This document shows positions 1 to 64,000 of a stretch of 64,000 bases of DNA, one piece after another. A program made the position numbers and the translations under genes. Every line of letters starts with the position of its first letter. Positions within the stretch are counted from its first letter, which is position 1. The stretch comes from Acidimicrobiaceae bacterium. Lineage in GTDB: Bacteria > Actinomycetota > Acidimicrobiia > Acidimicrobiales > Aldehydirespiratoraceae. The notes beneath the pieces are model-generated. The model worked only from the letters and a program-made list of their open reading frames with translations, did no database searches and was not told the DNA's origin. The stretch covers positions 1 through 64,000 of the forward strand of contig VYCM01000009.1 in NCBI GenBank assembly GCA_009843915.1, in the 5' to 3' direction.

Positions 1-1254
1 CCCACCATCGAAGCCAGGCGGACGGGCTCACGAGCAGCGCTCCCAGCAGGGTCGCCGCGGCCCCGAACGCGCCGAGGCTTGCGGCCGGCCTCAAGGAGCC
101 GGTGGCCCCCGGCTCCGCATCGGCCAGCCGTGTGGCGCTCCGCGCGCTCCGGACCGTCAAGAGAACGGTCGCGGCCAGCAGCACCGCGATCAGTGAATTG
201 GCCGCGAAGTCCGACACACCGTAAGTCACCTCGTCGGCGCGGACGGCGCCGGGATCCACACCCGGCGGTATGGACGGCCACGGAGGGGTGCGAAGGTCGG
301 CGTAGCGCACCAGTTCCGACATGTGGTGCCATCCGGCTGGAGGCGCGCCGCTCAGCGCCCTTCCGGCCGCCATCTGGACCATCTCGCCGGACACGTCGAT
401 CTCCGAGGCGGCATAGCAGTCGTTCTGGCTGCACCGGTCGGCGATGATCAGACGAACGGGAACGAACGCGGCGAGGAATCCGGCGCTGAACGCAGCCCAG
501 CGGCGCAGCGCCGCCGTGCGCAGCACATTCTTGAGCGGGTGGCCGTTGGCCGCGTTGCGGGCCAGCATGAACACGGCCGCCAGTGGCGGCGCCACATAGA
601 CGAGGTCGTAGGTCATCGACGCCGCGAGGCCCAGCGACGCCATCAACGCCAGTTCGCGCCAGGACACCGGCCGGGCCTTGAGGTCGCGGTCGCGGGCCAC
701 GGCCAGCGCCAGCAGCAGGATGAGGATCATCCAGCCGATGATCCGGAACGAGTACTTCGTCAGCGACCCGGCCGGTCCTGCGGCGACGAGGACGGCGGCG
801 AATATCAGCGGGTATAGGGCCGTGGCCGGATGGAGCCGGGCGGTTGCCGGTGACGTCTGGGGGAAGCAAGCGCGGCCGCGACCCGCGTCGCCACCACCGC
901 CAGCACTGCGACGGCCAGCACCCGCAGCACGCCCTGCACGGCACTGAGCGTCAGGCCGGTCGCCTCGGCCGCTTCAACTGTGAACGACCGCTCGATCGCT
1001 TCGGTGAACCGGCCGATCGGCCTGAAGTTGCCGTGGTCGAGGAACACACCGATATCGGTGTAGACCCCGCGCGCCGCCTCGAAGGGGTTCGATCCGTACA
1101 GTCGGGCCGCCTCGTAGGCTCGCTGGCGTTCGTCCCCCTGGAGCGAGAAGCCCAGCAGCGGGGCTGTGACGATCAGCGCCGGCGCGGCCGCAGCGGGCCA
1201 GAGCCACCGGGATCGCGGCGGCGTGCTGTCGGCCACGGTGTGCAGGCTAGTCAT
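1..1254 (-). pseudogene. polytopic membrane protein, 3' end outside window, reading frame broken near 865
   Basis: From the ATG at 1254 the frame codes a hydrophobic N-terminus with an NFRPIGRF motif and runs to a stop at about 805. The same protein then continues in another frame from about 865 to the left edge (RLHPATALYPL, later RLIIADRCSQNDCY and more membrane segments). The divergent neighbour at 1283-2954 is a clear paralogue (NFRPLGRF, ALHPASFFPFFF, RLAIAAECSRGECY) and shows that about 35 codons are missing where the frames switch. An out-of-frame deletion or an assembly error explains this. Family not recognised; several transmembrane helices and a Cys-containing outer loop can be seen. 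The start almost touches that of the divergent paralogue. Confidence 0.6.
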
Positions 1255-1282
1255 GTGTGGCCTGGATGTAGCCTCGGCGACG

Positions 1283-2954
1283 ATGCGACGGCAGCGGAGC
1301 GTTCTGAGGAAGCCCCTCCTGCATGTCGCCGGGCCGTCAGCGGTGATCATGGCCCCGTTGCTGGGGCTGACGTTCCACAGCGATCAGCGAATCATGATGT
1401 ATTGGCTTACCGGCGCGTTCGGAGCGGATCCGTTCGCGATCGTGAATCAGAACCTTGCTGAGATAGGTGACTTTGTCCGGCAGGGGAACTTCCGTCCACT
1501 GGGCCGGTTCGTCATCTACATGGAGCAGACCTCCATCTTCGAGGTAGCGGCTGGAACGGGGATCGCGCCTCATGTGATCCAGGGAGTCGTCCGCCTCATC
1601 ATGGTGTCGGCCTTGGCGGTGGCTGCGATGTGCTTCGTCGTTGCGCTGTACGACTCGGCGAGATCGGCGTCCATACCGGGCGCGGCGACAGTGAGACGCC
1701 GGCTGCTCGATCCGTCCGCACCCCTGCCCCCCCGTACTGGCCGCCTTTCCGTTGGTGGTGGCCTCGACATTCGTCGTCTCCGGTGCGTTGCACCCGGCGT
1801 CGTTCTTCCCGTTCTTCTTCGTGGCGGTTGCGATCTATCTGTTGCTGGTCCCGTTGTATGTCTGCTCGGGCGAAGCCATGACCCGGAGGGGCATAGGGAT
1901 CCGATCCGCCGCCTTGTGCGCGGTGCTGGGGATGGTCAGCGCCATGACGTCGGAGCTTCTCTACCTCGTTCCCGTCGTGTGCCTGCTCACCATCGCGACT
2001 CGCTGGTGGCTGTCGCGCCAACCTGGACGGGAACTGATCCGGAGCTCGGCCTTCTCCCGCCTCGTAGCGTTGTCGGTCGGGTTCCTGGTGGTGTTCGTGC
2101 CCAGCCGGCTAGCGATCGCGGCGGAGTGCTCCCGGGGCGAGTGCTACGAGGGCTCTTCTGCGGTTCTCTCGACCCTGTCGGTGGAACAATGGCTCGGCCG
2201 GGCGGTGGCCGGACTGCAATTCGAGACGCTGTCATCGACGCTGGCCGGCGACTACGACAATCTGTCTCTGGCTCGCGACCCGATCGACTTCGTGACCAAT
2301 GTCTGGCTGATCCTTGTCGTCCTGTCGCTGGGGTGCCTCGCCGTGACAGCTGCGATCCGAGTGTCGCGGGCGTCCGAGTCCGCTGATCGCCTTGGTGCCG
2401 GGGACCTGCGCAGGTTCGGCGCGGCGCTGTGTGGATTCGGGAGCCTCCTGGCTCTGGTGACGACTCTGATGGTGAGCCTCTCGGAAGGCCTGCAGGGATG
2501 GCACGACCGCGGCTTCGGACTGGACCAGTGGCGTGATTCGCTGCTGGTGCAGATTGCTTGGGCACTCATCTTGTATGGCCTCGCCGTCATCGCGCTGTCC
2601 TACATCGGCCGAGGGAACGAAGGCCGCCGGGCCCGAAGGGCGTGGCTGGCTGCCGGGGTGACAGCATTGGTGTTCGTCATGTCGATGAACGCCTTCATGG
2701 CCAACGACAAGTTCTCGATCTGGAGACGTACAGGATCTGACAGCACTGCTGTCAACCTCATCGCCACAGCCAGCGTCGACTTCGACCGGTCGGAGCGGGG
2801 TCAGGCCATACGGTGCGAGCTCATATCGGCCTACACGGAGCGCAACTGCACCGATTGCTGGCATTCGGGACAGCGAGTGCTCGAGGAACTGAACCGGTTG
2901 TCGAGGTCCAGGCACAACGCGGACTTCTGTCCCGTTGGCCTTCTGTCCCGCTGA
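1283..2954 (+). pseudogene. polytopic membrane protein, frameshifted at a C7 run (1727-1733)
   Basis: The first frame (ATG 1283, alternative ATG 1253) encodes a membrane protein up to about 1733. The continuation lies in the next frame and ends at the TGA at 2952-2954. Removing one C from the run of seven at 1727-1733 joins the halves into about 556 residues with roughly 8-10 hydrophobic segments and a loop with paired cysteines (AECSRGECY). A C-terminal outer domain contains further cysteines (ERNCTDCWHSG). It is paralogous to the divergent gene on the left. Function unknown; the membrane topology recalls GT-C or O-antigen-type envelope proteins, which is only a guess. It may be a real pseudogene, a phase-variable tract or a homopolymer error. 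Base composition looks less GC-rich than the following genes. Confidence 0.6.
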
Positions 2955-2982
2955 TCGCCGACGACCGATGCCGGAGGGCCAC

Positions 2983-3684
2983 ATGCCGACGATGATGCCG
3001 GCCACCACCCGGCTGAAGTGGGCGGTGGTCGGATGGACTCTGGGGTTCTTGGGAAGTCTGGCCGCGGTGGTGGTCTTGGCCCTGTATGGGTTGGACCTTG
3101 GCGGCGACGACGCTTCCTCGGAGTTGACGCTGGGACCGCTGTTCCTGTTGCAGATTCCTCTGTGGATCGGCCTGCTGGGCACGCCGCTGCTGGCGCGGAC
3201 GCGCGGTCTGCACTGGAAGGAGCAGATGGGATGGCGAATGCGGCTCGTAGATGTGCCCACCGGCATCGCCGCCGGCCTGCTGCTGCAGTTCGTGTTGCTG
3301 CCGCTGCTCTATCTCCCGATCCTCGAGGTGTTCGAGGATCTCGACGTGGAGGGTCCGGCCCGTGAGTTGACCGAGATGGCCGAGGCGTCGCCGGAGGTCG
3401 CGATGCTGGTGTTCATGACCGTGATCGCGGCTCCGCTCACGGAGGAGGTCTTCTTCCGGGGCCTGCTGCAGGGAGCGCTGCGCGATCGGTTCGGCCCGGT
3501 TCGTGCGGTGGTGATCTCCTCGCTGGCGTTCGCGGTGGTTCACTTCCAGGTGGTGCAGTTCCCGGCGCTGCTCGTGATCGGCGTGGTGCACGCTCTGCTG
3601 GTGCTGGCCACCAGGCGTCTGGGCGCGGCCCTGTGGTCGCACGTCGCCTTCAACGCCGCCACCGTGGTGGTTCTGCTGTCGTGA
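2983..3684 (+). CDS. CPBP family intramembrane metalloprotease
   Basis: Encodes about 233 residues with 6-8 membrane helices. It carries the three CPBP (Abi/Rce1-type) motifs: EEVFFRG, FAVVHF and HVAFNA, which supply the glutamates and histidines of the membrane-embedded glutamic/metal active site. Family members cleave prenylated or other membrane substrates; the substrate here is unknown. The ATG at 2983 is preferred over an upstream ATG at 2968 because GGAGG lies 5-6 bases before it. The stop overlaps the GTG start of the next gene (GTGA), so the two are translationally coupled. This suggests a shared envelope role. Confidence 0.85.
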   Translation: MPTMMPATTRLKWAVVGWTLGFLGSLAAVVVLALYGLDLGGDDASSELTLGPLFLLQIPLWIGLLGTPLLARTRGLHWKEQMGWRMRLVDVPTGIAAGLLLQFVLLPLLYLPILEVFEDLDVEGPARELTEMAEASPEVAMLVFMTVIAAPLTEEVFFRGLLQGALRDRFGPVRAVVISSLAFAVVHFQVVQFPALLVIGVVHALLVLATRRLGAALWSHVAFNAATVVVLLS

Positions 3685-6452
3685 AGCTGCCGGACGGCGT
3701 GCTGGAACCCAGCAGGAGAACCACCTCCGTACTCACGTCGGTACTCGTCGGCGCGGTGGTGGCGCTGGTGACCGCGTTCCTGGTGGCCAACCTGAGGCCG
3801 TGGCTCTGGTTCACGGACACCACACCCACCGGAGGCGATCTCGGAGCCCATGTCTGGGCTCCTGCATACCTCCGCGATGTCCTGATCGGCGAGCTGAGGC
3901 TCACCGGGTGGACCCACGACTGGTACGCCGGTTTTCCCGCCTTCACGTTCTACATGGTGGTCCCCTCGTTGCTCGTTGTGGTCGTCGACGCGGGCCTCGG
4001 GCTTCACGAGGCGGTGTTCGCCCACCTCGCGGTGGCTCTCGCGGCCGGTGCGGCCGCGCTGGTGGTGGCCCGGCGGGCAGCACGGTCCGCCAGCCAGTGC
4101 TGGGCGATCGCATTGGTCGTCGCCGGGGTGGCCGGTGCGGCCAAGCTGTTCGTCGACGCCCCGGCGGCCGACCGCGCCCTGGCCGCGCTGCTGCTGCCGG
4201 CCGCCGTGGCCTGGTGCGCCTGGTACGGCCTGCGTCGCAGACCCCGCTGGCGGGCGGGAGCGTCGGTGGCCGCGGCCCTTCTGGCGCTCGTCGTGGTCCC
4301 CATGCCGTACGGCGTGTCACTGAAGCTGGTGACGATCGCGGGAGTCGTGGTGCTGCCCGCGGCGGTGTGGGCGATGACCCGCCTGGGCGGGATCGGCGCC
4401 GAGGGTCAGGCGCTGGCCTCCGTGGCCACCCTGCTGTTCCTCTTCGACCGCTCCTTCAACATCTACGGCGGGAACCTGATGTCCACCATGGCGGGCGAGT
4501 TCGCCTACTCGCTGGGCCTGGCCACCGCGGTCCTCTACATAGGAGTCGCCGTCCGGGGCATGCAGACCGACCGGCACAGGATCCTGGCCGGCGCGCTGCT
4601 GGCCCTCACGGGGTTGATGCACCTGTTCTCTGCGTTCTTCGCGCTGGCCGCGGTGGCAGCCCTGCTGCTCGTTCTGCCGTGGCGTGCCGCCGAATGGCGA
4701 CGCCGGCTGGTGTGGACCGTCTCCAGCGGAGCGCTGGCCGCTGCGCTCAGCGCGTGGTGGGTGCTGCCGTTCTGGTGGAACCGGGGCCTGCTGAACGACA
4801 TGGGTTGGGGCAAGGAGCGCCGCTACCTGTCCTCGCTCTGGTCGCGCAGCTCCTTCGACTACAGCTTCCTTGCGAACGATCCGCCGTTGCAGCTGTTCGT
4901 GGTGCTGGCGGCGGCCGGAGCGGTGCTGCTGTTCCTCCGGCGGGGGCGGCTCGGCATGGCCCTGGCGCTGACCGGGGCGATCGTGGCCGCGGGCTTCCTG
5001 ATCCTGCCCGAGGGGCGCCTGTGGAACGTCCGGATCCTGCCCTTCTACTACCTCACCGTCTACCTGACGGCGGCTCTCGGCATAGGCGAGGCGATCCGGA
5101 CGGGCCGCTCGGCCCTCGACCGCCGGCAGGCCGCCCGGGCCGCGGCTGGAGAGACCGACGAGGATGCCGAGGCCGCGACGGCCGGCGAGGCCGGGGAGGC
5201 CGACGAGGGTGCCGGGGCCGGCCGGTTCAGGGTGTCGGCGGGAGCGATCGTGGCCAGCGGCTCGGTCGTGGTGATGACGGCCGCGGTGTTGGTGATGGTG
5301 GGACTGCCGTTGCGGTCCCTGCCCTTCGGGAATCTCGGTGACGACGGCGTCTACCGTTGGGGACCGTTAAGTTCCAGCGAGTCCAACCTCGGGCCGTACT
5401 GGGTCGAGTACAACTTCGAGGGCTACGAGGGCAGGGGACCGACGGCCGACGGCGGGGGCAGCTCGGAGTATTGGGACCTCGTCGCGACGATGGACCGGAT
5501 CGGTGAGAGCCACGGCTGCGGCCCCGCCCTCTGGGAGTACGAATCCGGCCGGCTCGGCTCCTACGGCACTCCGATGGCGCCGATGCTGCTGCCGTACTGG
5601 ACCGACCGCTGCATCGCGTCGATGGAGGGCCTCTACTTCGAGGCTTCGGCCACCGTCCCGTACCATTTCCTGATGCAGTCGGAGCTGTCGACCGCCCCCT
5701 CCCGAGCCCAGCGGGACCTGCCCTATTCGGGACTCGATGTCGCCGCGGGCGTCGAGCACATGCGGCTCATGGGGGTTCGCTACTACATGGCGTTCTCCGA
5801 GGACGCGGTGAGCCAGGCCCGAGCCGCGGCGGACCTCACCGAGATCGGCGCGACGCCGCTGGGCCCGTGGGTCGTGTTCGAGGTGTCCGGCCACGCGCCG
5901 GCGGTCGGCCTGTCGAGGCTGCCGGTGGTGGTCGACGGCCTCGACGACTCAGACGAGGAGTGGCTCGAGGCATCGGTGGGAGCGTTCCTGGCTGCCGGCC
6001 GGGACGGACCCGTGCTCGCGGCCGACGGTCCCGACGCCTGGCCCCGGATGACTCTTCCCGACGTCCGGGGTGAGCGCCGCGATGACCCGTCCGGCTCGGA
6101 CTTGGGCCGCCAGGAGGTGATGCGGCGGCTGTCGGATGTCCTTGGAGATATCGCGCCGGTCGAGAACATCGAGCCGGCAGAGGTCAGCGGCCTCGTCCGC
6201 GGTGACCATTCGATCTCATTCTCGGTGGACCGGGTGGGATCTCCGGTTCTGGTGCGGACTTCGTACTTCCCCAACTGGTCGGTGTCGGGCGCGCAGGGGC
6301 CCTACCGCGTGACCCCCAACTTCATGGTGGTGGTGCCGACCGGTACCGAGGTCCGCATGACCTACGGCCGCAGCCCGGTGGAGTGGTTCGCGATGGCGGT
6401 CACCTTGGTGGGACTGGCGGCGGTCGTGTGGCTCCTGGCGCGACGGCCGTGA
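3681..6452 (+). CDS. large polytopic membrane protein (PTPS-related / GT-C-like)
   Basis: About 923 residues. An early motif (TGGDLGAHVWAPAYLRD, near residues 50-70) and a long array of membrane helices (about 12) resemble the '6-pyruvoyl-tetrahydropterin synthase-related' membrane proteins, which look like GT-C glycosyltransferases with an aspartate in the first outer loop. An Ala/Glu-rich cytoplasmic-type linker (about residues 490-515) precedes a last hydrophobic segment, then a large soluble region (about 540-900) and a C-terminal anchor. Start GTG 3681 overlaps the upstream stop, and its own stop overlaps the GT2 start. Coupling to a polyprenyl-phosphate-glycosyltransferase-like gene suggests lipid-linked sugar transfer to the envelope; that is inference. 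Confidence 0.75.
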   Translation: MKLPDGVLEPSRRTTSVLTSVLVGAVVALVTAFLVANLRPWLWFTDTTPTGGDLGAHVWAPAYLRDVLIGELRLTGWTHDWYAGFPAFTFYMVVPSLLVVVVDAGLGLHEAVFAHLAVALAAGAAALVVARRAARSASQCWAIALVVAGVAGAAKLFVDAPAADRALAALLLPAAVAWCAWYGLRRRPRWRAGASVAAALLALVVVPMPYGVSLKLVTIAGVVVLPAAVWAMTRLGGIGAEGQALASVATLLFLFDRSFNIYGGNLMSTMAGEFAYSLGLATAVLYIGVAVRGMQTDRHRILAGALLALTGLMHLFSAFFALAAVAALLLVLPWRAAEWRRRLVWTVSSGALAAALSAWWVLPFWWNRGLLNDMGWGKERRYLSSLWSRSSFDYSFLANDPPLQLFVVLAAAGAVLLFLRRGRLGMALALTGAIVAAGFLILPEGRLWNVRILPFYYLTVYLTAALGIGEAIRTGRSALDRRQAARAAAGETDEDAEAATAGEAGEADEGAGAGRFRVSAGAIVASGSVVVMTAAVLVMVGLPLRSLPFGNLGDDGVYRWGPLSSSESNLGPYWVEYNFEGYEGRGPTADGGGSSEYWDLVATMDRIGESHGCGPALWEYESGRLGSYGTPMAPMLLPYWTDRCIASMEGLYFEASATVPYHFLMQSELSTAPSRAQRDLPYSGLDVAAGVEHMRLMGVRYYMAFSEDAVSQARAAADLTEIGATPLGPWVVFEVSGHAPAVGLSRLPVVVDGLDDSDEEWLEASVGAFLAAGRDGPVLAADGPDAWPRMTLPDVRGERRDDPSGSDLGRQEVMRRLSDVLGDIAPVENIEPAEVSGLVRGDHSISFSVDRVGSPVLVRTSYFPNWSVSGAQGPYRVTPNFMVVVPTGTEVRMTYGRSPVEWFAMAVTLVGLAAVVWLLARRP

Positions 6453-7177
6453 GGTTCTCGGTGATCGTTCCGGCCTACCGCGAGGCTGGCCGCATCGGCG
6501 ACACGGTCGCCGCGCTGCGCACCGCCTTGGCCGGCGTGAAGGCCGACGGCGGCGCGGAGATCGTGGTGGTCGACGACGGCTCCGACGACGGCACCGCCGA
6601 TGCCGCTCGAGCTGCCGATGCCGACGTAGTGGTTGAACTCGGCGTGAACCGGGGCAAGGGCGAGGCGGTAAGGGTTGGGATGCGGGCCGCTTCGGGACAG
6701 GTCGTGGCATTCACTGATGCCGATCTTGCCTACGCGCCGAACCAGCTCGTCGCACTGCTGGAAGAGGTGGAGCGGGGCGCCGATGTGGTTGTTGGCGACC
6801 GTCGCCATCCGCACTCAGTGGCCGTCACCGACCCGTCCTGGCTGCGCAGCGCTGGGAGCCGGACCGTGGCGGCGGTCCGGTGGTTGCTGAGGCTGAGTCC
6901 GGGCCGTGACACGCAGTGCGGCCTCAAGGGCTTCTCGCGGGAAGCCGCCCTGTCGCTGGCCGGGGCGTCGGTGATGGACCGGTTCTCGATGGACGTGGAG
7001 ATTCTCTGGCTCTCCGACCGCCTGGGTCTGGATGTGCGAGAGCTGCCGGTCGAGGTTGTCAACCGGCAGTCTTCCTCGGTGCGGGTCGTCAGCGACGGGT
7101 GGGAGCTGGTGCTCGACATGTGCCGCATCCGGACGCGGGCCCTGCTGGGCCGCTACCCGAACAAGTCTGGCGGGTAG
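6449..7177 (+). CDS. family 2 glycosyltransferase, dolichyl/polyprenyl-phosphate glucosyltransferase-like
   Basis: About 242 residues of a GT-A fold. The N-terminus SVIVPAYREAGRI is followed by VVDDGSDDGT (nucleotide binding), DADLAY (metal-binding DxD equivalent) and RDTQCGLKGFSR, a signature close to that of ALG5-type dolichyl-phosphate glucosyltransferases. No C-terminal membrane domain is present. It probably loads a sugar onto a polyprenyl phosphate at the inner face of the membrane, supplying the neighbouring GT-C-like protein. GTG 6449 is chosen because it overlaps the upstream stop (GTGA) and starts directly at the conserved strand. The gap to manB is 5 bases. Confidence 0.85.
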   Translation: MRFSVIVPAYREAGRIGDTVAALRTALAGVKADGGAEIVVVDDGSDDGTADAARAADADVVVELGVNRGKGEAVRVGMRAASGQVVAFTDADLAYAPNQLVALLEEVERGADVVVGDRRHPHSVAVTDPSWLRSAGSRTVAAVRWLLRLSPGRDTQCGLKGFSREAALSLAGASVMDRFSMDVEILWLSDRLGLDVRELPVEVVNRQSSSVRVVSDGWELVLDMCRIRTRALLGRYPNKSGG

Positions 7178-7182
7178 CGGCG

Positions 7183-8526
7183 GTGGCCGACCTCGACGCC
7201 ATCTTCAAGGCCTACGACATCCGTGGGATCGTGGGATCCGAGATCGACGCCGAAGCCTGTTTCGCCATCGGAGCGGCCTTCGGAGGCCACGGGCGCGATC
7301 AGGGCTCGGCCCGTGTGGTGGTCGGCCGCGACATGCGTCCCGACGGCGCCGAGCTGTCTGCGGCTTTCTGCCGGGGCGCGGCTGCGGCCGGCGTCGATGT
7401 GATGGACATCGGCATGTGCGCTACCGAGATGGTGTACTTCGCATCCGGGCGGTTCGGCATCCCCGGTGCGATGTTCACCGCCTCGCACAACCCGGTCGGC
7501 TACAACGGCATCAAGCTCTGCGGCCCGGGCGCGACCCCCATCGGGACCGGCACGGGACTGGAGGCGATCAAGGCCCGCGCCTCCGACCGGCCGCCGCGGA
7601 CGGCCGCCGCAGGAGCGATCACTCGACACGACATCCTGGCCCGTTACGTCGAACATGTTCTGTCCTTCGTGGATGCCGGCGGGCTGCAGCCGCTGCGACT
7701 GGCGGTCGACACCGCCAACGGCATGGGCGGCCTGGTGGCGCCGGCGGTCTTCGATCCACTGCCCTTCGAGGTCGACTACCTCCATCCTGAGCTCGACGGC
7801 ACGTTCCCCAACCATCCGGCCGACCCGCTCCGGCCCGAGAACCTGCAGGATGTCCAGCGCAGGGTGAGCGCCGTCTCGGCCGATGCCGGACTGGCCTTCG
7901 ACGGCGACGCCGACCGGGTGTTCGTGGTGGACGAGCAGTCCCGGCCGCTCTCGGGCTCCCTGACCGCATCGATCATCGCGACCGTGATGCTCGAGCGCGA
8001 GCCCGGCGCGACGATCGTGCACAACGTGATCTGCTCGAGGGCCCTGCCGGAGGTCGTCGAGGAGCGGGGAGGCCATACGGTGCGGACGCGGGTGGGGCAC
8101 TCGTTCATGAAGGAGGCCATGGCCTCCAGCGGAGCGGTGTTCGGAGGCGAGCATTCCGGCCACTACTACTTCCGGGGCAACTACGGCGCCGACAGCGCCA
8201 TGATCGCAGTGCTGGTCCTGCTGGAGGTGCTCGGCCGGCACGACGGCAACCTCAGCGACCTGGTCGCACCGCTGGAGCGCTACGCCGCGTCGGGCGAAGT
8301 CAACCGCGATGTGGTCGACCAGGTGGCGATGATCGAGCGGGTGGCGGCCGCGTTCGCGGGCTGCGAGCAGGACCGCCTCGACGGCTTGACCGTCGATTGC
8401 GGCGACTGGTGGTTCAACCTGAGGCCGTCGAACACGGAGCCCCTGCTGCGGCTGAACGTCGAGTCCAGCGATCCGGCCGAAGTCCGAGCCCGAGTCGCTG
8501 ACGTTCTCGCGCTGATCACTCCGTAG
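7183..8526 (+). CDS. manB: phosphomannomutase / phosphoglucomutase
   Basis: About 447 residues of the alpha-D-phosphohexomutase family. It has all four active-site loops: TASHNP (phosphoserine), DGDADR (Mg2+), GEHSGHYYF (sugar specificity) and RPSNTEP (phosphate binding). It interconverts mannose-6-P and mannose-1-P, and possibly the glucose forms, feeding GDP-mannose and envelope glycans. The N-terminus (FKAYDIRG) is typical, which supports the GTG at 7183. It is followed by a Trm112-like gene and an SIS-domain isomerase, the order also known around manB in mycobacteria. Confidence 0.92.
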   Translation: MADLDAIFKAYDIRGIVGSEIDAEACFAIGAAFGGHGRDQGSARVVVGRDMRPDGAELSAAFCRGAAAAGVDVMDIGMCATEMVYFASGRFGIPGAMFTASHNPVGYNGIKLCGPGATPIGTGTGLEAIKARASDRPPRTAAAGAITRHDILARYVEHVLSFVDAGGLQPLRLAVDTANGMGGLVAPAVFDPLPFEVDYLHPELDGTFPNHPADPLRPENLQDVQRRVSAVSADAGLAFDGDADRVFVVDEQSRPLSGSLTASIIATVMLEREPGATIVHNVICSRALPEVVEERGGHTVRTRVGHSFMKEAMASSGAVFGGEHSGHYYFRGNYGADSAMIAVLVLLEVLGRHDGNLSDLVAPLERYAASGEVNRDVVDQVAMIERVAAAFAGCEQDRLDGLTVDCGDWWFNLRPSNTEPLLRLNVESSDPAEVRARVADVLALITP

Positions 8527-8562
8527 CATCAGGGGGATGTCCACCGTTCGAGGAGGTGGCCC

Positions 8563-8823
8563 GTGACACTCGATGCCCGCCTGCTGGAGATTCTCGCCTG
8601 CCCCAGCGACAAGGGACCGCTGCTGTACTTCTCCGACGAAGAGATCTTGTACAACCCCCGGCTGCGTCTCCGCTACCGAGTGGAGGACGGGATTCCCGTG
8701 ATGCTGCTGGATGAGGCCGATTCGATGGGCGACGCCGAGCACGGACGTCTGCTGGCCAAGGCGGAGGCCGACGGAGTCGGTCCCACGTTTCTCGAGGCTG
8801 GCGGCGGCGACAGCGCGGGCTGA
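8563..8823 (+). CDS. Trm112-family small protein
   Basis: 86 residues starting LLEILACPSDKGPLLYF, typical of the bacterial Trm112/YcaR family. Only one cysteine of the usual zinc ribbon is obvious here (ACPSDKG), so it is probably a non-zinc variant. Trm112 proteins stabilise methyltransferases; small bacterial homologues sit beside manB and the SIS isomerase in many actinobacteria with unknown role. GTG start 8563 is supported by GAGGAGG about 6-12 bases upstream. Confidence 0.8.
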   Translation: MTLDARLLEILACPSDKGPLLYFSDEEILYNPRLRLRYRVEDGIPVMLLDEADSMGDAEHGRLLAKAEADGVGPTFLEAGGGDSAG

Positions 8824-8838
8824 GCAAGACAGCGCACC

Positions 8839-9792
8839 ATGGCCACCGACGATCTGTTCGAGGCGCTCCGACACCTGCCCGACCAGGTGCGAGACGCGGC
8901 GGTGGCCGCCGCGGACGTGGGAGGCCTGCCCGCGCCCGGCGAGATCTCCGAAGTGGTGATCATCGGCGCGGGCGGGGGAGGGGTGGCCGGCGACGTGGTG
9001 GAGTCGGTCGCGCAGCTCCAGGGCTCGGAGCCGGTCCTCGCCACCGGTGGCATCAGCCCCGCCTGGCTCTCGGAGTCGTCGCTGGTGGTGGCGGTGTCGC
9101 AGTCCGGCGATGACCAGCCGACGGTGGCCGCAGCCCGTGTTGCTCGCGCCAGCGGTGCGCACATGGTGGCGGTCACCTCCGGGGGCGAGCTGATGTCACT
9201 GTGCACCGGCTGGGGCGTTCCGATCACGCGGGTGGACCCCTTCGCCGGCCCCGCGGCAGGACTCGGCGTGGTGATCGTGCCGGTGCTGGTGCTGCTCGAG
9301 CGCGTCGGCGTGCTCGAGGGCATGAACAGGCTGATCTCCGAGAGCGCCGAGCAGATCGAAGCCCGCCGCCGGCTCATCGATGCCGATCCTGCACAGCTGG
9401 AGGCTCTGGCCACGAGCGTTCAGGACCGGATGGCGGTCGTGTGCGGCGCTGGGGGCGTGGGCAAGCACGCCGCCCGCCGGTGGGTCCACCAACTGGACCG
9501 GATCGGCGGGGTGTCGTCGGTGCGCCGCAACCTCCCGGCCGATGAGGCTGAGGCCGCGTCCTTCCGCACGCTGGCCCAGCGGATCCCGGCGGGCGTCGCC
9601 ACGATCGTGCTGCGCCACGACTTCGAGCCCCCGGGGCTAGCCGACCGCATCGACCTGCTCGGCGGCGAGGTGGCAGCCCTACACGAAGTGAGAGCGGCTG
9701 GGGAGGGTGCTCTCGCGCAACTGCTGGACCTGGTCCTGGTCGGTGACGCGGTCGCGGGGTTAGCGTCGCGGCGCGTTCGGGAGGACCCATGA
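8839..9792 (+). CDS. SIS-domain protein, bifunctional phosphoglucose/phosphomannose isomerase-like
   Basis: 317 residues with a tandem SIS layout. An N-terminal sugar-phosphate pocket (VVIIGAGGGGVAGDVV, VVAVSQSGDDQPT) is followed by an interdomain helix and a C-terminal PGI/PMI-type region ending in a long helix (HEVRAAGEGALAQLLDLVLVGD). It is the positional equivalent of the mycobacterial protein next to manB (Rv3256c type). The glycine-rich and SQSG motifs for phosphate binding are visible. I cannot confirm the catalytic glutamate/histidine, so real isomerase activity is uncertain. It lies 15 bases after the Trm112-like gene. Confidence 0.75.
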   Translation: MATDDLFEALRHLPDQVRDAAVAAADVGGLPAPGEISEVVIIGAGGGGVAGDVVESVAQLQGSEPVLATGGISPAWLSESSLVVAVSQSGDDQPTVAAARVARASGAHMVAVTSGGELMSLCTGWGVPITRVDPFAGPAAGLGVVIVPVLVLLERVGVLEGMNRLISESAEQIEARRRLIDADPAQLEALATSVQDRMAVVCGAGGVGKHAARRWVHQLDRIGGVSSVRRNLPADEAEAASFRTLAQRIPAGVATIVLRHDFEPPGLADRIDLLGGEVAALHEVRAAGEGALAQLLDLVLVGDAVAGLASRRVREDP

Positions 9793-9801
9793 TCGAAGGT
9801 G

Positions 9802-11256
<1,455 letters not shown>

Positions 11257-11297
11257 CCGGTACGGTAAGCCGGCAACTTGGTCCGAAGGGAGCACAG

Positions 11298-12164
11298 ATG
11301 GCGATCGAACGGGGATGCTGGACCGCTCCCGAAGCGCTCACCGGAGCCGATGCGGCCGCCTTCGCCAAGGCCACCGAAGAGCTCGGCTATTCGCAGCTGT
11401 GGGTGGGGGAGACCTTCGGGCGTGACCCGTTCGCCCTGGCCGCACACCTTGGCGCAGTCACGTCGACGCTCAGGCTGGCCAGCGGGATCGCCAACGTCTA
11501 CAACCGGCACCCGGGTGTGATGAAGCAGGGCGCGCACACCGTCGCGGAGCAGACCGGCGGCCGGTTCACGCTCGGCCTCGGCGTTTCCAGCCCGGTGATC
11601 GTGAGCAAGATCCGGGGCATCCCCTACGACAAGCCGCTGTCGTTCATGCGGTCCTACCTGGATGCCATGGACGAGGCCCGCTACGCCTCGGTACCGCCTC
11701 CCGAGGTGGTGCCCGTGGTGCTGGCCGCCCTCGGCCCGCGGATGCTAGAGCTCGCCGCCGAGCGCACCGCCGGCGCCCACCCGTACAACACGACACCGGA
11801 GCACACCGCCTTCGCCCGCTCGGTGATGGGACCCGACGCGCAACTCTGCGTGGAGCAGAAGGTGATGCTCACTTCCGACGCCGAACAGGCCCGTGCCACC
11901 GGCTGCAACGTGATGAAGTTCTACACCCGGGCTCCCGGCTACCGGAACTGCTGGAAGAGCCTCGGCTTCGACGACGACGACATCGACGGGCTCTCGGACC
12001 GCTTCGTGGACGCCATGGTGGCCTGGGGCGACGTCGACGCCATCGAGCGCCGGCTGGCCGAGCACGCCGACGCCGGCGCCACCCAGGTGTGCATCCAGGT
12101 GCTGCACCCCTCCGCCGGCGCGGCCGCCGTCGACTACGACGCGCTGTCCGCCCTGGCGCCGTGA
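11298..12164 (+). CDS. LLM-class F420-dependent oxidoreductase
   Basis: About 288 residues with the luciferase-like TIM barrel. Motifs: YSQLWVGETFGRDPF, LASGIANVYNRHP (the cofactor-region 'nRhP' segment) and TGGRFTLGLGVSS. Members use coenzyme F420 (or FMN) for hydride transfer; this N-terminus and length suit the F420 type. Substrate unknown. ATG 11298 is preceded by AAGGGA. The stop overlaps the GTG of the following SDR, so the two oxidoreductases are co-translated. Confidence 0.85.
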   Translation: MAIERGCWTAPEALTGADAAAFAKATEELGYSQLWVGETFGRDPFALAAHLGAVTSTLRLASGIANVYNRHPGVMKQGAHTVAEQTGGRFTLGLGVSSPVIVSKIRGIPYDKPLSFMRSYLDAMDEARYASVPPPEVVPVVLAALGPRMLELAAERTAGAHPYNTTPEHTAFARSVMGPDAQLCVEQKVMLTSDAEQARATGCNVMKFYTRAPGYRNCWKSLGFDDDDIDGLSDRFVDAMVAWGDVDAIERRLAEHADAGATQVCIQVLHPSAGAAAVDYDALSALAP

Positions 12165-13060
12165 AGGATCTAGCCGGCCGGGTGGCGGTGGTCACCGGCG
12201 GTGCCAGCGGCATGGGCCGGGGGATGGCCGAGCGCTTCGCGGCCGAGTCCATGCAGGTGGTGGTGACCGACATCGAGGAGCCGCCGCTGCACGAGACGGT
12301 GCAGTCCATCCGGGACGCCGGGGGAGAGGCGGTGGCGGTCACCTGCGACGTGTCCTCGTGGCCGTCGGTCGAGGCACTGCGCGACGCCTGCGTCGACGCC
12401 TACGGCCCCGCCGACGTGCTGTGCAACAACGCGGGCGTGGCCGCCACCGGCCCGATCTCGGAACTCTCGCTCAAGTCGTGGGAGTGGTGCCTAGGGGTCA
12501 ACCTGTGGGGCGTGATCCACGGCTGCCGGGCCTTCCTGCCGTCCATGATCGAGCGGGGCTCGGGCCACATCGTCAACACCGCTTCGGTGCTGGGCCATAT
12601 CACCTCGGCCGGGATCGGCCCCTACAACGTCTCCAAGCACGGGGTGGTGGCGCTCAGCGAGACTCTGCACGCCGAGATGCTCGCCGACGGCACCGGGGTG
12701 GGGGTCACGTGCCTGTGCCCCGGGCTGGTGTCCACCAACATCCTGGACTCCGAGCGCAACCGGCCCGAGCACCTGCAGGACCAGCCCGGCGTGACCGGCC
12801 TGTGGGACTCCGACGCGGTGGCTGGCGGCCCGGAGTCCGAGATGCGGGCCGCGATACGCGACCTGTACGCCCAGGCGCTGCGCCCGTCAGTAGTGGCCGA
12901 CATGGTGGTGCGGGCCATCCGGGGCGGCGAGCTCTGGCTGTTCACCGACCACGACTTCGACGGCGCCATCGCGGCCCGCCACCGCTCCATAGAGGACAGG
13001 CGCACACCCGACAGCGCCGCATCCCTGGGCGCTGCCCTGCTCGAGGACCACGACCCGTGA
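12161..13060 (+). CDS. short-chain dehydrogenase/reductase (classical SDR)
   Basis: About 299 residues. Rossmann motif TGGASGMG at the N-terminus, NNAG in strand 4, a serine in TASVLGH and the catalytic YNVSK. A roughly 40-residue C-terminal extension goes beyond the usual 250-residue SDR. Substrate unknown. The GTG at 12161 overlaps the stop of the upstream LLM oxidoreductase (GTGA). About 30 bases separate it from the first of two epimerase-like paralogues. Confidence 0.88.
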   Translation: MKDLAGRVAVVTGGASGMGRGMAERFAAESMQVVVTDIEEPPLHETVQSIRDAGGEAVAVTCDVSSWPSVEALRDACVDAYGPADVLCNNAGVAATGPISELSLKSWEWCLGVNLWGVIHGCRAFLPSMIERGSGHIVNTASVLGHITSAGIGPYNVSKHGVVALSETLHAEMLADGTGVGVTCLCPGLVSTNILDSERNRPEHLQDQPGVTGLWDSDAVAGGPESEMRAAIRDLYAQALRPSVVADMVVRAIRGGELWLFTDHDFDGAIAARHRSIEDRRTPDSAASLGAALLEDHDP

Positions 13061-13089
13061 GCCATCCCCGGGCGGGAGGGGGATAGCCG

Positions 13090-14103
13090 GTGAAGGTCCT
13101 GGTCACCGGCGCAACCGGCTTTGTGGGGTCCCACGCGGCCAAGGCGCTCCAGGACGCGGGCCACCGCGTGCGGGCCCTGGTGCGCACGCCGTCCAAGCTC
13201 GAGACGGTGACCGCCCGGGTGGGGGTCGACCCCGCCTCGTTGGAGACCGTCCAGGGCGATATCCGCGACGCCGGCGCCGTCACCGCCGCGGTCGACGGCT
13301 GCGAAGCGGTCGTGCACGCAGCCGCAGTGGTGAGTATCGATCCGGCCTCGGAGACCGAGGTGTCCGAGACCAACTTCCCGGGCGCGCTCAACGTGCTGGA
13401 CGCCGCGGTCGGCGCCGGCTGCGACCCGGTGGTGCATGTCTCCACCGGGGAGGCCCTGTTCCCGTTCCGCACCGACCCGGTGACCGTCGACCACCCGGTG
13501 GGCACCGCCCCCGGGGCCTACGCCCGGTCCAAGGCCCAGAGCGAGCACCTGGCCCGGCGGTACCAGTCCCAGGGGCACGGGGTGGTCATCGTCTATCCCG
13601 CCCTGACCATCGGCCCGGGCGACTACAACCAGTCGGTCCAGCTCCAGCCCATGAAGCTGTGGCTGACCAAGCCGCTCCCCCGGTCGGGCTACACGATGAC
13701 GATGGTCGACGTGCGCGACGTGGCCGCGGTGATCGCGGCCTCCATGGAGGCGGGCCGGGGTCCGAGGCGCTACCTGATGTTCGGCCACCACCTCACCGCC
13801 GGCGAGTTGCTGTCCGAGCTGCAGAGCGTGACAGGCCGGGACCTGAAGTCGGTTCCGGTGCCCAGGGCGCTGTTCTCGATATGGGGCCGGGTCGGGGACG
13901 TCGCGAACCGCTTCGGCCGGGACCTGGTGCTCACCACCGAGGCCGTGGACTACATGTTCAACTACTGCGCCGGCGACAACTCCGCCACGGAGCAGGACAC
14001 CGGCATCGTCCTGCGACCGGTGGCCGAGTCGCTGGCCGACACCATTGCCTGGATGCGCGACGAGGGGCACGTCTCCGCGGCCCAGGCCGGGGCCGTGCCT
14101 TAG
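13090..14103 (+). CDS. NAD-dependent epimerase/dehydratase-like extended SDR (copy 1)
   Basis: 337 residues, extended SDR. N-terminal VTGATGFVGSHAAKAL cofactor loop, a PGAYARSK segment supplying the YxxxK catalytic pair, and a C-terminal substrate domain. It resembles dihydroflavonol-reductase/HpnA-like NAD-dependent epimerases; the substrate cannot be assigned. A second gene of the same family follows at 14194 with very high identity, evidence of tandem duplication. Copy 1 has STGEALFPF where copy 2 has SSTAALFPF, so the region of the active-site serine differs. Confidence 0.85.
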   Translation: MKVLVTGATGFVGSHAAKALQDAGHRVRALVRTPSKLETVTARVGVDPASLETVQGDIRDAGAVTAAVDGCEAVVHAAAVVSIDPASETEVSETNFPGALNVLDAAVGAGCDPVVHVSTGEALFPFRTDPVTVDHPVGTAPGAYARSKAQSEHLARRYQSQGHGVVIVYPALTIGPGDYNQSVQLQPMKLWLTKPLPRSGYTMTMVDVRDVAAVIAASMEAGRGPRRYLMFGHHLTAGELLSELQSVTGRDLKSVPVPRALFSIWGRVGDVANRFGRDLVLTTEAVDYMFNYCAGDNSATEQDTGIVLRPVAESLADTIAWMRDEGHVSAAQAGAVP

Positions 14104-14128
14104 GCTGGGTCCACCAGCCGACTCAGAA

Positions 14129-14175
14129 ATCTCGGGTTGGTTTTGGGTGGCATATCCGCAGAACCGACCCGAGAT
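14129..14175 (+). terminator. strong RNA hairpin between the tandem epimerase genes
   Basis: Arms 14129-14144 and 14160-14175 pair over 16 positions, with two G-U wobbles when transcribed on the plus strand and a 15-base loop. There is no U tract, so it may be an attenuator or a processing/stability hairpin rather than a classical terminator. The Shine-Dalgarno of copy 2 (GGGAGGGG) lies just after it. Confidence 0.55.
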
Positions 14176-14193
14176 CACCGGGAGGGGCAGAGT

Positions 14194-15210
14194 ATGAGAG
14201 TCCTAGTCACCGGCGCAACCGGCTTTGTGGGGTCCCATGCGGCCAAGGCTCTCCAGGAAGCGGGCCACATCGTGCGGGCCCTGGTGCGCACGCCGGCCAA
14301 GCTCGAGACGGTCACTGCCCGGGTGGGAGTGGATCTCGCCTCGCTCGAGACAGCCGAGGCGGACATCGCCGACGCGGCGGCGGTCTCGGCCGCCATCGAG
14401 GGCTGCGACGCGGTGGCGCACGCGGCCGCGGTGGTGGGGACCGATCCGAGTTCCGAGGCCGACATCGAGGCCAGCAACTTCGCGGGCGCCCTCAACGTGC
14501 TGGGCGCGGCCGCGGACGCAGGCTGCGACCCCATCGTGCACGTGTCCAGCACCGCGGCGCTGTTCCCGTTCAGCACCGACCCCGTGACCGGCGACCATCC
14601 GGTGGGGAGCTCTCGCATGCCCTACGCGCGGTCCAAGGCCGACAGCGAGCGCCTGGCCCGGCGGCTCCAGGACTCGGGGCACGGCCTGGTCATCGTCTAC
14701 CCCGGCGGTGTGTTCGGCCCGGGCGACTACGGCGAGTCGACCCAGTTCAAGCCGCTCAAGCTGTGGCTCACCAAGCCCTTCATGCGCTCGTCCGGATACA
14801 CGATGAACCTGGTCGACGTGCGGGACATAGCTGCGGTCATAGCCGCATCCATGCAGGCCGGCCGAGGCCCGAAGCGCTACGTGATGTTCGGCCACCACCT
14901 AACCGCCGATGAGTTGCTGTCGGTGCTGTGCGAGGTGACGGGGCGGGACCTGAAGTCGGTGTCGATGCCCAAGGCGATGTTCTCGGCGTGGGGCCGGATG
15001 GGCGACCTCACCCGCCGCTTCGGCCTCGACCTGATCCTCACCTCCGAGGGCGTGGAGTACATGTACAACACCTGCGCCGGCGACAACTCGTTCACTGAGC
15101 AGGACACCGGCGTGACCCTTCGCTCCACCGGGGACTCCCTGGCCGACTCCATAGCCTGGATGCGCGACCAGGGGCACATCACCGCCGCCGATGCCGGCGC
15201 CGTGCCGTGA
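14194..15210 (+). CDS. NAD-dependent epimerase/dehydratase-like extended SDR (copy 2)
   Basis: 338 residues, the tandem paralogue of 13090-14103. The same VTGATGFVGSHAAKAL loop opens the protein, with MPYARSKAD supplying the YxxxK pair and VSSTAALFPF carrying the likely catalytic serine. Near-identical ends (AGAVP) show recent duplication. ATG 14194 follows a strong GGGAGGGG ribosome site. The divergence between copies is spread through the central substrate domain (for example PGGVFGPGDY against PALTIGPGDY), so the pair may have split in substrate preference. Function not assigned. Confidence 0.85.
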   Translation: MRVLVTGATGFVGSHAAKALQEAGHIVRALVRTPAKLETVTARVGVDLASLETAEADIADAAAVSAAIEGCDAVAHAAAVVGTDPSSEADIEASNFAGALNVLGAAADAGCDPIVHVSSTAALFPFSTDPVTGDHPVGSSRMPYARSKADSERLARRLQDSGHGLVIVYPGGVFGPGDYGESTQFKPLKLWLTKPFMRSSGYTMNLVDVRDIAAVIAASMQAGRGPKRYVMFGHHLTADELLSVLCEVTGRDLKSVSMPKAMFSAWGRMGDLTRRFGLDLILTSEGVEYMYNTCAGDNSFTEQDTGVTLRSTGDSLADSIAWMRDQGHITAADAGAVP

Positions 15211-15214
15211 CTCT

Positions 15215-15242
15215 TTGGCAGTATCCTATCTTTCAATAATCT
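15215..15242 (+). promoter_or_regulatory. candidate sigma-A-type promoter of comF-hpf-secA
   Basis: TTGGCA (15215-15220), 16 bases, then TAATCT (15237-15242), in an unusually AT-rich 80-base gap before comF. Position and composition fit a vegetative promoter for the downstream housekeeping block. Confidence 0.45.
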
Positions 15243-15289
15243 TCCATCTTTTTCAAGGGTTCTTGATCCGGAACGGCTAGGCTGCTCGG

Positions 15290-15823
15290 ATGCAGGACGT
15301 GCGGATCGACGGCGTGGACGCACTGTGGGCCGGCTGGTGCCACGAGGGCGCCGCGGCCGAGTTGGTGCGCGCCCTCAAGTACGGACGCAAGACCGCGGTG
15401 GTAACCCTGATCGCCGACCGGATGGCATCCGTCGCGTCCGCGGGGCCGGCTCCGAACTTGGTCACCTGGGTTCCCTGCAGTCCGGCGCGTCACCGCGAGC
15501 GCGGCTTCGATCCGGCCGAGCTCCTGGCCCGGGCCTACGCCCGGCGCATGGGGTTGCGGGCTCGTCGCCTGCTGCGCCGACTGGACGACGAGCCGCAGAC
15601 CTCCCGGTCTCTCCAGGGGCGCCTGGCCGGCCCCAGGATGGCGGTCCGGCGCGGCCGGTTGGGCGGGCTGATCCTGGTCGTCGACGACGTGTGCACCACC
15701 GGCTCGACGCTGCGGGTGGCGGCATCTGCGCTCAGGGCCGGCGGCGCGGCGGCGGTGGTGGCTGCGGTGGCTACGGTCGCGCCCGCGGCGCCGCGGCAGC
15801 CCGTCGCGCTACCTCTACCATGA
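15290..15823 (+). CDS. ComF-like phosphoribosyltransferase-fold protein
   Basis: 177 residues. Visible: LVRALKYGRKT, PCSPARHRERGFDPAELLA and the PRPP-binding loop LVVDDVCTTGST, all typical of ComF/GntX. ComF proteins assist DNA uptake or recycling in competent bacteria, but in actinobacteria the gene is a conserved neighbour of hpf and secA with uncertain role. The N-terminal four-cysteine zinc ribbon normally found in ComF is absent, making this a short form. ATG 15290 fits the start of homology; no strong ribosome site is seen. Confidence 0.8.
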   Translation: MQDVRIDGVDALWAGWCHEGAAAELVRALKYGRKTAVVTLIADRMASVASAGPAPNLVTWVPCSPARHRERGFDPAELLARAYARRMGLRARRLLRRLDDEPQTSRSLQGRLAGPRMAVRRGRLGGLILVVDDVCTTGSTLRVAASALRAGGAAAVVAAVATVAPAAPRQPVALPLP

Positions 15824-15863
15824 GGGCGCATCGAAGCCACAGGAGGCCACAGGGAGGTTGGAC

Positions 15864-16454
15864 GTGGAGATATCGATCAGCAGCCGCCACACAACCGTCA
15901 CGCCGGGCCTCGAGGAGGCCGTGAGATCCAAGATCGGGCAGCTCGACCGTTACCTTGACGACCTGGACACCGCCGAGGTGCACTTCGATGAGGCCCGAAA
16001 TCCCCGCATCGTCGACCGCGAGACCTGTGAGGTGACCCTGACGGGGCACGGCCACCATCTGCGCTGCAAGGTGAACGCCCCCGACGCGTTCACCGCTGTG
16101 GACCTCGCCGAGGCCAAGCTGGAGCGCCAGATTCGCAAGCTGCGGACCAAGCTCCAGCACCGCCACCGTGGCCGCGGCGACACGATACGGACCAGCAGTG
16201 ACGGCGAGGTGCAGCCGATCCCCCAGGCGGTCGGAGACTCTGGAGCGGTCGACGGCGCCGACGTCGAGCCGGAGTTGAGGATCGTCAAGACCAAGCGGTT
16301 CCACCTCGGCCCGCTCAGTCCGGAGGAGGCCGCGCTGAAGATGGACCTGATGGGCCACGGCTTCTTCTTCTTCATCAACTCGGCCACGGGGCGCTCCGCG
16401 GTGGTGTACCGGCGCGACGACGGCGCCGTGGGCCTCATCGACGAGGCCGATTAA
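15864..16454 (+). CDS. hpf: ribosome hibernation promoting factor, long form
   Basis: About 196 residues. N-terminal S30AE domain (EISISSRHTTVTPGLEE, about 1-105), a short variable linker, and a C-terminal dimerisation domain (IVKTKRFHLGPLSPEEAALKMDLMGHGFFFF). The long form dimerises 70S ribosomes into inactive 100S particles in stationary phase. GTG 15864 lies 6 bases after GGGAGG and is preferred over TTG 15858, which touches the ribosome site. It sits 20 bases before secA, as in most actinobacteria. Confidence 0.93.
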   Translation: MEISISSRHTTVTPGLEEAVRSKIGQLDRYLDDLDTAEVHFDEARNPRIVDRETCEVTLTGHGHHLRCKVNAPDAFTAVDLAEAKLERQIRKLRTKLQHRHRGRGDTIRTSSDGEVQPIPQAVGDSGAVDGADVEPELRIVKTKRFHLGPLSPEEAALKMDLMGHGFFFFINSATGRSAVVYRRDDGAVGLIDEAD

Positions 16455-16474
16455 GGGAAGCGCGGTCGGGGCCG

Positions 16475-19216
16475 ATGTCGCTGCTTAGGAGAGTCCTGCG
16501 CTCGGGCGAGGGGCGCAAGCTCAGGGATCTCCAGGCCCTCGTCCCCGACATCAACGCGCTCGAGGGTGAGATGCAGCGCCTCGACGACGACGGGCTGCGG
16601 GCCCGCACCGGCGAGTTCCGCGGGCGGCTGGAGAGGGGCGAGTCCACCGACGAGCTGCTGCTGGAGGCCTTCGCGGTGGTGCGGGAGGCATCGGTGAGGG
16701 TGCTCGGCCAGCGCCATTTCGACGTGCAGCTCGTCGGCGGCGCGGCGCTGCACTGGGGCGCGGTGGCGGAGATGCGCACCGGTGAGGGCAAGACCCTCAC
16801 CTCCACGCTGCCGGTCTACCTCAGCGGACTGACCGGCCGGGGCGTCCATGTGGTGACGGTCAACGACTATCTGGCCGGGCGGGACGCGGAGTGGATGGGC
16901 CGGCTCTACAAGTGGCTCGGCCTCACCGTCGGGCTGATCGTCCCCGGCAACCGGGGATGGGAGCACAAGCGGCGCCAGTACGCCTGCGACGTGACCTACG
17001 GGACCAACAACGAGCTCGGCTTCGACTACCTGCGGGACAACATGGCCATGTCGCGCGCCGAGCAGGTGCAGCGCGGCCACCACTACTGCATCGTGGACGA
17101 GATCGACTCGATCCTCATCGACGAGGCGCGCACCCCGCTGATCATCAGCGGCCAGGTGGCCGACGCGGCCAAGCTGTACACCCGCTTCGCGGGGATCGCA
17201 CGCGGCCTTCAGCGCGACGTCCACTACGAGGTGGACGAGGAGAAGCGCTCGGTCGCGCCCCTCGAGGAGGGCGTCCACGCGGTCGAGCGGATGCTCGGCG
17301 TGGACAACCTCTACGACCTGGTGGCCCAGAACCTGGTGCACCAGCTGCAGGCCGCGCTGCGGGCCAAGGAGCTCTACCGGCGCGACCGCGACTACATCGT
17401 GGATCACAACCAGGTCAAGATCGTCGACGAGTTCACCGGACGGGTCCTGGAAGGGCGGCGCTGGTCCGACGGGCTGCACCAAGCCGTCGAGGCCAAGGAG
17501 GGGGTGGCCATCAAGGAGGAGAACCAGACGCTGGCCACCATCACGCTGCAGAACTACTACCGGATGTACGAGCGCCTGGCCGGCATGACCGGCACGGCCG
17601 AGACCGAGGCCAGCGAGTTCGCCTCCACCTACGGACTGCACGTGGTGGGCGTGCCCACCCACCGGCCGATGATCCGCGGCGACCGGGCCGACCTGATCTA
17701 CAAGACCGAGGACGCCAAGTTCGCGGCCTGCGCCACCGACATACTGGAGCGCAACGAGCGGGGCCAGCCGGTGCTGGTGGGCACCGTCTCGGTGGAGAAG
17801 TCCGAGAAGCTGTCCCGCCTGCTCGACAAGCAGGACATCGCCCATGAGGTGCTCAACGCCAAACAGCACCACCGCGAGGCCGAGATCGTCACCCAGGCCG
17901 GCCGGCTGGGCGCGGTCACGGTGGCCACCAACATGGCCGGGCGCGGCGTCGACATCCTCCTGGGAGGCAATCCCGAGGGTCTGGCCCGCCGCGACCTCAG
18001 GGCCGAGGCTCTCGAGGAGGCCACGCCCGAGGGCGACCAGCGCCTGGCCGAGCTGACGGCCAAGCATCGGGCCGCCACCGACGCCGAGCGCGAGGAGGTG
18101 CTCGAGCTCGGAGGGCTGTACGTGCTCGGCACCGAGCGCCATGAGAGCCGGCGGATAGACAACCAGCTCAGAGGCCGCTCAGGGCGCCAGGGCGACCCCG
18201 GCGAGAGCCGCTTCTACCTGTCGCTGGAGGACGATCTCATGAGCCGGTTCGCCACCGGCGCCATGAACTGGGTGATGGACAAGGCCCTGCCCGAGGACGT
18301 GCCGATCGAGGCGGGCATGGTCACCAAGGCCATCGAGCGGGCCCAGAACACCGTGGAGCAGCGCAACGCCGAGACCCGCAAGAACGTTCTCAAGTACGAC
18401 GAGGTGATGAACGAGCAGCGCAAGGTCATCTACCAGCGCCGCTCCCAGATCCTCGACGGGACGGACCTCCGGTCGGAGGCTCTGGAGCACCTGGAGGCGG
18501 CGGTCGCCTCCGCCATTGCCACCCACTGCGAATCCGAGCACGCCGAGGAGTGGGACCGTGAGGGGTTGGCCACGGAGCTGGCCGGGCTGTGGCCCGGCGG
18601 GGTGGAGACGACTCGGCTGGAGGCGGTTGCCACGCACGACGAGTTGTACGAGGTCGTCAACCGGGCTGCCCTGGACCACTACGGCGAGCGGGAGGAGCAG
18701 CTCAGCGAAGACGTGATGCGCCAGGTGGAGCGCCAGGTGATGCTCCGCCTGATCGACCAGAGGTGGCGGTCCCACCTGCGCGAGATGGACCTGCTGCGGG
18801 AGGGCATCCACCTGCGGGCCATGGGGCAGAAGGACCCCGCCACCGAATGGCAGCGCGAGGGCTTCGAGATGTTCGGGCAGATGATGGACGGCATCGCCCT
18901 GGACTTCGTGCGCTACGTGATGCACGTCCAGCTGGCCGAGCAGGCGCCCGAGGACGACGCCCGCCTGGTGGGCGTGACCGCCGGCAAGAGCGAGGCCGCC
19001 TCGCCGGCGCCGGCGGGGGTCGGCGCCTCGGCTGTGCAGCCGGCCGCGGCCGCAGCGGCTTCATCGGGCACAAACCGAGCGGCGGTGCCGAACCGGCCGC
19101 GGAACCGGGTGCCGGTCGTCAAGAGCGAGCTGGAGAAGGTCGGGCGCAACGAGCCGTGCCCCTGCGGAAGCGGCAAGAAGTACAAGATGTGTCACGGCCG
19201 CCCCGGCGCGGGCTAG
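16475..19216 (+). CDS. secA: preprotein translocase ATPase SecA
   Basis: 913 residues, normal full length. Motor ATPase pushing preproteins through SecYEG. Motifs: EMRTGEGKT (Walker A), VDEIDSILIDEARTPL (Walker B/DEAD-like), TNMAGRGVDI and RGRSGRQGDPG (motor 2), the helical scaffold with QRWRSHLREMD, and a C-terminal zinc-binding tail CPCGSGKKYKMCHG for SecB/lipid contact. An Ala/Pro-rich linker precedes the tail. It lies directly before prfB with a 6-base gap, the usual actinobacterial order. Confidence 0.98.
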   Translation: MSLLRRVLRSGEGRKLRDLQALVPDINALEGEMQRLDDDGLRARTGEFRGRLERGESTDELLLEAFAVVREASVRVLGQRHFDVQLVGGAALHWGAVAEMRTGEGKTLTSTLPVYLSGLTGRGVHVVTVNDYLAGRDAEWMGRLYKWLGLTVGLIVPGNRGWEHKRRQYACDVTYGTNNELGFDYLRDNMAMSRAEQVQRGHHYCIVDEIDSILIDEARTPLIISGQVADAAKLYTRFAGIARGLQRDVHYEVDEEKRSVAPLEEGVHAVERMLGVDNLYDLVAQNLVHQLQAALRAKELYRRDRDYIVDHNQVKIVDEFTGRVLEGRRWSDGLHQAVEAKEGVAIKEENQTLATITLQNYYRMYERLAGMTGTAETEASEFASTYGLHVVGVPTHRPMIRGDRADLIYKTEDAKFAACATDILERNERGQPVLVGTVSVEKSEKLSRLLDKQDIAHEVLNAKQHHREAEIVTQAGRLGAVTVATNMAGRGVDILLGGNPEGLARRDLRAEALEEATPEGDQRLAELTAKHRAATDAEREEVLELGGLYVLGTERHESRRIDNQLRGRSGRQGDPGESRFYLSLEDDLMSRFATGAMNWVMDKALPEDVPIEAGMVTKAIERAQNTVEQRNAETRKNVLKYDEVMNEQRKVIYQRRSQILDGTDLRSEALEHLEAAVASAIATHCESEHAEEWDREGLATELAGLWPGGVETTRLEAVATHDELYEVVNRAALDHYGEREEQLSEDVMRQVERQVMLRLIDQRWRSHLREMDLLREGIHLRAMGQKDPATEWQREGFEMFGQMMDGIALDFVRYVMHVQLAEQAPEDDARLVGVTAGKSEAASPAPAGVGASAVQPAAAAAASSGTNRAAVPNRPRNRVPVVKSELEKVGRNEPCPCGSGKKYKMCHGRPGAG

Positions 19217-19222
19217 GCAACC

Positions 19223-20392
19223 GTGCAGGACTTCAGCGACGATCTGCGCCGGCTGCGCGGTCGCCTCGAGGAGGCCGAGGCCTACCTTCGCATCGACGCG
19301 CTGCGGGTCCGGCTCCCCCAGCTCGAGGCTGAGTCGTCACGCCCCGATCTGTGGGATCAGCCAGAACGGGCCCGGGCCGTGACCTCCGAGCTGGCTTCGA
19401 TCAGCGACGACCTGGCGATATTCGAACGTCTGGCCGACGGGATCTCCGACGCGGAGACCCTCAACCAACTCGCGGTGGAGGAGGGGGACGCCTCCGAGGA
19501 GGCTGAGATCGCGCGGCTGGTGACCGATGTCGCCGCTCGCTTCGACGAGCTCGAGCTGCGGTCGCTGTTCACCGGCGAGTTCGACGAGCGGGACGCCGTC
19601 TGCCAGATCAAGTCGGGCGAGGGCGGCACCGACTCGCAGGACTGGGCCGAGATGCTGCTGCGGATGTACCGCCGCTGGGCCGAGCGCCGCGGCTTCGATC
19701 TGGAGGTGACCGCCCTCTCGGAGGGCACCGAGGCCGGGTACTCCAGCGTGGACTTCCTGGTGAAGGGCCGCTGCGCCTACGGCTGGATGCGCTCCGAGCA
19801 CGGCGTGCACCGCCTGGTGCGCATCTCCCCGTTCAACAACGAGGGCAAGCGCCAGACGGCGTTCACCGCGGTCGACGTGGCCCCCTTCTTCGAGGAGGTC
19901 TCCGACGAGGTGGCCATCGACGAGAAGGACCTGCGGGTCGACACCTACCGCTCCTCGGGGGCCGGCGGCCAGCATGTCAACGTCACCGACTCGGCGGTGC
20001 GGATCACGCACCTGCCCACCGGGATCGTCACCAGCTGCCAGAACGAGCGCAGCCAGCACCAGAACAAGGAGCGCGCCATGCAGATGCTGGCCGCCAAGCT
20101 GCTCAACCTGGAGCGCAAGAGGCTCGCCGACGAGATCGCGGGCATCAAGGGCGAGCAGCGGAAGGTGGGTTTCGGCAGCCAGATACGCAGCTATGTGATG
20201 CAGCCCTACCAGATGGTGCGGGACCAGCGCACCCGCCATGAGACCCCCAACGTCGACGCGGTGCTGGGCGGGGATCTTGATCCGTTCATGGAGTCGTGGC
20301 TCCGGTGGAGCCGGGCCTCCGGTGCCGCGGGCTCAATCGAGGGGGCTGGTACTGTCGCCACGTCACCGAAGGCCCCCGGAGGCGACGCCTGA
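19223..20392 (+). CDS. prfB: peptide chain release factor 2
   Basis: 389 residues. Reads UGA and UAA stop codons. The class-II anticodon tripeptide SPF ([12 protein letters not shown]) and catalytic GGQ ([16 protein letters not shown]) are present. There is no programmed +1 frameshift: the gene reads straight from the GTG at 19223, as in many actinobacteria. The last ~25 residues (Gly/Ala/Pro-rich) extend past the usual end and overlap the ftsE start by one base. It is relevant to the probable UGA-recoded gene at 54062-55216, since RF2 would compete there. Confidence 0.96.
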
Positions 20393-21069
20393 TGATCAAG
20401 ATGGAGAAGGTCACGAAAGTCTTCAAGGGCGACGTGGTGGCCCTGCGCGACGTGACCATCGACATCGGCAAGGGGGAGTTCGTCTTCCTGGTGGGTCCCT
20501 CCGGCTCCGGCAAGTCCACATTCATCCGCCTGCTCAACCGCGAGGACGTGCCCGAACACGGCCGGATATTCGTGGCCGGCCGCGACATCGGCGGACTCAG
20601 CGGATGGAGGGTGCCCTACCTCCGGCGCAACATCGGCTACGTGTTCCAGGACTTCAAGCTCCTCCAGAAGAAGACGGTGGCCGAGAACGTGGCCTTCGCT
20701 CTGGAGGTGATCGGCAAGGGCCCCCAGGTCATCAACCGCCAAGTGCCCGCCATCCTGGAACTGGTCGGGCTGTCCCGCAAAATGGACCGCTTCCCCCGCG
20801 AGCTCTCAGGAGGCGAGCAACAGCGGGTGTCGATCGCCCGGGCCTTCGTCAACCGGCCGCTGATCCTGCTGGCCGACGAGCCCACCGGGAACCTCGACCC
20901 CACGACGTCGGTCGGCATCATGCGCCTGTTGGAGCGGATCAACGAGATAGGCACGACCGTGGTGATGGCCACCCACGACAGCAGCGTCGTGGACAGCATG
21001 CGGCAGCGGGTGGTCGAGCTGGACCGAGGGATGGTCGTGCGCGACCAGGCCCGAGGCGTCTACGAGTAA
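20392..21069 (+). CDS. ftsE: cell-division ABC transporter ATPase FtsE
   Basis: 225 residues. Walker [11 protein letters not shown]-loop FQDFKLL, signature LSGGEQQR, Walker B LLADEP and the switch histidine in MATHD. With FtsX it forms a mechanotransmitting complex that activates peptidoglycan hydrolases at the septum. ATG 20392 overlaps the prfB stop by one base, so translation is coupled. Confidence 0.97.
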
Positions 21070-21125
21070 GCCCCTCGATGTTCAGCGTCGCCCCCAGCCG
21101 CGAGTAGGCCTCGGTGTTCAGCTTC
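21063..21125 (+). repeat. short imperfect tandem duplication at the ftsE/ftsX junction
   Basis: Two units, about 21063-21089 and 21100-21125, both read CGAGTA(A/G)G, then C-rich bases, TCG(A/G)TGTTCAGC and (G/T)TC. The first unit creates a nine-codon mini-ORF (ATG 21079 to TAG 21106-21108, MFSVAPSRE) that mimics the ftsX start (MFSFRYV) and ends 5 bases before it. It looks like a local duplication of the ftsX initiation region, possibly acting as a leader. Confidence 0.55.
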
Positions 21126-22007
21126 CGCTACGTGCTGCGCGAGACAGGTCAGAACCTGTGGCGCAACATCCTGCTGGCCGTGGCCACCGTGGTCACGGTG
21201 GGGGTCTCGCTGGCCATGTTCGGCGGCTTCATGCTGTTCCAGGTGGCCGTCGAGAGCGCCACGGCCCGATGGCAGGACGGCGTCGAGTTCATCGTGTGGA
21301 TGAACACCGACGCCGGAACGGACGAGGACTCCAGCGTCCGTAACCAACTCGGTGAGAGCCCGGGCGTGGACAGGTGGGAGTACGTCGACCGGGCGCAGTC
21401 CTACGAGGAGTTCAAGGAGTTCTTCGAGGACACGCCCGAGGTGCTGGAGATCTTCACCGCCGAGGGTGTGCCCCCGTACTACCGGGTGGTGCCGACCGAT
21501 CCCGACCCCGACGTGGTGGAGGAGCTGGGCAGCCAGTTCAAGGGGAAGCCCGGCGTTCGCACGGTCACCTTCGCGGGTGACGTTATCCGCGACGTGCAGA
21601 ACCTGTCGAACCGGGCCGGGCGCGTGCTGTTCATCGGCTCGATCGTCCTGCTCGGCGCCTCGACGCTGTTGATTCTCAACACGCTGGCGGTGGCCATCGG
21701 CAACCGGCGTCCCGAGATTGAGATCATGCGCCTGGTGGGGGCCACGAAGTGGTTCATACGCGTGCCCTTCATGCTCGAGGGGCTGGTGCAGGGTCTGCTC
21801 GGCGCCATAGTGGCCATGATCAGCAACTCGCTCTTGCGGAACTACGTGATCGACCAGTTCAGCGATGCCGACGGTCTGCAACTGCTGGCCGGGTTCAAGG
21901 TCGACGACGCCGCCATGCTGCAGGTCAACCTGCTGGTGGTGGCGATCGCAGTTGGGGTCGCGGTGATCGGGTCGAACCTGGCCGTGGCCATGCACCTGAA
22001 CGAGTAG
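21114..22007 (+). CDS. ftsX: cell-division protein FtsX
   Basis: 297 residues. One N-terminal helix (NILLAVATVVTVGVSLAMFGGF), a large extracellular loop (about 50-165) and three C-terminal helices, the standard FtsX topology. Motifs NTLAVAIGNRRPEIEIMRLVGA and FMLEGLVQGL are typical. It partners FtsE. GTG 21114 is the only start giving the conserved FRYVLRET N-terminus. Unlike many actinobacteria, smpB does not follow directly but lies about 36 kb away next to ssrA. Confidence 0.95.
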   Translation: MFSFRYVLRETGQNLWRNILLAVATVVTVGVSLAMFGGFMLFQVAVESATARWQDGVEFIVWMNTDAGTDEDSSVRNQLGESPGVDRWEYVDRAQSYEEFKEFFEDTPEVLEIFTAEGVPPYYRVVPTDPDPDVVEELGSQFKGKPGVRTVTFAGDVIRDVQNLSNRAGRVLFIGSIVLLGASTLLILNTLAVAIGNRRPEIEIMRLVGATKWFIRVPFMLEGLVQGLLGAIVAMISNSLLRNYVIDQFSDADGLQLLAGFKVDDAAMLQVNLLVVAIAVGVAVIGSNLAVAMHLNE

Positions 22008-22022
22008 CTGTCACAGGCACTG

Positions 22023-22038
22023 CGGCCCGCCCGGGCCG
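22023..22038. terminator. hairpin between convergent ftsX and ald
   Basis: CGGCCC (22023-22028), loop GCCC, GGGCCG (22033-22038) in a 32-base convergent gap. There is no U tract on either side; it probably serves as a bidirectional terminator. Confidence 0.4.
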
Positions 22039-22039
22039 G

Positions 22040-23155
22040 TCAGCGCAGCGTAGCGAGGGGCTCGGTGTAGTCCAGGCCTAGGGCGTCGGCCACTGCGGGT
22101 TCGGTGATCCGGCCGTGGCGCACGCTGAGGCCGTCCTGCAAGCCCTTGTCAGCCGCGATGGCTTCGACGACTCCCTGGTCGGCCAGCTTGTGCACGTAGG
22201 GGAGTGTCGCGTTGTTGAGGGCCTGGGTGGAGGTGCGGGGGACCGCGCCGGGCATGTTGGCCACGCAGTAGTGGACCACGTCGTCGACCGCGTAGGTCGG
22301 CTCGGCGTGGGTGGTCGGCCTTGACGTCTCGGCGCAGCCTCCCTGGTCGATGGCCACGTCCACGATCACGGTGCCGGGCCGCATGACCTTCACCATCTGC
22401 CTGGTGATCAGCCGCGGCGCCCTGGCTCCGGGCAGCAGCACGGCCCCGATCACCAGATCGGCGGTGAACACCGCCTGGGCCAGCCGGCTGGGGCTGGAGT
22501 AGATCGTGCGCAGCGCCGGACCGAAGCGGGCGGCAAGCGACTCGAGCACGGCCATGTCACGATCCAGCACGGTCACGTCGGCGCCGAGTCCCAGGGCCAT
22601 CTCCACCGCGTTGGTGCCGACCACCCCGCCGCCGATCACCGTCACCGGGGCGGCGGCCACGCCGGGCACCCCGCCCAGCAGCACTCCCCGGCCGCCCGCG
22701 GATGCCTCCAGGCAGCGGGCGCCGGCCTGGATGGCCAGGCGGCCCGCCACCTGGGACATGGGGGCGAGCAGCGGGAGCCGGCCCCTGCGGTCGGTGACCG
22801 ACTCGTAGGCGATGGCAGTGGCCCCGCTGGCCAGCAGGTCGTTGGCCTGGTCGGGGTCGGGAGCGAGATGCAGGTAGGTGAACAGCGTGTGGTCCGCTCT
22901 CAGGCGGGCCCGCTCCACCGCCTGGGGCTCCTTGACCTTCACTATCAGTTCGGCGACCTCGAAGAGCTCGTCGGCGGTGGGCACCATGATGGCGCCGCGG
23001 TCCTTGTACTCGTCGTCGTCGAATCCGGCGCCGGTACCCGCGTCCCGTTCTACGTACACCTCGTGACCGCGGTCGGTGACCTCGCGCACACTGTCGGGAG
23101 TCAGCCCGACCCTGCGCTCCTCGCTCTTGATCTCCTTGGGCACTCCGATGCGCAT
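22040..23155 (-). CDS. ald: alanine dehydrogenase
   Basis: 371 residues. Catalyses NAD-dependent interconversion of L-alanine with pyruvate and ammonia. The N-terminus [20 protein letters not shown], the pyruvate/NAD regions ([26 protein letters not shown]) and [12 protein letters not shown] are diagnostic. ATG 23155 is preferred because GGAGGGG lies 7-8 bases upstream. It is divergent from an Lrp/AsnC regulator that very likely controls it, as AldR does in mycobacteria. Confidence 0.95.
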
Positions 23156-23176
23156 GTTGGACCCCTCCACCTGCGA

Positions 23177-23245
23177 TTCATGAATGCGACTTGTGAAATA
23201 TTACACGCGTGTACAAGACATATTCTGAGCAATATTCCTCGGAAT
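23177..23245. promoter_or_regulatory. AT-rich divergent control region of ald and the Lrp-type regulator
   Basis: Contains several dyads: TTCATGAA (23177-23184), ACACGCGTGT (23203-23212), and ATTCC-TC-GGAAT (23234-23245). Spacing is roughly one to three helical turns, as expected for an octameric Lrp-type regulator. The AT content contrasts sharply with the flanking genes. Confidence 0.5.
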
Positions 23246-23302
23246 AGCCATTCTTGTGCCCATTACTTGCACATGATCGCCGATTCAGCGCAAAATACTT
23301 CC

Positions 23303-23764
23303 ATGCATGAAACGGATCCGACCGATCGTCTCATCCTCAACGAACTGCAACTCGACGGGCGCGTCTCGCACGCAGAGTTGGCCTCGCGCATTGGCCTGTC
23401 CACGTCGGCCTGCCACCGGCGGGTGCGCCGGCTGGAGGCCGAGGGCGTCATCGACGGCTATGTCATGATCCTCGACACCGAGGCCATCGGCCGGGACCTG
23501 AACGTGTTCGTGGAAGTCTCCCTGGTCAGCCAGAGCGAGGAGTCGCTGCGCCGCTTCGAGGAGGAGGTGCGCGACTGCCCGGAGGTCATGTCATGCCACC
23601 TGGTGGCCGGCGACGCCGACTACCTGCTGCACCTCGCCGTGCAGGACCACCGCGACTTCGAGCGCATCCACAACCAGCACCTGTCCCGGCTCGCCGGCGT
23701 GGCCCGGCTGCGCTCCAACTTCGCCATCCGCACCGTCTACCAGACCACCCGCCACCTGCTATAG
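23303..23764 (+). CDS. Lrp/AsnC family transcriptional regulator (AldR-like)
   Basis: About 153 residues. N-terminal winged helix-turn-helix (DRLILNELQLDGRVSHAELASRIGLSTSACHRRVRRLE) and a C-terminal RAM effector domain (VFVEVSL, MSCHLVAGDADYLLHLAV). The start is ambiguous: ATG 23303 gives the usual short lead before the HTH; ATG 23273 would add ten residues; neither has a clear ribosome site. Divergent position suggests it senses alanine or another amino acid and controls ald. Confidence 0.9.
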   Translation: MHETDPTDRLILNELQLDGRVSHAELASRIGLSTSACHRRVRRLEAEGVIDGYVMILDTEAIGRDLNVFVEVSLVSQSEESLRRFEEEVRDCPEVMSCHLVAGDADYLLHLAVQDHRDFERIHNQHLSRLAGVARLRSNFAIRTVYQTTRHLL

Positions 23765-23773
23765 GGGGTCGCG

Positions 23774-25000
23774 TCAGTTCGTCTGGGTGCCGACCTTCAG
23801 GTCGCTGAAGGGAACACCTCGGTCGACGCTGATGTCTCGGGGCAGTCCGAGCACGCGGTCGCCGATGATGTTGCGCTGGATCTCCGAGGTCCCGCCGGCA
23901 ATGCCGGCCTGAAGCGATGTAAGGGCCTGACGCTGCCAGAAGGCGTCGGCCTCGTCCTCCCAGGCCACTCCCGACGCACCGGCGATGGCCATCGACACTT
24001 CGGTGTGCAGGTCGGCGATCTGGACGGTGGCCAGCTTTCCGATCGAGCCTCCCGGTCCAGGCGTTCGCCCTGCCTTGACCTCTGCCCGGGTGCGCATGGC
24101 CACCAGCGACAGGCAGGTCTCCAGGATCCGCAGCCGCATGAGCTTCTGACGCAGGGCCGGGTCGCGGTCGAGGCCGCGCTTGCGGGCCGCTTCGATCAGG
24201 CGGTCAGTACGGTCGGTGCTTATCCCGCCGGTGGTGCCCGTGCCGATAGCGACCCTCTCGTACATCAGCATGGCCGTCGCCATGCGCCAGCCGTTGTTCA
24301 GATCGCCCAGGAGGTTGTCGGCGCCGATGTGCACGTCGGTGAAGAACACCTCGTTGAAATGGGTGCCACCGTCGATCTGGTGGATGGGACGTATCTCGAC
24401 GCCCTCGGCGTCCATGGGCACGATGAACATCGAGATCCCGGCGTGCTTGGGAACGGCGGGGTCGGTGCGGGCGATGATGATCCCGTAGGCGCACAGATGC
24501 GCCAGCGTGGTCCACACCTTCTGGCCGTTGATGATCCACTCGTCGCCATCGCGCTCGGCCCGGGTCTGCAGGCTGGCCACATCGGACCCGGCTCCGGGCT
24601 CGGAGAACATCTGGCACCACACGTTCTCCGCGGAGATGATGCGGGCCAGGTGGGCCGACTTCTGCGCATGGCTGCCGTACTCGGCCATCATGGGCAGGCA
24701 CATCCCGTGGGATATGAGAAGGTCGTAGGTCATGTTGGGATAGCGGCTGTACTCCTCTCGCCAGGCCTTCTCATGGGCCTTGGTCAACCCGGCTCCGCCG
24801 TAGGCGGCCGAATAGGTCAGCCCGGCGAGGCCCTCGTCGGCCAGGGCCCTCTGGAATCGCTGGGCCGCCCGCAGCCTCAACTCGCCCCTGGGATCGGGGC
24901 GCCCGTCCAGTGAGATGCCGGTGGCGTGCTCGTCGAGGAATGCCCGGCATCGGGCCCGGAAGGCCTCGTCTTCTTCGGGAGCCAAGAAGTCGTCGGCCAC
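23774..25000 (-). CDS. acyl-CoA dehydrogenase family protein
   Basis: 408 residues with the full fold: N-terminal helical domain, beta domain (CQMFSEPGAGSDVASLQTRA, the FAD-contacting segment) and C-terminal helical domain ending with GGTSEIQRNIIGDRVLGLPRD. It probably oxidises an acyl-CoA thioester with FAD. The C-terminal region is the large-subunit, ACAD-FadE17-like type found in steroid/acyl catabolism; substrate unknown. It is adjacent to an alcohol dehydrogenase on the same strand with a 27-base gap. Confidence 0.92.
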   Translation of the reverse strand: MADDFLAPEEDEAFRARCRAFLDEHATGISLDGRPDPRGELRLRAAQRFQRALADEGLAGLTYSAAYGGAGLTKAHEKAWREEYSRYPNMTYDLLISHGMCLPMMAEYGSHAQKSAHLARIISAENVWCQMFSEPGAGSDVASLQTRAERDGDEWIINGQKVWTTLAHLCAYGIIIARTDPAVPKHAGISMFIVPMDAEGVEIRPIHQIDGGTHFNEVFFTDVHIGADNLLGDLNNGWRMATAMLMYERVAIGTGTTGGISTDRTDRLIEAARKRGLDRDPALRQKLMRLRILETCLSLVAMRTRAEVKAGRTPGPGGSIGKLATVQIADLHTEVSMAIAGASGVAWEDEADAFWQRQALTSLQAGIAGGTSEIQRNIIGDRVLGLPRDISVDRGVPFSDLKVGTQTN

Positions 25001-25027
25001 GGCGCCCAGCGTAGTGGTGACGCTGGG

Positions 25028-26080
25028 CTAGAACTCGGTGACCACCGCCACGCCGCTGCCTCCGAAGCCCTCCATGGTCTGGAAGGCCTCGGGCAGGTCC
25101 TCCAGTGCCATCGTGCGGCTCACCAGCATCCCGAGGTCCATGTCGGTGGTCGCGGCGATCAAGTCCATCAGCGCGGGGTACTGGCGGGCAGACATTCCCT
25201 TGGTACCGAGCACCTCCAGTTCCTTCGCCACCACGGTGGCCATTGGTAGCGCCGTGGCCCGTGCCGACAGCAGTCCGGCCTGGACATGGCGGCCCTGCTT
25301 TCGCAGGCAGCGCACCGAGTTGGCGGCTACCTCTGCATTGCCGAGCGCGTCGACCGACACGTGGGCGCCTCCTCCGGTCGCCTCGCGCACCGCGCCCACT
25401 GTGGCCCGACCGTCGTCGGGATCAGCGACGACGGTGGCGGTCGCTCCCATGGCGGAGGCCAGCCGCAGGGCGGGTTCCTCGATGTCCACGGCCACGACCC
25501 GAGCACCGACGGCTGTGCCGATCATCACCATGCACAGACCGAGCCCGCCGCAGCCGTGCACCACCAGCCACTCGCCGGCCGCGAGCCGGGCCCGCTCCAG
25601 CAATGCCCGGTAGGCCGTAATCATCCGGCAGCCCAGGATCGAGCCGTGTTCGAAGGAGAGGTCGTCGGGCAGCGCAGCCAGATTGGTGTCGGCATGAGAG
25701 ATTGCGCAGTAGCGGGCGAAGGAGCCCCAGTGGGTGAAGCCGGGCTGGAAGTAGTTGTCGCAGATCTGCTCGTTGCCCGCGCTGCACTGCTCGCATCGGC
25801 CGCAACCGCAGCAGAACGGTGCGGTCACCCGGTCGCCCACTGACCAGCGGGCGGTGGCTGGCCCGGCCTCAGCCACCACGCCGGCCAGTTCGTGCCCGGG
25901 CACGTGCGGCAGCGCGAGGCCAGGGTCGTGGCCATGCCAGGCGAAGAGGTCGCTGCGGCACAGCCCAGACGCCCGAACCTCGATCACAACGCCGTCGCGG
26001 GGCACGGCTGGGTCGGGAAGGTCCTCTACGGTGATCGGTCCGTTGAAGGCTCTGAACAGGGCGCCTCGCACTGCCGCCAC
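25028..26080 (-). CDS. zinc-dependent alcohol dehydrogenase, MDR family
   Basis: About 350 residues. Catalytic zinc ligands appear in ASGLCRSDLFAWHG and PGHELAG. The structural zinc lobe has CGCGRCEQCSAGNEQIC. The cofactor Rossmann motif is VHGCGGLGLCMV, with an acidic VDIEE after strand 2 indicating NAD preference. GTG 26080 is preferred because GGAG precedes it by 7 bases and the conserved RAFNGPITVEDLPDP starts just after. Longer in-frame starts would add unrelated residues. Substrate unknown. Confidence 0.88.
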   Translation of the reverse strand: MAAVRGALFRAFNGPITVEDLPDPAVPRDGVVIEVRASGLCRSDLFAWHGHDPGLALPHVPGHELAGVVAEAGPATARWSVGDRVTAPFCCGCGRCEQCSAGNEQICDNYFQPGFTHWGSFARYCAISHADTNLAALPDDLSFEHGSILGCRMITAYRALLERARLAAGEWLVVHGCGGLGLCMVMIGTAVGARVVAVDIEEPALRLASAMGATATVVADPDDGRATVGAVREATGGGAHVSVDALGNAEVAANSVRCLRKQGRHVQAGLLSARATALPMATVVAKELEVLGTKGMSARQYPALMDLIAATTDMDLGMLVSRTMALEDLPEAFQTMEGFGGSGVAVVTEF

Positions 26081-26186
26081 AGTACAGCTCCAGCGAGGTA
26101 GATGCCTCGACGTGAACGTGGGCCAGCCCTTGTGCAGAGGCAGCCGAACATGCCATGTGATCGAACGAAAAATCCGGCATTCGGGG

Positions 26187-26199
26187 CTACTAATAGTAG
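26187..26199. promoter_or_regulatory. inverted repeat upstream of the excisionase-like gene
   Basis: CTACTA-a-TAGTAG (26187-26199), followed by a further TAG, about 57 bases before the start of 26256-26744. The size and place suit an autoregulatory operator for a small DNA-binding protein. Confidence 0.4.
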
Positions 26200-26255
26200 T
26201 AGGGTTCATATGGCCGGTTGTAGTCAGGGCGAACGGCCGAGGATCGAGGAGAGCC

Positions 26256-26744
26256 ATGAACGCCAGCTCGCGCTCAGCGCATCACTTGATTGTTCCCGAC
26301 GAGGTCGCCACTGCTCAGTCAGCGGACGCGGTTCGGGCTCTCAAGCACTACCGCGAGCAGCATCCCGAGGCGTCAAGCGTGTCACTGGTGCTGTCCGGCG
26401 CCGAGGACGCAACCGCAGAGGTGCCCGTCGAGGTCCTCGATCTCTTGATTCTGGTGTTGGCGCAGGCTGCCAGCGGCAACGCGGTCGCGGTGTCGCCGGT
26501 CAAGAGGGAGCTCACGACCCAGCAGGCTGCGGATCTGCTCAACGTTTCGCGGCCCTATCTCGTCAAGCTCCTGGACCAGCGGAGAATCCCATTCCGGCGT
26601 GTCGGCAACCGCCGCAGGCTCCTGCTGTCCGATGTCATGGCGTTCAAGCACGTCGACGAGTCGGAACGGCGGGCCATCGCAGCCGAATTAACCGCCGACG
26701 GTCAACACTACGATCCGGAGAACGAGGCAACAGAACAACCCTGA
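26256..26744 (+). CDS. excisionase/antitoxin-like DNA-binding protein
   Basis: 162 residues. The C-terminal half has an excisionase-type winged helix (ELTTQQAADLLNVSRPYLVKLLDQRRIPFRRVGNRRRLLLSDVMAFK), and the N-terminal half is a helical region with no catalytic motif. Such proteins often act as the antitoxin of a PIN-domain toxin located directly downstream. Here no PIN gene follows: prmA begins 12 bases later. ATG 26256 follows GAGGAGAG. It could be an orphan antitoxin or a free-standing regulator. Confidence 0.75.
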   Translation: MNASSRSAHHLIVPDEVATAQSADAVRALKHYREQHPEASSVSLVLSGAEDATAEVPVEVLDLLILVLAQAASGNAVAVSPVKRELTTQQAADLLNVSRPYLVKLLDQRRIPFRRVGNRRRLLLSDVMAFKHVDESERRAIAAELTADGQHYDPENEATEQP

Positions 26745-26756
26745 GCCTGCGCCGCG

Positions 26757-27563
26757 GTGATCGTGGTAGCAACAACTGAGGACGAACTGGCCGGGATATG
26801 CAACCGGCTCCGAGTCCTCGGCGTGCGCCCGGTGGACGTTGTGGCGCCCAGCGACACCCGTCGGGTGGTGCTGGCCTCAGTAGAGGACGCGGAGGGGGCG
26901 GCCGGCCTCGTCGTGTCGCTCAGGGCCGAGGGCGTGATGGCGGTGACGAGACCGGACGGCGGTGCCGCGCTCGAGGCGTGGTACCGGGACACGCGCCCCG
27001 TCTCCTTCGGTGAACGACTCAGCGTGTGCCTGGCGTGGTCGGAGCACGATCGCAGGCAGCTCCCGGGGTTGATCGAGCTCGGATCGGGCGGATTCGGCAG
27101 CGGCCACCATCCGACCACGAGCCAGATCATCGAAGAGCTTGCCGGCCGGGTCGTCGGCGGGGAGCGGGTACTCGACGTCGGCTGCGGAAGCGGCATTCTC
27201 GGACTGTGTGCTCTTCAACTCGGCGCGGCCGGAGTCGTGGCGACCGACATCGAGCTCGATGCAGTCGAGGCGGCTCGACGCAATTCACACATCAACGGTA
27301 TGGGCGGCCGCTTGGAGGCGACGCTCGACCCTCTGGGCCGCATCGACGGCCCTTTCGACATCGTCCTGGCCAACATCGCCAGGGCGGGAGTCGTCGAACT
27401 CGCCCGGGAATTGGTCTCGCATGTGTCGCCGGGCGGATGGCTCGCCGTGGGCGGGATCTCTCCGTCGCAGTGCTCGCAGGTCGTCGACTTCCTTCACCCT
27501 CTGACCGAAGTCAGTCGCCGGACATCCAGAGCGTGGTCCACTGTCGTTCTCGCCCGAGCTTGA
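26757..27563 (+). CDS. prmA: PrmA-like methyltransferase (50S ribosomal protein L11)
   Basis: 268 residues. The substrate-loop signature FGSGHHPTTSQII, SAM motif I LDVGCGSGILGL, and VLANIARAGVVELA in place of the usual NILA segment support PrmA, which trimethylates ribosomal protein L11. The N-terminal L11-recognition domain is present but divergent. GTG 26757 is the first start and lacks a strong ribosome site. Being outside any ribosomal operon and beside an antitoxin-like gene is unusual. Confidence 0.8.
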   Translation: MIVVATTEDELAGICNRLRVLGVRPVDVVAPSDTRRVVLASVEDAEGAAGLVVSLRAEGVMAVTRPDGGAALEAWYRDTRPVSFGERLSVCLAWSEHDRRQLPGLIELGSGGFGSGHHPTTSQIIEELAGRVVGGERVLDVGCGSGILGLCALQLGAAGVVATDIELDAVEAARRNSHINGMGGRLEATLDPLGRIDGPFDIVLANIARAGVVELARELVSHVSPGGWLAVGGISPSQCSQVVDFLHPLTEVSRRTSRAWSTVVLARA

Positions 27564-27599
27564 CCCAGCGGAGCGATACCGGATGTATTGTTGGCCCCC

Positions 27600-28247
27600 A
27601 TGTCGGCTCTGGAGGATCTGCCTTCGCTCGGTGCCGACACGCCGCGCCGCCGGAGCGGAACGGATCGAACAACTGAGCGGCTGCTGCAGGCGGCCGCCAG
27701 GGAGTTCGTGGAGCACGGCTTCGACGCGGCCCGCGTCAGCGCCATTGCCCGTCGCGCCGGACTCACTTCGGGAGCGGTCTACGCACGCTGGCCCAACAAG
27801 AGCGACGTGATGGTGGCCGCCCTCGACTACATCTTTCACAAGGTCCTGCCGGCCAGCCGGATCAAGGAGTCGGGCGCCGACGGGATGAGGCCACCGGACG
27901 TGATCGAGACGCTAGGACCGAGCCTCCTGGAGGCGGACGAGTCGCGAGACGTGCTGGTGCAGGCCTTCGGCAGCGCACGCAACAACGAGCAGATCAGAGA
28001 GTGCCTGCTGCAGTTCCTGAACCAGGACGCTCAGCAGATCGCCGACATGATCGAAGAGGGCAAGCAGGCCGGCTCCGTGGACCCCGAACTCAGCACGGCG
28101 GCCCTGTCCCTGGTCTGCCGGGCCACCGCGCTCGGTGCCCAACTGCTCGTGTCGGCCGGTCTGGACGACCGCCACGTCCCGACCCACGACGAGTGGAACC
28201 GGGTCATCTCGACCCTCATCGGCGCGACGGCCCCATCCAGCTCCTAG
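27600..28247 (+). CDS. TetR/AcrR family regulator
   Basis: 215 residues. N-terminal HTH (TTERLLQAAAREFVEHGFDAARVSAIARRAGLTSGAVYARWPNKSDVM), then a helical ligand/dimer domain. ATG 27600 gives an 18-residue lead. It is convergent with the LLM oxidoreductase at 28276; the real target is unknown, with the flanking prmA or the LLM gene as candidates. Confidence 0.88.
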   Translation: MSALEDLPSLGADTPRRRSGTDRTTERLLQAAAREFVEHGFDAARVSAIARRAGLTSGAVYARWPNKSDVMVAALDYIFHKVLPASRIKESGADGMRPPDVIETLGPSLLEADESRDVLVQAFGSARNNEQIRECLLQFLNQDAQQIADMIEEGKQAGSVDPELSTAALSLVCRATALGAQLLVSAGLDDRHVPTHDEWNRVISTLIGATAPSSS

Positions 28248-28280
28248 CGCGAGACGGGGCTCGCCTTTCCAGCTCCTAGC
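28236..28280 (+). repeat. 13-bp direct repeat at convergent gene ends
   Basis: TCCAGCTCCTAGC occurs at 28236-28248, where it encodes the end of the TetR gene, and again at 28268-28280, where it abuts the stop of the opposing LLM gene. Between them GCGAG and CTCGC form a small hairpin that could end transcription. Confidence 0.5.
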
Positions 28281-29322
28281 CGAAGGCGGGCATCACCTCG
28301 TCGTGGATCAGCTGCAGCTGGCCCTGCACGTCGGGCACCTCGATGTCCCGTCCGGTGAAGGCGTTGAGCAGGAACGAGTCGGTGATGCAGGCGATGAAGT
28401 GGTTGACGCCGCTCGGCTCGATGTCCGACTTGATCTTGTCGACCACCTCTTCGGGGGTGCCCGCCACCGAGAGCTTCTCGGCGATGTCGACGGTCATGTT
28501 GTCGATGGCTCCCTGCACGTCGCCGTCGCCGAAAGCTTCGAGGATGGGCTGCACGTCCGACTGCGAGACGCCGTGGCGCTCCATCTGCTCCACCGCCATG
28601 GCCGGGATGTAGAAGGCCCCGATGGTCTGGGCCGCCTGCTTGGCCTTGGCCGAGTCGGGCCCGATGGCGAACACGTTCCATACCGCGATGTCGAGATCCT
28701 GCCAGTTCTTGCCGGCCCGCTCCGCGCCGATCCGCAGGTTGTCCACCATGTAGCTGCACGCCTCCTGGGAGTACTGGGCGAAGGCGTGGGTGCCGTCGGA
28801 GAGCTCGCCCGCGGCCTGGAAGGACTTCGGACCCCGCAGCGCGCCGATCAGCAGCGGCAGATGCTCCTGCACCGGGCGGGCGAAGGTGAACAGCCCGGCG
28901 TAGTTGAAGAACTCGCCCTCGAAGGTCAGAGCGCCCTCGTCGAGGAACGTGCGCATCACTTGGTGGGCCTCCTTCACCCGGGACAGCGGCTTGATTCCCG
29001 TCCAATCCGTCGCGTACTGGGCGAGCAGGCTGAAGTTCCCGCTGGAGATGACGCACTCGGCCCGGCCGCCGGTGAGTTCGTCGAGGGTGGCCACCGCCTG
29101 GGCGACGAGGGTCGGCTCGCGCAGCGCGATCGGCGCCAGGCTGGGACCCATGCGGATCTGGCTGGTCTCCGACGCCGCGGCCGCGAACAGCACGTACAGG
29201 TCCTTGTGCCAGGTCTCGTCGGCGGCGTAACACCCGTAGAAGCCGAGTTCGTCAGCCGTCTTGATGTGCTCCAGGGACTCCTGTAGCGGGTAGTCGGGCA
29301 GGGTTACGAAGCTGAACCTCAT
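28276..29322 (-). CDS. LLM-class flavin/F420-dependent oxidoreductase
   Basis: 348 residues of the luciferase-like monooxygenase fold: MRFSFVTLPDYPLQESLEHIKTADELGF start, RMGPSLAPIALREPTLVAQAVATLDELTGGRAECVISSG in the middle. Probably uses F420 or FMN. ATG 29322 follows GGAGGAG at 4-5 bases. Divergent from a phosphotransferase gene at 29438. Substrate unknown. Confidence 0.87.
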   Translation of the reverse strand: MRFSFVTLPDYPLQESLEHIKTADELGFYGCYAADETWHKDLYVLFAAAASETSQIRMGPSLAPIALREPTLVAQAVATLDELTGGRAECVISSGNFSLLAQYATDWTGIKPLSRVKEAHQVMRTFLDEGALTFEGEFFNYAGLFTFARPVQEHLPLLIGALRGPKSFQAAGELSDGTHAFAQYSQEACSYMVDNLRIGAERAGKNWQDLDIAVWNVFAIGPDSAKAKQAAQTIGAFYIPAMAVEQMERHGVSQSDVQPILEAFGDGDVQGAIDNMTVDIAEKLSVAGTPEEVVDKIKSDIEPSGVNHFIACITDSFLLNAFTGRDIEVPDVQGQLQLIHDEVMPAFG

Positions 29323-29437
29323 TGTCTCCTCCTTGGCGAGCCGATGGCGGAACCGCGAACCTAGACCACAATGAGGCTGCGGTCGAGATCGACGGACTGG
29401 GCCTGACGGCCCGGCGGATAGGGGAGAGGCTGTCGCC

Positions 29438-30784
29438 ATGATGAGCCCGGAATCGCTGGCTGCTGCCGACGGCAACATCGCCCGCTGGTTCGAGCAGGAC
29501 TTCGGCGGCACGGTCATAGAGCTCACCCGCCAGACGCGTTGGCGGCCGGTCTGGTTCGCGACCGTCGACCGAGGTGGCACGCGGCACGAGCTGGTGGTTC
29601 GGGGCGACCGCACGGACATGCCCCTCATCTTCCCTCTCGAGCACGAGATGATCTTCCAGCGGCTCCTCGGCGAGCACGGCATCCCCGTGGCGACCGTGCA
29701 TGGATGGATCGACGAGCCCATGGCCTACGTCATGGACCGCGTCGGCGGCCAGGAGCACTTCGGCGACACCAGCGACAACGAGCGCGCCGCGGCCGTGGAC
29801 GACTATCTCGCCATCCTCGCCCGGCTCCACGCCCTGCCGGCCGAGCCGTTCGCCGCGGCCGGCATCCGGCGGGCCGCCGACCCGTCCGAGGCCGGGCTGA
29901 TGGGATTGCGCCGGTACGAGGAGCACTACCGCTCGATGAAGGCCCATCCGGACCCCTTCCTCGAGTTCTGCCTCGGCTGGCTGCGCCGCAACCCGATCGA
30001 CACCGCCGGCCGGGAGGCGCCCGTCGTCTGGGACTCGGGCCAGTTCCACCATGCCGGAGGCAGGATCCTGGCTGTACTGGATCTCGAGCTGGGCCACCTC
30101 GGCGACCCGATGATGGATCTCGCCGCCTGGCGTATGCGCGACACCATCGTCGGTTACGGCGACATGAGGAGGCTCTACGCCCGCTACGAGGAACTCTCGG
30201 GCGCACCCGTCGATCTCGACGCCATCCGCTGGCATCACATGGCCTTCACGCTGTCCAACCAGCTGGCCTACAGCCACGCCCTGCGCGACCCGTCGGCGGC
30301 CTCCGACCTGATGACGAACCTCCACTGGTGCTGCGAGACCAACCTCTTCGCCACCGAGGCCTGGGCGGAGCATCTCGGCATCGACCCGCCCGCCGTGGAG
30401 GTGCCCGAACAGCGCTTCTCGACCGCCGATGTGGGCCATCGACATCTGGTGCGGGCCCTGCGGTCGGTGGCCACCGACGACCCGTTCGTGCGGCACGAGC
30501 TTCGTGTCCTGTTCCGGCTGGCCCGCCATCTCCGGCGGCGTGACGAGATCGGCGATGCCGTCGAGAGGGCCGACCTCGACGACCTCGAGCAGCTGCTGGG
30601 GGCCCGCCCGCACGACTGGCGAGACGGCGAGGCCAAGCTTGAGGCCTTCGTGCTGGCCGACACCGCTGGAAGGTACGACACCGATCTCGTGAGGCTCTTC
30701 CACAAGAGGAATCTCCGGGCCCACATGCTGCTCGGTCCAGCTGGATCAGCCATGACCCACCATCACACGATCCAGAAGTTCTGA
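29438..30784 (+). CDS. APH/choline-kinase-like phosphotransferase family protein
   Basis: 448 residues of the aminoglycoside-phosphotransferase-like kinase fold. The catalytic loop normally reads HGDxxxxN; here the matching segment is VVWDSGQFHH, keeping the aspartate but losing the histidine and asparagine. The metal-binding DLELGHLGDPMMDLA is intact. A C-terminal helical domain of about 150 residues (from ~300) follows the kinase core. Relatives sit in acyl-CoA catabolic clusters (ACAD10/11-type). Activity is plausible but uncertain because of the altered loop. Confidence 0.78.
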   Translation: MMSPESLAAADGNIARWFEQDFGGTVIELTRQTRWRPVWFATVDRGGTRHELVVRGDRTDMPLIFPLEHEMIFQRLLGEHGIPVATVHGWIDEPMAYVMDRVGGQEHFGDTSDNERAAAVDDYLAILARLHALPAEPFAAAGIRRAADPSEAGLMGLRRYEEHYRSMKAHPDPFLEFCLGWLRRNPIDTAGREAPVVWDSGQFHHAGGRILAVLDLELGHLGDPMMDLAAWRMRDTIVGYGDMRRLYARYEELSGAPVDLDAIRWHHMAFTLSNQLAYSHALRDPSAASDLMTNLHWCCETNLFATEAWAEHLGIDPPAVEVPEQRFSTADVGHRHLVRALRSVATDDPFVRHELRVLFRLARHLRRRDEIGDAVERADLDDLEQLLGARPHDWRDGEAKLEAFVLADTAGRYDTDLVRLFHKRNLRAHMLLGPAGSAMTHHHTIQKF

Positions 30785-30825
30785 CCGGCAATCACCGGTC
30801 GTGTTGTGGTCTGCCTCCCTCAGAG

Positions 30826-30845
30826 ATTCCGGGGATCACCGGAAT
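30826..30845. terminator. hairpin between convergent genes
   Basis: ATTCCGG (30826-30832), six-base loop, CCGGAAT (30839-30845). It overlaps the 3' end of the MaoC-like gene and follows the phosphotransferase gene, so it can act in both directions. There is no T run. Confidence 0.45.
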
Positions 30846-31624
30846 GTGAACTCTCCCGACATCACGGTCGCGTCATCGGCCGATACCTCGGTCCGCGCCG
30901 TGTTCTGTTCGGCCTTGGCCGCGATCCGCAGCTCGCAGCCGGGATACACGGGATTGGAGAAGCGCACCCGGGAGGCGGACAGGTCGGCCGGATGGGCGCC
31001 CACGGCGGCTGCCACAACTCTGGCCACAATGCCCATCGTGGCCAGACCGTGCAGGATCGGCCCGTCCAGTCCCATGGCGGCGGCGACCGCCGGATCGATG
31101 TGGACGGGATGCTTGTCGCCGGTCAACCGGTAGAGCGCCGCGGCGTCGGGTCCGATGTCCACTGTGCCGGTCCAGCTCGGGACGAGCGGCGCGGGCTGCT
31201 CGGACGGCGGTGGCGGTTCCCCGCCCCAGCCTCCGATGCCCGGGAGCAGGATCGTGTAGGTGGCCTCGAAGCTGGGAGCAGCCACGCCTATCTCCACGAT
31301 CGTGAGCCTGCCCTTGTCGAAGACGGACCGGATCGAGCCGTGCGTCTCGAACGGCTCAGGTCTCAGCGGCTCGTGCACCGTCAGGCTCTGGCCGACGTGC
31401 AGCGACCGGGTGCGGTCGTAAGCACCGAGTTCGCCGGCTGCTTCGACCGCCCACAGACCCAGAGCGCAGCCGTACACAGGCAGGACCCGCAGGTCCTGCT
31501 CGTAGACCAGGTCGAGCTGTGCCGCGGGGGTCCCTACCGCCAGTGCGTAGAGGATGGCGTCGTCGGGTGAGAAGTCGACGAGGCGCTCTCCCAGATCGCA
31601 GCCGGCCAGATCCTTCAACTGCAT
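30836..31624 (-). CDS. MaoC-like double hot-dog hydratase
   Basis: 262 residues. The C-terminal hot-dog domain carries the hydratase-2 motif LTGDKHPVHIDPAVAAAMGLDGPILHGLATMG, including the Asp/His catalytic pair; the N-terminal hot-dog lacks it, as in eukaryotic-type enoyl-CoA hydratase 2. Predicted to hydrate a trans-2-enoyl-CoA to the (R)-3-hydroxyacyl-CoA. ATG 31624 is inside the upstream gene's last codons (10-base overlap). Last gene of a seven-gene overlapping operon. Confidence 0.85.
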   Translation of the reverse strand: MQLKDLAGCDLGERLVDFSPDDAILYALAVGTPAAQLDLVYEQDLRVLPVYGCALGLWAVEAAGELGAYDRTRSLHVGQSLTVHEPLRPEPFETHGSIRSVFDKGRLTIVEIGVAAPSFEATYTILLPGIGGWGGEPPPPSEQPAPLVPSWTGTVDIGPDAAALYRLTGDKHPVHIDPAVAAAMGLDGPILHGLATMGIVARVVAAAVGAHPADLSASRVRFSNPVYPGCELRIAAKAEQNTARTEVSADDATVMSGEFTFR

Positions 31625-32400
31625 TCGCCCTGATCCTTGCTGATCGCGGCGCGCCGGGCCTCCAGCGCGCCACGGCGTGCCGGTGAGGCCAGAAGGGCGT
31701 TTCGCTGTGGCTGCCACTCAGCAGGATCGAACCCCTCGCCGCGGTCGAGCGACGCCAACAGTGCCTTGGTCGCGGCGGTGGCTTCAGGGTCGGCGGATTG
31801 GGCCTCCAGCATGCGCCTGGCCGTCTCGACGGTGGTTCCCGCCCGCACGACTACTGCTGCGCCGGGCGGAAGTTCCCGGCCCGGCAACTCTTGCTGGAGC
31901 ACCATGAGGCGGCGCACAGTGGGCGAGCCGAGGCGGGCGTGCAGACGAGCAGTCGATGACGGGTTGTACAGGATTCCCAGTCTGGTCGAGGGCAGGGCGA
32001 GGCGCGCCTCGTCGGAGACCACCACGACGTCACAGGCCCAGGCCAGGTCGAGAGCGGCGCCGTAGCAGGGGCCCTCTACCGCGGCGACCACCGGCAGCGG
32101 GCTCAGGGTAAGGCGTCGGCAGAGCCGCTCGAGCTCATCGTCGAATCCGAGATCGTCAGTCGTGCCGGTCAACTCGGACAGGTCCGCTCCGGCGCTGAAG
32201 GCTCTTGGGCTACCGGTTAGCAACAGGCCGGCCGCGCCGGCGTCTGCATCGCGGGCCGCGTCGGATATGGACCCCTCGGCCCGGTTCAATACCGCCCCGA
32301 TCTGGCGGATCGTCTCGCGCCGTAGAGCATTGGCCCGTTCCGGCCGGTCCATCCTGATCTGCCAGATCGAGCCATCGACACTACCGATGACGTCGCTCAT
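31615..32400 (-). CDS. enoyl-CoA hydratase/isomerase (crotonase) family protein
   Basis: 261 residues of the crotonase fold. Oxyanion-hole segments FSAGADLSEL and EGPCYGAALDLAWACD are present. The catalytic glutamates of true hydratases are not evident at the usual places, so it could be an isomerase, hydrolase or another crotonase reaction. ATG 32400 overlaps the amidase stop (ATGA). Acts with the MaoC hydratase and CoA ligase of the same operon. Confidence 0.85.
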   Translation of the reverse strand: MSDVIGSVDGSIWQIRMDRPERANALRRETIRQIGAVLNRAEGSISDAARDADAGAAGLLLTGSPRAFSAGADLSELTGTTDDLGFDDELERLCRRLTLSPLPVVAAVEGPCYGAALDLAWACDVVVVSDEARLALPSTRLGILYNPSSTARLHARLGSPTVRRLMVLQQELPGRELPPGAAVVVRAGTTVETARRMLEAQSADPEATAATKALLASLDRGEGFDPAEWQPQRNALLASPARRGALEARRAAISKDQGECS

Positions 32401-33776
32401 GGCGTTGACGAGCCGACGGGCGTGCGAGCGAAGGGATGCACGTCCAGTTCGGTCTCGAGCTGTTCGGCGAGCGACAGCAGCTCGTTGTCGCTCCCGTAAC
32501 GTCCTACCAGCTGGATGGCGGCCGGCAGGCCGTCGACGAACCCGGCAGGCAGCACCACCGCGGGATGTCCGGAGACATTGAAAGGCACCGCGAACGGGAA
32601 GGCTCCCCACAGCCGGGCGACCGGCTCACCGTTGATGGCCTGCGGGCGGCACCCCAGATCGAAGGCCGTGGTGGCCGTGGCGGGAGTGACGATCACGTCG
32701 TAGTCACGGAAGTGGCGGTCCACGCGCTCCCGGTACTGCGCCAGGGCGGAGCGGGCCGCCGACACGACACCCGGACCGAGTCTCTCGGCCGCCATCAAGG
32801 ATCGCCGGTGATACCAGGTCAGTTCGTGCGGACCACGAAGGAGATGGCCGCGGCGCTCGCCCTCCTCCGCCAGCACGAGCGGACCGAATATCTCCTCCCA
32901 GCCCCCGAGGTCGAGCTCCACCGGGCTCACATCGTGGCCGCAGGCCGCGAGCTGTGCCACCGCGGCTGCTGCCGCGTTGCTTACCCCTGTGTCGATCGGG
33001 CGGCCCTCGGGCCGGGGACACCAGGCGATGCGGTACTGGCTCAGGGCGGGCGAGGAGTCTGCGGTCCCGGCGCCCCCGACGGACAGCACCGAGTGCAGGC
33101 AGCGGGCGTCGGCGACGCTTCGAGCGAGCGGCCCGACGGAGATGAACGGGCTGAAGGCGCGGAATCCTCTGTCGTCGTTGATGGTCCCGTAAGTGGGCTT
33201 GAAGCCCACCAGGCCGCAGAACGATGCCGGGATGCGGATCGAGCCTCCGCCGTCGGACCCCAGGCCGAGGGTGCAGGTGCCTGAAGCCACCGAGGCCGCC
33301 GCGCCGCCGCTTGACCCTCCGGCGGTGCGCGACGGGTCGAAGGGGTTGGCGGTGTCGGGGCCCAGCAGGTTGTCCGTGGTGGCCGACTGGCAGAACTCCG
33401 GGACGTTGGTCTTGCCGACGACGACTGCCCCGGCCCGGCGCAGGCGGCGCACCGCACCGGAGTCGTGGCGGGCCACGTCGTCGGCGTGGGCCAGCGACCC
33501 GAGCGTGGTGACGTGTCCGGAGATGTGGAAGGCGTCCTTGATCGAGACGGGAACGCCGGCGAGCGGGCCGGCATCGCCGTTGCGGTAGGCCTTCTCGGCC
33601 GCGGCGGCCTGGCGGTGGGCCAGCTCCGGTGTGGGCAGGACGAAGGCGTGCAGAGTCGGGTTGACCTCTGCAATGCGCGCTTGAGCGAGCTCGGAGACCT
33701 CCACCGGCGACAGCGAACCGCACCGGTAGGCATCGACGAGCCGCTGCACCGGCCACCACAGGGGGCTGTCATCCAC
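32397..33776 (-). CDS. amidase signature family protein
   Basis: 459 residues with the AS-family catalytic triad: Lys80 in VSIKDAF, the cis-serine in GGSSGGAAA and the nucleophile in GSDGGGSIRIPASFCG. Hydrolyses a carbon-nitrogen amide bond; substrate unknown. Placement between an SDR and a crotonase in a CoA-dependent operon suggests it releases a carboxylate from an amide for CoA activation. Starts 8 bases inside the SDR gene. Confidence 0.9.
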   Translation of the reverse strand: MDDSPLWWPVQRLVDAYRCGSLSPVEVSELAQARIAEVNPTLHAFVLPTPELAHRQAAAAEKAYRNGDAGPLAGVPVSIKDAFHISGHVTTLGSLAHADDVARHDSGAVRRLRRAGAVVVGKTNVPEFCQSATTDNLLGPDTANPFDPSRTAGGSSGGAAASVASGTCTLGLGSDGGGSIRIPASFCGLVGFKPTYGTINDDRGFRAFSPFISVGPLARSVADARCLHSVLSVGGAGTADSSPALSQYRIAWCPRPEGRPIDTGVSNAAAAAVAQLAACGHDVSPVELDLGGWEEIFGPLVLAEEGERRGHLLRGPHELTWYHRRSLMAAERLGPGVVSAARSALAQYRERVDRHFRDYDVIVTPATATTAFDLGCRPQAINGEPVARLWGAFPFAVPFNVSGHPAVVLPAGFVDGLPAAIQLVGRYGSDNELLSLAEQLETELDVHPFARTPVGSSTP

Positions 33777-34530
33777 GAGCCGACACGCCTCCCGAGACGG
33801 TGAACACCTCGCCGGTCACATAGCTCGCCTCATCCGACGCCAGGAACGAGACCATGCTGGCGACATCGTCGGGCCTCCCCAAGCGGTCGAGGAACGCCTT
33901 GCCGGACAGGTAGTTGTCGAAGAACTCCTGGGGGTAGATCTTGCGCAGGAAGTCGTTGTAGATCAGGCCCGGAGCCACCGCGTTGACCCGCACCCCGTGG
34001 ACTGCGTTCTCGGCGGCGGCCACGCGGGTCAGGGCCAGGACGCCGGCCTTGGCGGCCGAGTAGGCCGCTCCGTGCTCGGTGGACATCTCCCACGCCGCGA
34101 TCGAGGAGATGTTGATGATCGAGCCTCCGCCGCCGGCGATCATGGCGGGCAGTGCGTAGCGCATGCACACGAACGTGCCGGTCAAGTCGACGTCGAGGCA
34201 GCGCTGCCACGTGTCCAGCGACATCTGCGCGACCGGCTCGATCCTCGACCAGCCCGCGTTGTTGACCAGCACATCGAGGCCGCCCTTGGCGTCCGCGATC
34301 TCCGAGATGACGGCACGCACCTGGTCGTGGTCGGTGACGTCGAGGTGGTGGCTGCTCACCTCGCGCCCGATCTCGTCGGCCAGCGAGCCGGCGAACTCAC
34401 CGCACCGGCGCTCGTGGGCGTCGGTGACGACGACGTCCAATCCGTCGCGAGCGAGCCGCCTCGCTACCGCCGCGCCGATGCCGGCGCCGGCCGCCGCGGT
34501 CACGAGCGCCACCCGCGGGTTGCTTGCCAT
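33769..34530 (-). CDS. short-chain dehydrogenase/reductase
   Basis: 253 residues. Cofactor loop TAAAGAGIG (an Ala replaces the first Gly of TGxxxGxG), NNAG, a serine in NISSIAAWE and the catalytic YSAAK. C-terminus VTGEVFTVSGGVSARG is the usual SDR end. Its start shares one base with the upstream LLM stop. Likely oxidises a hydroxyl of the operon's substrate. Confidence 0.9.
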   Translation of the reverse strand: MASNPRVALVTAAAGAGIGAAVARRLARDGLDVVVTDAHERRCGEFAGSLADEIGREVSSHHLDVTDHDQVRAVISEIADAKGGLDVLVNNAGWSRIEPVAQMSLDTWQRCLDVDLTGTFVCMRYALPAMIAGGGGSIINISSIAAWEMSTEHGAAYSAAKAGVLALTRVAAAENAVHGVRVNAVAPGLIYNDFLRKIYPQEFFDNYLSGKAFLDRLGRPDDVASMVSFLASDEASYVTGEVFTVSGGVSARG

Positions 34531-35540
34531 CAGCTTCCTCCTGCCTCGACTGCGCTGATCAGAGTGTCGGCCAAGTACGCCAGCCGCTGCTCGCGCCCGC
34601 CCGACAGCAGCGCGAAGGTGATCCGGTCGATGTCTAGCTGCCAGAGCCGACGGAGCCGGTCTACACACGTATCGAGGTCGCCCACCAGCGCCACCGACTT
34701 GACGAAGTCGTCGGACACGGTGTGCTTGTGCTCGGCCTGGAGCGAGAGGTGGTCGACGAGGCCGTACGCGCCCGCGGCCCGCGCGAACTCGGGCCGGAAC
34801 CGCTCCCACGCCGGCGGCATCCGCTTCCACGGGTGGAAGGTGGCCGCCTGGCTCGTGGCCCATGCCCTGACATCGTCGAGGGCCTTCTGCTCGTCGTCGT
34901 CCACCGACATGGTGACGAACAGATCGACAGTCAGCTGTTCGCGGTCGCGCCCGGCGGCCCTCAGCCCCTGATGGATGTAGTCGAGCTGCCAGGAGCAGAA
35001 CTCGGGGTCGGCGGCGCCCATGAGCACCGCGCCGTCGCAGGTCTCGCCGGCTAGCCGCAACATCGCTGGCTGCGAGACGGCGAGATAGACGGGGATCTGG
35101 CGCTCGGCGGTGGCCAGGCGTAGCTGGGTGCCGTAGAGGTCGCACGGCTCGCCGCTGAAGAGTTGGCGGAAGTCGTCGATCCCCGAGCGCAGATCGCTGA
35201 TTCTGGAAGGTTTGCCGCCCGCGCCGAGCACGGCCGACCAGCCCGCACCGAGGCCGAGCACGGCGCGGCCGCCGGAGAGTTCGTCGAGGGCGGCGGTGGC
35301 GTTGGCGGTCACGGTGGGGTGGCGGGTGACGAGATTGGTGACGCCCGCCCCGATGAGCACGTTCTCGGTTGACAGCGCGGCCAGGTTCATGGCGGCGTAC
35401 ACGTCCTTCATCCCGAGCTGGAAGTCGATGTACCACAGGGCCTCGAAGCCTCTGTCGTCGACGGCGCGGGCCAACTCCGCGGTGCGGCTCAGCGGCTCGC
35501 GGGGGCTGACCCCCAGGGAGATGCCGTAGCGATGCCTCAT
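34530..35540 (-). CDS. LLM-class F420/flavin-dependent oxidoreductase
   Basis: 336 residues with the luciferase-like barrel (YGISLGVSPREPLSRTAELARAVDDRGFEALWY, VTNLVTRHPTVTANATAALDELSGGRAVLGLG). The third such enzyme in this window and the only one embedded in the overlapping catabolic operon, suggesting a substrate reduction or monooxygenation step. Overlaps the alpha/beta hydrolase stop by four bases. Confidence 0.87.
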   Translation of the reverse strand: MRHRYGISLGVSPREPLSRTAELARAVDDRGFEALWYIDFQLGMKDVYAAMNLAALSTENVLIGAGVTNLVTRHPTVTANATAALDELSGGRAVLGLGAGWSAVLGAGGKPSRISDLRSGIDDFRQLFSGEPCDLYGTQLRLATAERQIPVYLAVSQPAMLRLAGETCDGAVLMGAADPEFCSWQLDYIHQGLRAAGRDREQLTVDLFVTMSVDDDEQKALDDVRAWATSQAATFHPWKRMPPAWERFRPEFARAAGAYGLVDHLSLQAEHKHTVSDDFVKSVALVGDLDTCVDRLRRLWQLDIDRITFALLSGGREQRLAYLADTLISAVEAGGS

Positions 35541-36331
35541 GCGGTGCCCCTCTCGTGCAAGAGCCGGGCGATCAGCTTGCCGTAGGCGTCGGGTTGGTCG
35601 ACCGAGAGTAGATGACCGGCTCCGGCCACCTCGTGGTACCGGCAGTCGGCCACCGTGTCGACGATGATGTCGGATGCCCGGCGCGGGCAGAAGACGTCGT
35701 TGGACGCCCCGATGACGTCCACGGGGACCTCGATCCGTGCCAGCAGCGGATTCAGCGGCTCGGAGCGGAGCCCTATCATCGCTCGGGCGGCGTTGATGTA
35801 GCCGCGGCCATCACCGACGGCGTTCATCCGCCTAGAGGCGAGTGTGTCGATGTCGGCCTCGGTGACAACCTGCTTGGCCGTGTCGTCGCGCAGGCCGGCG
35901 GCGAAGCCGTCCCAGTCGTGGGCTTCGAGCTGGGCGATGCGACCGTCGAAGAACTCGGCGGCGGCCGTGCCGACCACCGATGACGTGGCCGCCACAATCA
36001 GGTGGGTGATCAGGGATCCCGGAGCGGTCGCGGCCTTGAGCCCGATGGTGCCGCCCAGCGAGTAGCCGACGACGGCGGCGGGACCGGTCACGGCCCTCAG
36101 GAAGGCGTCCAAGTCATCACTCAGCTGCAACAGGGTGCCAGCGCCTTCTCCGGCGGTAGTTCGACCGTGTCCCCGGAGGTCGAGCGTGTAGACCGCGAAC
36201 TCACCGATATGGGCCGCGACGGCGTCCCAGGAGCGGAGGTCCTCGGCCAGCCCATGCAGCAGCACGACCGGCGGCCCCGAGCCTCGCCGCCGGTAGTTGA
36301 CCACGATGTCGCTCAACTCGACGGTGGTCAT
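35537..36331 (-). CDS. alpha/beta hydrolase
   Basis: 264 residues. Oxyanion HGLAEDLRSWD, nucleophile elbow GYSLGG, acid in GASNDVF and catalytic histidine in GAGHLLS make a complete triad. Similar to 3-oxoadipate enol-lactonase-type or ester/lactone hydrolases; substrate not determined. ATG 36331 overlaps the CoA-ligase stop (ATGA). Confidence 0.88.
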   Translation of the reverse strand: MTTVELSDIVVNYRRRGSGPPVVLLHGLAEDLRSWDAVAAHIGEFAVYTLDLRGHGRTTAGEGAGTLLQLSDDLDAFLRAVTGPAAVVGYSLGGTIGLKAATAPGSLITHLIVAATSSVVGTAAAEFFDGRIAQLEAHDWDGFAAGLRDDTAKQVVTEADIDTLASRRMNAVGDGRGYINAARAMIGLRSEPLNPLLARIEVPVDVIGASNDVFCPRRASDIIVDTVADCRYHEVAGAGHLLSVDQPDAYGKLIARLLHERGTA

Positions 36332-37944
36332 CGGTCCGAGCTCCGATCCGAGCCGGCGCCTCCGGTGCTCGCGTCGTCGTTGGACGCGAGGGCGGTCACG
36401 AGTTCCTCGCGGAGCTGTTGCTTGCGTATCTTGCCGGCTGCTGTTCTCGGGAAATGGTCGACCTGAATCAGTCGTTCGGGCCAGTACCGCCGGGCCAGGC
36501 CCTGTTTCGCGCAGAAGGCGACGACATCGTCGAGACCGAGAGGCGCGCTGGTTGCCACGACCGCGCAGATGCGCTCGCCCAGACGCTCGTCGGGCCACCC
36601 GATCACCGCCACCCCGACCACATCGGGATGGCCCGCTATCGTGTTCTCGGTCTCGACCGGCGAGATGTTCACCGCGCCGCGGATGATCAGGTCCTTGAGC
36701 CGTCCGGTGATCGACACGTAGCCGTTGGGATCGATGTGGGCGAGGTCTCCGGTGCGGAAGAACTCGTCGCCGATGATGTGCTTGGCGTACAGCTCGGGCT
36801 GGCCGTAGTAGCCGTTGAACACGCCCGGCCCGCGCATGAGGAGCTCGCCCTCGCCCGAGGTCTGCAGCCGCATGCCGGCGTCGAGGGTTCGCAACTCCAG
36901 ACCCGGCAGTCCGACCCCGACCGTGTTCTCGACCTGCTCGTTGGTCGAGCCGGCCACGCAGGTGGTGAGGCCGCCCTCGGTCATGCCCCACAGCGGTGTG
37001 ACAAAGGTGTTGGGGAACTCTGCGCGGCAGCGCCGGAGGAGGACCGGCGGCACCTGGGCGCCGCCGCACAGGAAGCTCCGCATCGGGCCCAGCTTCGGTT
37101 CGGCGCCGTACCACTCCGCATCGGCCAGATCGGCCAGGAACGGCGTCGCCGCCGCGGTGAAGGCGGCGCGGTGGCGGGCCACGAGGTCGAGGGCGGTTGA
37201 GGCGTTCCACTGGTCTTGGAGAATGAGGGGCGCACCCAGGAACATCGAGAGGCGGGCACCGTGAATCGCGCCGACGCTGTGCCCCAGCGGTGACGGCATG
37301 AAGACGGGGGTCTCGGAGCTGAGCGAGAAGCGTTCGGCGAACTGCCGGTTGAGGGTGGCCAGGGTGTCCTCGCTGTGGCTCACCGCCTTCGGCGGCCCGG
37401 TCGTGCTCGACGTGAACATCAAGTGCGCGGTCTCCTCGGGCACGCTGCCGGTCCAATCGGGGCAGATCGCCGATCCGTACACCTCCAGTCGGGCTCCGTC
37501 AGCGGCGGCGACCCGGACGGAGGCCGCGGTGGCCGCCCTGAAGATTGCTTCAGCCGGAGACCCCTGCCGGTTCCGGTCGGTGCAGATGACCAGAGCCGGC
37601 TCGATCAAATGGAAGATGTGGCGCAGGTGGGCCTCGGGGGTGGTGACCGGGGGCGTGGCCGGAATATGGCCCGCCCTCAACGTGGCCAGGAACATGACGA
37701 CCCAAACCGCGGAGTTGGGGAGAAGGATCACAACGACCCGCCTGCGGCTGCCGATGATCGAACGGATCTCCTCGGCAGCCAGGCCGGCTGCGTGCCACAG
37801 TTCGGATCTGGACAGTGAGTCCGGACCGCTCACCAGGGCCAACGCATCCGGTCCCTCGGTAGCGTGCGACTCGAAGTGGTCAATCAGCCTGCGGCCGGTC
37901 CACCATCCAGCGAGCCGGTAGCGCTCTGCCAGGTCATCGACCAC
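36328..37944 (-). CDS. AMP-forming acyl-CoA synthetase / CoA ligase
   Basis: About 538 residues of the ANL family. Visible: P-loop-like TSSTTGPPKAVSHS (a serine replaces the usual Gly), GMTEGG, FFRTGDLA, GRLKDLIIRGAVNISPVE and the C-terminal catalytic lysine in RTAAGKIRKQQL. Activates a carboxylate with ATP and CoA; first gene of the operon and so the entry step for the pathway. GTG 37944 follows GGAGGAG at about 5 bases; a much longer open frame runs upstream but is not coding. Preceded by a promoter/operator shared with the ABC-transporter lipoprotein. Confidence 0.9.
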   Translation of the reverse strand: MVDDLAERYRLAGWWTGRRLIDHFESHATEGPDALALVSGPDSLSRSELWHAAGLAAEEIRSIIGSRRRVVVILLPNSAVWVVMFLATLRAGHIPATPPVTTPEAHLRHIFHLIEPALVICTDRNRQGSPAEAIFRAATAASVRVAAADGARLEVYGSAICPDWTGSVPEETAHLMFTSSTTGPPKAVSHSEDTLATLNRQFAERFSLSSETPVFMPSPLGHSVGAIHGARLSMFLGAPLILQDQWNASTALDLVARHRAAFTAAATPFLADLADAEWYGAEPKLGPMRSFLCGGAQVPPVLLRRCRAEFPNTFVTPLWGMTEGGLTTCVAGSTNEQVENTVGVGLPGLELRTLDAGMRLQTSGEGELLMRGPGVFNGYYGQPELYAKHIIGDEFFRTGDLAHIDPNGYVSITGRLKDLIIRGAVNISPVETENTIAGHPDVVGVAVIGWPDERLGERICAVVATSAPLGLDDVVAFCAKQGLARRYWPERLIQVDHFPRTAAGKIRKQQLREELVTALASNDDASTGGAGSDRSSDR

Positions 37945-37979
37945 AGCTCTCCTCCGTTTCCGGTCGGCTTGCCTGCCGC

Positions 37980-38025
37980 AGTATGGCAGGCGCGCCCCAT
38001 TGTCAGAAGACCGACATCGCTTTTG
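37980..38025 (-). promoter_or_regulatory. promoter/operator of the CoA-ligase operon (site A)
   Basis: On the minus strand CTGACA (38001-38006) is a -35-like box; a -10 match is only weak (CATACT at 15 or TACTGC at 17 bases). The -35 sits in an imperfect dyad TGTCA-N6-CGACA at 38001-38016, followed by TCGCTTTT. 20 of 25 bases match the site at 43922-43946. The TetR gene starts about 145 bases away on the other strand, so this is its likely operator. Confidence 0.55.
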
Positions 38026-38169
38026 CTTTAGTGAGAGGAAGGCGCATGGAGCGGTAACATCGTTCGCTGCGGGCTTCCAGACCCGAGCCGATCCGAACAG
38101 GGACCAGCCAGATCGGGACCAGTCACGTGCCTTACACCGTACACACGCCTTGCGACCAAGTGAGCGCCA

Positions 38170-38793
38170 ATGGCCACTGAGCCGACCACCCCGAAGGGTC
38201 AGCGAACACGGCAGTCGATTCTCGATGCAGCGTCGAAGGTCTTCACGCGTAACGGCTACGTCGACGCCCGCATGATCGATGTCGCAGCTCAGGCCGGGCT
38301 CTCTCTCGGTGGCCTGTACCGGTACTTCGAGAACAAGGAGGATCTCTTCGGAAGCGTCATCCGGGACCTCCACGAGGAGCTCTTCCGGCGGAGCCGGTCG
38401 TCGACGTCCATCGCCGAGGATCCTGAGGCCGCCCTTTTCGAAGCCAACCTCGGATACCTCCAGCACTACCACGCCAACAGCGGCGTACTGCGGGCCTTCA
38501 TCGAGGCGACGACGGTGGAAGATCGCTTCACCACGATCTGGTGGACGATGCGAGAGCGCCACGTCGCCCGGTTCGTGCATGCGGTGGAGAACGACGATCG
38601 CGTCCAGCTCGACGGCCTCGATCCGGCCACGGTGGCCCGAGCCATGGCCTCGCTGGTCGAGCAGACGGCGTACACGACGTTCGCCCACGCCGCGCTCAAC
38701 ACGGCGCCGGTGGATGTGGAGACGGTGGCGCGCATCGTGACCAGGGCTTGGTACCGCAGCTTCTACGGCGATCATGCCCCCGAACCCAGATAG
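38170..38793 (+). CDS. TetR/AcrR family regulator of the catabolic/transport module
   Basis: 207 residues. HTH GQRTRQSILDAASKVFTRNGYVDARMIDVAAQAGLSLGGLYRYFENKEDLF, then a ligand domain with many aromatic residues (TTIWWTMRERHV). It is divergent from the CoA ligase and convergent with livF, lying between the two operons that share one operator-like sequence; most simply it represses both. The last 22 bases overlap the livF 3' end. Confidence 0.9.
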   Translation: MATEPTTPKGQRTRQSILDAASKVFTRNGYVDARMIDVAAQAGLSLGGLYRYFENKEDLFGSVIRDLHEELFRRSRSSTSIAEDPEAALFEANLGYLQHYHANSGVLRAFIEATTVEDRFTTIWWTMRERHVARFVHAVENDDRVQLDGLDPATVARAMASLVEQTAYTTFAHAALNTAPVDVETVARIVTRAWYRSFYGDHAPEPR

Positions 38794-39485
38794 GTAGCAG
38801 CCAGCGTCTCATCGGCCAGGAGTTCTCTACTCGTGGCCTCCAGAGCCACCTCCGCGGACTCGAGCACGTAGGCCCGATCGCATACCTCCAACGCCTCGTG
38901 GGCTCGTTGCTCGACGACGATCATGGCGGTCGTCTCGCTCTTGAGCAGCCGGGCGATTCCCTCGAAGATGTCGTCCGCGGCGCGGGGAGCCAGACCCATC
39001 GAGGGCTCGTCGAGCATGAGCAGCCGGGGGCAGGCCATCACCCCCCGCGCGACCGCCAGCATCTGCTGCTGGCCTCCCGACAAGGCGCCTCCGTCCCGGC
39101 CGAGCATGTCGGCCAGCGCGGGGAAGATCTCGAGCACGAGTTCGCGGCGCTCGTCGTGCCGGTCCCGAGCACCCCTGCGGTGGCTGCCGAGGCGAAGGTT
39201 GTCCGACACCGTCATCGACGCGAAGATCATCCGCCCCTGGGGAACGTGCACGATCCCGGTCTCGACCCGCCTGTGCGGCGCCTGCGAGAGGAGGTCCTGG
39301 CCGTCGAAGAGGATCGAGCCCGAGTCCGCTTCCACCGTGCCGCTGATCGTCTTCAGCAGGGTGGTCTTGCCCGCGCCGTTGGGTCCGAGGATGGCCACGT
39401 GCTCGCGCGGCCCGACCCGGAAGTCGATGGAGCGCAGCGCGGGGACTCCGCCGTAGCCGGCACAGAGGTCACTGATCTCTAGCAT
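38772..39485 (-). CDS. branched-chain-amino-acid-type ABC transporter ATPase (LivF-like)
   Basis: 237 residues. Walker A GPNGAGKTT, Q-loop PQGRMIF, signature LSGGQQQ, Walker B LLMLDEPS, switch VVEQRAHE. Typical LivF length. Starts 17 bases inside the LivM-LivG fusion gene and is the last transporter gene. Confidence 0.92.
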   Translation of the reverse strand: MLEISDLCAGYGGVPALRSIDFRVGPREHVAILGPNGAGKTTLLKTISGTVEADSGSILFDGQDLLSQAPHRRVETGIVHVPQGRMIFASMTVSDNLRLGSHRRGARDRHDERRELVLEIFPALADMLGRDGGALSGGQQQMLAVARGVMACPRLLMLDEPSMGLAPRAADDIFEGIARLLKSETTAMIVVEQRAHEALEVCDRAYVLESAEVALEATSRELLADETLAATYLGSGA

Positions 39486-41271
39486 GTTCCATCCATCTCG
39501 ACCCGAGATAGGCCTCGATCACGCGGGGGTCCGACACGACCTCCTCGGGCGGGCCCTGGGCGATGACGCGGCACTCGTCCAGAGCGACGACCGATTCGAC
39601 GTACTGGATCAGCGACCGGACCGAGTGCTCGATGACCACGATCGCCGCGTGGGGCGCGACCAGTTCGTCGACCGTCTCGAAGAAGCGGGCCCGCTCGGCC
39701 TCGTTCAAGCCCGCCAGCGGCTCGTCGAGCAGCAGCAGGTCCGGCTCGCTCACCATGGCGCGGGCCAGTTCGAGGCTCTTGATCTCAGCGGTGGTGAGGG
39801 CGCTCAGTTCGCCGAGCGCCTTGCCGGCGAGGCCGACTCGCTCGAGCATGTCCATCGACGCCGCCATCGGATCCGGCATCGAGGCGCCGATGGCGGCCAC
39901 GACCACATTGTCGAGCGGGGACATGAGGTGGAAGCCCTGGGGAACCTGGAAGGTGCGTGACATTCCGAGCTCGTAGCGCCGCGGCGCGCGCATCCGGTCC
40001 ATCTGCATCCCCTTGAACAGGATCCGTCCGGAGTCGGCGCGCAGGTGGGCGGTCACGATGTTGAACAGCGTCGTCTTGCCCGCTCCGTTGGGGCCGATGA
40101 TGCCGACGCGCCGGCCCGGATCGACACGGAAGGCCACGTCGGACAGCACACGGTTGGCGCCGAAACTCTTGGCCACGCCGTCCACCTCCAGCACAGGCGT
40201 GCCGCTCGGTTGCGGGAGCTTCGGCCGGAGGGGTCTTCGCGGCATCCGCAGAAGCGGCGACGGCCGCGGCGGCGGTGCCGCGAGACGCCCGAGAAGGCCT
40301 GGCCCTTGGTGTTCGAGTGATGGACGGGGCCACGCCGCCAGCCGGCGGCAGCCCTCCTCGATCGCGGGAAGGATTCCCCGCGGTATCAGCAGCGCGACGA
40401 GGACAAGTGCGGCCGCATAGACCAGTTCTTGAGCGCCCGGGACGGACTCGCCGATCGAGTCGTCCAGGAACATCGCCAGCGGGATGAGGAACGCCGCGCC
40501 GACTACCGGTCCCCAGGTCTGTCCCACCCCGCCGACGAACGCCACCGACAGCATCACGATCACCACGGTGATTCCGAAGACCTCCTCGGCGACCGTCACC
40601 CGCAGGACTGCCTTCACCCACAGCACGGCCATGGCGGCCGACAGCGCCGCCGAGATCATGAACGCCGCCGACTTCCATGCGACCGTGCGGATGCCCACGG
40701 CCCGGGCCAGAACCTCGTTGTCGCGGATGGCGCGGAGGGCGAACCCGAAGGAGGTCACGTCGATCAGCTCGCTGATCGCCAGGGCCACCACCAGCATCCC
40801 CAGGCCGACCCACACATAGGTGTGGGAGTTGGAGAACTCCATGAACTTCCACTCGCTCTCGGGATGGAACGGGACCGTGAGTTCAGGGTCTCCGTAGTGC
40901 GAGACGAGCAGTTCCATGATGAGGGGGAAGGAGATGGTGGCCAGGGTGAAGTAGAACCCCCTGAGCCGGAAGGTGGGCAGGCCGATGACGAGGGCCACCG
41001 CCGCGGCGACGCCCATGCCGATGGCCATGCCGGTCCACGGGGAGGTTCCGCCGCCGCGCAGCAGGATGGTGAAGCCGTACGCGCCGATACCGACGAAAGC
41101 GCTGTGGCCCAGCGAGATCTGGCCGGCCTTGGCCATCAGGTTCCACGCCACCCCGGCGAGCGCCCACACGACCGAGAGGGTGAGCACCCGGACGTAGAAG
41201 CGCTGGTCGAGCCAGCCGTTGAAGACCGCAACGACGGCGATGAGGACGACGAAGGGGACGACGCGTCGCAT
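39469..41271 (-). CDS. fused LivM permease and LivG ATPase of a branched-chain-type ABC transporter
   Basis: About 600 residues. Residues 1-320 form a LivM-type permease (AGQISLGHSAFVGIGAYG and about ten membrane helices). A Pro/Arg-rich linker (about 320-365) leads to a LivG-type ATPase with Walker A GPNGAGKTT and Walker B LLLLDEPL. The ABC signature is degenerate: LSALTTAEIKSLELARAM replaces LSxGxQ. With LivF normal, one composite ATP site may be non-canonical. Start shares one base with the livH stop. Confidence 0.88.
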   Translation of the reverse strand: MRRVVPFVVLIAVVAVFNGWLDQRFYVRVLTLSVVWALAGVAWNLMAKAGQISLGHSAFVGIGAYGFTILLRGGGTSPWTGMAIGMGVAAAVALVIGLPTFRLRGFYFTLATISFPLIMELLVSHYGDPELTVPFHPESEWKFMEFSNSHTYVWVGLGMLVVALAISELIDVTSFGFALRAIRDNEVLARAVGIRTVAWKSAAFMISAALSAAMAVLWVKAVLRVTVAEEVFGITVVIVMLSVAFVGGVGQTWGPVVGAAFLIPLAMFLDDSIGESVPGAQELVYAAALVLVALLIPRGILPAIEEGCRRLAAWPRPSLEHQGPGLLGRLAAPPPRPSPLLRMPRRPLRPKLPQPSGTPVLEVDGVAKSFGANRVLSDVAFRVDPGRRVGIIGPNGAGKTTLFNIVTAHLRADSGRILFKGMQMDRMRAPRRYELGMSRTFQVPQGFHLMSPLDNVVVAAIGASMPDPMAASMDMLERVGLAGKALGELSALTTAEIKSLELARAMVSEPDLLLLDEPLAGLNEAERARFFETVDELVAPHAAIVVIEHSVRSLIQYVESVVALDECRVIAQGPPEEVVSDPRVIEAYLGSRWMEHARDQ

Positions 41272-42152
41272 CAGATGGCCCGCTGAACCTTGCCGAACAG
41301 GCCGTTGGGCCGCACGTAGAGGATGAGCAGGAACAGGGCGAACACCCAGACGTTCTTCACCGCGGCCGAGGTCCACACCTGTGACACCGACTGGATGATC
41401 CCGATCAGCACGCCCCCCACGAACGCGCCGCTGACGCTGCCGAGGCCGCCGAGCACGACCGCGGCGAACATCACGACCACGAACCGGAATCCCACGAACG
41501 GGGTGATGCTCTGGAAGGTCACCAGGGCCGATCCCCCCACCGCGGTGAGGGCCACGCCGACCCCGAAGGCGATGCGGTTGGTGCGGTCGATGTCGATGCC
41601 CATGTAGGTGGCCGCCTCCCAGTTCTCCGACGCGGCCCGGATGGCTCGCCCGGTGCGGGACCGGTTGAGGAACAGGAAGAGGAGCGCCGCCACCAGCACC
41701 GACAGCAGGAAGGCGTAGAGGCGTACCCGGCTGATGAAGATGTCGCCGATGAAGTCGCCGGCGTTGGCGTACGACGGCGCCACCACGCGCGGCTCCGACG
41801 AGTACCGGATGAGGATGAGGTTCTGGAAGATCAGACCCAGCCCGATGGTGAGTATCACCTGGGCGTCGTGGTTCTCGCGCTTGCCGATCACGAAGCGGAT
41901 GAACAGCCAGTGGACTGCCATCCCCAGCACCAGGAACAAGACGAAGACGGCGGGCACAGCCAGGAACGGGTCCAAGCCGACGCCGCCCGCGAACAGTGCC
42001 CATGAGAGGTACATGGCGAGCATCATGAAGTCGGCCTGGGCGAAGTTCACGACCCGCATCACGCCGAAGATGAGCCCGAGGCCCGACGCCAGCAGCGCGT
42101 AGACGCCGCCGATCAGGATCCCGGGTACTAGGAACTGGAGGAATTCGACCAT
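41271..42152 (-). CDS. branched-chain-type ABC transporter permease (LivH-like)
   Basis: About 293 residues with eight or so helices; GVYALLASGLGLIFGVMRVVNFAQADFMML at the N-terminus and the GGLGSVSGAFVGGVLIG loop (ATPase contact) are diagnostic. ATG 42152; the GTG at 42155 directly before it is equally possible. Follows the lipoprotein gene after an 85-base gap containing a hairpin. Confidence 0.92.
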   Translation of the reverse strand: MVEFLQFLVPGILIGGVYALLASGLGLIFGVMRVVNFAQADFMMLAMYLSWALFAGGVGLDPFLAVPAVFVLFLVLGMAVHWLFIRFVIGKRENHDAQVILTIGLGLIFQNLILIRYSSEPRVVAPSYANAGDFIGDIFISRVRLYAFLLSVLVAALLFLFLNRSRTGRAIRAASENWEAATYMGIDIDRTNRIAFGVGVALTAVGGSALVTFQSITPFVGFRFVVVMFAAVVLGGLGSVSGAFVGGVLIGIIQSVSQVWTSAAVKNVWVFALFLLILYVRPNGLFGKVQRAI

Positions 42153-42163
42153 CACGTCAACCA

Positions 42164-42195
42164 GCCCCGCCCCCAGTCAGTCGGGGACGGGGCCG
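42164..42195 (-). terminator. attenuator-type hairpin between lipoprotein and permease genes
   Basis: G+C-rich arms (GCCCCGCCCC at 42164-42173 against GGGGACGGGGC at 42184-42194, one bulge) with a short loop. Such hairpins after a substrate-binding-protein gene commonly raise its level over the permease genes. Confidence 0.45.
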
Positions 42196-42240
42196 GCTCC
42201 TGGGAGAAGGTATCGAGTACCGCGGGGAGATGGACTCTCG

Positions 42241-43842
42241 TCAGCTCCAGACGGGCTGGCACACCGCGAACTCCAGCGGATAGACGGTGCACGGGATCAG
42301 GCGCCCGTCCACCTCCTGCCACTGCGCCAGCACGCCGAAGTGCTGGTCGACGCGACCGGTCGAGCTGAAGCTGATCGCCGAGGTCGGCATGAGGTCCACT
42401 GCGACGCCTTCAGTCAGTTTGACGGTGTTGAAGGCCTTGGTGACCGCGGCCGGGGAGGGGTCGCCGGACTGCTCCAGTGCGGCTGCGATGAGATGCACCA
42501 CGAAGTAGCCGCCGATGTGGTCCTGGCGGGCGTAGGGCTGGTCGATCGCGGCCGCCAACTCGTCGAAGGCGTCCGTGCCGGCGAGCGGGTTGGCGTACAC
42601 GAAGGTCGACAGCCCGGCCACCTCGGGACCGAGGTCGGCCCATGCGGGCAGCAGGCCCTGCCCGCCGTTCTGGACAACCGGAGCGGTGACGCCGCGGGCG
42701 ATCAGCTCGTTCTGGAGGCCGCTCACGTCGCTGAAGGCGAAGGCGATGTTGAAGATGACGTCCACGTCGGCGTTGGCAATCTTCGTGGCTACGCCCGAGG
42801 GGTCGTCGAGCCCGCCCGGTGCCCACGTGTCGGTGACCGCGACCTCGATCCCTCGCTCGCCGAACTCGGCTAGCAGAGCCTGCTGCAGAGGCACTGCCGC
42901 AGCCGAGGTGGAGCCCACCACCGCCACGGTCTCCATCGTGATCCCTGCCTGGTCGAGGCCGGGTTGGATGGCGTCGAGGATCAGGCCCTTGATAGCCGAC
43001 GCCGGTGGTGAGTAGCCGAACACGTGGCTGAAGCCCTCGCGGTCGGTGACGGAGTCGGCGAAGCTCTCGGTGACGAACGGGATCCCGGCCCGCTCGGACA
43101 CCTCGGTGGCGGCCAGGCTGAACGACGACAGCCACGAGCCGGCGATGGCCGAGACTTCGGGCTCGTCGTCCAGGAGCCGCTCGACGGCCGTCGCCGCCTC
43201 CTCGGCCGAGCCGCCGGCGTCGTAGATCGCCAGCCGCAGCGTGGCGCCGCACAGCGACTCGATGCCGCCGGCCGCGTTGATGTCCTCCACCGCCTTGGTT
43301 GCTCCCGCGATCTCGGCGCTGCCCACGAAGCTGAACGTGCCGGACATGGGCCAGACGGTGCCGATGACCACCTCGTCTACGCAGTTGCGGTCATCGACGG
43401 GGACGGCCGCGGCAGCCGCCGCGGCAGCCTCCTCGGCCTGCGCCGCGGCTTCGGCCTCGGCGGCCGCGAGGGCTTCGGCCTCAGCCGCGGCCTCCTGTGC
43501 CTCCTGTAGCTGTATCTCGAGATCGGCCACGATCGACGGGTCAACACCCTCGTCGGACTCGGCCGCTGCCATTGCCTCAGCCAGGGCCGCCTCCGCCTCC
43601 GCGGCTGCGGCGGCGGCCGCGTCGGCCTCTGCTCGGGCGGCGGCGGCGTCAGCCTGGGCCTCCTCAAGCGCGGCTGCGTCGTCGGCGTCAGCCGCGGCGG
43701 TGGGTGCGGGCTCTACAGCCGAGTCGCTCGGTGCGTCATCGCCGCATGCGGCCGCGACGAGGCTCACAATCGCGAGGAGCGCGGCCAGCAGGCGCCACCC
43801 AATCACGGTCCGTGCTTCGTTGGTGCGTCGGGTCATGTGCAT
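42241..43842 (-). CDS. branched-chain-type ABC substrate-binding lipoprotein with Ala/Glu-rich tether
   Basis: 533 residues. Signal with lipobox VAAAC (Cys33). Residues about 50-145 are an extreme Ala/Glu/Asp repeat predicted to form a long helix or coiled coil, then a periplasmic-binding-protein type 1 domain (EVVIGTVWPMSGTFSFVGSAEIAGATKAVEDINAAGG). LivK-like proteins bind amino acids, amides or aromatic acids; ligand unknown. The promoter at 43899-43927 carries the operator shared with the CoA-ligase operon. First gene of livK-livH-livMG-livF. Confidence 0.9.
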   Translation of the reverse strand: MHMTRRTNEARTVIGWRLLAALLAIVSLVAAACGDDAPSDSAVEPAPTAAADADDAAALEEAQADAAAARAEADAAAAAAAEAEAALAEAMAAAESDEGVDPSIVADLEIQLQEAQEAAAEAEALAAAEAEAAAQAEEAAAAAAAAVPVDDRNCVDEVVIGTVWPMSGTFSFVGSAEIAGATKAVEDINAAGGIESLCGATLRLAIYDAGGSAEEAATAVERLLDDEPEVSAIAGSWLSSFSLAATEVSERAGIPFVTESFADSVTDREGFSHVFGYSPPASAIKGLILDAIQPGLDQAGITMETVAVVGSTSAAAVPLQQALLAEFGERGIEVAVTDTWAPGGLDDPSGVATKIANADVDVIFNIAFAFSDVSGLQNELIARGVTAPVVQNGGQGLLPAWADLGPEVAGLSTFVYANPLAGTDAFDELAAAIDQPYARQDHIGGYFVVHLIAAALEQSGDPSPAAVTKAFNTVKLTEGVAVDLMPTSAISFSSTGRVDQHFGVLAQWQEVDGRLIPCTVYPLEFAVCQPVWS

Positions 43843-43898
43843 GGCTACTCCTTGAACTGCCCGGGGCCGATTCCATCTGCAAGATCGACTGACGCCCG

Positions 43899-43946
43899 AC
43901 GATAGATGTCTCCACTTCTACTGTCAAGAGAGTGACATCGCTTTTT
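43899..43946 (-). promoter_or_regulatory. promoter/operator of the LivK-like operon (site B)
   Basis: On the minus strand TTGACA (43922-43927), 17 bases, TATCGT (43899-43904). The -35 lies in a perfect dyad TGTCA-N6-TGACA (43922-43937), followed by TCGCTTTTTT. It matches site A at 38001-38025 in 20 of 25 positions. Confidence 0.65.
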
Positions 43947-44000
43947 TGAATGTTGCCAAAGTACACGTGGCTGAAGCTGTTCCACGGCCGTCGGGGTGGA

Positions 44001-44582
44001 CTAGTCGTCGATTTCGTCGAGCGTGGCCTCGGCAACCAGGAACCCGGCGGCAGCTACTTCGAGCCTGTTGAACCAGGGCTGGTCGACCCCGATGCCGATC
44101 CTGTGAGCGTCGGAGCGGGCCCCATCGATCGGTGCGCCGCTCGCGGCTCCGGCCTGCCGGCCGACGAAGTGCAGTTGGACGGCGCCCACTGTCGTGGCAC
44201 CCGACGCCCTGCCGTCGATCCCGGTTGATGCCACGCCGCGCTCCAGGCTCTGCTGGAGGGAGGCCGCGATGGACGCCAGCGGCGCCGGTGGATCGAAGGT
44301 GGCCGAAGCCGTGCCATTGGAGCGTGCTGCGATTTCGGCCGACAGCAGCGCATCGGGCGCGGTTGCCCAGGCCGATGTCGGGAGGTCGGCGGCTTCGAGC
44401 GTCTCGCAGAGGGCTCGGACAGCCGCGCCGTAGTGAATCTCCGCCAACGTGACGTTCTCGGCGATCCGCTCGGCGGTTCCCGGGTCGCATCCGGCGATGC
44501 GGCTGGCCCGGTAGACGAGATCGTGGATCTCCCGGGGCGCCACCGTGACGGTCGCGCCCATGTCAGCCGCGGGCCCCGCCAT
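44001..44582 (-). CDS. uncharacterised protein, possibly DUF3726-like
   Basis: 193 residues, no membrane segment or signal. The N-terminus (APREIHDLVYRASRIAGCDPGTAERIAENVTLAEIHYG) looks like a helical DUF3726-type start, and the C-terminus (VDQPWFNRLEVAAAGFLVAEATLDEIDD) could match that family's end, but the middle is Ala/Gly-rich and poorly conserved. I would not assign a function. It is last in the operon after the 573-residue unknown and the M19-like peptidase. Confidence 0.6.
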   Translation of the reverse strand: MAGPAADMGATVTVAPREIHDLVYRASRIAGCDPGTAERIAENVTLAEIHYGAAVRALCETLEAADLPTSAWATAPDALLSAEIAARSNGTASATFDPPAPLASIAASLQQSLERGVASTGIDGRASGATTVGAVQLHFVGRQAGAASGAPIDGARSDAHRIGIGVDQPWFNRLEVAAAGFLVAEATLDEIDD

Positions 44583-44585
44583 CCG

Positions 44586-45536
44586 TCACCCGAACACCAC
44601 CGAGAAGAGGCGCAGCCAGTTGCCGCCGAGGATGGAGTCGCGCTCGGCGGGCGAGAATCCGGCTCCGTCGAGACCCTCGGCGAGCGAGCCGAAGTCCCTG
44701 GGTCCCCGGAACCACGCCGGCCACTCGGGGAACGCCGGGGCCTCGTCGGGCCCCTCCGGGCGATCCCAGCGGCCGCTGCGCATCCAGCTCAGTGCACCGG
44801 GGTCCCATCCGAGCACCGCGTCGGTTCCGATGGCCACGTGCTCCACGCCGATCTGGTCGGCGAGCCGGGCGATCATGGCGCAGTAGTCCTTCCGGCTCAC
44901 TTCGGCCCCGCCCATGAACAGCGGGTAGAGGGTGCAGCCGATCACCCCGCCGCGGCTGGCGACCGCCTCGAGCACCTCGTCGGGCTTGTTGCGGGGTGAG
45001 TCGCAGAACCACAGCGGGTTGCCGTGGGTCACCGCCGCGGGCTGCGACGATGCGTGCACCGCGTCGAGGCTTGTGGAATTGCCGACATGGGACAGGTCGA
45101 TCAGCATTCCGGCGTCGTTCAGCGCGGCCACCATCCGGTGCCCGGCGCGGGTGAGCCCGCCGTCGTTCGGCTCCCAGCAGCTGGCTCCCAGATGGTTGGC
45201 GATGTTGTAGGTGAGCTGCACCACCCGCACCCCGACATCGGCGAAGATCTGGGCCATCTCGGGGTCGTCGCCCAGCATCGTGCTGTTCTGGAAGCCGAGG
45301 ACCGCGCCGAGGACGTTGTCGGCCCAGGCTCGATGGATCTCCTCGACGTTCGTCACTACCCGGATGGCGTCGGCGTTGTGCCGGCACAGATGACGGAACG
45401 CTCCGATGCGCGTCATGGCGCCGGCGAGGTCCTCCCAGGCGCCCACGGTGGCGTGGACGATGTCCACCCCGCCCGATCTGACCTCGTCGACGACGGCGCG
45501 GGACCAGTCGTTGATCTGGAGTCCGTCGATGATCAC
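44586..45536 (-). CDS. M19 membrane-dipeptidase-like amidohydrolase
   Basis: 316 residues of the renal dipeptidase family: NHLGASCWEPNDGGLTRAG, MLIDLSHVGNSTS, AVTHGNP and IGTDAVLG carry most metal ligands. The N-terminal HxD found in classical enzymes is replaced (IDGLQINDWS), a feature of a subgroup; the metal site may therefore differ. Cleaves dipeptides or similar amides. The start overlaps the stop of the large unknown gene (ATGA), and its stop is 3 bases before the next. Confidence 0.85.
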   Translation of the reverse strand: MIIDGLQINDWSRAVVDEVRSGGVDIVHATVGAWEDLAGAMTRIGAFRHLCRHNADAIRVVTNVEEIHRAWADNVLGAVLGFQNSTMLGDDPEMAQIFADVGVRVVQLTYNIANHLGASCWEPNDGGLTRAGHRMVAALNDAGMLIDLSHVGNSTSLDAVHASSQPAAVTHGNPLWFCDSPRNKPDEVLEAVASRGGVIGCTLYPLFMGGAEVSRKDYCAMIARLADQIGVEHVAIGTDAVLGWDPGALSWMRSGRWDRPEGPDEAPAFPEWPAWFRGPRDFGSLAEGLDGAGFSPAERDSILGGNWLRLFSVVFG

Positions 45537-47254
45537 CGGGAACCCCCGGGGCGGGCCGGCAGCACCCAGTCGTCGCCGGCGTCCGTGCCGAGGTCGCCCA
45601 GGCGCGGCGCACCCTGGAAGAGAGTGACCCTCAGCCAGTCAGTGGACTTGGGCTTGAAGTTGTCCATGCCGTACATGGCTAGCTGGAATCGCTGGAGCTG
45701 CAACGGCAGGTAGTGGGCAGAACAGGGGTTGTCCCGAGGCTCGGTGTAGGCGCGATCGCTGACGCTCAGCCGCTCAGCCGCCAGCCGGTGCTCGGGATGC
45801 TCGCTGAGCACGCGTTGGATCGGCGCGTCGTCGTCGTAGCCGTCGAGCGCGCCGCGCAACCTCCAGAGGCGCATCGCCACGTCGATGGCGACGTCGCGGC
45901 GGGCCGGTTCGAGGCCGTCGCGACGGGCGCGGCGCGGTTCCTCGGTGTTGTCGCTAATGACCCACCACCATTTGTCTGCCCCCTCGTTGTCGAGGCCGAG
46001 TTGGCCGAGCCACTCGAACCTCGACGCCAGCATGGCCCGGAGGTGCCCCACGGTCATCGCGGGGTCGAGCGGGCAGTGCTCGTCGACGGTGAGAAACTCG
46101 TCGATCAGATCGTCGTCGCCTTCGTGCAACTCCAGCAGCAGCGACACGACCATCTCAGCGGTCTCGGGACCGCGTTGCTCCGACCAGCGGTACAGGGCAT
46201 CGAAGGGAAGGGGGTCTCGGCGGCAGCGGTCGAACGCCTCCCGGATCTGCAGGACCACCGTGGCTACGTCGACGCTGTTGAGGAAGGGCCGGCAGTCGTC
46301 GTCGGTTCCGTGGACGAAGTGCGAGTGGGCCCTGTCGATCCACGTGTCGAGTCGTTCGAGCCGGTCACGGTTGCCTGGCAGCGACCGCACGTCGGCCAGC
46401 GCCATCTCCCGGATGGCGACCCACGCGTGGATCACCCTCGGGTGCTTGAACGCGAACGGCACGAGCCCCAGACCGGTGGCGTTGCCCAGGCCGAAGTACC
46501 GGCGCCAGTGCTGGTCGAAGGGAGCCGCGGCGTCGCCACCGCTGGCGCGGGCGCAGTGCTCGACCAGGTCGTACCCGAGCTCCCGGAACAGCCACGCGCA
46601 CACGAACTGGGCCCGGTACGGGATCCGGAGGGGATGGTCCTCTGAGTATCCCTCGAACGACCGCATCCCGTACTTGCCGTTGGCGTAGAAGGCGGTGCTC
46701 CGGAGGATGTAGCCGGCGTCGGCCACCAGGTCGGGGTCTGGCTGCCTGCCCCGGGCGAGGGCATCGACGAGGTAGTCGAAGAAGCGCACGCTGCGATTGC
46801 CCCGTGTGAGCACCAGGACTCGTGGATCGAACCGGCCCGCCTCCTGCCGCGGCACGTGGCGCCGCAACAGGCTGAGGAACTCGCCGGTGAGGTCGCCCTC
46901 CACGAGGGCGCCGGCGATCTCCCACCGCTCGGCGATCACGCGGTCGGTGTGCTCGCATTCGTCGATTGTCGTGGTGAACGCCACGAAGCTGAGCGTGTGG
47001 CCGCCCGCGTCGATCTCGTACACCGCCTCGCCGTGACCGCGCTCGTCGATGTCGAAACGGGCTCGCCGGGCGCGCCACCGGTCCCGGACCGCCCGGCGCA
47101 GCATCGTGCGGCTGAAGCTGTAGCGAGTCAGCCGGGCCGAGCCCATCATCGCCGGTTGCATCACCACCGCCGGGGGACGCAAGCGAGGCAGCCGCCGGTC
47201 GAGTTCGGCCTGCAGTCGATCCTGGGATGGGGCAACAGCCGCCGTGGTCACCAA
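45533..47254 (-). CDS. large uncharacterised cytosolic protein (573 aa)
   Basis: 573 residues, acidic, no signal or helices for membranes. Conserved-looking clusters include FYANGKYGMRSFEGYSEDHPLRIPYRAQFVCAWLFRELGYD, HWRRYFGLGNATGLGLVPF and DNEGADKWWWVISDNTEEPRR, rich in Tyr/Trp/His/Asp, which suggests an enzyme. I do not recognise the family. It is coupled to the M19-like peptidase and DUF3726-like gene and lies downstream of proX, so a role in using the imported solute is possible. Confidence 0.7.
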   Translation of the reverse strand: MVTTAAVAPSQDRLQAELDRRLPRLRPPAVVMQPAMMGSARLTRYSFSRTMLRRAVRDRWRARRARFDIDERGHGEAVYEIDAGGHTLSFVAFTTTIDECEHTDRVIAERWEIAGALVEGDLTGEFLSLLRRHVPRQEAGRFDPRVLVLTRGNRSVRFFDYLVDALARGRQPDPDLVADAGYILRSTAFYANGKYGMRSFEGYSEDHPLRIPYRAQFVCAWLFRELGYDLVEHCARASGGDAAAPFDQHWRRYFGLGNATGLGLVPFAFKHPRVIHAWVAIREMALADVRSLPGNRDRLERLDTWIDRAHSHFVHGTDDDCRPFLNSVDVATVVLQIREAFDRCRRDPLPFDALYRWSEQRGPETAEMVVSLLLELHEGDDDLIDEFLTVDEHCPLDPAMTVGHLRAMLASRFEWLGQLGLDNEGADKWWWVISDNTEEPRRARRDGLEPARRDVAIDVAMRLWRLRGALDGYDDDAPIQRVLSEHPEHRLAAERLSVSDRAYTEPRDNPCSAHYLPLQLQRFQLAMYGMDNFKPKSTDWLRVTLFQGAPRLGDLGTDAGDDWVLPARPGGSR

Positions 47255-47275
47255 CCTGCGCCTCCGGAAGGCGAT

Positions 47276-47305
47276 GTTAGGGCGGGGCTGATGCCCCGCC
47301 CTAAC
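47276..47305. terminator. strong hairpin between proX and the 573-aa gene
   Basis: GTTAGGGCGGGGC (47276-47288), loop TGAT, GCCCCGCCCTAAC (47293-47305): a perfect 13-bp stem. There is no clear U tract on the minus strand, so it may attenuate rather than stop proX transcription, giving high binding protein and lower enzyme levels. Confidence 0.6.
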
Positions 47306-47344
47306 AGTCTCAGCTGTCTTGTCTGCGGCCGGTCGGCCGGTGAT

Positions 47345-48490
47345 TCAGGCTGCGGCGAGCGCGGCCGCGATCCACGGATCGATGATGTCGCGGTTGGCCG
47401 CGATCCATTCGGCGGCCGCAGCGACCATGTCATCGTTGGGGTTGGCGCCTGCGTCGATGGCCACCGCCTGGACGGCAACCGCCAGCGGGTCGATCTCGAA
47501 GTTGGCGAGCAGGGACGCAGCCGCCGGGTTGGCCGCCAGGAAGTCATTGTTGGCGGTCACCACGATGTCTGAGGGCGTGAACATGGTGGTGCACGGGTCG
47601 TTGGTGCAGGCATCACCCACTGCGGAGACTCCCTCCTGCCCCTCAAGGGCCTGGTCCGGCTCGATGGCGAGCCACAGCACGTCCCGCCCCGGCACGAGCT
47701 TGCCCACGAAGGCGGTGGGCGTCCACACATACTGCAGGACGGGACCGCCCGTCTCGAAGCTCGCCTGCGACTCGGCGAACAGCGCCGCGTGGGTGGCCGA
47801 CACCTGCGCGATGCGATCGTCCCAGCCGTTCTTGGCGATCGTGTCGTTCATCACCTTCTGGCAACCCCATCCGTCGTCACAGCCGTTGAGGTCGGCCTTG
47901 CCGTCGCCGTCGGTGTCGAAGTGGGCGACCGCGTCGGCATTGTCGAGCAGCTCGCCGAGAGTGGTGAAGCCGAACTGCTCCACGCTGGGAATGTCCACCA
48001 GGAGGCCTTGCAGGGCTCCCGACGCCATCATCGTGCCGATGTACTGGACCCGGTCGCCGAAGGTGCCGCCGTCGGGACTCTCACCCTCGAGCAGGGGAGT
48101 GTGGTTGAGGGGCCACGACGACGCCCACAGGTCGTAGTCGCCCTGGGCCAAGGCCGGGTAGAAGGTCGCCGGCGCGATCTCCTCGGGGTCGGTGACCTCG
48201 TAGCCGAGCTCCTCGAGGAGCAACTGCACGACGTAGTTCTGGAAGTTGGTCTCCTTCCAGTTGCCCCGCGCCATGGTGACGGTCACACCCTCGCCGGGCA
48301 GCGCCATCTCTTCCTCGGCGGCCGCCTCTTCCTCGGCGGCTTCGGCTTCGGCCTGGGCCGCCTCGGCCTCGGCGCCGTCGTCGACCGGTGCCGGCGTCGT
48401 CGCCGGCTCTTCGTCGTCGCCGCAGGCTGCGGCCAGCAGTCCGAACGTCAGAAGGACGGCGACGAGCGCTCGTCCGCGGAAAATTCTCAT
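47345..48490 (-). CDS. glycine-betaine-type ABC substrate-binding lipoprotein (ProX-like)
   Basis: 381 residues. Lipobox LLAAAC (Cys23), a short Ala/Glu-rich tether (about 36-62), then an OpuAC/ProX domain: VTVTMARGNWKETNF, LWASSWPLNHTPLLE, and tryptophans for an aromatic cage. Binds betaine, choline or related quaternary amines, or a different solute; the ligand is not provable from sequence. Divergent from proV with 173 bases between starts. Confidence 0.87.
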   Translation of the reverse strand: MRIFRGRALVAVLLTFGLLAAACGDDEEPATTPAPVDDGAEAEAAQAEAEAAEEEAAAEEEMALPGEGVTVTMARGNWKETNFQNYVVQLLLEELGYEVTDPEEIAPATFYPALAQGDYDLWASSWPLNHTPLLEGESPDGGTFGDRVQYIGTMMASGALQGLLVDIPSVEQFGFTTLGELLDNADAVAHFDTDGDGKADLNGCDDGWGCQKVMNDTIAKNGWDDRIAQVSATHAALFAESQASFETGGPVLQYVWTPTAFVGKLVPGRDVLWLAIEPDQALEGQEGVSAVGDACTNDPCTTMFTPSDIVVTANNDFLAANPAAASLLANFEIDPLAVAVQAVAIDAGANPNDDMVAAAAEWIAANRDIIDPWIAAALAAA

Positions 48491-48663
48491 TTGTGGCCCT
48501 CCGTTGTTGATGGGCTCAGGAGCCTCCGACCCCCGAGCTGTCCCCGCTCCTTCCTAGTTCAGGCGGGCCAGTCTCGCAATAGCGATGTCAACTTTGCTCC
48601 TAGGCCATCGACTGGCCTGCACCACTAGTGTTGCGGGGCAGGTCCAGGTCTAGGAATGGGCGT

Positions 48664-49890
48664 ATGCCGACCAAGGTCAAGATTGCGGACACAACGAAGA
48701 TCTTCGGCGACGAGCCCGACGGCGAAGCTCTCGCGTTGTTGCGAGCCGGCTGCTCGAAGGAGGAGATCAAGGAGCGCACCGGACACGTAGTCGGCGTGAA
48801 GGACGCCAACATCGATGTCGAGGAGGGGGAGATCTTCGTGGTGATGGGCCTGTCCGGCTCGGGCAAGTCCACACTCCTCCGCTGTGTCAACCGGCTCTAC
48901 GAGCCGACCACGGGCACGATCGTCGTCGACGGAATCGATGTGACGGCCCTCAACCCCAAGGAGCTCCAGGCCTTCCGCCGTGACAGCACCGGCATGGTGT
49001 TCCAGCACTTCGCCCTGTTTCCCCACCAGGACATACTCTCCAATGTCGCCTTCGGCCTGAGGGTCAAGGGCGTCGATCCCAAGACCCGCGACGCGGCCGC
49101 GGAGGGAGCGCTCGCGCTCGTCGGGCTGGCCGGCTACGAGGCCAGCTACCCGCGGCAGCTCAGCGGCGGCATGCAGCAGCGGGTCGGGCTGGCCCGCGCC
49201 CTCGCCACCGACCCGGACATCCTGCTGATGGACGAGGCCTTCAGCGCTCTGGATCCGCTGATCCGGCGCCAGATGCAGGACGAGTTGATGGAGATCCAGG
49301 GCAAGCTCCACAAGACGATCCTGTTCATCACCCACGATCTCAACGAGGCGCTCCGGGTCGGCTCGCGGGTGTGCATCATGAAGGACGGAGCCATCCACCA
49401 GATCGGGGCGCCCGAAGACATCCTCATGCGCCCCGAGACCGACTATGTAGCCGAGTTCGTCCAGGATGTCGACCAGGGCCGGGTGCTGGCCGTGGAGACG
49501 GTGCGCGAGGACGCGGCGACGGTGCCGGCCGGCGGGTCTGTCGCAGATGTGCTGGACGCCATCGCCGGCCTGGGGTCGGATGCGGCCCATGTGGTCGATG
49601 CCGACGGCCGACCCCTGGGCGTCGTCACCCGCCAGTCGGCCGAACGGGCCCGAGCCCGCGGCGACCAGCGGTTGGAGCCTCTCGTCGAGGCGGTTCCGGC
49701 CGTCACGGTCGACACGACGCTGGCCAAGGTCTACCAGCTGTTCGGGTCGGGCCTTCCGCTGGCCGTGGTCGACGGCGAGGGCAGGCTGATCGGGGCGGTC
49801 CGCCCCCTCGAGGTCCTGGCCGAACTGGGTCGGGTCGAGGGAGTCTCCGAGCAGTTGCAGCAAGCCAAGGCCCAAGAGGCTCAGACATGA
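48664..49890 (+). CDS. glycine-betaine-type ABC transporter ATPase with CBS domains (ProV-like)
   Basis: 408 residues. Walker A GLSGSGKST, Q-loop FQHFALFPH, signature LSGGMQQR, Walker B LLMDEAF, switch THD; the N-terminal extension with EALALLRAGCSKEEIKERTG is typical of ProV/OpuAA. The C-terminal 120 residues are a CBS-type pair (LGVVTRQSA, LIGAVRPLEVL) that may sense ionic strength. ATG 48664; stop overlaps the proW start. Confidence 0.93.
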   Translation: MPTKVKIADTTKIFGDEPDGEALALLRAGCSKEEIKERTGHVVGVKDANIDVEEGEIFVVMGLSGSGKSTLLRCVNRLYEPTTGTIVVDGIDVTALNPKELQAFRRDSTGMVFQHFALFPHQDILSNVAFGLRVKGVDPKTRDAAAEGALALVGLAGYEASYPRQLSGGMQQRVGLARALATDPDILLMDEAFSALDPLIRRQMQDELMEIQGKLHKTILFITHDLNEALRVGSRVCIMKDGAIHQIGAPEDILMRPETDYVAEFVQDVDQGRVLAVETVREDAATVPAGGSVADVLDAIAGLGSDAAHVVDADGRPLGVVTRQSAERARARGDQRLEPLVEAVPAVTVDTTLAKVYQLFGSGLPLAVVDGEGRLIGAVRPLEVLAELGRVEGVSEQLQQAKAQEAQT

Positions 49891-51857
49891 GTCAGCGAGT
49901 GCTGGCCACCAGCTTCTGGGACAACGACAACCTCGACGCCTGGGAGATCCCGTTCGGTCTGTGGATCGAGGAGATCGTCTTCTGGCTGACCACCCACATC
50001 AAGGGGTTCCTGGACGCCGTCAAGTGGCCCGTCGACAAGCTGCTGGAGCTCATCATCGACAACCTGCTGCAGGACTGGCTCCCGTGGCCGGTCGTGCTGC
50101 TGCTGTTCTTCCTGCTGGGGGTGGCCACCAGGAACATCCTGGTGGGGCTGGGCAGCGCGGCCGGCCTCCTGATCTGCGGCCTGCTCGGCAACGAGTACTG
50201 GGATCTCACCATGGAGACGCTCGGGATGATCATCGTGGCCGTGCTGATCTGCACGGTGATCGGCATCCCCCTGGGGATCCTGGCGGCCCGGGTCGACGCG
50301 TTCTGGAGCCGGCTCCGCCCGGTCCTGGACGGGATGCAGGTGATCCACCCCTTCGTGTACCTGCTGCCCATCATCTTCCTGTTCGGCGTGCGCCGGACCC
50401 CCGGCGTGCTGGCCACGCTGGTCTTCGCGCTGCCGCCCATCGTCAGGCTCACCAACCTGGGCATCCGGCAGGTCGCCGCCGACGTGGTCGAGGCGGCCCG
50501 GGCGTTCGGAGCGACCGAATTCCGGATCCTGCGCGAGGTCCAGATGCCGCTGGCCCGCCCCGCGATCATGGCCGGACTCAACCAGACCCTGCTGCTGTCG
50601 CTGTCCATGGTGGGAATCGTGGCCATCATCGCCGGCGGCGGCTTGGGCAAGCCGATCCTCACCGCGCTGAACACGGCCGACATTCCCGTCGGCGCGTCCG
50701 CCGGAGCGGGCCTCTACTTCGTCGGGGTGCTTCTCGACCGGATCTCGCAGCCCGAGGAGAGCGACGACAGGCGCAATCTCCTGGCGCGGATGCGCAGCGC
50801 CTGGATCACACGGGCCGATCCTGTGGTCCCCGCCGTGCCCGGCATGCAGGCCGGCCCGGAGGCCCCCGCCGGACCGGCTGCACCGGCTGCGCTGGAGCTG
50901 ACCGCCTCGCATCGCATCGGGGCCGCTGCCGCTCTCATCGGCGGTCTGCTGGCCGCATTCTCGGTGCTGCTGACCTGGGGAAACGACGCCGGGCTGCTGT
51001 CGGGTTGGGCCCGCTTCGACGACAACGACCTTCCCGGTGCCCACAGCGGGCTGGACGCCACCGGCGGCTCCTGGTTCGGGATCGTGTTCGGCCTAGTCGC
51101 CGTGGCTGTCGCCTTCGGCGGCGCGTCGGCGCTATGGCGGCCGCGCAGCCGTGACAAGTTCATGGCCGGCGGCGGCGCCTTCCTGGCGGCCGGGCTGGTG
51201 CTGGCCTCGCTCGCGGCGGCCTACCTGACCGTGTCGCCGCGGGGCGAGAACTACAGTCACGGCCCCGGTGTGTGGCTGGCTCTTCTCGGCGCGCTGATCG
51301 TCCTCGGCGGAGGCGCCGGCGCGGCCCTGCGGATGAGGTCCGCCGACGAGCCGGCCCGTGCAAGCACCCGTGAGTTGGCGGGCATGGTCGTGCTGACCCT
51401 GTTCCTCGTGTTCGCGGGAGCCTCGGGATCATGGATCCTGGACCAGCGCAGCGACGCGGCTCAGATCGCCGCGGAGCTGGCGGCCGAGGCTGAGGGCGCC
51501 GATCAGGGCGGCCTGGCGGCCGAGGTGCTGACCGAGGCCCTGGCCGAGACCCGCCGGGTGGTGGTCCGCGGCCTGGATACCGAAGGGCCGGGGATCGGCT
51601 ACATAGTCCTGGCCCTCACGGTCGCGTCCCTGGCGGCCACCCTCGGTCGGTTGGTGCGCAGCCATGCCGCCCAGCGCTACCTCGGCATTGTGCTGTTCGG
51701 CCTGGGATGCGCCATCACGGCCGTCGGGATGGCCTGGATCGCCTCCTTCGTCCGCTTGGCGACCCCGGCGCTCTCACCCGGGGCCAGCGCATTCCTGGTG
51801 GTAGTCGGCGGCCTTATCGTCGCCGCTCGCGGCTGGCGCGCCACCAGCCCGGCCTAG
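49887..51857 (+). CDS. glycine-betaine-type permease (ProW-like) with a long C-terminal membrane extension
   Basis: 656 residues. About 1-300: ProW/OpuAB permease (GIPLGILAARVDAFW, ARAFGATEFRILREVQMPLARPAIMAGLNQT EAA loop). Residues ~300-350 are Pro/Ala-rich. Residues ~350-656 add about six to eight further helices unrelated to ProW, with an Ala/Glu-rich outer segment (~525-560). The usual ProW is about 300-350 residues, so this is a fusion or lineage-specific accessory domain. ATG 49887 overlaps the proV stop (ATGA). Confidence 0.87.
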   Translation: MSQRVLATSFWDNDNLDAWEIPFGLWIEEIVFWLTTHIKGFLDAVKWPVDKLLELIIDNLLQDWLPWPVVLLLFFLLGVATRNILVGLGSAAGLLICGLLGNEYWDLTMETLGMIIVAVLICTVIGIPLGILAARVDAFWSRLRPVLDGMQVIHPFVYLLPIIFLFGVRRTPGVLATLVFALPPIVRLTNLGIRQVAADVVEAARAFGATEFRILREVQMPLARPAIMAGLNQTLLLSLSMVGIVAIIAGGGLGKPILTALNTADIPVGASAGAGLYFVGVLLDRISQPEESDDRRNLLARMRSAWITRADPVVPAVPGMQAGPEAPAGPAAPAALELTASHRIGAAAALIGGLLAAFSVLLTWGNDAGLLSGWARFDDNDLPGAHSGLDATGGSWFGIVFGLVAVAVAFGGASALWRPRSRDKFMAGGGAFLAAGLVLASLAAAYLTVSPRGENYSHGPGVWLALLGALIVLGGGAGAALRMRSADEPARASTRELAGMVVLTLFLVFAGASGSWILDQRSDAAQIAAELAAEAEGADQGGLAAEVLTEALAETRRVVVRGLDTEGPGIGYIVLALTVASLAATLGRLVRSHAAQRYLGIVLFGLGCAITAVGMAWIASFVRLATPALSPGASAFLVVVGGLIVAARGWRATSPA

Positions 51858-51864
51858 TTGGGGG

Positions 51865-51924
51865 GCTCCCGGCACGGCCGCGTCACCGCTCGGGCAGCAC
51901 GTGTGTTCACGGAACGCCGGGAGC
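51865..51924. repeat. 9-bp inverted repeat upstream of the Tm-1-like gene
   Basis: GCTCCCGGC (51865-51873) and GCCGGGAGC (51916-51924) enclose 42 bases in the 110-base gap after proW. It could be a terminator-like fold or a looped operator; a loose promoter (TTCACG, 16 bases, TAGTCT at 51927-51932) overlaps it. Confidence 0.35.
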
Positions 51925-51967
51925 GCATAGTCTCGGTTGTGGTGGCTGCGTCCTGGGAGGGTCCGAC

Positions 51968-53203
51968 ATGAGCAGCAGTCAGAATCCGAATACGGTCGTG
52001 ATAATCGGCGCCCTGGACACCAAGGGCGCGGAATTCGCCTTCGTCAAGGGACTCATCGAGAGCGAAGGGGTCGACACGCTGGTGGTCGACTTCGGGACGA
52101 TGGGGGAGCCCACCCTGGAGCCCGACGTCACCAGGGAGGAGGTCGCGTCGGCGGCGGATGGCGACATCTCCTATCTGGCCTCGGGCGAGCACAAGGACGA
52201 GGCGATGCAGACCATGGCGACGGGTCTCGCGGTCGTCGTCCGCCGGTTGTACGAGGAGGGGAGGCTCGGCGGGATCATCGGCATGGGCGGCACCGGCGGC
52301 ACCTCCATTGCCACCACGGGGATGCGCGTCCTGCCCGTGGGCGTGCCCAAGGTGATGGTGTCGACCGTGGCGGGCGGCGATGTCAGCGCCTACGCGGGGA
52401 CCAGGGACATCACCTTCATCCCGTCCATTGTCGATGTGGCCGGGATCAACAGCATCAGCCGGGCCGTCTACTCCAACGCGGCGGGAGCGATAGCCGGCAT
52501 GGTGAAGCTGGAGCGCCCGCCGGCCGGCGAGGAGCGCCCGCTGGTCACCGCTTCCATGTTCGGCAACACGACCACCTGCGTCGAGCGAGCCCGCGGTGCC
52601 GTTGAGGCCGGCGGCTACGAGGTCCTGGTGTTTCACGCCACCGGCATCGGGGGCAGGACCATGGAGAGTCTGATCGCCGACGGCTACATCGCCGGCTCCC
52701 TGGACATCACAACCACCGAGTTGGCCGACTGGGTGTGTGGAGGCGTCTTCAGCGCGGGGCCGGAGCGCTGCCAGGCCGCGTCCGGCGCGGGCATCCCTGC
52801 CGTCGTCGTTCCGGGATGCGTCGACATGGCCAACTTCGACTCGATCGACACCGTCCCCGAGCGGTACGCGGGCCGGAACCTCTACCAGTGGAACCCGAAC
52901 GTCACCCTGCTGCGCACCAATGTGGAGGAGAACGTCCGGATAGGCGAGATCCTCGCGGCCGCAGTCAACCTGTCCAATGCGCCGACCACCGTCCTGCTGC
53001 CAATGAGGGGCGTCTCCATGCTGGACAGTGAGGGGGAGAGGTTCTGGGACCCGGAGGCGGACCAGGCATGCTTCGACGCCATCCGCGGCAACCTCCGGGC
53101 CGACGTCGCCGTCCATGAGGTAGACAGCAACATCAACGATCCCGAGTTCGCCGATCTGGCCGCCGGCACGCTGCTTGAGATGCTGCGGGACGCGGGCGGA
53201 TAG
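51968..53203 (+). CDS. Tm-1-like ATP-binding domain protein (UPF0261 family)
   Basis: 411 residues beginning [23 protein letters not shown], with [29 protein letters not shown] and the ending [15 protein letters not shown], all typical of UPF0261/Tm-1 N-terminal domains, which bind ATP. In plants the domain is the N-terminal half of the Tm-1 virus-resistance protein; bacterial roles are not settled. ATG 51968 follows GGGAGGG. The TIM-barrel partner follows after 10 bases, reproducing Tm-1 as two genes. Confidence 0.9.
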
Positions 53204-53213
53204 GAGCGGCTCA

Positions 53214-54035
53214 GTGGCACTGGCACGCAGCGAGATCCTCCGGCGGGTGCGCGCCGAGGTCGCAGCAGGCCGGCCCGTGGTGGGATGCGGCGCCGGCACC
53301 GGCATCTCCGCCAAGTGCGCCGAGGCGGGCGGGGCGGACCTCATCATCATCTACAACTCCGGTCGCTATCGCATGGCTGGCAGGGGCTCGCTGGCCGGTC
53401 TGATGCCCTACGGGGACGCCAACGGGATCGTGGTGGAGATGGCCGCCGAGGTGCTTCCCGTCGTCGAGGACACTCCGGTCCTGGCAGGGGTCTGCGGCAC
53501 CGACCCGTTCCGGCTCATGCCGGTGTTCCTGAAGCAGCTGAAGGAGATCGGCTTCTCGGGCGTTCAGAACTTCCCGACGGTCGGGCTCATCGACGGCGCT
53601 TTCAGGCGAGACCTGGAAGCCACCGGAATGGGATACGACAAGGAGGTCGACGCCATCCATTGCGCCCACTCGCTGGACATGTTCACCTCCCCGTATGTCT
53701 TCGACCAGCAGCAGGCGGTGATGATGGCCGAGGCGGGCGCGGACATGCTCGTCGCCCATGTCGGCCTGACCACGTCGGGCACCATCGGTGCGGCTGATGC
53801 CATGACTCTCGACGAGGCGATCGAACGCGTGAACGCGATCGCCGAGGCCGGCCACGGAGTCCGCGACGACATCGTGGTCATCTGCCACGGTGGGCCCTTC
53901 GACGAGCCGTCCAACGTGGGCGAAGCACTGTCGAGGCTTCCCAGCAGCGTCGGATTCTTCGGCGCTTCGAGCATCGAACGCCTGCCGACCGAGCGGGCCA
54001 TCACCGAGCAGGTCAGGGCCTTCAAGGCCCTCTAG
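53214..54035 (+). CDS. TIM-barrel phosphoenolpyruvate-hydrolase-like / Tm-1 C-terminal-domain protein
   Basis: 273 residues. Motifs [49 protein letters not shown] and [14 protein letters not shown] define the PEP-hydrolase-like TIM barrel that forms the C-terminal half of plant Tm-1. Catalytic activity unknown. GTG 53214 is 8 bases after GGAG; longer frames upstream lack homology. Together with the preceding gene it likely forms one functional unit. Confidence 0.87.
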
Positions 54036-54061
54036 CCGGCCCAGAGCTTCGGCAGCACCCT

Positions 54062-55216
54062 CTAGCGGCGGAGGAGTTGCTTGAGCCGGCGGACCGCGGG
54101 CGTCCACAGCCACTCGGGCTCGGTGAACCGGCGGAAGTTCTCGCCGGGCAGCCCCGTGGGGTCGTAGAAGCTCGTGTCGGTCTGCTTGCGCATCTCGCTC
54201 GTGCGCTTGAGTATCTTCAGGGTGGCATAGGCCGTTCCCTTGTGGGTCCAGCCCTGCCGCTGATAGTTCCAGTTGTCGGGGGCCAGGTCCTGCGCCGCGG
54301 CGAAGTGCTTCAAGGCGCGCTCGCTGTCGCCAGCCGCCTCGAAGTGCAGCGCCAGCTTGAACGTCGCCTCGGCCAGCAGCCTGTCGTCGTCGACGGGCTT
54401 GAGCCGCTCGGCCAGCTCCCGGCTCGACCAGACGTGCTCGCTGTCGGCGCCCCGCTCGATCCAGTCCCGGGTGGCCTCCGCGAACGAGTCGTCGCCCAGG
54501 CGGACCTTGCCCAGGCCGAACCCGACGGTGGTCTCAGCCGGGTACACCCCTTCGTTGCTGCGAACGATCTTCCCGTTCTCGTCGATCCAGGCGGCCGACG
54601 GCACGTTCACCCAGCCGAACATCGAGCTGATCTCGTGGGTCGGGTCGATGACGCACCGGTAGGTCGGCGAGGCCCGGTTGAACCACTTGTTGACCACGGG
54701 GGGACCCGCCGAGTCCTGGGCCACGCTGATCAGCTCGAACCGGTCCGGACCGATCGACTGGTAGAGCTCCTGCCAGACCGGCAGGCTGAAGCGGCAGCCT
54801 CACCAGGAGGCCCAGGTGAACAGCACCACCTTGCGGCCCCGCAGGTCCGAGAGCCTCAACGTGTCGCCATTGCACTGGGTCACCTCAAAGTCGGGGGCGA
54901 TGGCCGATTCCAGTCCCATCTGACGCACTGCGGGCACCGAGCCGAGGCTCCACACGTCGCCGTCGCGCACGTACTTCTGGCCGAGCATGTCCGCGAACCC
55001 CGAGTAGTTGAACCACACCCAATCGTCGGCGTCGGCGATCCACTCCTCACGCTTGTGCTCCGGCAGCGGCACGCAGATCTCTCCCAGGCACGCGCCCTCG
55101 GGCTTCATCTGCCAGCCGGTCGCCTCGGGGAGCTCGCCGAGCCGCACCCACAAGACCCCGTCGGCGTCGGTCCGCTGGGCGACCTCGTTTGTCTTGCCGT
55201 CTGCGAGAATGATCAC
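54062..55216 (-). CDS. ResA/TlpA-like redoxin selenoprotein with in-frame UGA (Sec139)
   Basis: One frame runs from GTG 55216 (GGAG 5-6 bases upstream) to the stop at 54062, broken only by TGA at 54800-54802. Reading that TGA as selenocysteine gives 384 residues. Residues 1-100 are a domain with ELPEATGWQMKPEGACLGEICVPLP. A redoxin domain (about 105-250) has the active site FTWASW-U-GCRFSLPVWQELY, exactly where ResA/TlpA proteins have the catalytic cysteine. A C-terminal TPR-like helical region (about 285-340) follows. This fits the WAxxUGC selenoprotein pattern known for redoxins. A SECIS-like hairpin follows the UGA. No signal peptide is seen. Convergent with the TIM-barrel gene, divergent from ridA. 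Confidence 0.85.
54769..54802 (-). promoter_or_regulatory. bacterial SECIS-like element with the recoded UGA
   Basis: Minus-strand order: UGA (54802-54800), 14 bases, CCUGCC (54785-54780), loop GGUCU (54779-54775), GGCAGG (54774-54769). The perfect 6-bp stem and GGUCU loop start 20 bases after the UGA. The E. coli fdhF SECIS has the same GGUCU in its apical loop at a similar distance, the site read by SelB. Confidence 0.75.
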
Positions 55217-55329
55217 GATTGCTCCGCAAGCGCCGATTCGGCCGGCTGGGTGTGCGCTTCGCCGGGAAATAGTAGTTGCTGGTAGGTAGTTCTACCCGTG
55301 TCAGCCGTCGGTCGAAATAGGGTGCCGGG

Positions 55330-55728
55330 ATGGATATGGAGCGCAGGATCATCGACCCCTGGACGTGGCAGGACGAATACGGGTTCCACCAGGGCCATGA
55401 AGTCGTCAACCCGACCCGCACCCTCTACCTGTCGGGCCAAACCTCGCTCGACGCCGACGGCAATCCGGTGCACGTGGGCGACATGGCCGGCCAGATCCGC
55501 CAGGTCATAGACAACATCGAGGCCGTCCTCGCCGAGGCCGGCATGAGCCTCGCCGACATCGTGCGCATCAACATCTTCACCACCGACATGGACCTCTTCT
55601 TCGAGCACGCCGACGAACTCGAGCGGCTTCGAGAAGCCGGGACCCGGTACGCATCCACCCTCGTCGGGGTCACCAGGCTGGCGTTCCCCGAGTTCCTAGT
55701 CGAGATCGAGGCAACGGCCGCGAAGTAG
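55330..55728 (+). CDS. RidA/YjgF/YER057c family protein
   Basis: 132 residues of a trimeric RidA fold: LYLSGQTSLDADGNPVHVGDMAGQIRQVIDNIEAVLAEAG, DIVRINIFTTDM, AFPEFLVEIEATAA. RidA enzymes deaminate reactive enamine/imine intermediates; the catalytic arginine is not clearly in its canonical position, so function may differ. ATG 55330 (or 55336). Divergent from the selenoprotein gene with a 113-base gap. Confidence 0.85.
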   Translation: MDMERRIIDPWTWQDEYGFHQGHEVVNPTRTLYLSGQTSLDADGNPVHVGDMAGQIRQVIDNIEAVLAEAGMSLADIVRINIFTTDMDLFFEHADELERLREAGTRYASTLVGVTRLAFPEFLVEIEATAAK

Positions 55729-55826
55729 CGGTCCGAGCAACCCATCCGTGCTGGGTCGTAGTAGCCCGCTATTGATGTACTGGCGGGGTGTTTCACACCT
55801 CAGAACTCTGTGCGTGCAGCTGCCCA

Positions 55827-56780
55827 TCAGAGGATCGCAAGAGGATTGACTGGGGACCCGGTGCCTCCCGGTATCTGGAGTGGGGCCACTACGAGCTGGA
55901 ACTCGTAACGACCCTCTTGCTCGCACGCGTGCGACAGCGGTTCGAGCAGGGCGTTGTCGACCAGAGCGACGCCGAAGGCCCACGCCGCGGCATGAACCGC
56001 CCACGGGATCGCGAGGCCGTAGGGCGTGAGATCCATCATGTCCCAGACAAGGACCGCAGTGTCGGTCTCCCTTATGAACCGGAGGCAGGAGGCGTGCAGG
56101 CCGGGCCGCTCGTCGCTGGCGGACGGTAGGGAGCCGGCACCGGTCATGCCTCCCCACGGCCCATGACGGCGACTCCACTCCTCGCGGCCGCAGTACACCG
56201 CTACTGCATCTCCCGGCTCGATCTCGACCCCTTGCGACTCGGCGATCGCTTCGAGCTCCGCTCCGTGCACGGGCTCCTCGAAGGTGACGAACGGCTGCCC
56301 TCGATACCTGGGGACATCGAGAAGTACCCCTCTGGTAACGATGCCGTCCCTCCAGGCCTCGATTCCGCCGAAGGCTGCTCCGTCGAAGGAGATCTCCTCA
56401 TCGGGATCACGGCCGTTCCACATGCCGGATTCTGACCACACATGGCAAAGAGCGTCCACGTGCGTCAGTGCCAGCCCGTGGCAGTTGACGCCTATGAAGT
56501 CGACCGCCACCCCGCCCCCCGGATCTCGAGGGAATCGCTGCATGAAGTGGCGGGCCGGGTGCGGATTGTCCGGTCCCGGCCCTGTGGGGAGGGGGCGGCT
56601 CAGCGACACTGTCCGGCCCGTGCGCACCGCGGCCGCCGAACTCCGCCTCTTCTCGGCCGTGATCAAGTTGAGCGCCCCCAACTGGTCGTCGTGCCCCCAT
56701 CGTCCCCAGTTGCGATGCTCGGCCAGGTAGGCGTTGATGTCCTCGGCCATCAATCGATCGTCGGCGGTGGTGTCTGACAT
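55827..56780 (-). CDS. cyclase family protein (kynurenine-formamidase-like)
   Basis: 317 residues. The metal-binding motif HGLALTHVDALCHVW corresponds to HxGTHxDxPxH of the cyclase/formamidase family, with other ligands further along (DLTPYGLAIPWAVHAAAWAFG near the end). Hydrolyses cyclic or N-formyl amides in this family; substrate unknown. ATG 56780 with TAGGAG upstream; GTG 56783 is an alternative. It lies directly downstream of ssrA. Confidence 0.87.
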   Translation of the reverse strand: MSDTTADDRLMAEDINAYLAEHRNWGRWGHDDQLGALNLITAEKRRSSAAAVRTGRTVSLSRPLPTGPGPDNPHPARHFMQRFPRDPGGGVAVDFIGVNCHGLALTHVDALCHVWSESGMWNGRDPDEEISFDGAAFGGIEAWRDGIVTRGVLLDVPRYRGQPFVTFEEPVHGAELEAIAESQGVEIEPGDAVAVYCGREEWSRRHGPWGGMTGAGSLPSASDERPGLHASCLRFIRETDTAVLVWDMMDLTPYGLAIPWAVHAAAWAFGVALVDNALLEPLSHACEQEGRYEFQLVVAPLQIPGGTGSPVNPLAIL

Positions 56781-56810
56781 CACAACTCCTAGACGCTCAC
56801 TTACCAGTAG

Positions 56811-57204
56811 TGGAGCTGGGGAGAATCGAACTCCCGTCCGTCAGGCGGATACCGGGCTCGCTACGACCATTCCCGAGTCTGCGGCTTGCGGCTGCCGCTA
56901 CGCCGGGTCGTGCGGATCCGAGGATCCGGCCGCCGGATCTTTCTCCGGTGTCAGCGGTCTTTGCCGGCTGTCAGCGGGTCTCTCCCCGTCGTCCACCCCT
57001 GCTTCTGGTGCCAGGCTGCAGCGGTCCGGCCCCGCGTGCCATTGCTGGTCGCGATGATTCTCGGCTGCTAGATCAGATCTGATCAGGCGGCGAGAACGAG
57101 AGCGTCGTCTTCGGCGTCTCTTTGGTTGCCCCGTTTAAGGAGTCTGAGCAACTCCGGTCGCACTCCGCGGCCTCCTGGTCCCGACGTCGAAACCGGTCAG
57201 CCCC
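56811..57204 (-). ncRNA. ssrA: transfer-messenger RNA
   Basis: 394 bases. The 5' end GGGGCUGACCGGUUUCGACG and the 3' end with T-arm GGGAGUUCGAUUCUCCC and CAGCUCCA pair as an acceptor stem (GGGGCUG with CAGCUCC). CCA is not encoded. The tag reading frame ends DDALVLAA-stop (57083-57085); if resumed at the GGC at 57128-57130 the tag is GNQRDAEDDALVLAA. Directly after the stop the dyad GATCAGATCTGATC (57071-57084) forms a helix. Rescues stalled ribosomes with SmpB, encoded 660 bases upstream on the same strand. Confidence 0.95.
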
Positions 57205-57255
57205 TCGTGCAGTCTCTTTTCAAGCTGCTGTCCCCGAAGGGACCAACCATGATAC

Positions 57256-57870
57256 TCAGGCAGTATGACCGAGCGCCGCCTGGATCCGGTGGCGGGTCAT
57301 CCACAGCCGCAACAGCACCCCGACGGCCAGCAGGATCGCAGTCGACCCGTACACCACGATCGGCACCGCGGCCACCAACACTCCGTAGAGACCCCACTTG
57401 AAGCCCTCCAACACGGTCAGCCACCAAGTGCCGGGCGATATCCCGACCGGGGCGTAGGTGCGCCACGCCGCGATCAACGCGGGTCCCAGATACAGCCCGT
57501 TGGACAGGCCCAGCACCGTGCCCAGTACCGTCCAGCCCGCCGCCCGCTGGATAACCACGCTGGCCACTATCACGGCTGCGCCTACCAGCAGGGAGGCGCG
57601 CACACTCACACCGTTGCGGTACAGCAGGAACAGCGCCAGCCCGAAGCTGGAGATGGCGGCAAAGATCGACGGGATCGTCTCCCAGAACCCGTTCTCCACC
57701 ACGTAGGTGAGCCAGCCCAGATTGATGGTCATGCCGGCCGCGGCCCAGATGGGTGACACACCCTCGGTGCGTCCCGTGCGGATCAGCCTGGCGATCTGGG
57801 GGATGATCTGCACGAAGGTCACCCCGTTGGCGACCACCGCCACCCAGAAGGCGAGCTGGTCGCGGCTCAT
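57256..57870 (-). CDS. PQ-loop (SWEET/SemiSWEET-like) membrane protein
   Basis: 204 residues, seven helices in two repeats plus linker. The motif TFVQIIPQIARLIRTGRTEGVSP matches the PQ-loop of SWEET-type proteins; the second repeat has LYLGPALIAAWRTYAPVGISPG. Possibly a small-solute carrier. ATG 57870 overlaps the smpB stop (ATGA), so it is coupled to smpB, placing it between smpB and ssrA. Confidence 0.82.
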   Translation of the reverse strand: MSRDQLAFWVAVVANGVTFVQIIPQIARLIRTGRTEGVSPIWAAAGMTINLGWLTYVVENGFWETIPSIFAAISSFGLALFLLYRNGVSVRASLLVGAAVIVASVVIQRAAGWTVLGTVLGLSNGLYLGPALIAAWRTYAPVGISPGTWWLTVLEGFKWGLYGVLVAAVPIVVYGSTAILLAVGVLLRLWMTRHRIQAALGHTA

Positions 57871-58379
57871 GGCGGCGGGGGAGTGCGGCGCCGGCGGGCG
57901 GCGGCCATCGAGCGGGCCGCCTCGGCGTCGGCGGCGCGTTGCTGGATGTCGCGGCGGCGGTCGGACCGGGTGCGCCCCCGGGCCAGGGCCAGGGCCAGCT
58001 TGGCCTTCCCCTCGTTGAAGTAGAGGGCGAGCGGCACCAGCGCCAATCGCTCCTGGTCGACCCGGGACGCCAGGCGCTGTATCTCGCGCCGGTGGGCCAG
58101 CAGCTTGCGGACCCGGTCCGGCTCCGAGCGGAACGATGCCGCCGAATGCGAGTAGGGCGAGATGTGCAGGTTGTGCAGCCACAGCTCGCCCCGGTCGATG
58201 CGGGCCCAGCTCTCCGCGATCTGCACGTTGCCCTCCCGCAGGGACTTGACCTCGCTGCCCTGAAGCACCAGACCGACCTCGAGAGTCTCAAGGATGTCGT
58301 AGTTCCGGCGGGCGCGGCGATTGGTCGCCACCACCGACGCCCCTTCGGGGACGTCCCGACGCTTCTGCGACTTCGCCAT
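57867..58379 (-). CDS. smpB: SsrA-binding protein
   Basis: 170 residues with a slightly long Ala/Arg/Pro C-terminus. Core motifs NRRARRNYDILETLEVGLVLQGSEVKSLREG, SWARIDRGELWLHNLHISPY and GKAKLALALARGR are diagnostic. Binds tmRNA and fits the decoding centre. ATG 58379. Gene order smpB - PQ-loop - ssrA on one strand. Confidence 0.96.
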   Translation of the reverse strand: MAKSQKRRDVPEGASVVATNRRARRNYDILETLEVGLVLQGSEVKSLREGNVQIAESWARIDRGELWLHNLHISPYSHSAASFRSEPDRVRKLLAHRREIQRLASRVDQERLALVPLALYFNEGKAKLALALARGRTRSDRRRDIQQRAADAEAARSMAAARRRRTPPPP

Positions 58380-58441
58380 GCTGCTCACGGTACCGGTGCC
58401 GCCAGCAGGGGAGAAGCGACCCGGCGATAGCGTGCGCAGCG

Positions 58442-58864
58442 GTGCTGGAGATGTCGGCGGAGATGCACACGGCGATGGTGGACCACGCCATCGCCGGGCT
58501 TCCCCATGAGGCCTGCGGCCTGTTCGCCGGGCTGCCCGGCTCGAACCGGGTCGAGCGCTTCTTTCCGATGCGCAACGCGGCCGAGTCCCGAGAGATCTAT
58601 GTGCTCGACGGCCTCGAGATGATGGACGTGGAGCGCACTGCCGACGACGCCGGCCTGGCAGTCATGGGCGTGATGCACTCACACACCCACACCACCAACT
58701 ACCCGTCGCCCACCGACATCGCCGACGCGGCTCGCTTCGACCCCTTCGGCGCCTGGCGCTTCGTGATCGTGTCGCTGCGCCATGCCGAGCCGTCGCTGCG
58801 GTCGTTCCGAATTCTCGACGGCGAAGTCACCGAAGAGCCCGTGGCGATCGACGGCGCGGGCTAG
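58442..58864 (+). CDS. JAMM/MPN metalloprotease (Mec-like)
   Basis: 140 residues. JAMM motif: catalytic glutamate in PHEACGLFAG and zinc ligands in MHSHTHTTNYPSPTD (HxH...SxxD). Mec proteins cleave cysteine from the sulfur-carrier CysO. A cysM lies 2.9 kb downstream, as in the mycobacterial mec-cysO-cysM operon, but no CysO-like carrier gene is in the window. GTG 58442. The stop is convergent and overlaps the next gene's by four bases (CTAG). Confidence 0.87.
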   Translation: MLEMSAEMHTAMVDHAIAGLPHEACGLFAGLPGSNRVERFFPMRNAAESREIYVLDGLEMMDVERTADDAGLAVMGVMHSHTHTTNYPSPTDIADAARFDPFGAWRFVIVSLRHAEPSLRSFRILDGEVTEEPVAIDGAG

Positions 58865-60216
58865 CCGTCCAGGAGCTCGCGGACTGTGGCCGCGGCCACC
58901 ACGCCGGGGGCTTCCAGCGGGCCGAAATGGCTCAAGCTCTCGAAACTGAGGAAACGTCCTTGGGGCAGCGCCTCTGCGATCGCGGGGCCGAAGATCCCGG
59001 GGTTGGACACGCCGGCGACGACCGTTCCGGCCGCCACCGTCGCGGGAACGTCGATCGCCGACGTCTCCTCGGTCGGCAGTCCGCCGCTGGCCTCGAAGGT
59101 GCGGGCCTCGGTCTCGGCCGAGCAGGCCAGGCGCACCCGCCCGTCGGGAAGGTCGACGAAGCCGCCCTCGACGTAGGCGGCCAGTGCGTCGGCCCGCATC
59201 ACCGCCAGCGGCGACCGGCTCGAGTAACGCTCCAGCGCCTCGGCCCGCGAGTTGAAGACCTCGCGCCGGTTGCGGGCGCCCGCCGACAGCGGGTTATTGC
59301 CGGGCTGGTCGAAGAATCCCCGCGGCAGCACGATCGGCTCGTAGAGGAACAGGCGCTCGAACGTCCCCGGCTGCGAACGTTCGGCCATCAGCAGCGCGGC
59401 GCCTCCCATCGAGTGCCCGAACCCGTACAGCCGCCCACCGCCGATCGCAGCCGCGCACGCGGCGACGTCCGCGCCCATGCCGCTCCAGGCGTAGTCGTCG
59501 CCCGGCGCAGGCCCCGAGGAGCCGTGGCCCCGGAAGTCCAGAGTCCAGACTGTGAAGTGCTCCTTGAGGGATTGCGCCAGCGGCCGGTAGGCCAGACCGT
59601 GGAACCCGGTGGCGTGACACACCAGCAGGTCCGGGCCTGATCCTCCGATCATCCTCAAGTTCAGGTCCACACCGTCGGCGGATCTGACCTCGACGGCGCC
59701 CTTGGAGGAAATGGCCGAGCCGGCGGCCGACGGATCCGGCGAGACGCCAGCAGACTCGCTCAACGGATGGCGCCGGCCGAACAGCCCCCGCCCGTGGAAG
59801 GTCATCACCACCCGGCCGTGCTGGTTGGTCATCTTGCAGCCGATGAACACCGTGCCCCGGTCCGCATGCCTCGACGACGGTCGGGTGTTGAGGATCTCGA
59901 CCGTCGCGGTGAGCGAGTCGCCCGGACGCACCGGCTCGAACCAGCGGACCTCCTGCATGCCGCCGGAGCCCCGGCCGTCGGCCCTCGAGACCACGGTGTC
60001 GATCCAGAGGCGGGCCCACGCCGACACGGTGTGCCAGCCGCTGGCGATCAGACCCCCGAACGGCGAGTTGACCGCGGCCTGCGGGTCGGTGTGGAAGTAC
60101 TGGGGGTCGAAGCGCCGGCCGAAGTCGATGATCTCGGCCTCGGTCATCTCGTAGGTGCCGAGCTCGATGACGTCGCCGGGGACGAAGTCCTCGAAGAACA
60201 GTTCGGGCTCGGGCAT
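58861..60216 (-). CDS. fusion of a MaoC-like hydratase domain and an alpha/beta hydrolase
   Basis: 451 residues. About 1-150: hot-dog domain with FHTDPQAAVNSPFGGLIASGWH (hydratase Asp/His region). About 175-451: alpha/beta hydrolase with CHATGFHGLAYRPLAQ, nucleophile GFGHSMGGAA and a C-terminal SLSHFGPLEAP histidine. An unusual pairing in one chain; it might hydrate and release an acyl-CoA product. ATG 60216. It interrupts what would otherwise be a Mec-CysM cluster. Confidence 0.85.
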   Translation of the reverse strand: MPEPELFFEDFVPGDVIELGTYEMTEAEIIDFGRRFDPQYFHTDPQAAVNSPFGGLIASGWHTVSAWARLWIDTVVSRADGRGSGGMQEVRWFEPVRPGDSLTATVEILNTRPSSRHADRGTVFIGCKMTNQHGRVVMTFHGRGLFGRRHPLSESAGVSPDPSAAGSAISSKGAVEVRSADGVDLNLRMIGGSGPDLLVCHATGFHGLAYRPLAQSLKEHFTVWTLDFRGHGSSGPAPGDDYAWSGMGADVAACAAAIGGGRLYGFGHSMGGAALLMAERSQPGTFERLFLYEPIVLPRGFFDQPGNNPLSAGARNRREVFNSRAEALERYSSRSPLAVMRADALAAYVEGGFVDLPDGRVRLACSAETEARTFEASGGLPTEETSAIDVPATVAAGTVVAGVSNPGIFGPAIAEALPQGRFLSFESLSHFGPLEAPGVVAAATVRELLDG

Positions 60217-60258
60217 CCGCGTATTCTATCGGCTGCACCCCGCCGATAGCTTCGGGCG

Positions 60259-61713
60259 GTGACGCGCGCCGGGGCATCGGGCCTGTTGGACCCCAAGTAC
60301 CGGGCGGCGTCCCTTTCTCTCATGGCCCTGGTGGCCATCGCCTCCTACAACCACCTGTCGGTCACGGCCGCCCTTCCCGATATCGGTGACGACCTCGGAC
60401 GGGTGGCGCTGCTGCCCTGGATTATCACCGCGGAGCTGGTGGCTGCCGCCATTGCGGTTCTCGCCGTCGGTCCCTTCATCGACGGGTCCGGTGCCCGGCG
60501 GGCCTTCCGGGTCACGGTGGTGGCCGCCCTGTTGAGCTCCGCCATGTGCGCCGCCGCGCCCACGATGGAGTTGCTGGTGGCCGCCCGGCTGGTTCAGGGA
60601 CTGGCCATGGGTGCACTGATCGGCACGGCGCTCACCGGCATCGGGCTCGTGTACGACGACGAGGCCCGACCGTGGGCCTACGCACTCATGTCCTCGGTGT
60701 GGGGCATCATGGGCATCGGCAGCCCGGCTGTGGCTGCCGCCCTGGTGAGCACGCTCGGGTGGCGGTCCGTGTTCCTGGCGAACCTCCCCGTTGGGCTGAT
60801 CGCGGCCGCGGTGGGATGGAGCCGCATGCCGCCCGAAGCCCAGGCGGCCGAAGAACCGCTGGACGGCCGGGGCTTGCTGATACTGAGCGGGTTCACCGCC
60901 GCCCTGCTGGTCGCCACGTCGTACCTCAGCTGGTACAGCATCGTGCTGGTCGCCGCCGGCGTCCTGCTGGCCGCGCTCTACGTCAGGCACGCACGCGGCT
61001 GTGAGTCGCCCATCGTCCGGATGCCGCACGTCACCAAGGCACGCTTCTGGCCGATCCACGTGGTGGCCGTCCTGGCGGTGTCGGGCGGCACCGGCGCCAG
61101 CGTCTTCCTTCCTCTGTACCTCAAGGCGGCCCGGGGCTCCTCGGTGACGTTCGCGGCCTTCGCGGTGGTGTGGCCCACGTTGGGCTGGTCGACGGCCGCC
61201 TGGGTGGCGGGCAAGCTCCAGCAGTACCTCAGAGCCCAGACGGTGATCCTGATAGGCGCGGCGGTCATCGCAACCGGCGCGGTCTGCGCCACGGCGGCAA
61301 CCGGGGTCGGAGCGTCGGTCCCCCTGCTGCTGTCCACCCTGATCTGCGTCGGCTGGGGAATCGGGACCATCACCACATCGAGCCTGTCGCTGCTCCAGGG
61401 CCGGGCCGACCTTCAGGAGATGGGCCGGGTGAGCTCGGCGCACCAGTTCATTCGGTCGCTCGGCTTCGCCTACGGAGCCGCAGTCGGCGGCTTGATCATG
61501 TTCGGGGTCGTCGACCGCCGCACCGGTGACACCGAGCTGGTCCGCGATCTGCTGAGCGATGCGGAGGCGGTCGTCGACAGCGCCGTCGCCGACGCGGTGG
61601 CCGTCGCCTATTCGTGGTCGCTGGGCGCCATGGCAGTGCTCTGCGTGCTGACCCTGCCCGCCGCGTTCGCATTGTCCCGCAGTTATAATCCTGAGCGAAT
61701 TACTCGGGATTAG
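60259..61713 (+). CDS. MFS transporter
   Basis: 484 residues, about 14 helices, DHA2-like drug/H+ antiporter type (GDDLGRVALLPWIITAELVAAAIAVLAVGPFIDGSGARRAF; VRGLAMG-type motif QGLAMGALIGTALTG). Substrate unknown. GTG 60259. The 3' end contains the cysM promoter dyad. Confidence 0.88.
   Translation: MTRAGASGLLDPKYRAASLSLMALVAIASYNHLSVTAALPDIGDDLGRVALLPWIITAELVAAAIAVLAVGPFIDGSGARRAFRVTVVAALLSSAMCAAAPTMELLVAARLVQGLAMGALIGTALTGIGLVYDDEARPWAYALMSSVWGIMGIGSPAVAAALVSTLGWRSVFLANLPVGLIAAAVGWSRMPPEAQAAEEPLDGRGLLILSGFTAALLVATSYLSWYSIVLVAAGVLLAALYVRHARGCESPIVRMPHVTKARFWPIHVVAVLAVSGGTGASVFLPLYLKAARGSSVTFAAFAVVWPTLGWSTAAWVAGKLQQYLRAQTVILIGAAVIATGAVCATAATGVGASVPLLLSTLICVGWGIGTITTSSLSLLQGRADLQEMGRVSSAHQFIRSLGFAYGAAVGGLIMFGVVDRRTGDTELVRDLLSDAEAVVDSAVADAVAVAYSWSLGAMAVLCVLTLPAAFALSRSYNPERITRD
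61684..61711 (+). promoter_or_regulatory. cysM promoter with inverted repeat
   Basis: A perfect TATAAT (61684-61689) overlaps AATCCTGAG (61687-61695) - 7 bases - CTCGGGATT (61703-61711), arms matching except one base. Lies 25-52 bases before cysM. Looks like an Rrf2-type (cysteine or Fe-S sensing) operator; the regulator is not in the window. Confidence 0.5.
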
Positions 61714-61735
61714 GACGACCACAGGACCACGCCAC

Positions 61736-62683
61736 ATGGCCCTCAAGCGGGACGCACTCGACCTCATCGGCAACACGCCCGCCGTGGACGTCTCGCAGTT
61801 GAGCCCCAACCCCGAAGTCCGGCTGGTGGCCAAGCTCGAGAGCTCCAACCCGACCGGCTCGGTCAAGGACCGCATCGCCAAGGCCATGGTGCTCGACGCC
61901 GAGGCCGACGGCACCCTCGGCCCCGGCAAGCGGATACTGGAGCCGTCCTCGGGCAACACCGGCATCGCCCTGGCCATGATCGCCCGGATCCGGGGCTACC
62001 CGATAACGGTCGTGATGCCCGAGAACACGTCGCCGGAGCGCCGCCAGATGCTGCAGGTGTTCGGAGCCGACATGGTGGCGTCGCCCGGCGCGGAGGGATC
62101 CAACGGCGCGGTGCGCCTGGCCCGCCGGATGGCTCTGGAACAGCCCGACTGGGTGTTCCTGTACCAGTACGCCAACGAGGCCAACCCCCGTGTCCACTAC
62201 GAGACAACCGGGCCCGAGATCCTGCGCGACGTGCCCGACGTGACCCACCTCGTGGCCGGCCTGGGCACGAGCGGAACCCTCATGGGCGTCGGGACCTGCC
62301 TCAAGGAGGCCCACCCCGACATCGAGGTGTATGCCGTGGAGCCGCCCGCGGGCGAGATGGTCGACGGCCTGCGCAACCTCGACGACGGCTTCATACCGCC
62401 GGTCTACGAGAAGTGGGGCGGATCCGACCTGCTCAGCGGCAAGCGCATAGTGCGGCCCCGCGAGTCGGTGGAGTACACCCGGCGGCTGGCCGACGCCGGC
62501 ATCTTCGCCGGCCTGTCGTCGGGCGCGGCCCTGGCCGGGGCGGTCCGGGTGGCCGAGCGGATCGACGCCGGCACGGTGGTGTTCATCGTGTGCGACGGCG
62601 GCTGGAAGTACCTTTCGAGCCGGGCCTGGACCGGCGACCTCGACGAGGTGGCCGAGCGGGCCTCGGAGATCATCTACTTCTAG
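61736..62683 (+). CDS. cysM: cysteine synthase CysM (O-phosphoserine sulfhydrylase-like)
   Basis: 315 residues of the PLP fold-type II family. Schiff-base lysine in [12 protein letters not shown] phosphate loop GLGTSGT, and substrate loop [11 protein letters not shown]. The ending [18 protein letters not shown] closely matches actinobacterial CysM, which uses O-phosphoserine and sulfur from CysO-thiocarboxylate. The Mec-like gene nearby fits that pathway. Confidence 0.9.
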
Positions 62684-62762
62684 CGGCGGCGGACCGTCGC
62701 AGGCCGCGGTCATCCGTCACATTCCAGTGGAGCGCGGGCGGAGCCTCGCTACCCTTTCTCGA

Positions 62763-62999
62763 ATGTCCAAGATCTGCCAGGTGACCGGCAAGAAGCCGCA
62801 GTTCGGCAAGCAGCTGTCGCACTCGCACCGCCGCTCCAGCCGCCGCTGGGATCCCAACGTCCAGACCAAGCGCTACTACCTTCCCAGCGAGAAGCGCTGG
62901 ATCAAGCTGCGCCTGAGCACCAAGGCCATCAAGACCATCGACAAGCGGGGCATCGAGAGCGTGGTGGCCGAGATGCGCCGCAACGGCCGCAAGGTCTAG
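62763..62999 (+). CDS. rpmB: 50S ribosomal protein L28
   Basis: 78 residues: [31 protein letters not shown] and [15 protein letters not shown] are diagnostic. Only one of the zinc-type cysteines is present, so it is a C-minus (zinc-independent) form. ATG 62763. Next to rpmG, as in many actinobacteria. Confidence 0.95.
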
Positions 63000-63014
63000 A
63001 GCAAGGAGACGGCG

Positions 63015-63176
63015 ATGGCCAGCGACAAGCGTCCCATCATCAAGCTGCGGTCCACCGCCGGCACCGGCTACACCTACGTGACCACCAAGAACAAGACCAA
63101 CACCCGTCACCGCATCGAGCTCAAGAAGTACGACCCGGTGATCCGCAAGCATGTGGTCTTCAAGGAGGAGCGCTAG
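63015..63176 (+). CDS. rpmG: 50S ribosomal protein L33
   Basis: 53 residues: [46 protein letters not shown]. No cysteines, so C-minus, matching the L28 neighbour. ATG 63015 after AAGGAGAC. A zinc-free L28/L33 pair may substitute for zinc forms under zinc limitation. Confidence 0.95.
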
Positions 63177-63209
63177 GGGAGCGCCGGGCGCTCGACCGGG
63201 AGTACTCCG

Positions 63210-63953
63210 GTGGCGCTGACGGTAACGGTCCTCGGGTGCAGCGGCAGCTACGCCGCGCCCGACAACCCCTGCACCGGCTACCTGGTGCGAAGTCCCGGTG
63301 CCTCGGTGCTGCTCGACTGCGGCCCCGGGACGCTGGGACCGCTGCAGGAGTCCATCGATCTGGCCGATCTCAACGCCATCATCACCACCCACTGCCATCC
63401 CGATCACTGGCTGGAGCTGCCGGTGATCCGCAACGTCTTCATCTGGTTCGTGCCCCGCAGCGGCGTCCCCGTCTACGGCACGGCTGAGACCCGGGCCATG
63501 GACAGGGCCATAACCGTGATGCGGTCGGGCAAGTCCGATCCGCTGGCCTGGCACGTGATCGACCCCTCGTCGAAGCTGACCATCGGCGACCAGCAGTGGA
63601 GCTTCGCCCTCACCGACCATCCGGTGGAGACACTGGCCGTGCGGGTGGACTCGGGCGGCCGATCCTTCGCCTTCAGCTCCGACTCCGGGCCCGGATGGGA
63701 CTTCCGCTCGCTGGGTGAGGGCATACACGTCGCCATGTGCGACGCCAGCCACGGCTGTCAACACGAGGGCCAGGGCATCCCTCACATGAGCGCCCGCGAG
63801 GCCGCCCGGGCCGCGTCGGTAGCCGGAGTGGAGCGCCTGGTGCTCACCCATCTGGCTCCAGGCTGCGATCCCGACGCCCAGTTCGCAGAGGCCAGCGAGG
63901 TGTTCGACGGCCCGGTGGATGTGGCCCGCCCCGGTCTGGTCATGACGGTGTGA
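63210..63953 (+). CDS. MBL-fold metallo-hydrolase (Rv1339-like phosphodiesterase)
   Basis: 247 residues. Zinc motif THCHPDHWLELP with further ligands at GIHVAMCDASH and LTHLAPG. In mycobacteria the homologue next to cysM and rphA (Rv1339) is an atypical cAMP phosphodiesterase; the same neighbourhood here supports orthology. GTG 63210. Confidence 0.83.
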   Translation: MALTVTVLGCSGSYAAPDNPCTGYLVRSPGASVLLDCGPGTLGPLQESIDLADLNAIITTHCHPDHWLELPVIRNVFIWFVPRSGVPVYGTAETRAMDRAITVMRSGKSDPLAWHVIDPSSKLTIGDQQWSFALTDHPVETLAVRVDSGGRSFAFSSDSGPGWDFRSLGEGIHVAMCDASHGCQHEGQGIPHMSAREAARAASVAGVERLVLTHLAPGCDPDAQFAEASEVFDGPVDVARPGLVMTV

Positions 63954-63963
63954 GGCACCTGCA

Positions 63964-64000
63964 ATGACCGCCATTGATGCCGACGGCCGGCGCGTCGACG
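63964..64000 (+). CDS. rph: start of probable ribonuclease PH (truncated by window end)
   Basis: Only the first 12 codons are present (MTAIDADGRRVD). The DGRRxD start and position after the Rv1339-like gene match RNase PH in mycobacteria. The rest lies outside the window. Confidence 0.5.
   Translation, partial: MTAIDADGRRVD

Follow-up and report, generated by a model that had tools for sequence, protein, structure and literature searches.

Known UGC-containing redoxins and the placement of the new locus

Prx-like (UGC-containing) selenoproteins were represented by 46 sequences in a 2008 ocean survey (PMC2398784), and UGC-containing Prx-like or TlpA-like selenoproteins are also listed in two reviews (PMC9312934, PMC13188914). 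Similarly to the protein described here, they contain a domain assigned to Pfam00578 or cd02966, with a UGC motif that includes Sec; however, the available portions of these accounts mention neither the clade of this protein, nor its extra domains, nor its hosts. That redoxins with a WAxxUGC motif form a recognized selenoprotein type, as the initial annotation stated, is borne out by the NCBIfam entry NF041054 (WAxxUGC_long), and, judging from the motif and the domain, the published lists probably represent this same NF041054 family. Literature searches returned nothing under the name WAxxUGC and nothing related for the combination of selenoproteins with Acidimicrobiia.

The locus analyzed here lies in a 64-kb stretch of a metagenome-assembled genome (MAG) contig (hereafter, the window). 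Its product matches NF041054 with an E value of 1e-80 and 271.5 bits, under the curated cut-off of 300, the match extending over residues 25-328 and profile positions 9-322 of 354. Another member of the same clade (L027) scores 264.6 bits, members of the sister clade (L065, L094, and L071) score 451-558 bits, and a third, broader group scores 191-237 bits. The order of domains, with an N-terminal Cys-pair domain, the UGC redoxin domain, and a C-terminal helical part, is the same as in NF041054, but the protein falls under the cut-off, and its clade has Sec throughout and differs at both the N- and the C-terminal end. In the tree, the branch that sets this clade off measures 1.45 changes per column, and all of its 28 rows have Sec. 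The clade is present in 13 of the 16 genomes of the genus, as well as in other families of the class; its hosts belong to Acidimicrobiia, and many of these are marine or associated with sponges. One genome (G269) holds both this form and the ordinary form, so that the two are paralogues. The protein is therefore of a known kind, and what is new is a divergent, all-Sec clade with an N-terminal domain that carries an invariant Cys pair. The suggestion that the whole architecture is little studied holds insofar as no function is known for it, but the family itself had already been catalogued.

Compared with the ResA/TlpA proteins, the product of this gene shares the thioredoxin-like fold, the position of the nucleophile, and a conserved Pro residue (P206). 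In contrast to their CxxC motif, it has U-x-C (UGC), one residue shorter, with the second active-site position two residues later rather than three, and it also differs in its additional parts at both ends and in lacking an obvious membrane anchor or signal peptide.

Gene structure and genomic context

Direct reading confirmed that a single continuous frame of 384 codons runs on the minus strand from GTG to TAG (positions 55216-54062) and is broken by one TGA alone, at 54800-54802 (Table 1). The start and the length of the gene are identical in L010, L011, L018, L020, and others. The GC content by codon position is equal on either side of the TGA (0.65/0.45/0.91 upstream and 0.62/0.48/0.96 downstream), so both halves are coding on the minus strand; an antisense open reading frame (ORF) of 402 aa is also present. 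Alignment with ResA places the TGA at the attacking-cysteine position of the ResA/TlpA proteins (WASW-U-GC), just as had been proposed. Homologues lacking the downstream half would have counted against the selenoprotein reading, but in relatives that are uncut by a contig end the two halves of the gene are kept together.

Table 1. Coordinates of the predicted selenoprotein gene and of its features in the window
Feature	Position	Strand	Description
Predicted selenoprotein gene	54062..55216	-	384 aa; begins with GTG (55216) and ends with TAG (54062-54064)
UGA codon, predicted to specify selenocysteine	54800..54802	-	Residue 139 of 384; motif WASWUGC
Putative SECIS hairpin CCUGCC-GGUCU-GGCAGG	54769..54785	-	Fits the bSECIS model; comparative evidence
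N-terminal domain, residues 1-106	54899..55216	-	Invariant Cys43 and Cys48 in W..KP.G.C....C.P
Redoxin / AhpC-TSA domain, residues 106-226	54539..54901	-	ResA/TlpA fold; predicted Sec139, Cys141
TPR-like stretch, residues 282-315	54272..54373	-	C-terminal part; PF07719 (TPR_2)
Shine-Dalgarno-like GGAG	55223..55226	-	6 nt 5' of the GTG start; direct sequence reading

The gene seems to be solitary, placed between one convergent and one divergent neighbor. The flanking genes encode PEP hydrolase-like, UPF0261, RidA-like, and cyclase-like proteins; a search for a conserved gene neighborhood among the relatives found these flanks to be common only to very close relatives, so no partner can be named and the neighborhood provides no functional clue. 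The segment 51965-54035 on the plus strand carries the UPF0261 (Tm-1-like) gene followed by the slightly overlapping gene for the PEP hydrolase-like TIM-barrel protein. The window also contains a tmRNA (tag AEDDALVLAA) and, nearby, an SmpB-like gene (named by eye), at 56808-57204 and 57867-58388, respectively, both on the minus strand. In a plasmid collection, only partial matches to the gene were found, at <60% identity, and those listed were ordinary TlpA/redoxin genes.

Domain architecture

The central part of the protein is recognized as a redoxin by PF00578 (4e-17, 62.8 bits versus the gathering threshold of 26) and PF08534 (1e-14, 55 bits versus 26.6), both above the cut-off. In Foldseek, the nearest folds of this domain were ResA and related thiol-disulfide oxidoreductases. 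The structure model of the full-length protein has a pLDDT of only 60 and was therefore used for the redoxin part alone.

The N-terminal domain has no match in Pfam, and a Pfam scan of 26 such domains revealed no recurring family. The only residues of this domain that are invariant across the family are G34, G41, C43, and C48. The domain was modeled with a pLDDT of 80, and a Foldseek search with this model returned nothing at E<=0.001, so that no PDB entry matched it significantly. In the VIA-align comparison, it could be superimposed on the hypothetical Synechocystis protein 5h3k with a Z score of 7.3 and an rmsd of 3.5 over 86 aligned residues; this Z score is within the range that also occurs between unrelated proteins, so no kinship is claimed.

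The C-terminal region had been described as TPR-like. In the single sequence, this resemblance is weak, the PF07719 match (E=0.004, 17.6 bits) not reaching the gathering threshold of 27, but it becomes stronger with the family profile, which matches designed TPR chains.

The UGA column in relatives

Relatives of the gene came from two sets, one with a single genome per species and the other with 247 genomes of Acidimicrobiia (the class sample). At the column of the TGA, the codons in the 69 family loci (a few of which are shared by both searches, so that the same gene appears twice) are TGA in 57, TGC in 9, and TGT in 3, with no others. In the class genomes, according to tallies counted by hand from the tables, long matches of the TGA form are present in 62 of the 247, and 60 of these 62 have selA; the two TGA-bearing genomes with no detected selA (G174 and G188) are 70% and 79% complete, respectively. 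Another 12 of the 247 have the Cys form only, and 11 of these 12 have no selA. Thus, a comparison that had been suggested at the outset, whether the UGA column is Cys in genomes that do not use Sec, came out positive. The single exception (G162) contains a Cys-form family member and yet has selA and selB. The selA/selB pair of this genome (G162:C418:1666-4945) outscores every other such pair in the class sample, and it may be there by contamination or recent transfer. Among the 66 rows of the tree, the label switches between Sec and Cys at least 5 times, counting either direction.

Genes for selA were found in 168 of the 247 sampled genomes of the class. Many of the streamlined, ~1-Mb genomes of one genus (g53 of the family f27) have a selA-like gene; in those listed, selB-like matches are under the curated cut-off and no match to the NF041054-type redoxin family was seen.

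The predicted SECIS hairpin

The hairpin that follows the UGA in the mRNA has a 6-bp stem (positions 54785-54780 pairing with 54774-54769) and a GGUCU loop with the closing pair G54779-C54776; such a perfect stem with this loop occurs only once on both strands of the 64-kb window. The initial annotation described this stem and loop correctly but had them starting 20 bases after the UGA; in fact, the stem begins after 14 intervening nt, and it is the loop that begins 20 nt after the UGA. In the bacterial bSECIS model, as given in the available part of a review (PMC13188914), G is found in the first two positions of the loop, which is closed by an N1-N2 pair and lies 16-37 nt from the UGA, and the element described here fits this model. 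The hairpin in the window resembles the bacterial SECIS of the E. coli fdhF type in its GGUCU loop, its closing N1-N2 pair, and its UGA-to-loop distance of 20 nt, with no essential difference. Loops CGGGU, CGUGU, AGGUU, GGACU, and AGUUU are also found in the relatives.

Folding, which had been put forward as a check, did not single out the hairpin. The folding energy of the 42 nt after the UGA does not differ significantly from that of shuffled sequences (z of about +0.5), and with 57 nt a competing fold is favored over the hairpin, so that energy alone lends no support, but the covariation among relatives is strong. With the T of the UGA numbered 0, the two arms of the stem are positions 17-22 and 33-28, and all six of its pairs form in 39 of the 45 distinct Sec sequences versus 3 of the 12 Cys sequences; in L027, L031, L072, and L099, the stem is kept through two-sided changes. 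Positions 23 and 26, which are the third bases of a Pro codon and of a Val/Gly/Asp codon, form a Watson-Crick pair in all 49 distinct Sec sequences (G-C in 26, C-G in 18, and A-U in 5) and in 6 of the 12 Cys sequences. When this pair was shuffled, the mean was 21, or 33 with shuffling within the same amino acid, and 49 was never reached in 20,000 trials, a count that is not a probability because the sequences are related. With three types of pairs at mostly silent sites, an RNA structure is hard to avoid as the explanation. In the clade, the synonymous-site conservation of the hairpin codons is 0.96-1.0 versus the mean of 0.84, but averages over 10-codon blocks do not make the hairpin block outstanding. 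Taken together, the comparison shows a predicted SECIS element that appears to be preserved in the Sec genes and to decay in the Cys genes.

Selenocysteine machinery and other UGA-containing genes

The initial annotation expected the genes for SelA, SelB, SelD, and tRNA-Sec elsewhere in the genome, and three of the four were found. The tRNA-Sec with a UCA anticodon (66.9 bits) is on contig 61, selA (343 bits) is on contig 78, with its 3' end running off the contig, and selD (363 bits) is on contig 54 (L044, G000:C54:19225-20139). In selD, a UGA lies in frame at the catalytic position (GAGUACK), which makes the selenophosphate synthetase of this genome a selenoprotein as well. In contrast, the search of this MAG for selB found none, the best match to TIGR00475 being EF-Tu; this touches in part on a lack of Sec machinery, which had been named as a refuting condition. 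Given that selA is cut by the contig end, that the MAG is 88% complete, and that selB is present in 14 of the 16 genomes of the genus, the best explanation for this absence is that the contig is broken and the MAG incomplete. In the genus, selB is mostly within about 200 bases of selA, with a few cases of a 1-2-kb gap or a location on another contig, and in most of the genomes listed for the class it directly follows selA.

The same genome contains other genes with an in-frame UGA that belong to selenoprotein types already known, among them three loci of the UGSC family (L121, L122, and L123, on contigs C16, C115, and C78 of G000, respectively) with one in-frame TGA each; the UGSC motif could be read directly in L122 and L123. 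There are also two Prx-like loci with the TGA in a TAGU context and one thioredoxin-fold gene with UPTC; the UGA loci with the redoxin fold are L111 (G000 C115), L117/L119 (G000 C14), and L120 (G000 C98). The Prx-like copy on C14 spans two frames, and a frameshift is possible.

Alternative readings of the UGA

The window is part of one MAG contig and TGC differs from TGA by a single base, so a misassembly, or a pseudogene with a nonsense mutation, could in principle account for the TGA in place of a true TGC or TGG codon. However, an identical TGA is present in every independently assembled relative from the clade (28 distinct rows, down to 70% identity) and also in divergent relatives from Acidimicrobiia and Chloroflexi, the codon structure shows no disruption on either side of it, and the hairpin covaries, all of which makes an error or a mutation extremely improbable. 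Equally hard to sustain is a pair of separate genes, one coding for 138 aa up to the TGA and the other for 220 aa from the GTG at 54724. Both ORFs do exist under translation table 11, but the boundary between them would run through the active site of a single thioredoxin fold, and the complete TGC/TGT relatives encode one uninterrupted protein of 337-359 aa.

The conservation of the TGA would also be expected if it were read as Trp, Gly, or Cys through a variant code or leaky readthrough. This is nevertheless very unlikely, as the TGA is replaced by Cys codons only, and nearly always in genomes that lack selA; tRNA-Sec, selA, and selD are encoded in the genome; TGA is found at the catalytic Cys positions of the SelD, UGSC, and Prx-like genes as well; and the SECIS element covaries. 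By far the preferred reading is that the gene encodes a selenoprotein in which UGA is read as selenocysteine in the redoxin active site, and on the comparative sequence evidence this is almost certainly the case.

Predicted function

In the selenoprotein, SelB loaded with Sec-tRNA(UCA) would bind the hairpin past the UGA, leading to the predicted insertion of Sec at position 139. The Sec139 selenolate could then attack a disulfide or a peroxide-type substrate, Cys141 would most likely resolve the intermediate as an Se-S bond, and the Cys43/Cys48 pair would most likely relay electrons, resetting the Sec139 center. The order of these events and the type of the substrate are suggested by the fold and the conservation of residues; the roles assigned to Cys141 and to Cys43/Cys48 on the same grounds have an even chance of being correct. 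Most likely, the protein is an oxidoreductase of the selenol/thiol type whose active site is UxC. It can be expected to reside in the cytoplasm; no signal peptide was recognizable when the protein sequence was inspected by eye.

A more tentative proposal, which at present seems rather doubtful, is that the clade represents a functionally separate selenoenzyme, in which a redox or metal center formed by Cys43/Cys48 would exchange electrons with Sec139-Cys141 within one polypeptide, and which would have been kept or spread in its all-Sec form in Acidimicrobiia alongside the ordinary paralogue.

Implications

The annotation of this gene is corrected by the current analysis, as ordinary gene calling would split it in two. 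With selA in more than two-thirds of the sampled genomes, the members of Acidimicrobiia are frequent users of selenocysteine. The replacement of Sec by Cys is called rare in prokaryotes in the available part of one review (PMC13188914); in this family, Sec and Cys were exchanged repeatedly, in line with the presence of the Sec machinery, and the case is well resolved. The part worth pursuing is the divergent all-Sec clade, together with its Cys-containing N-terminal domain.
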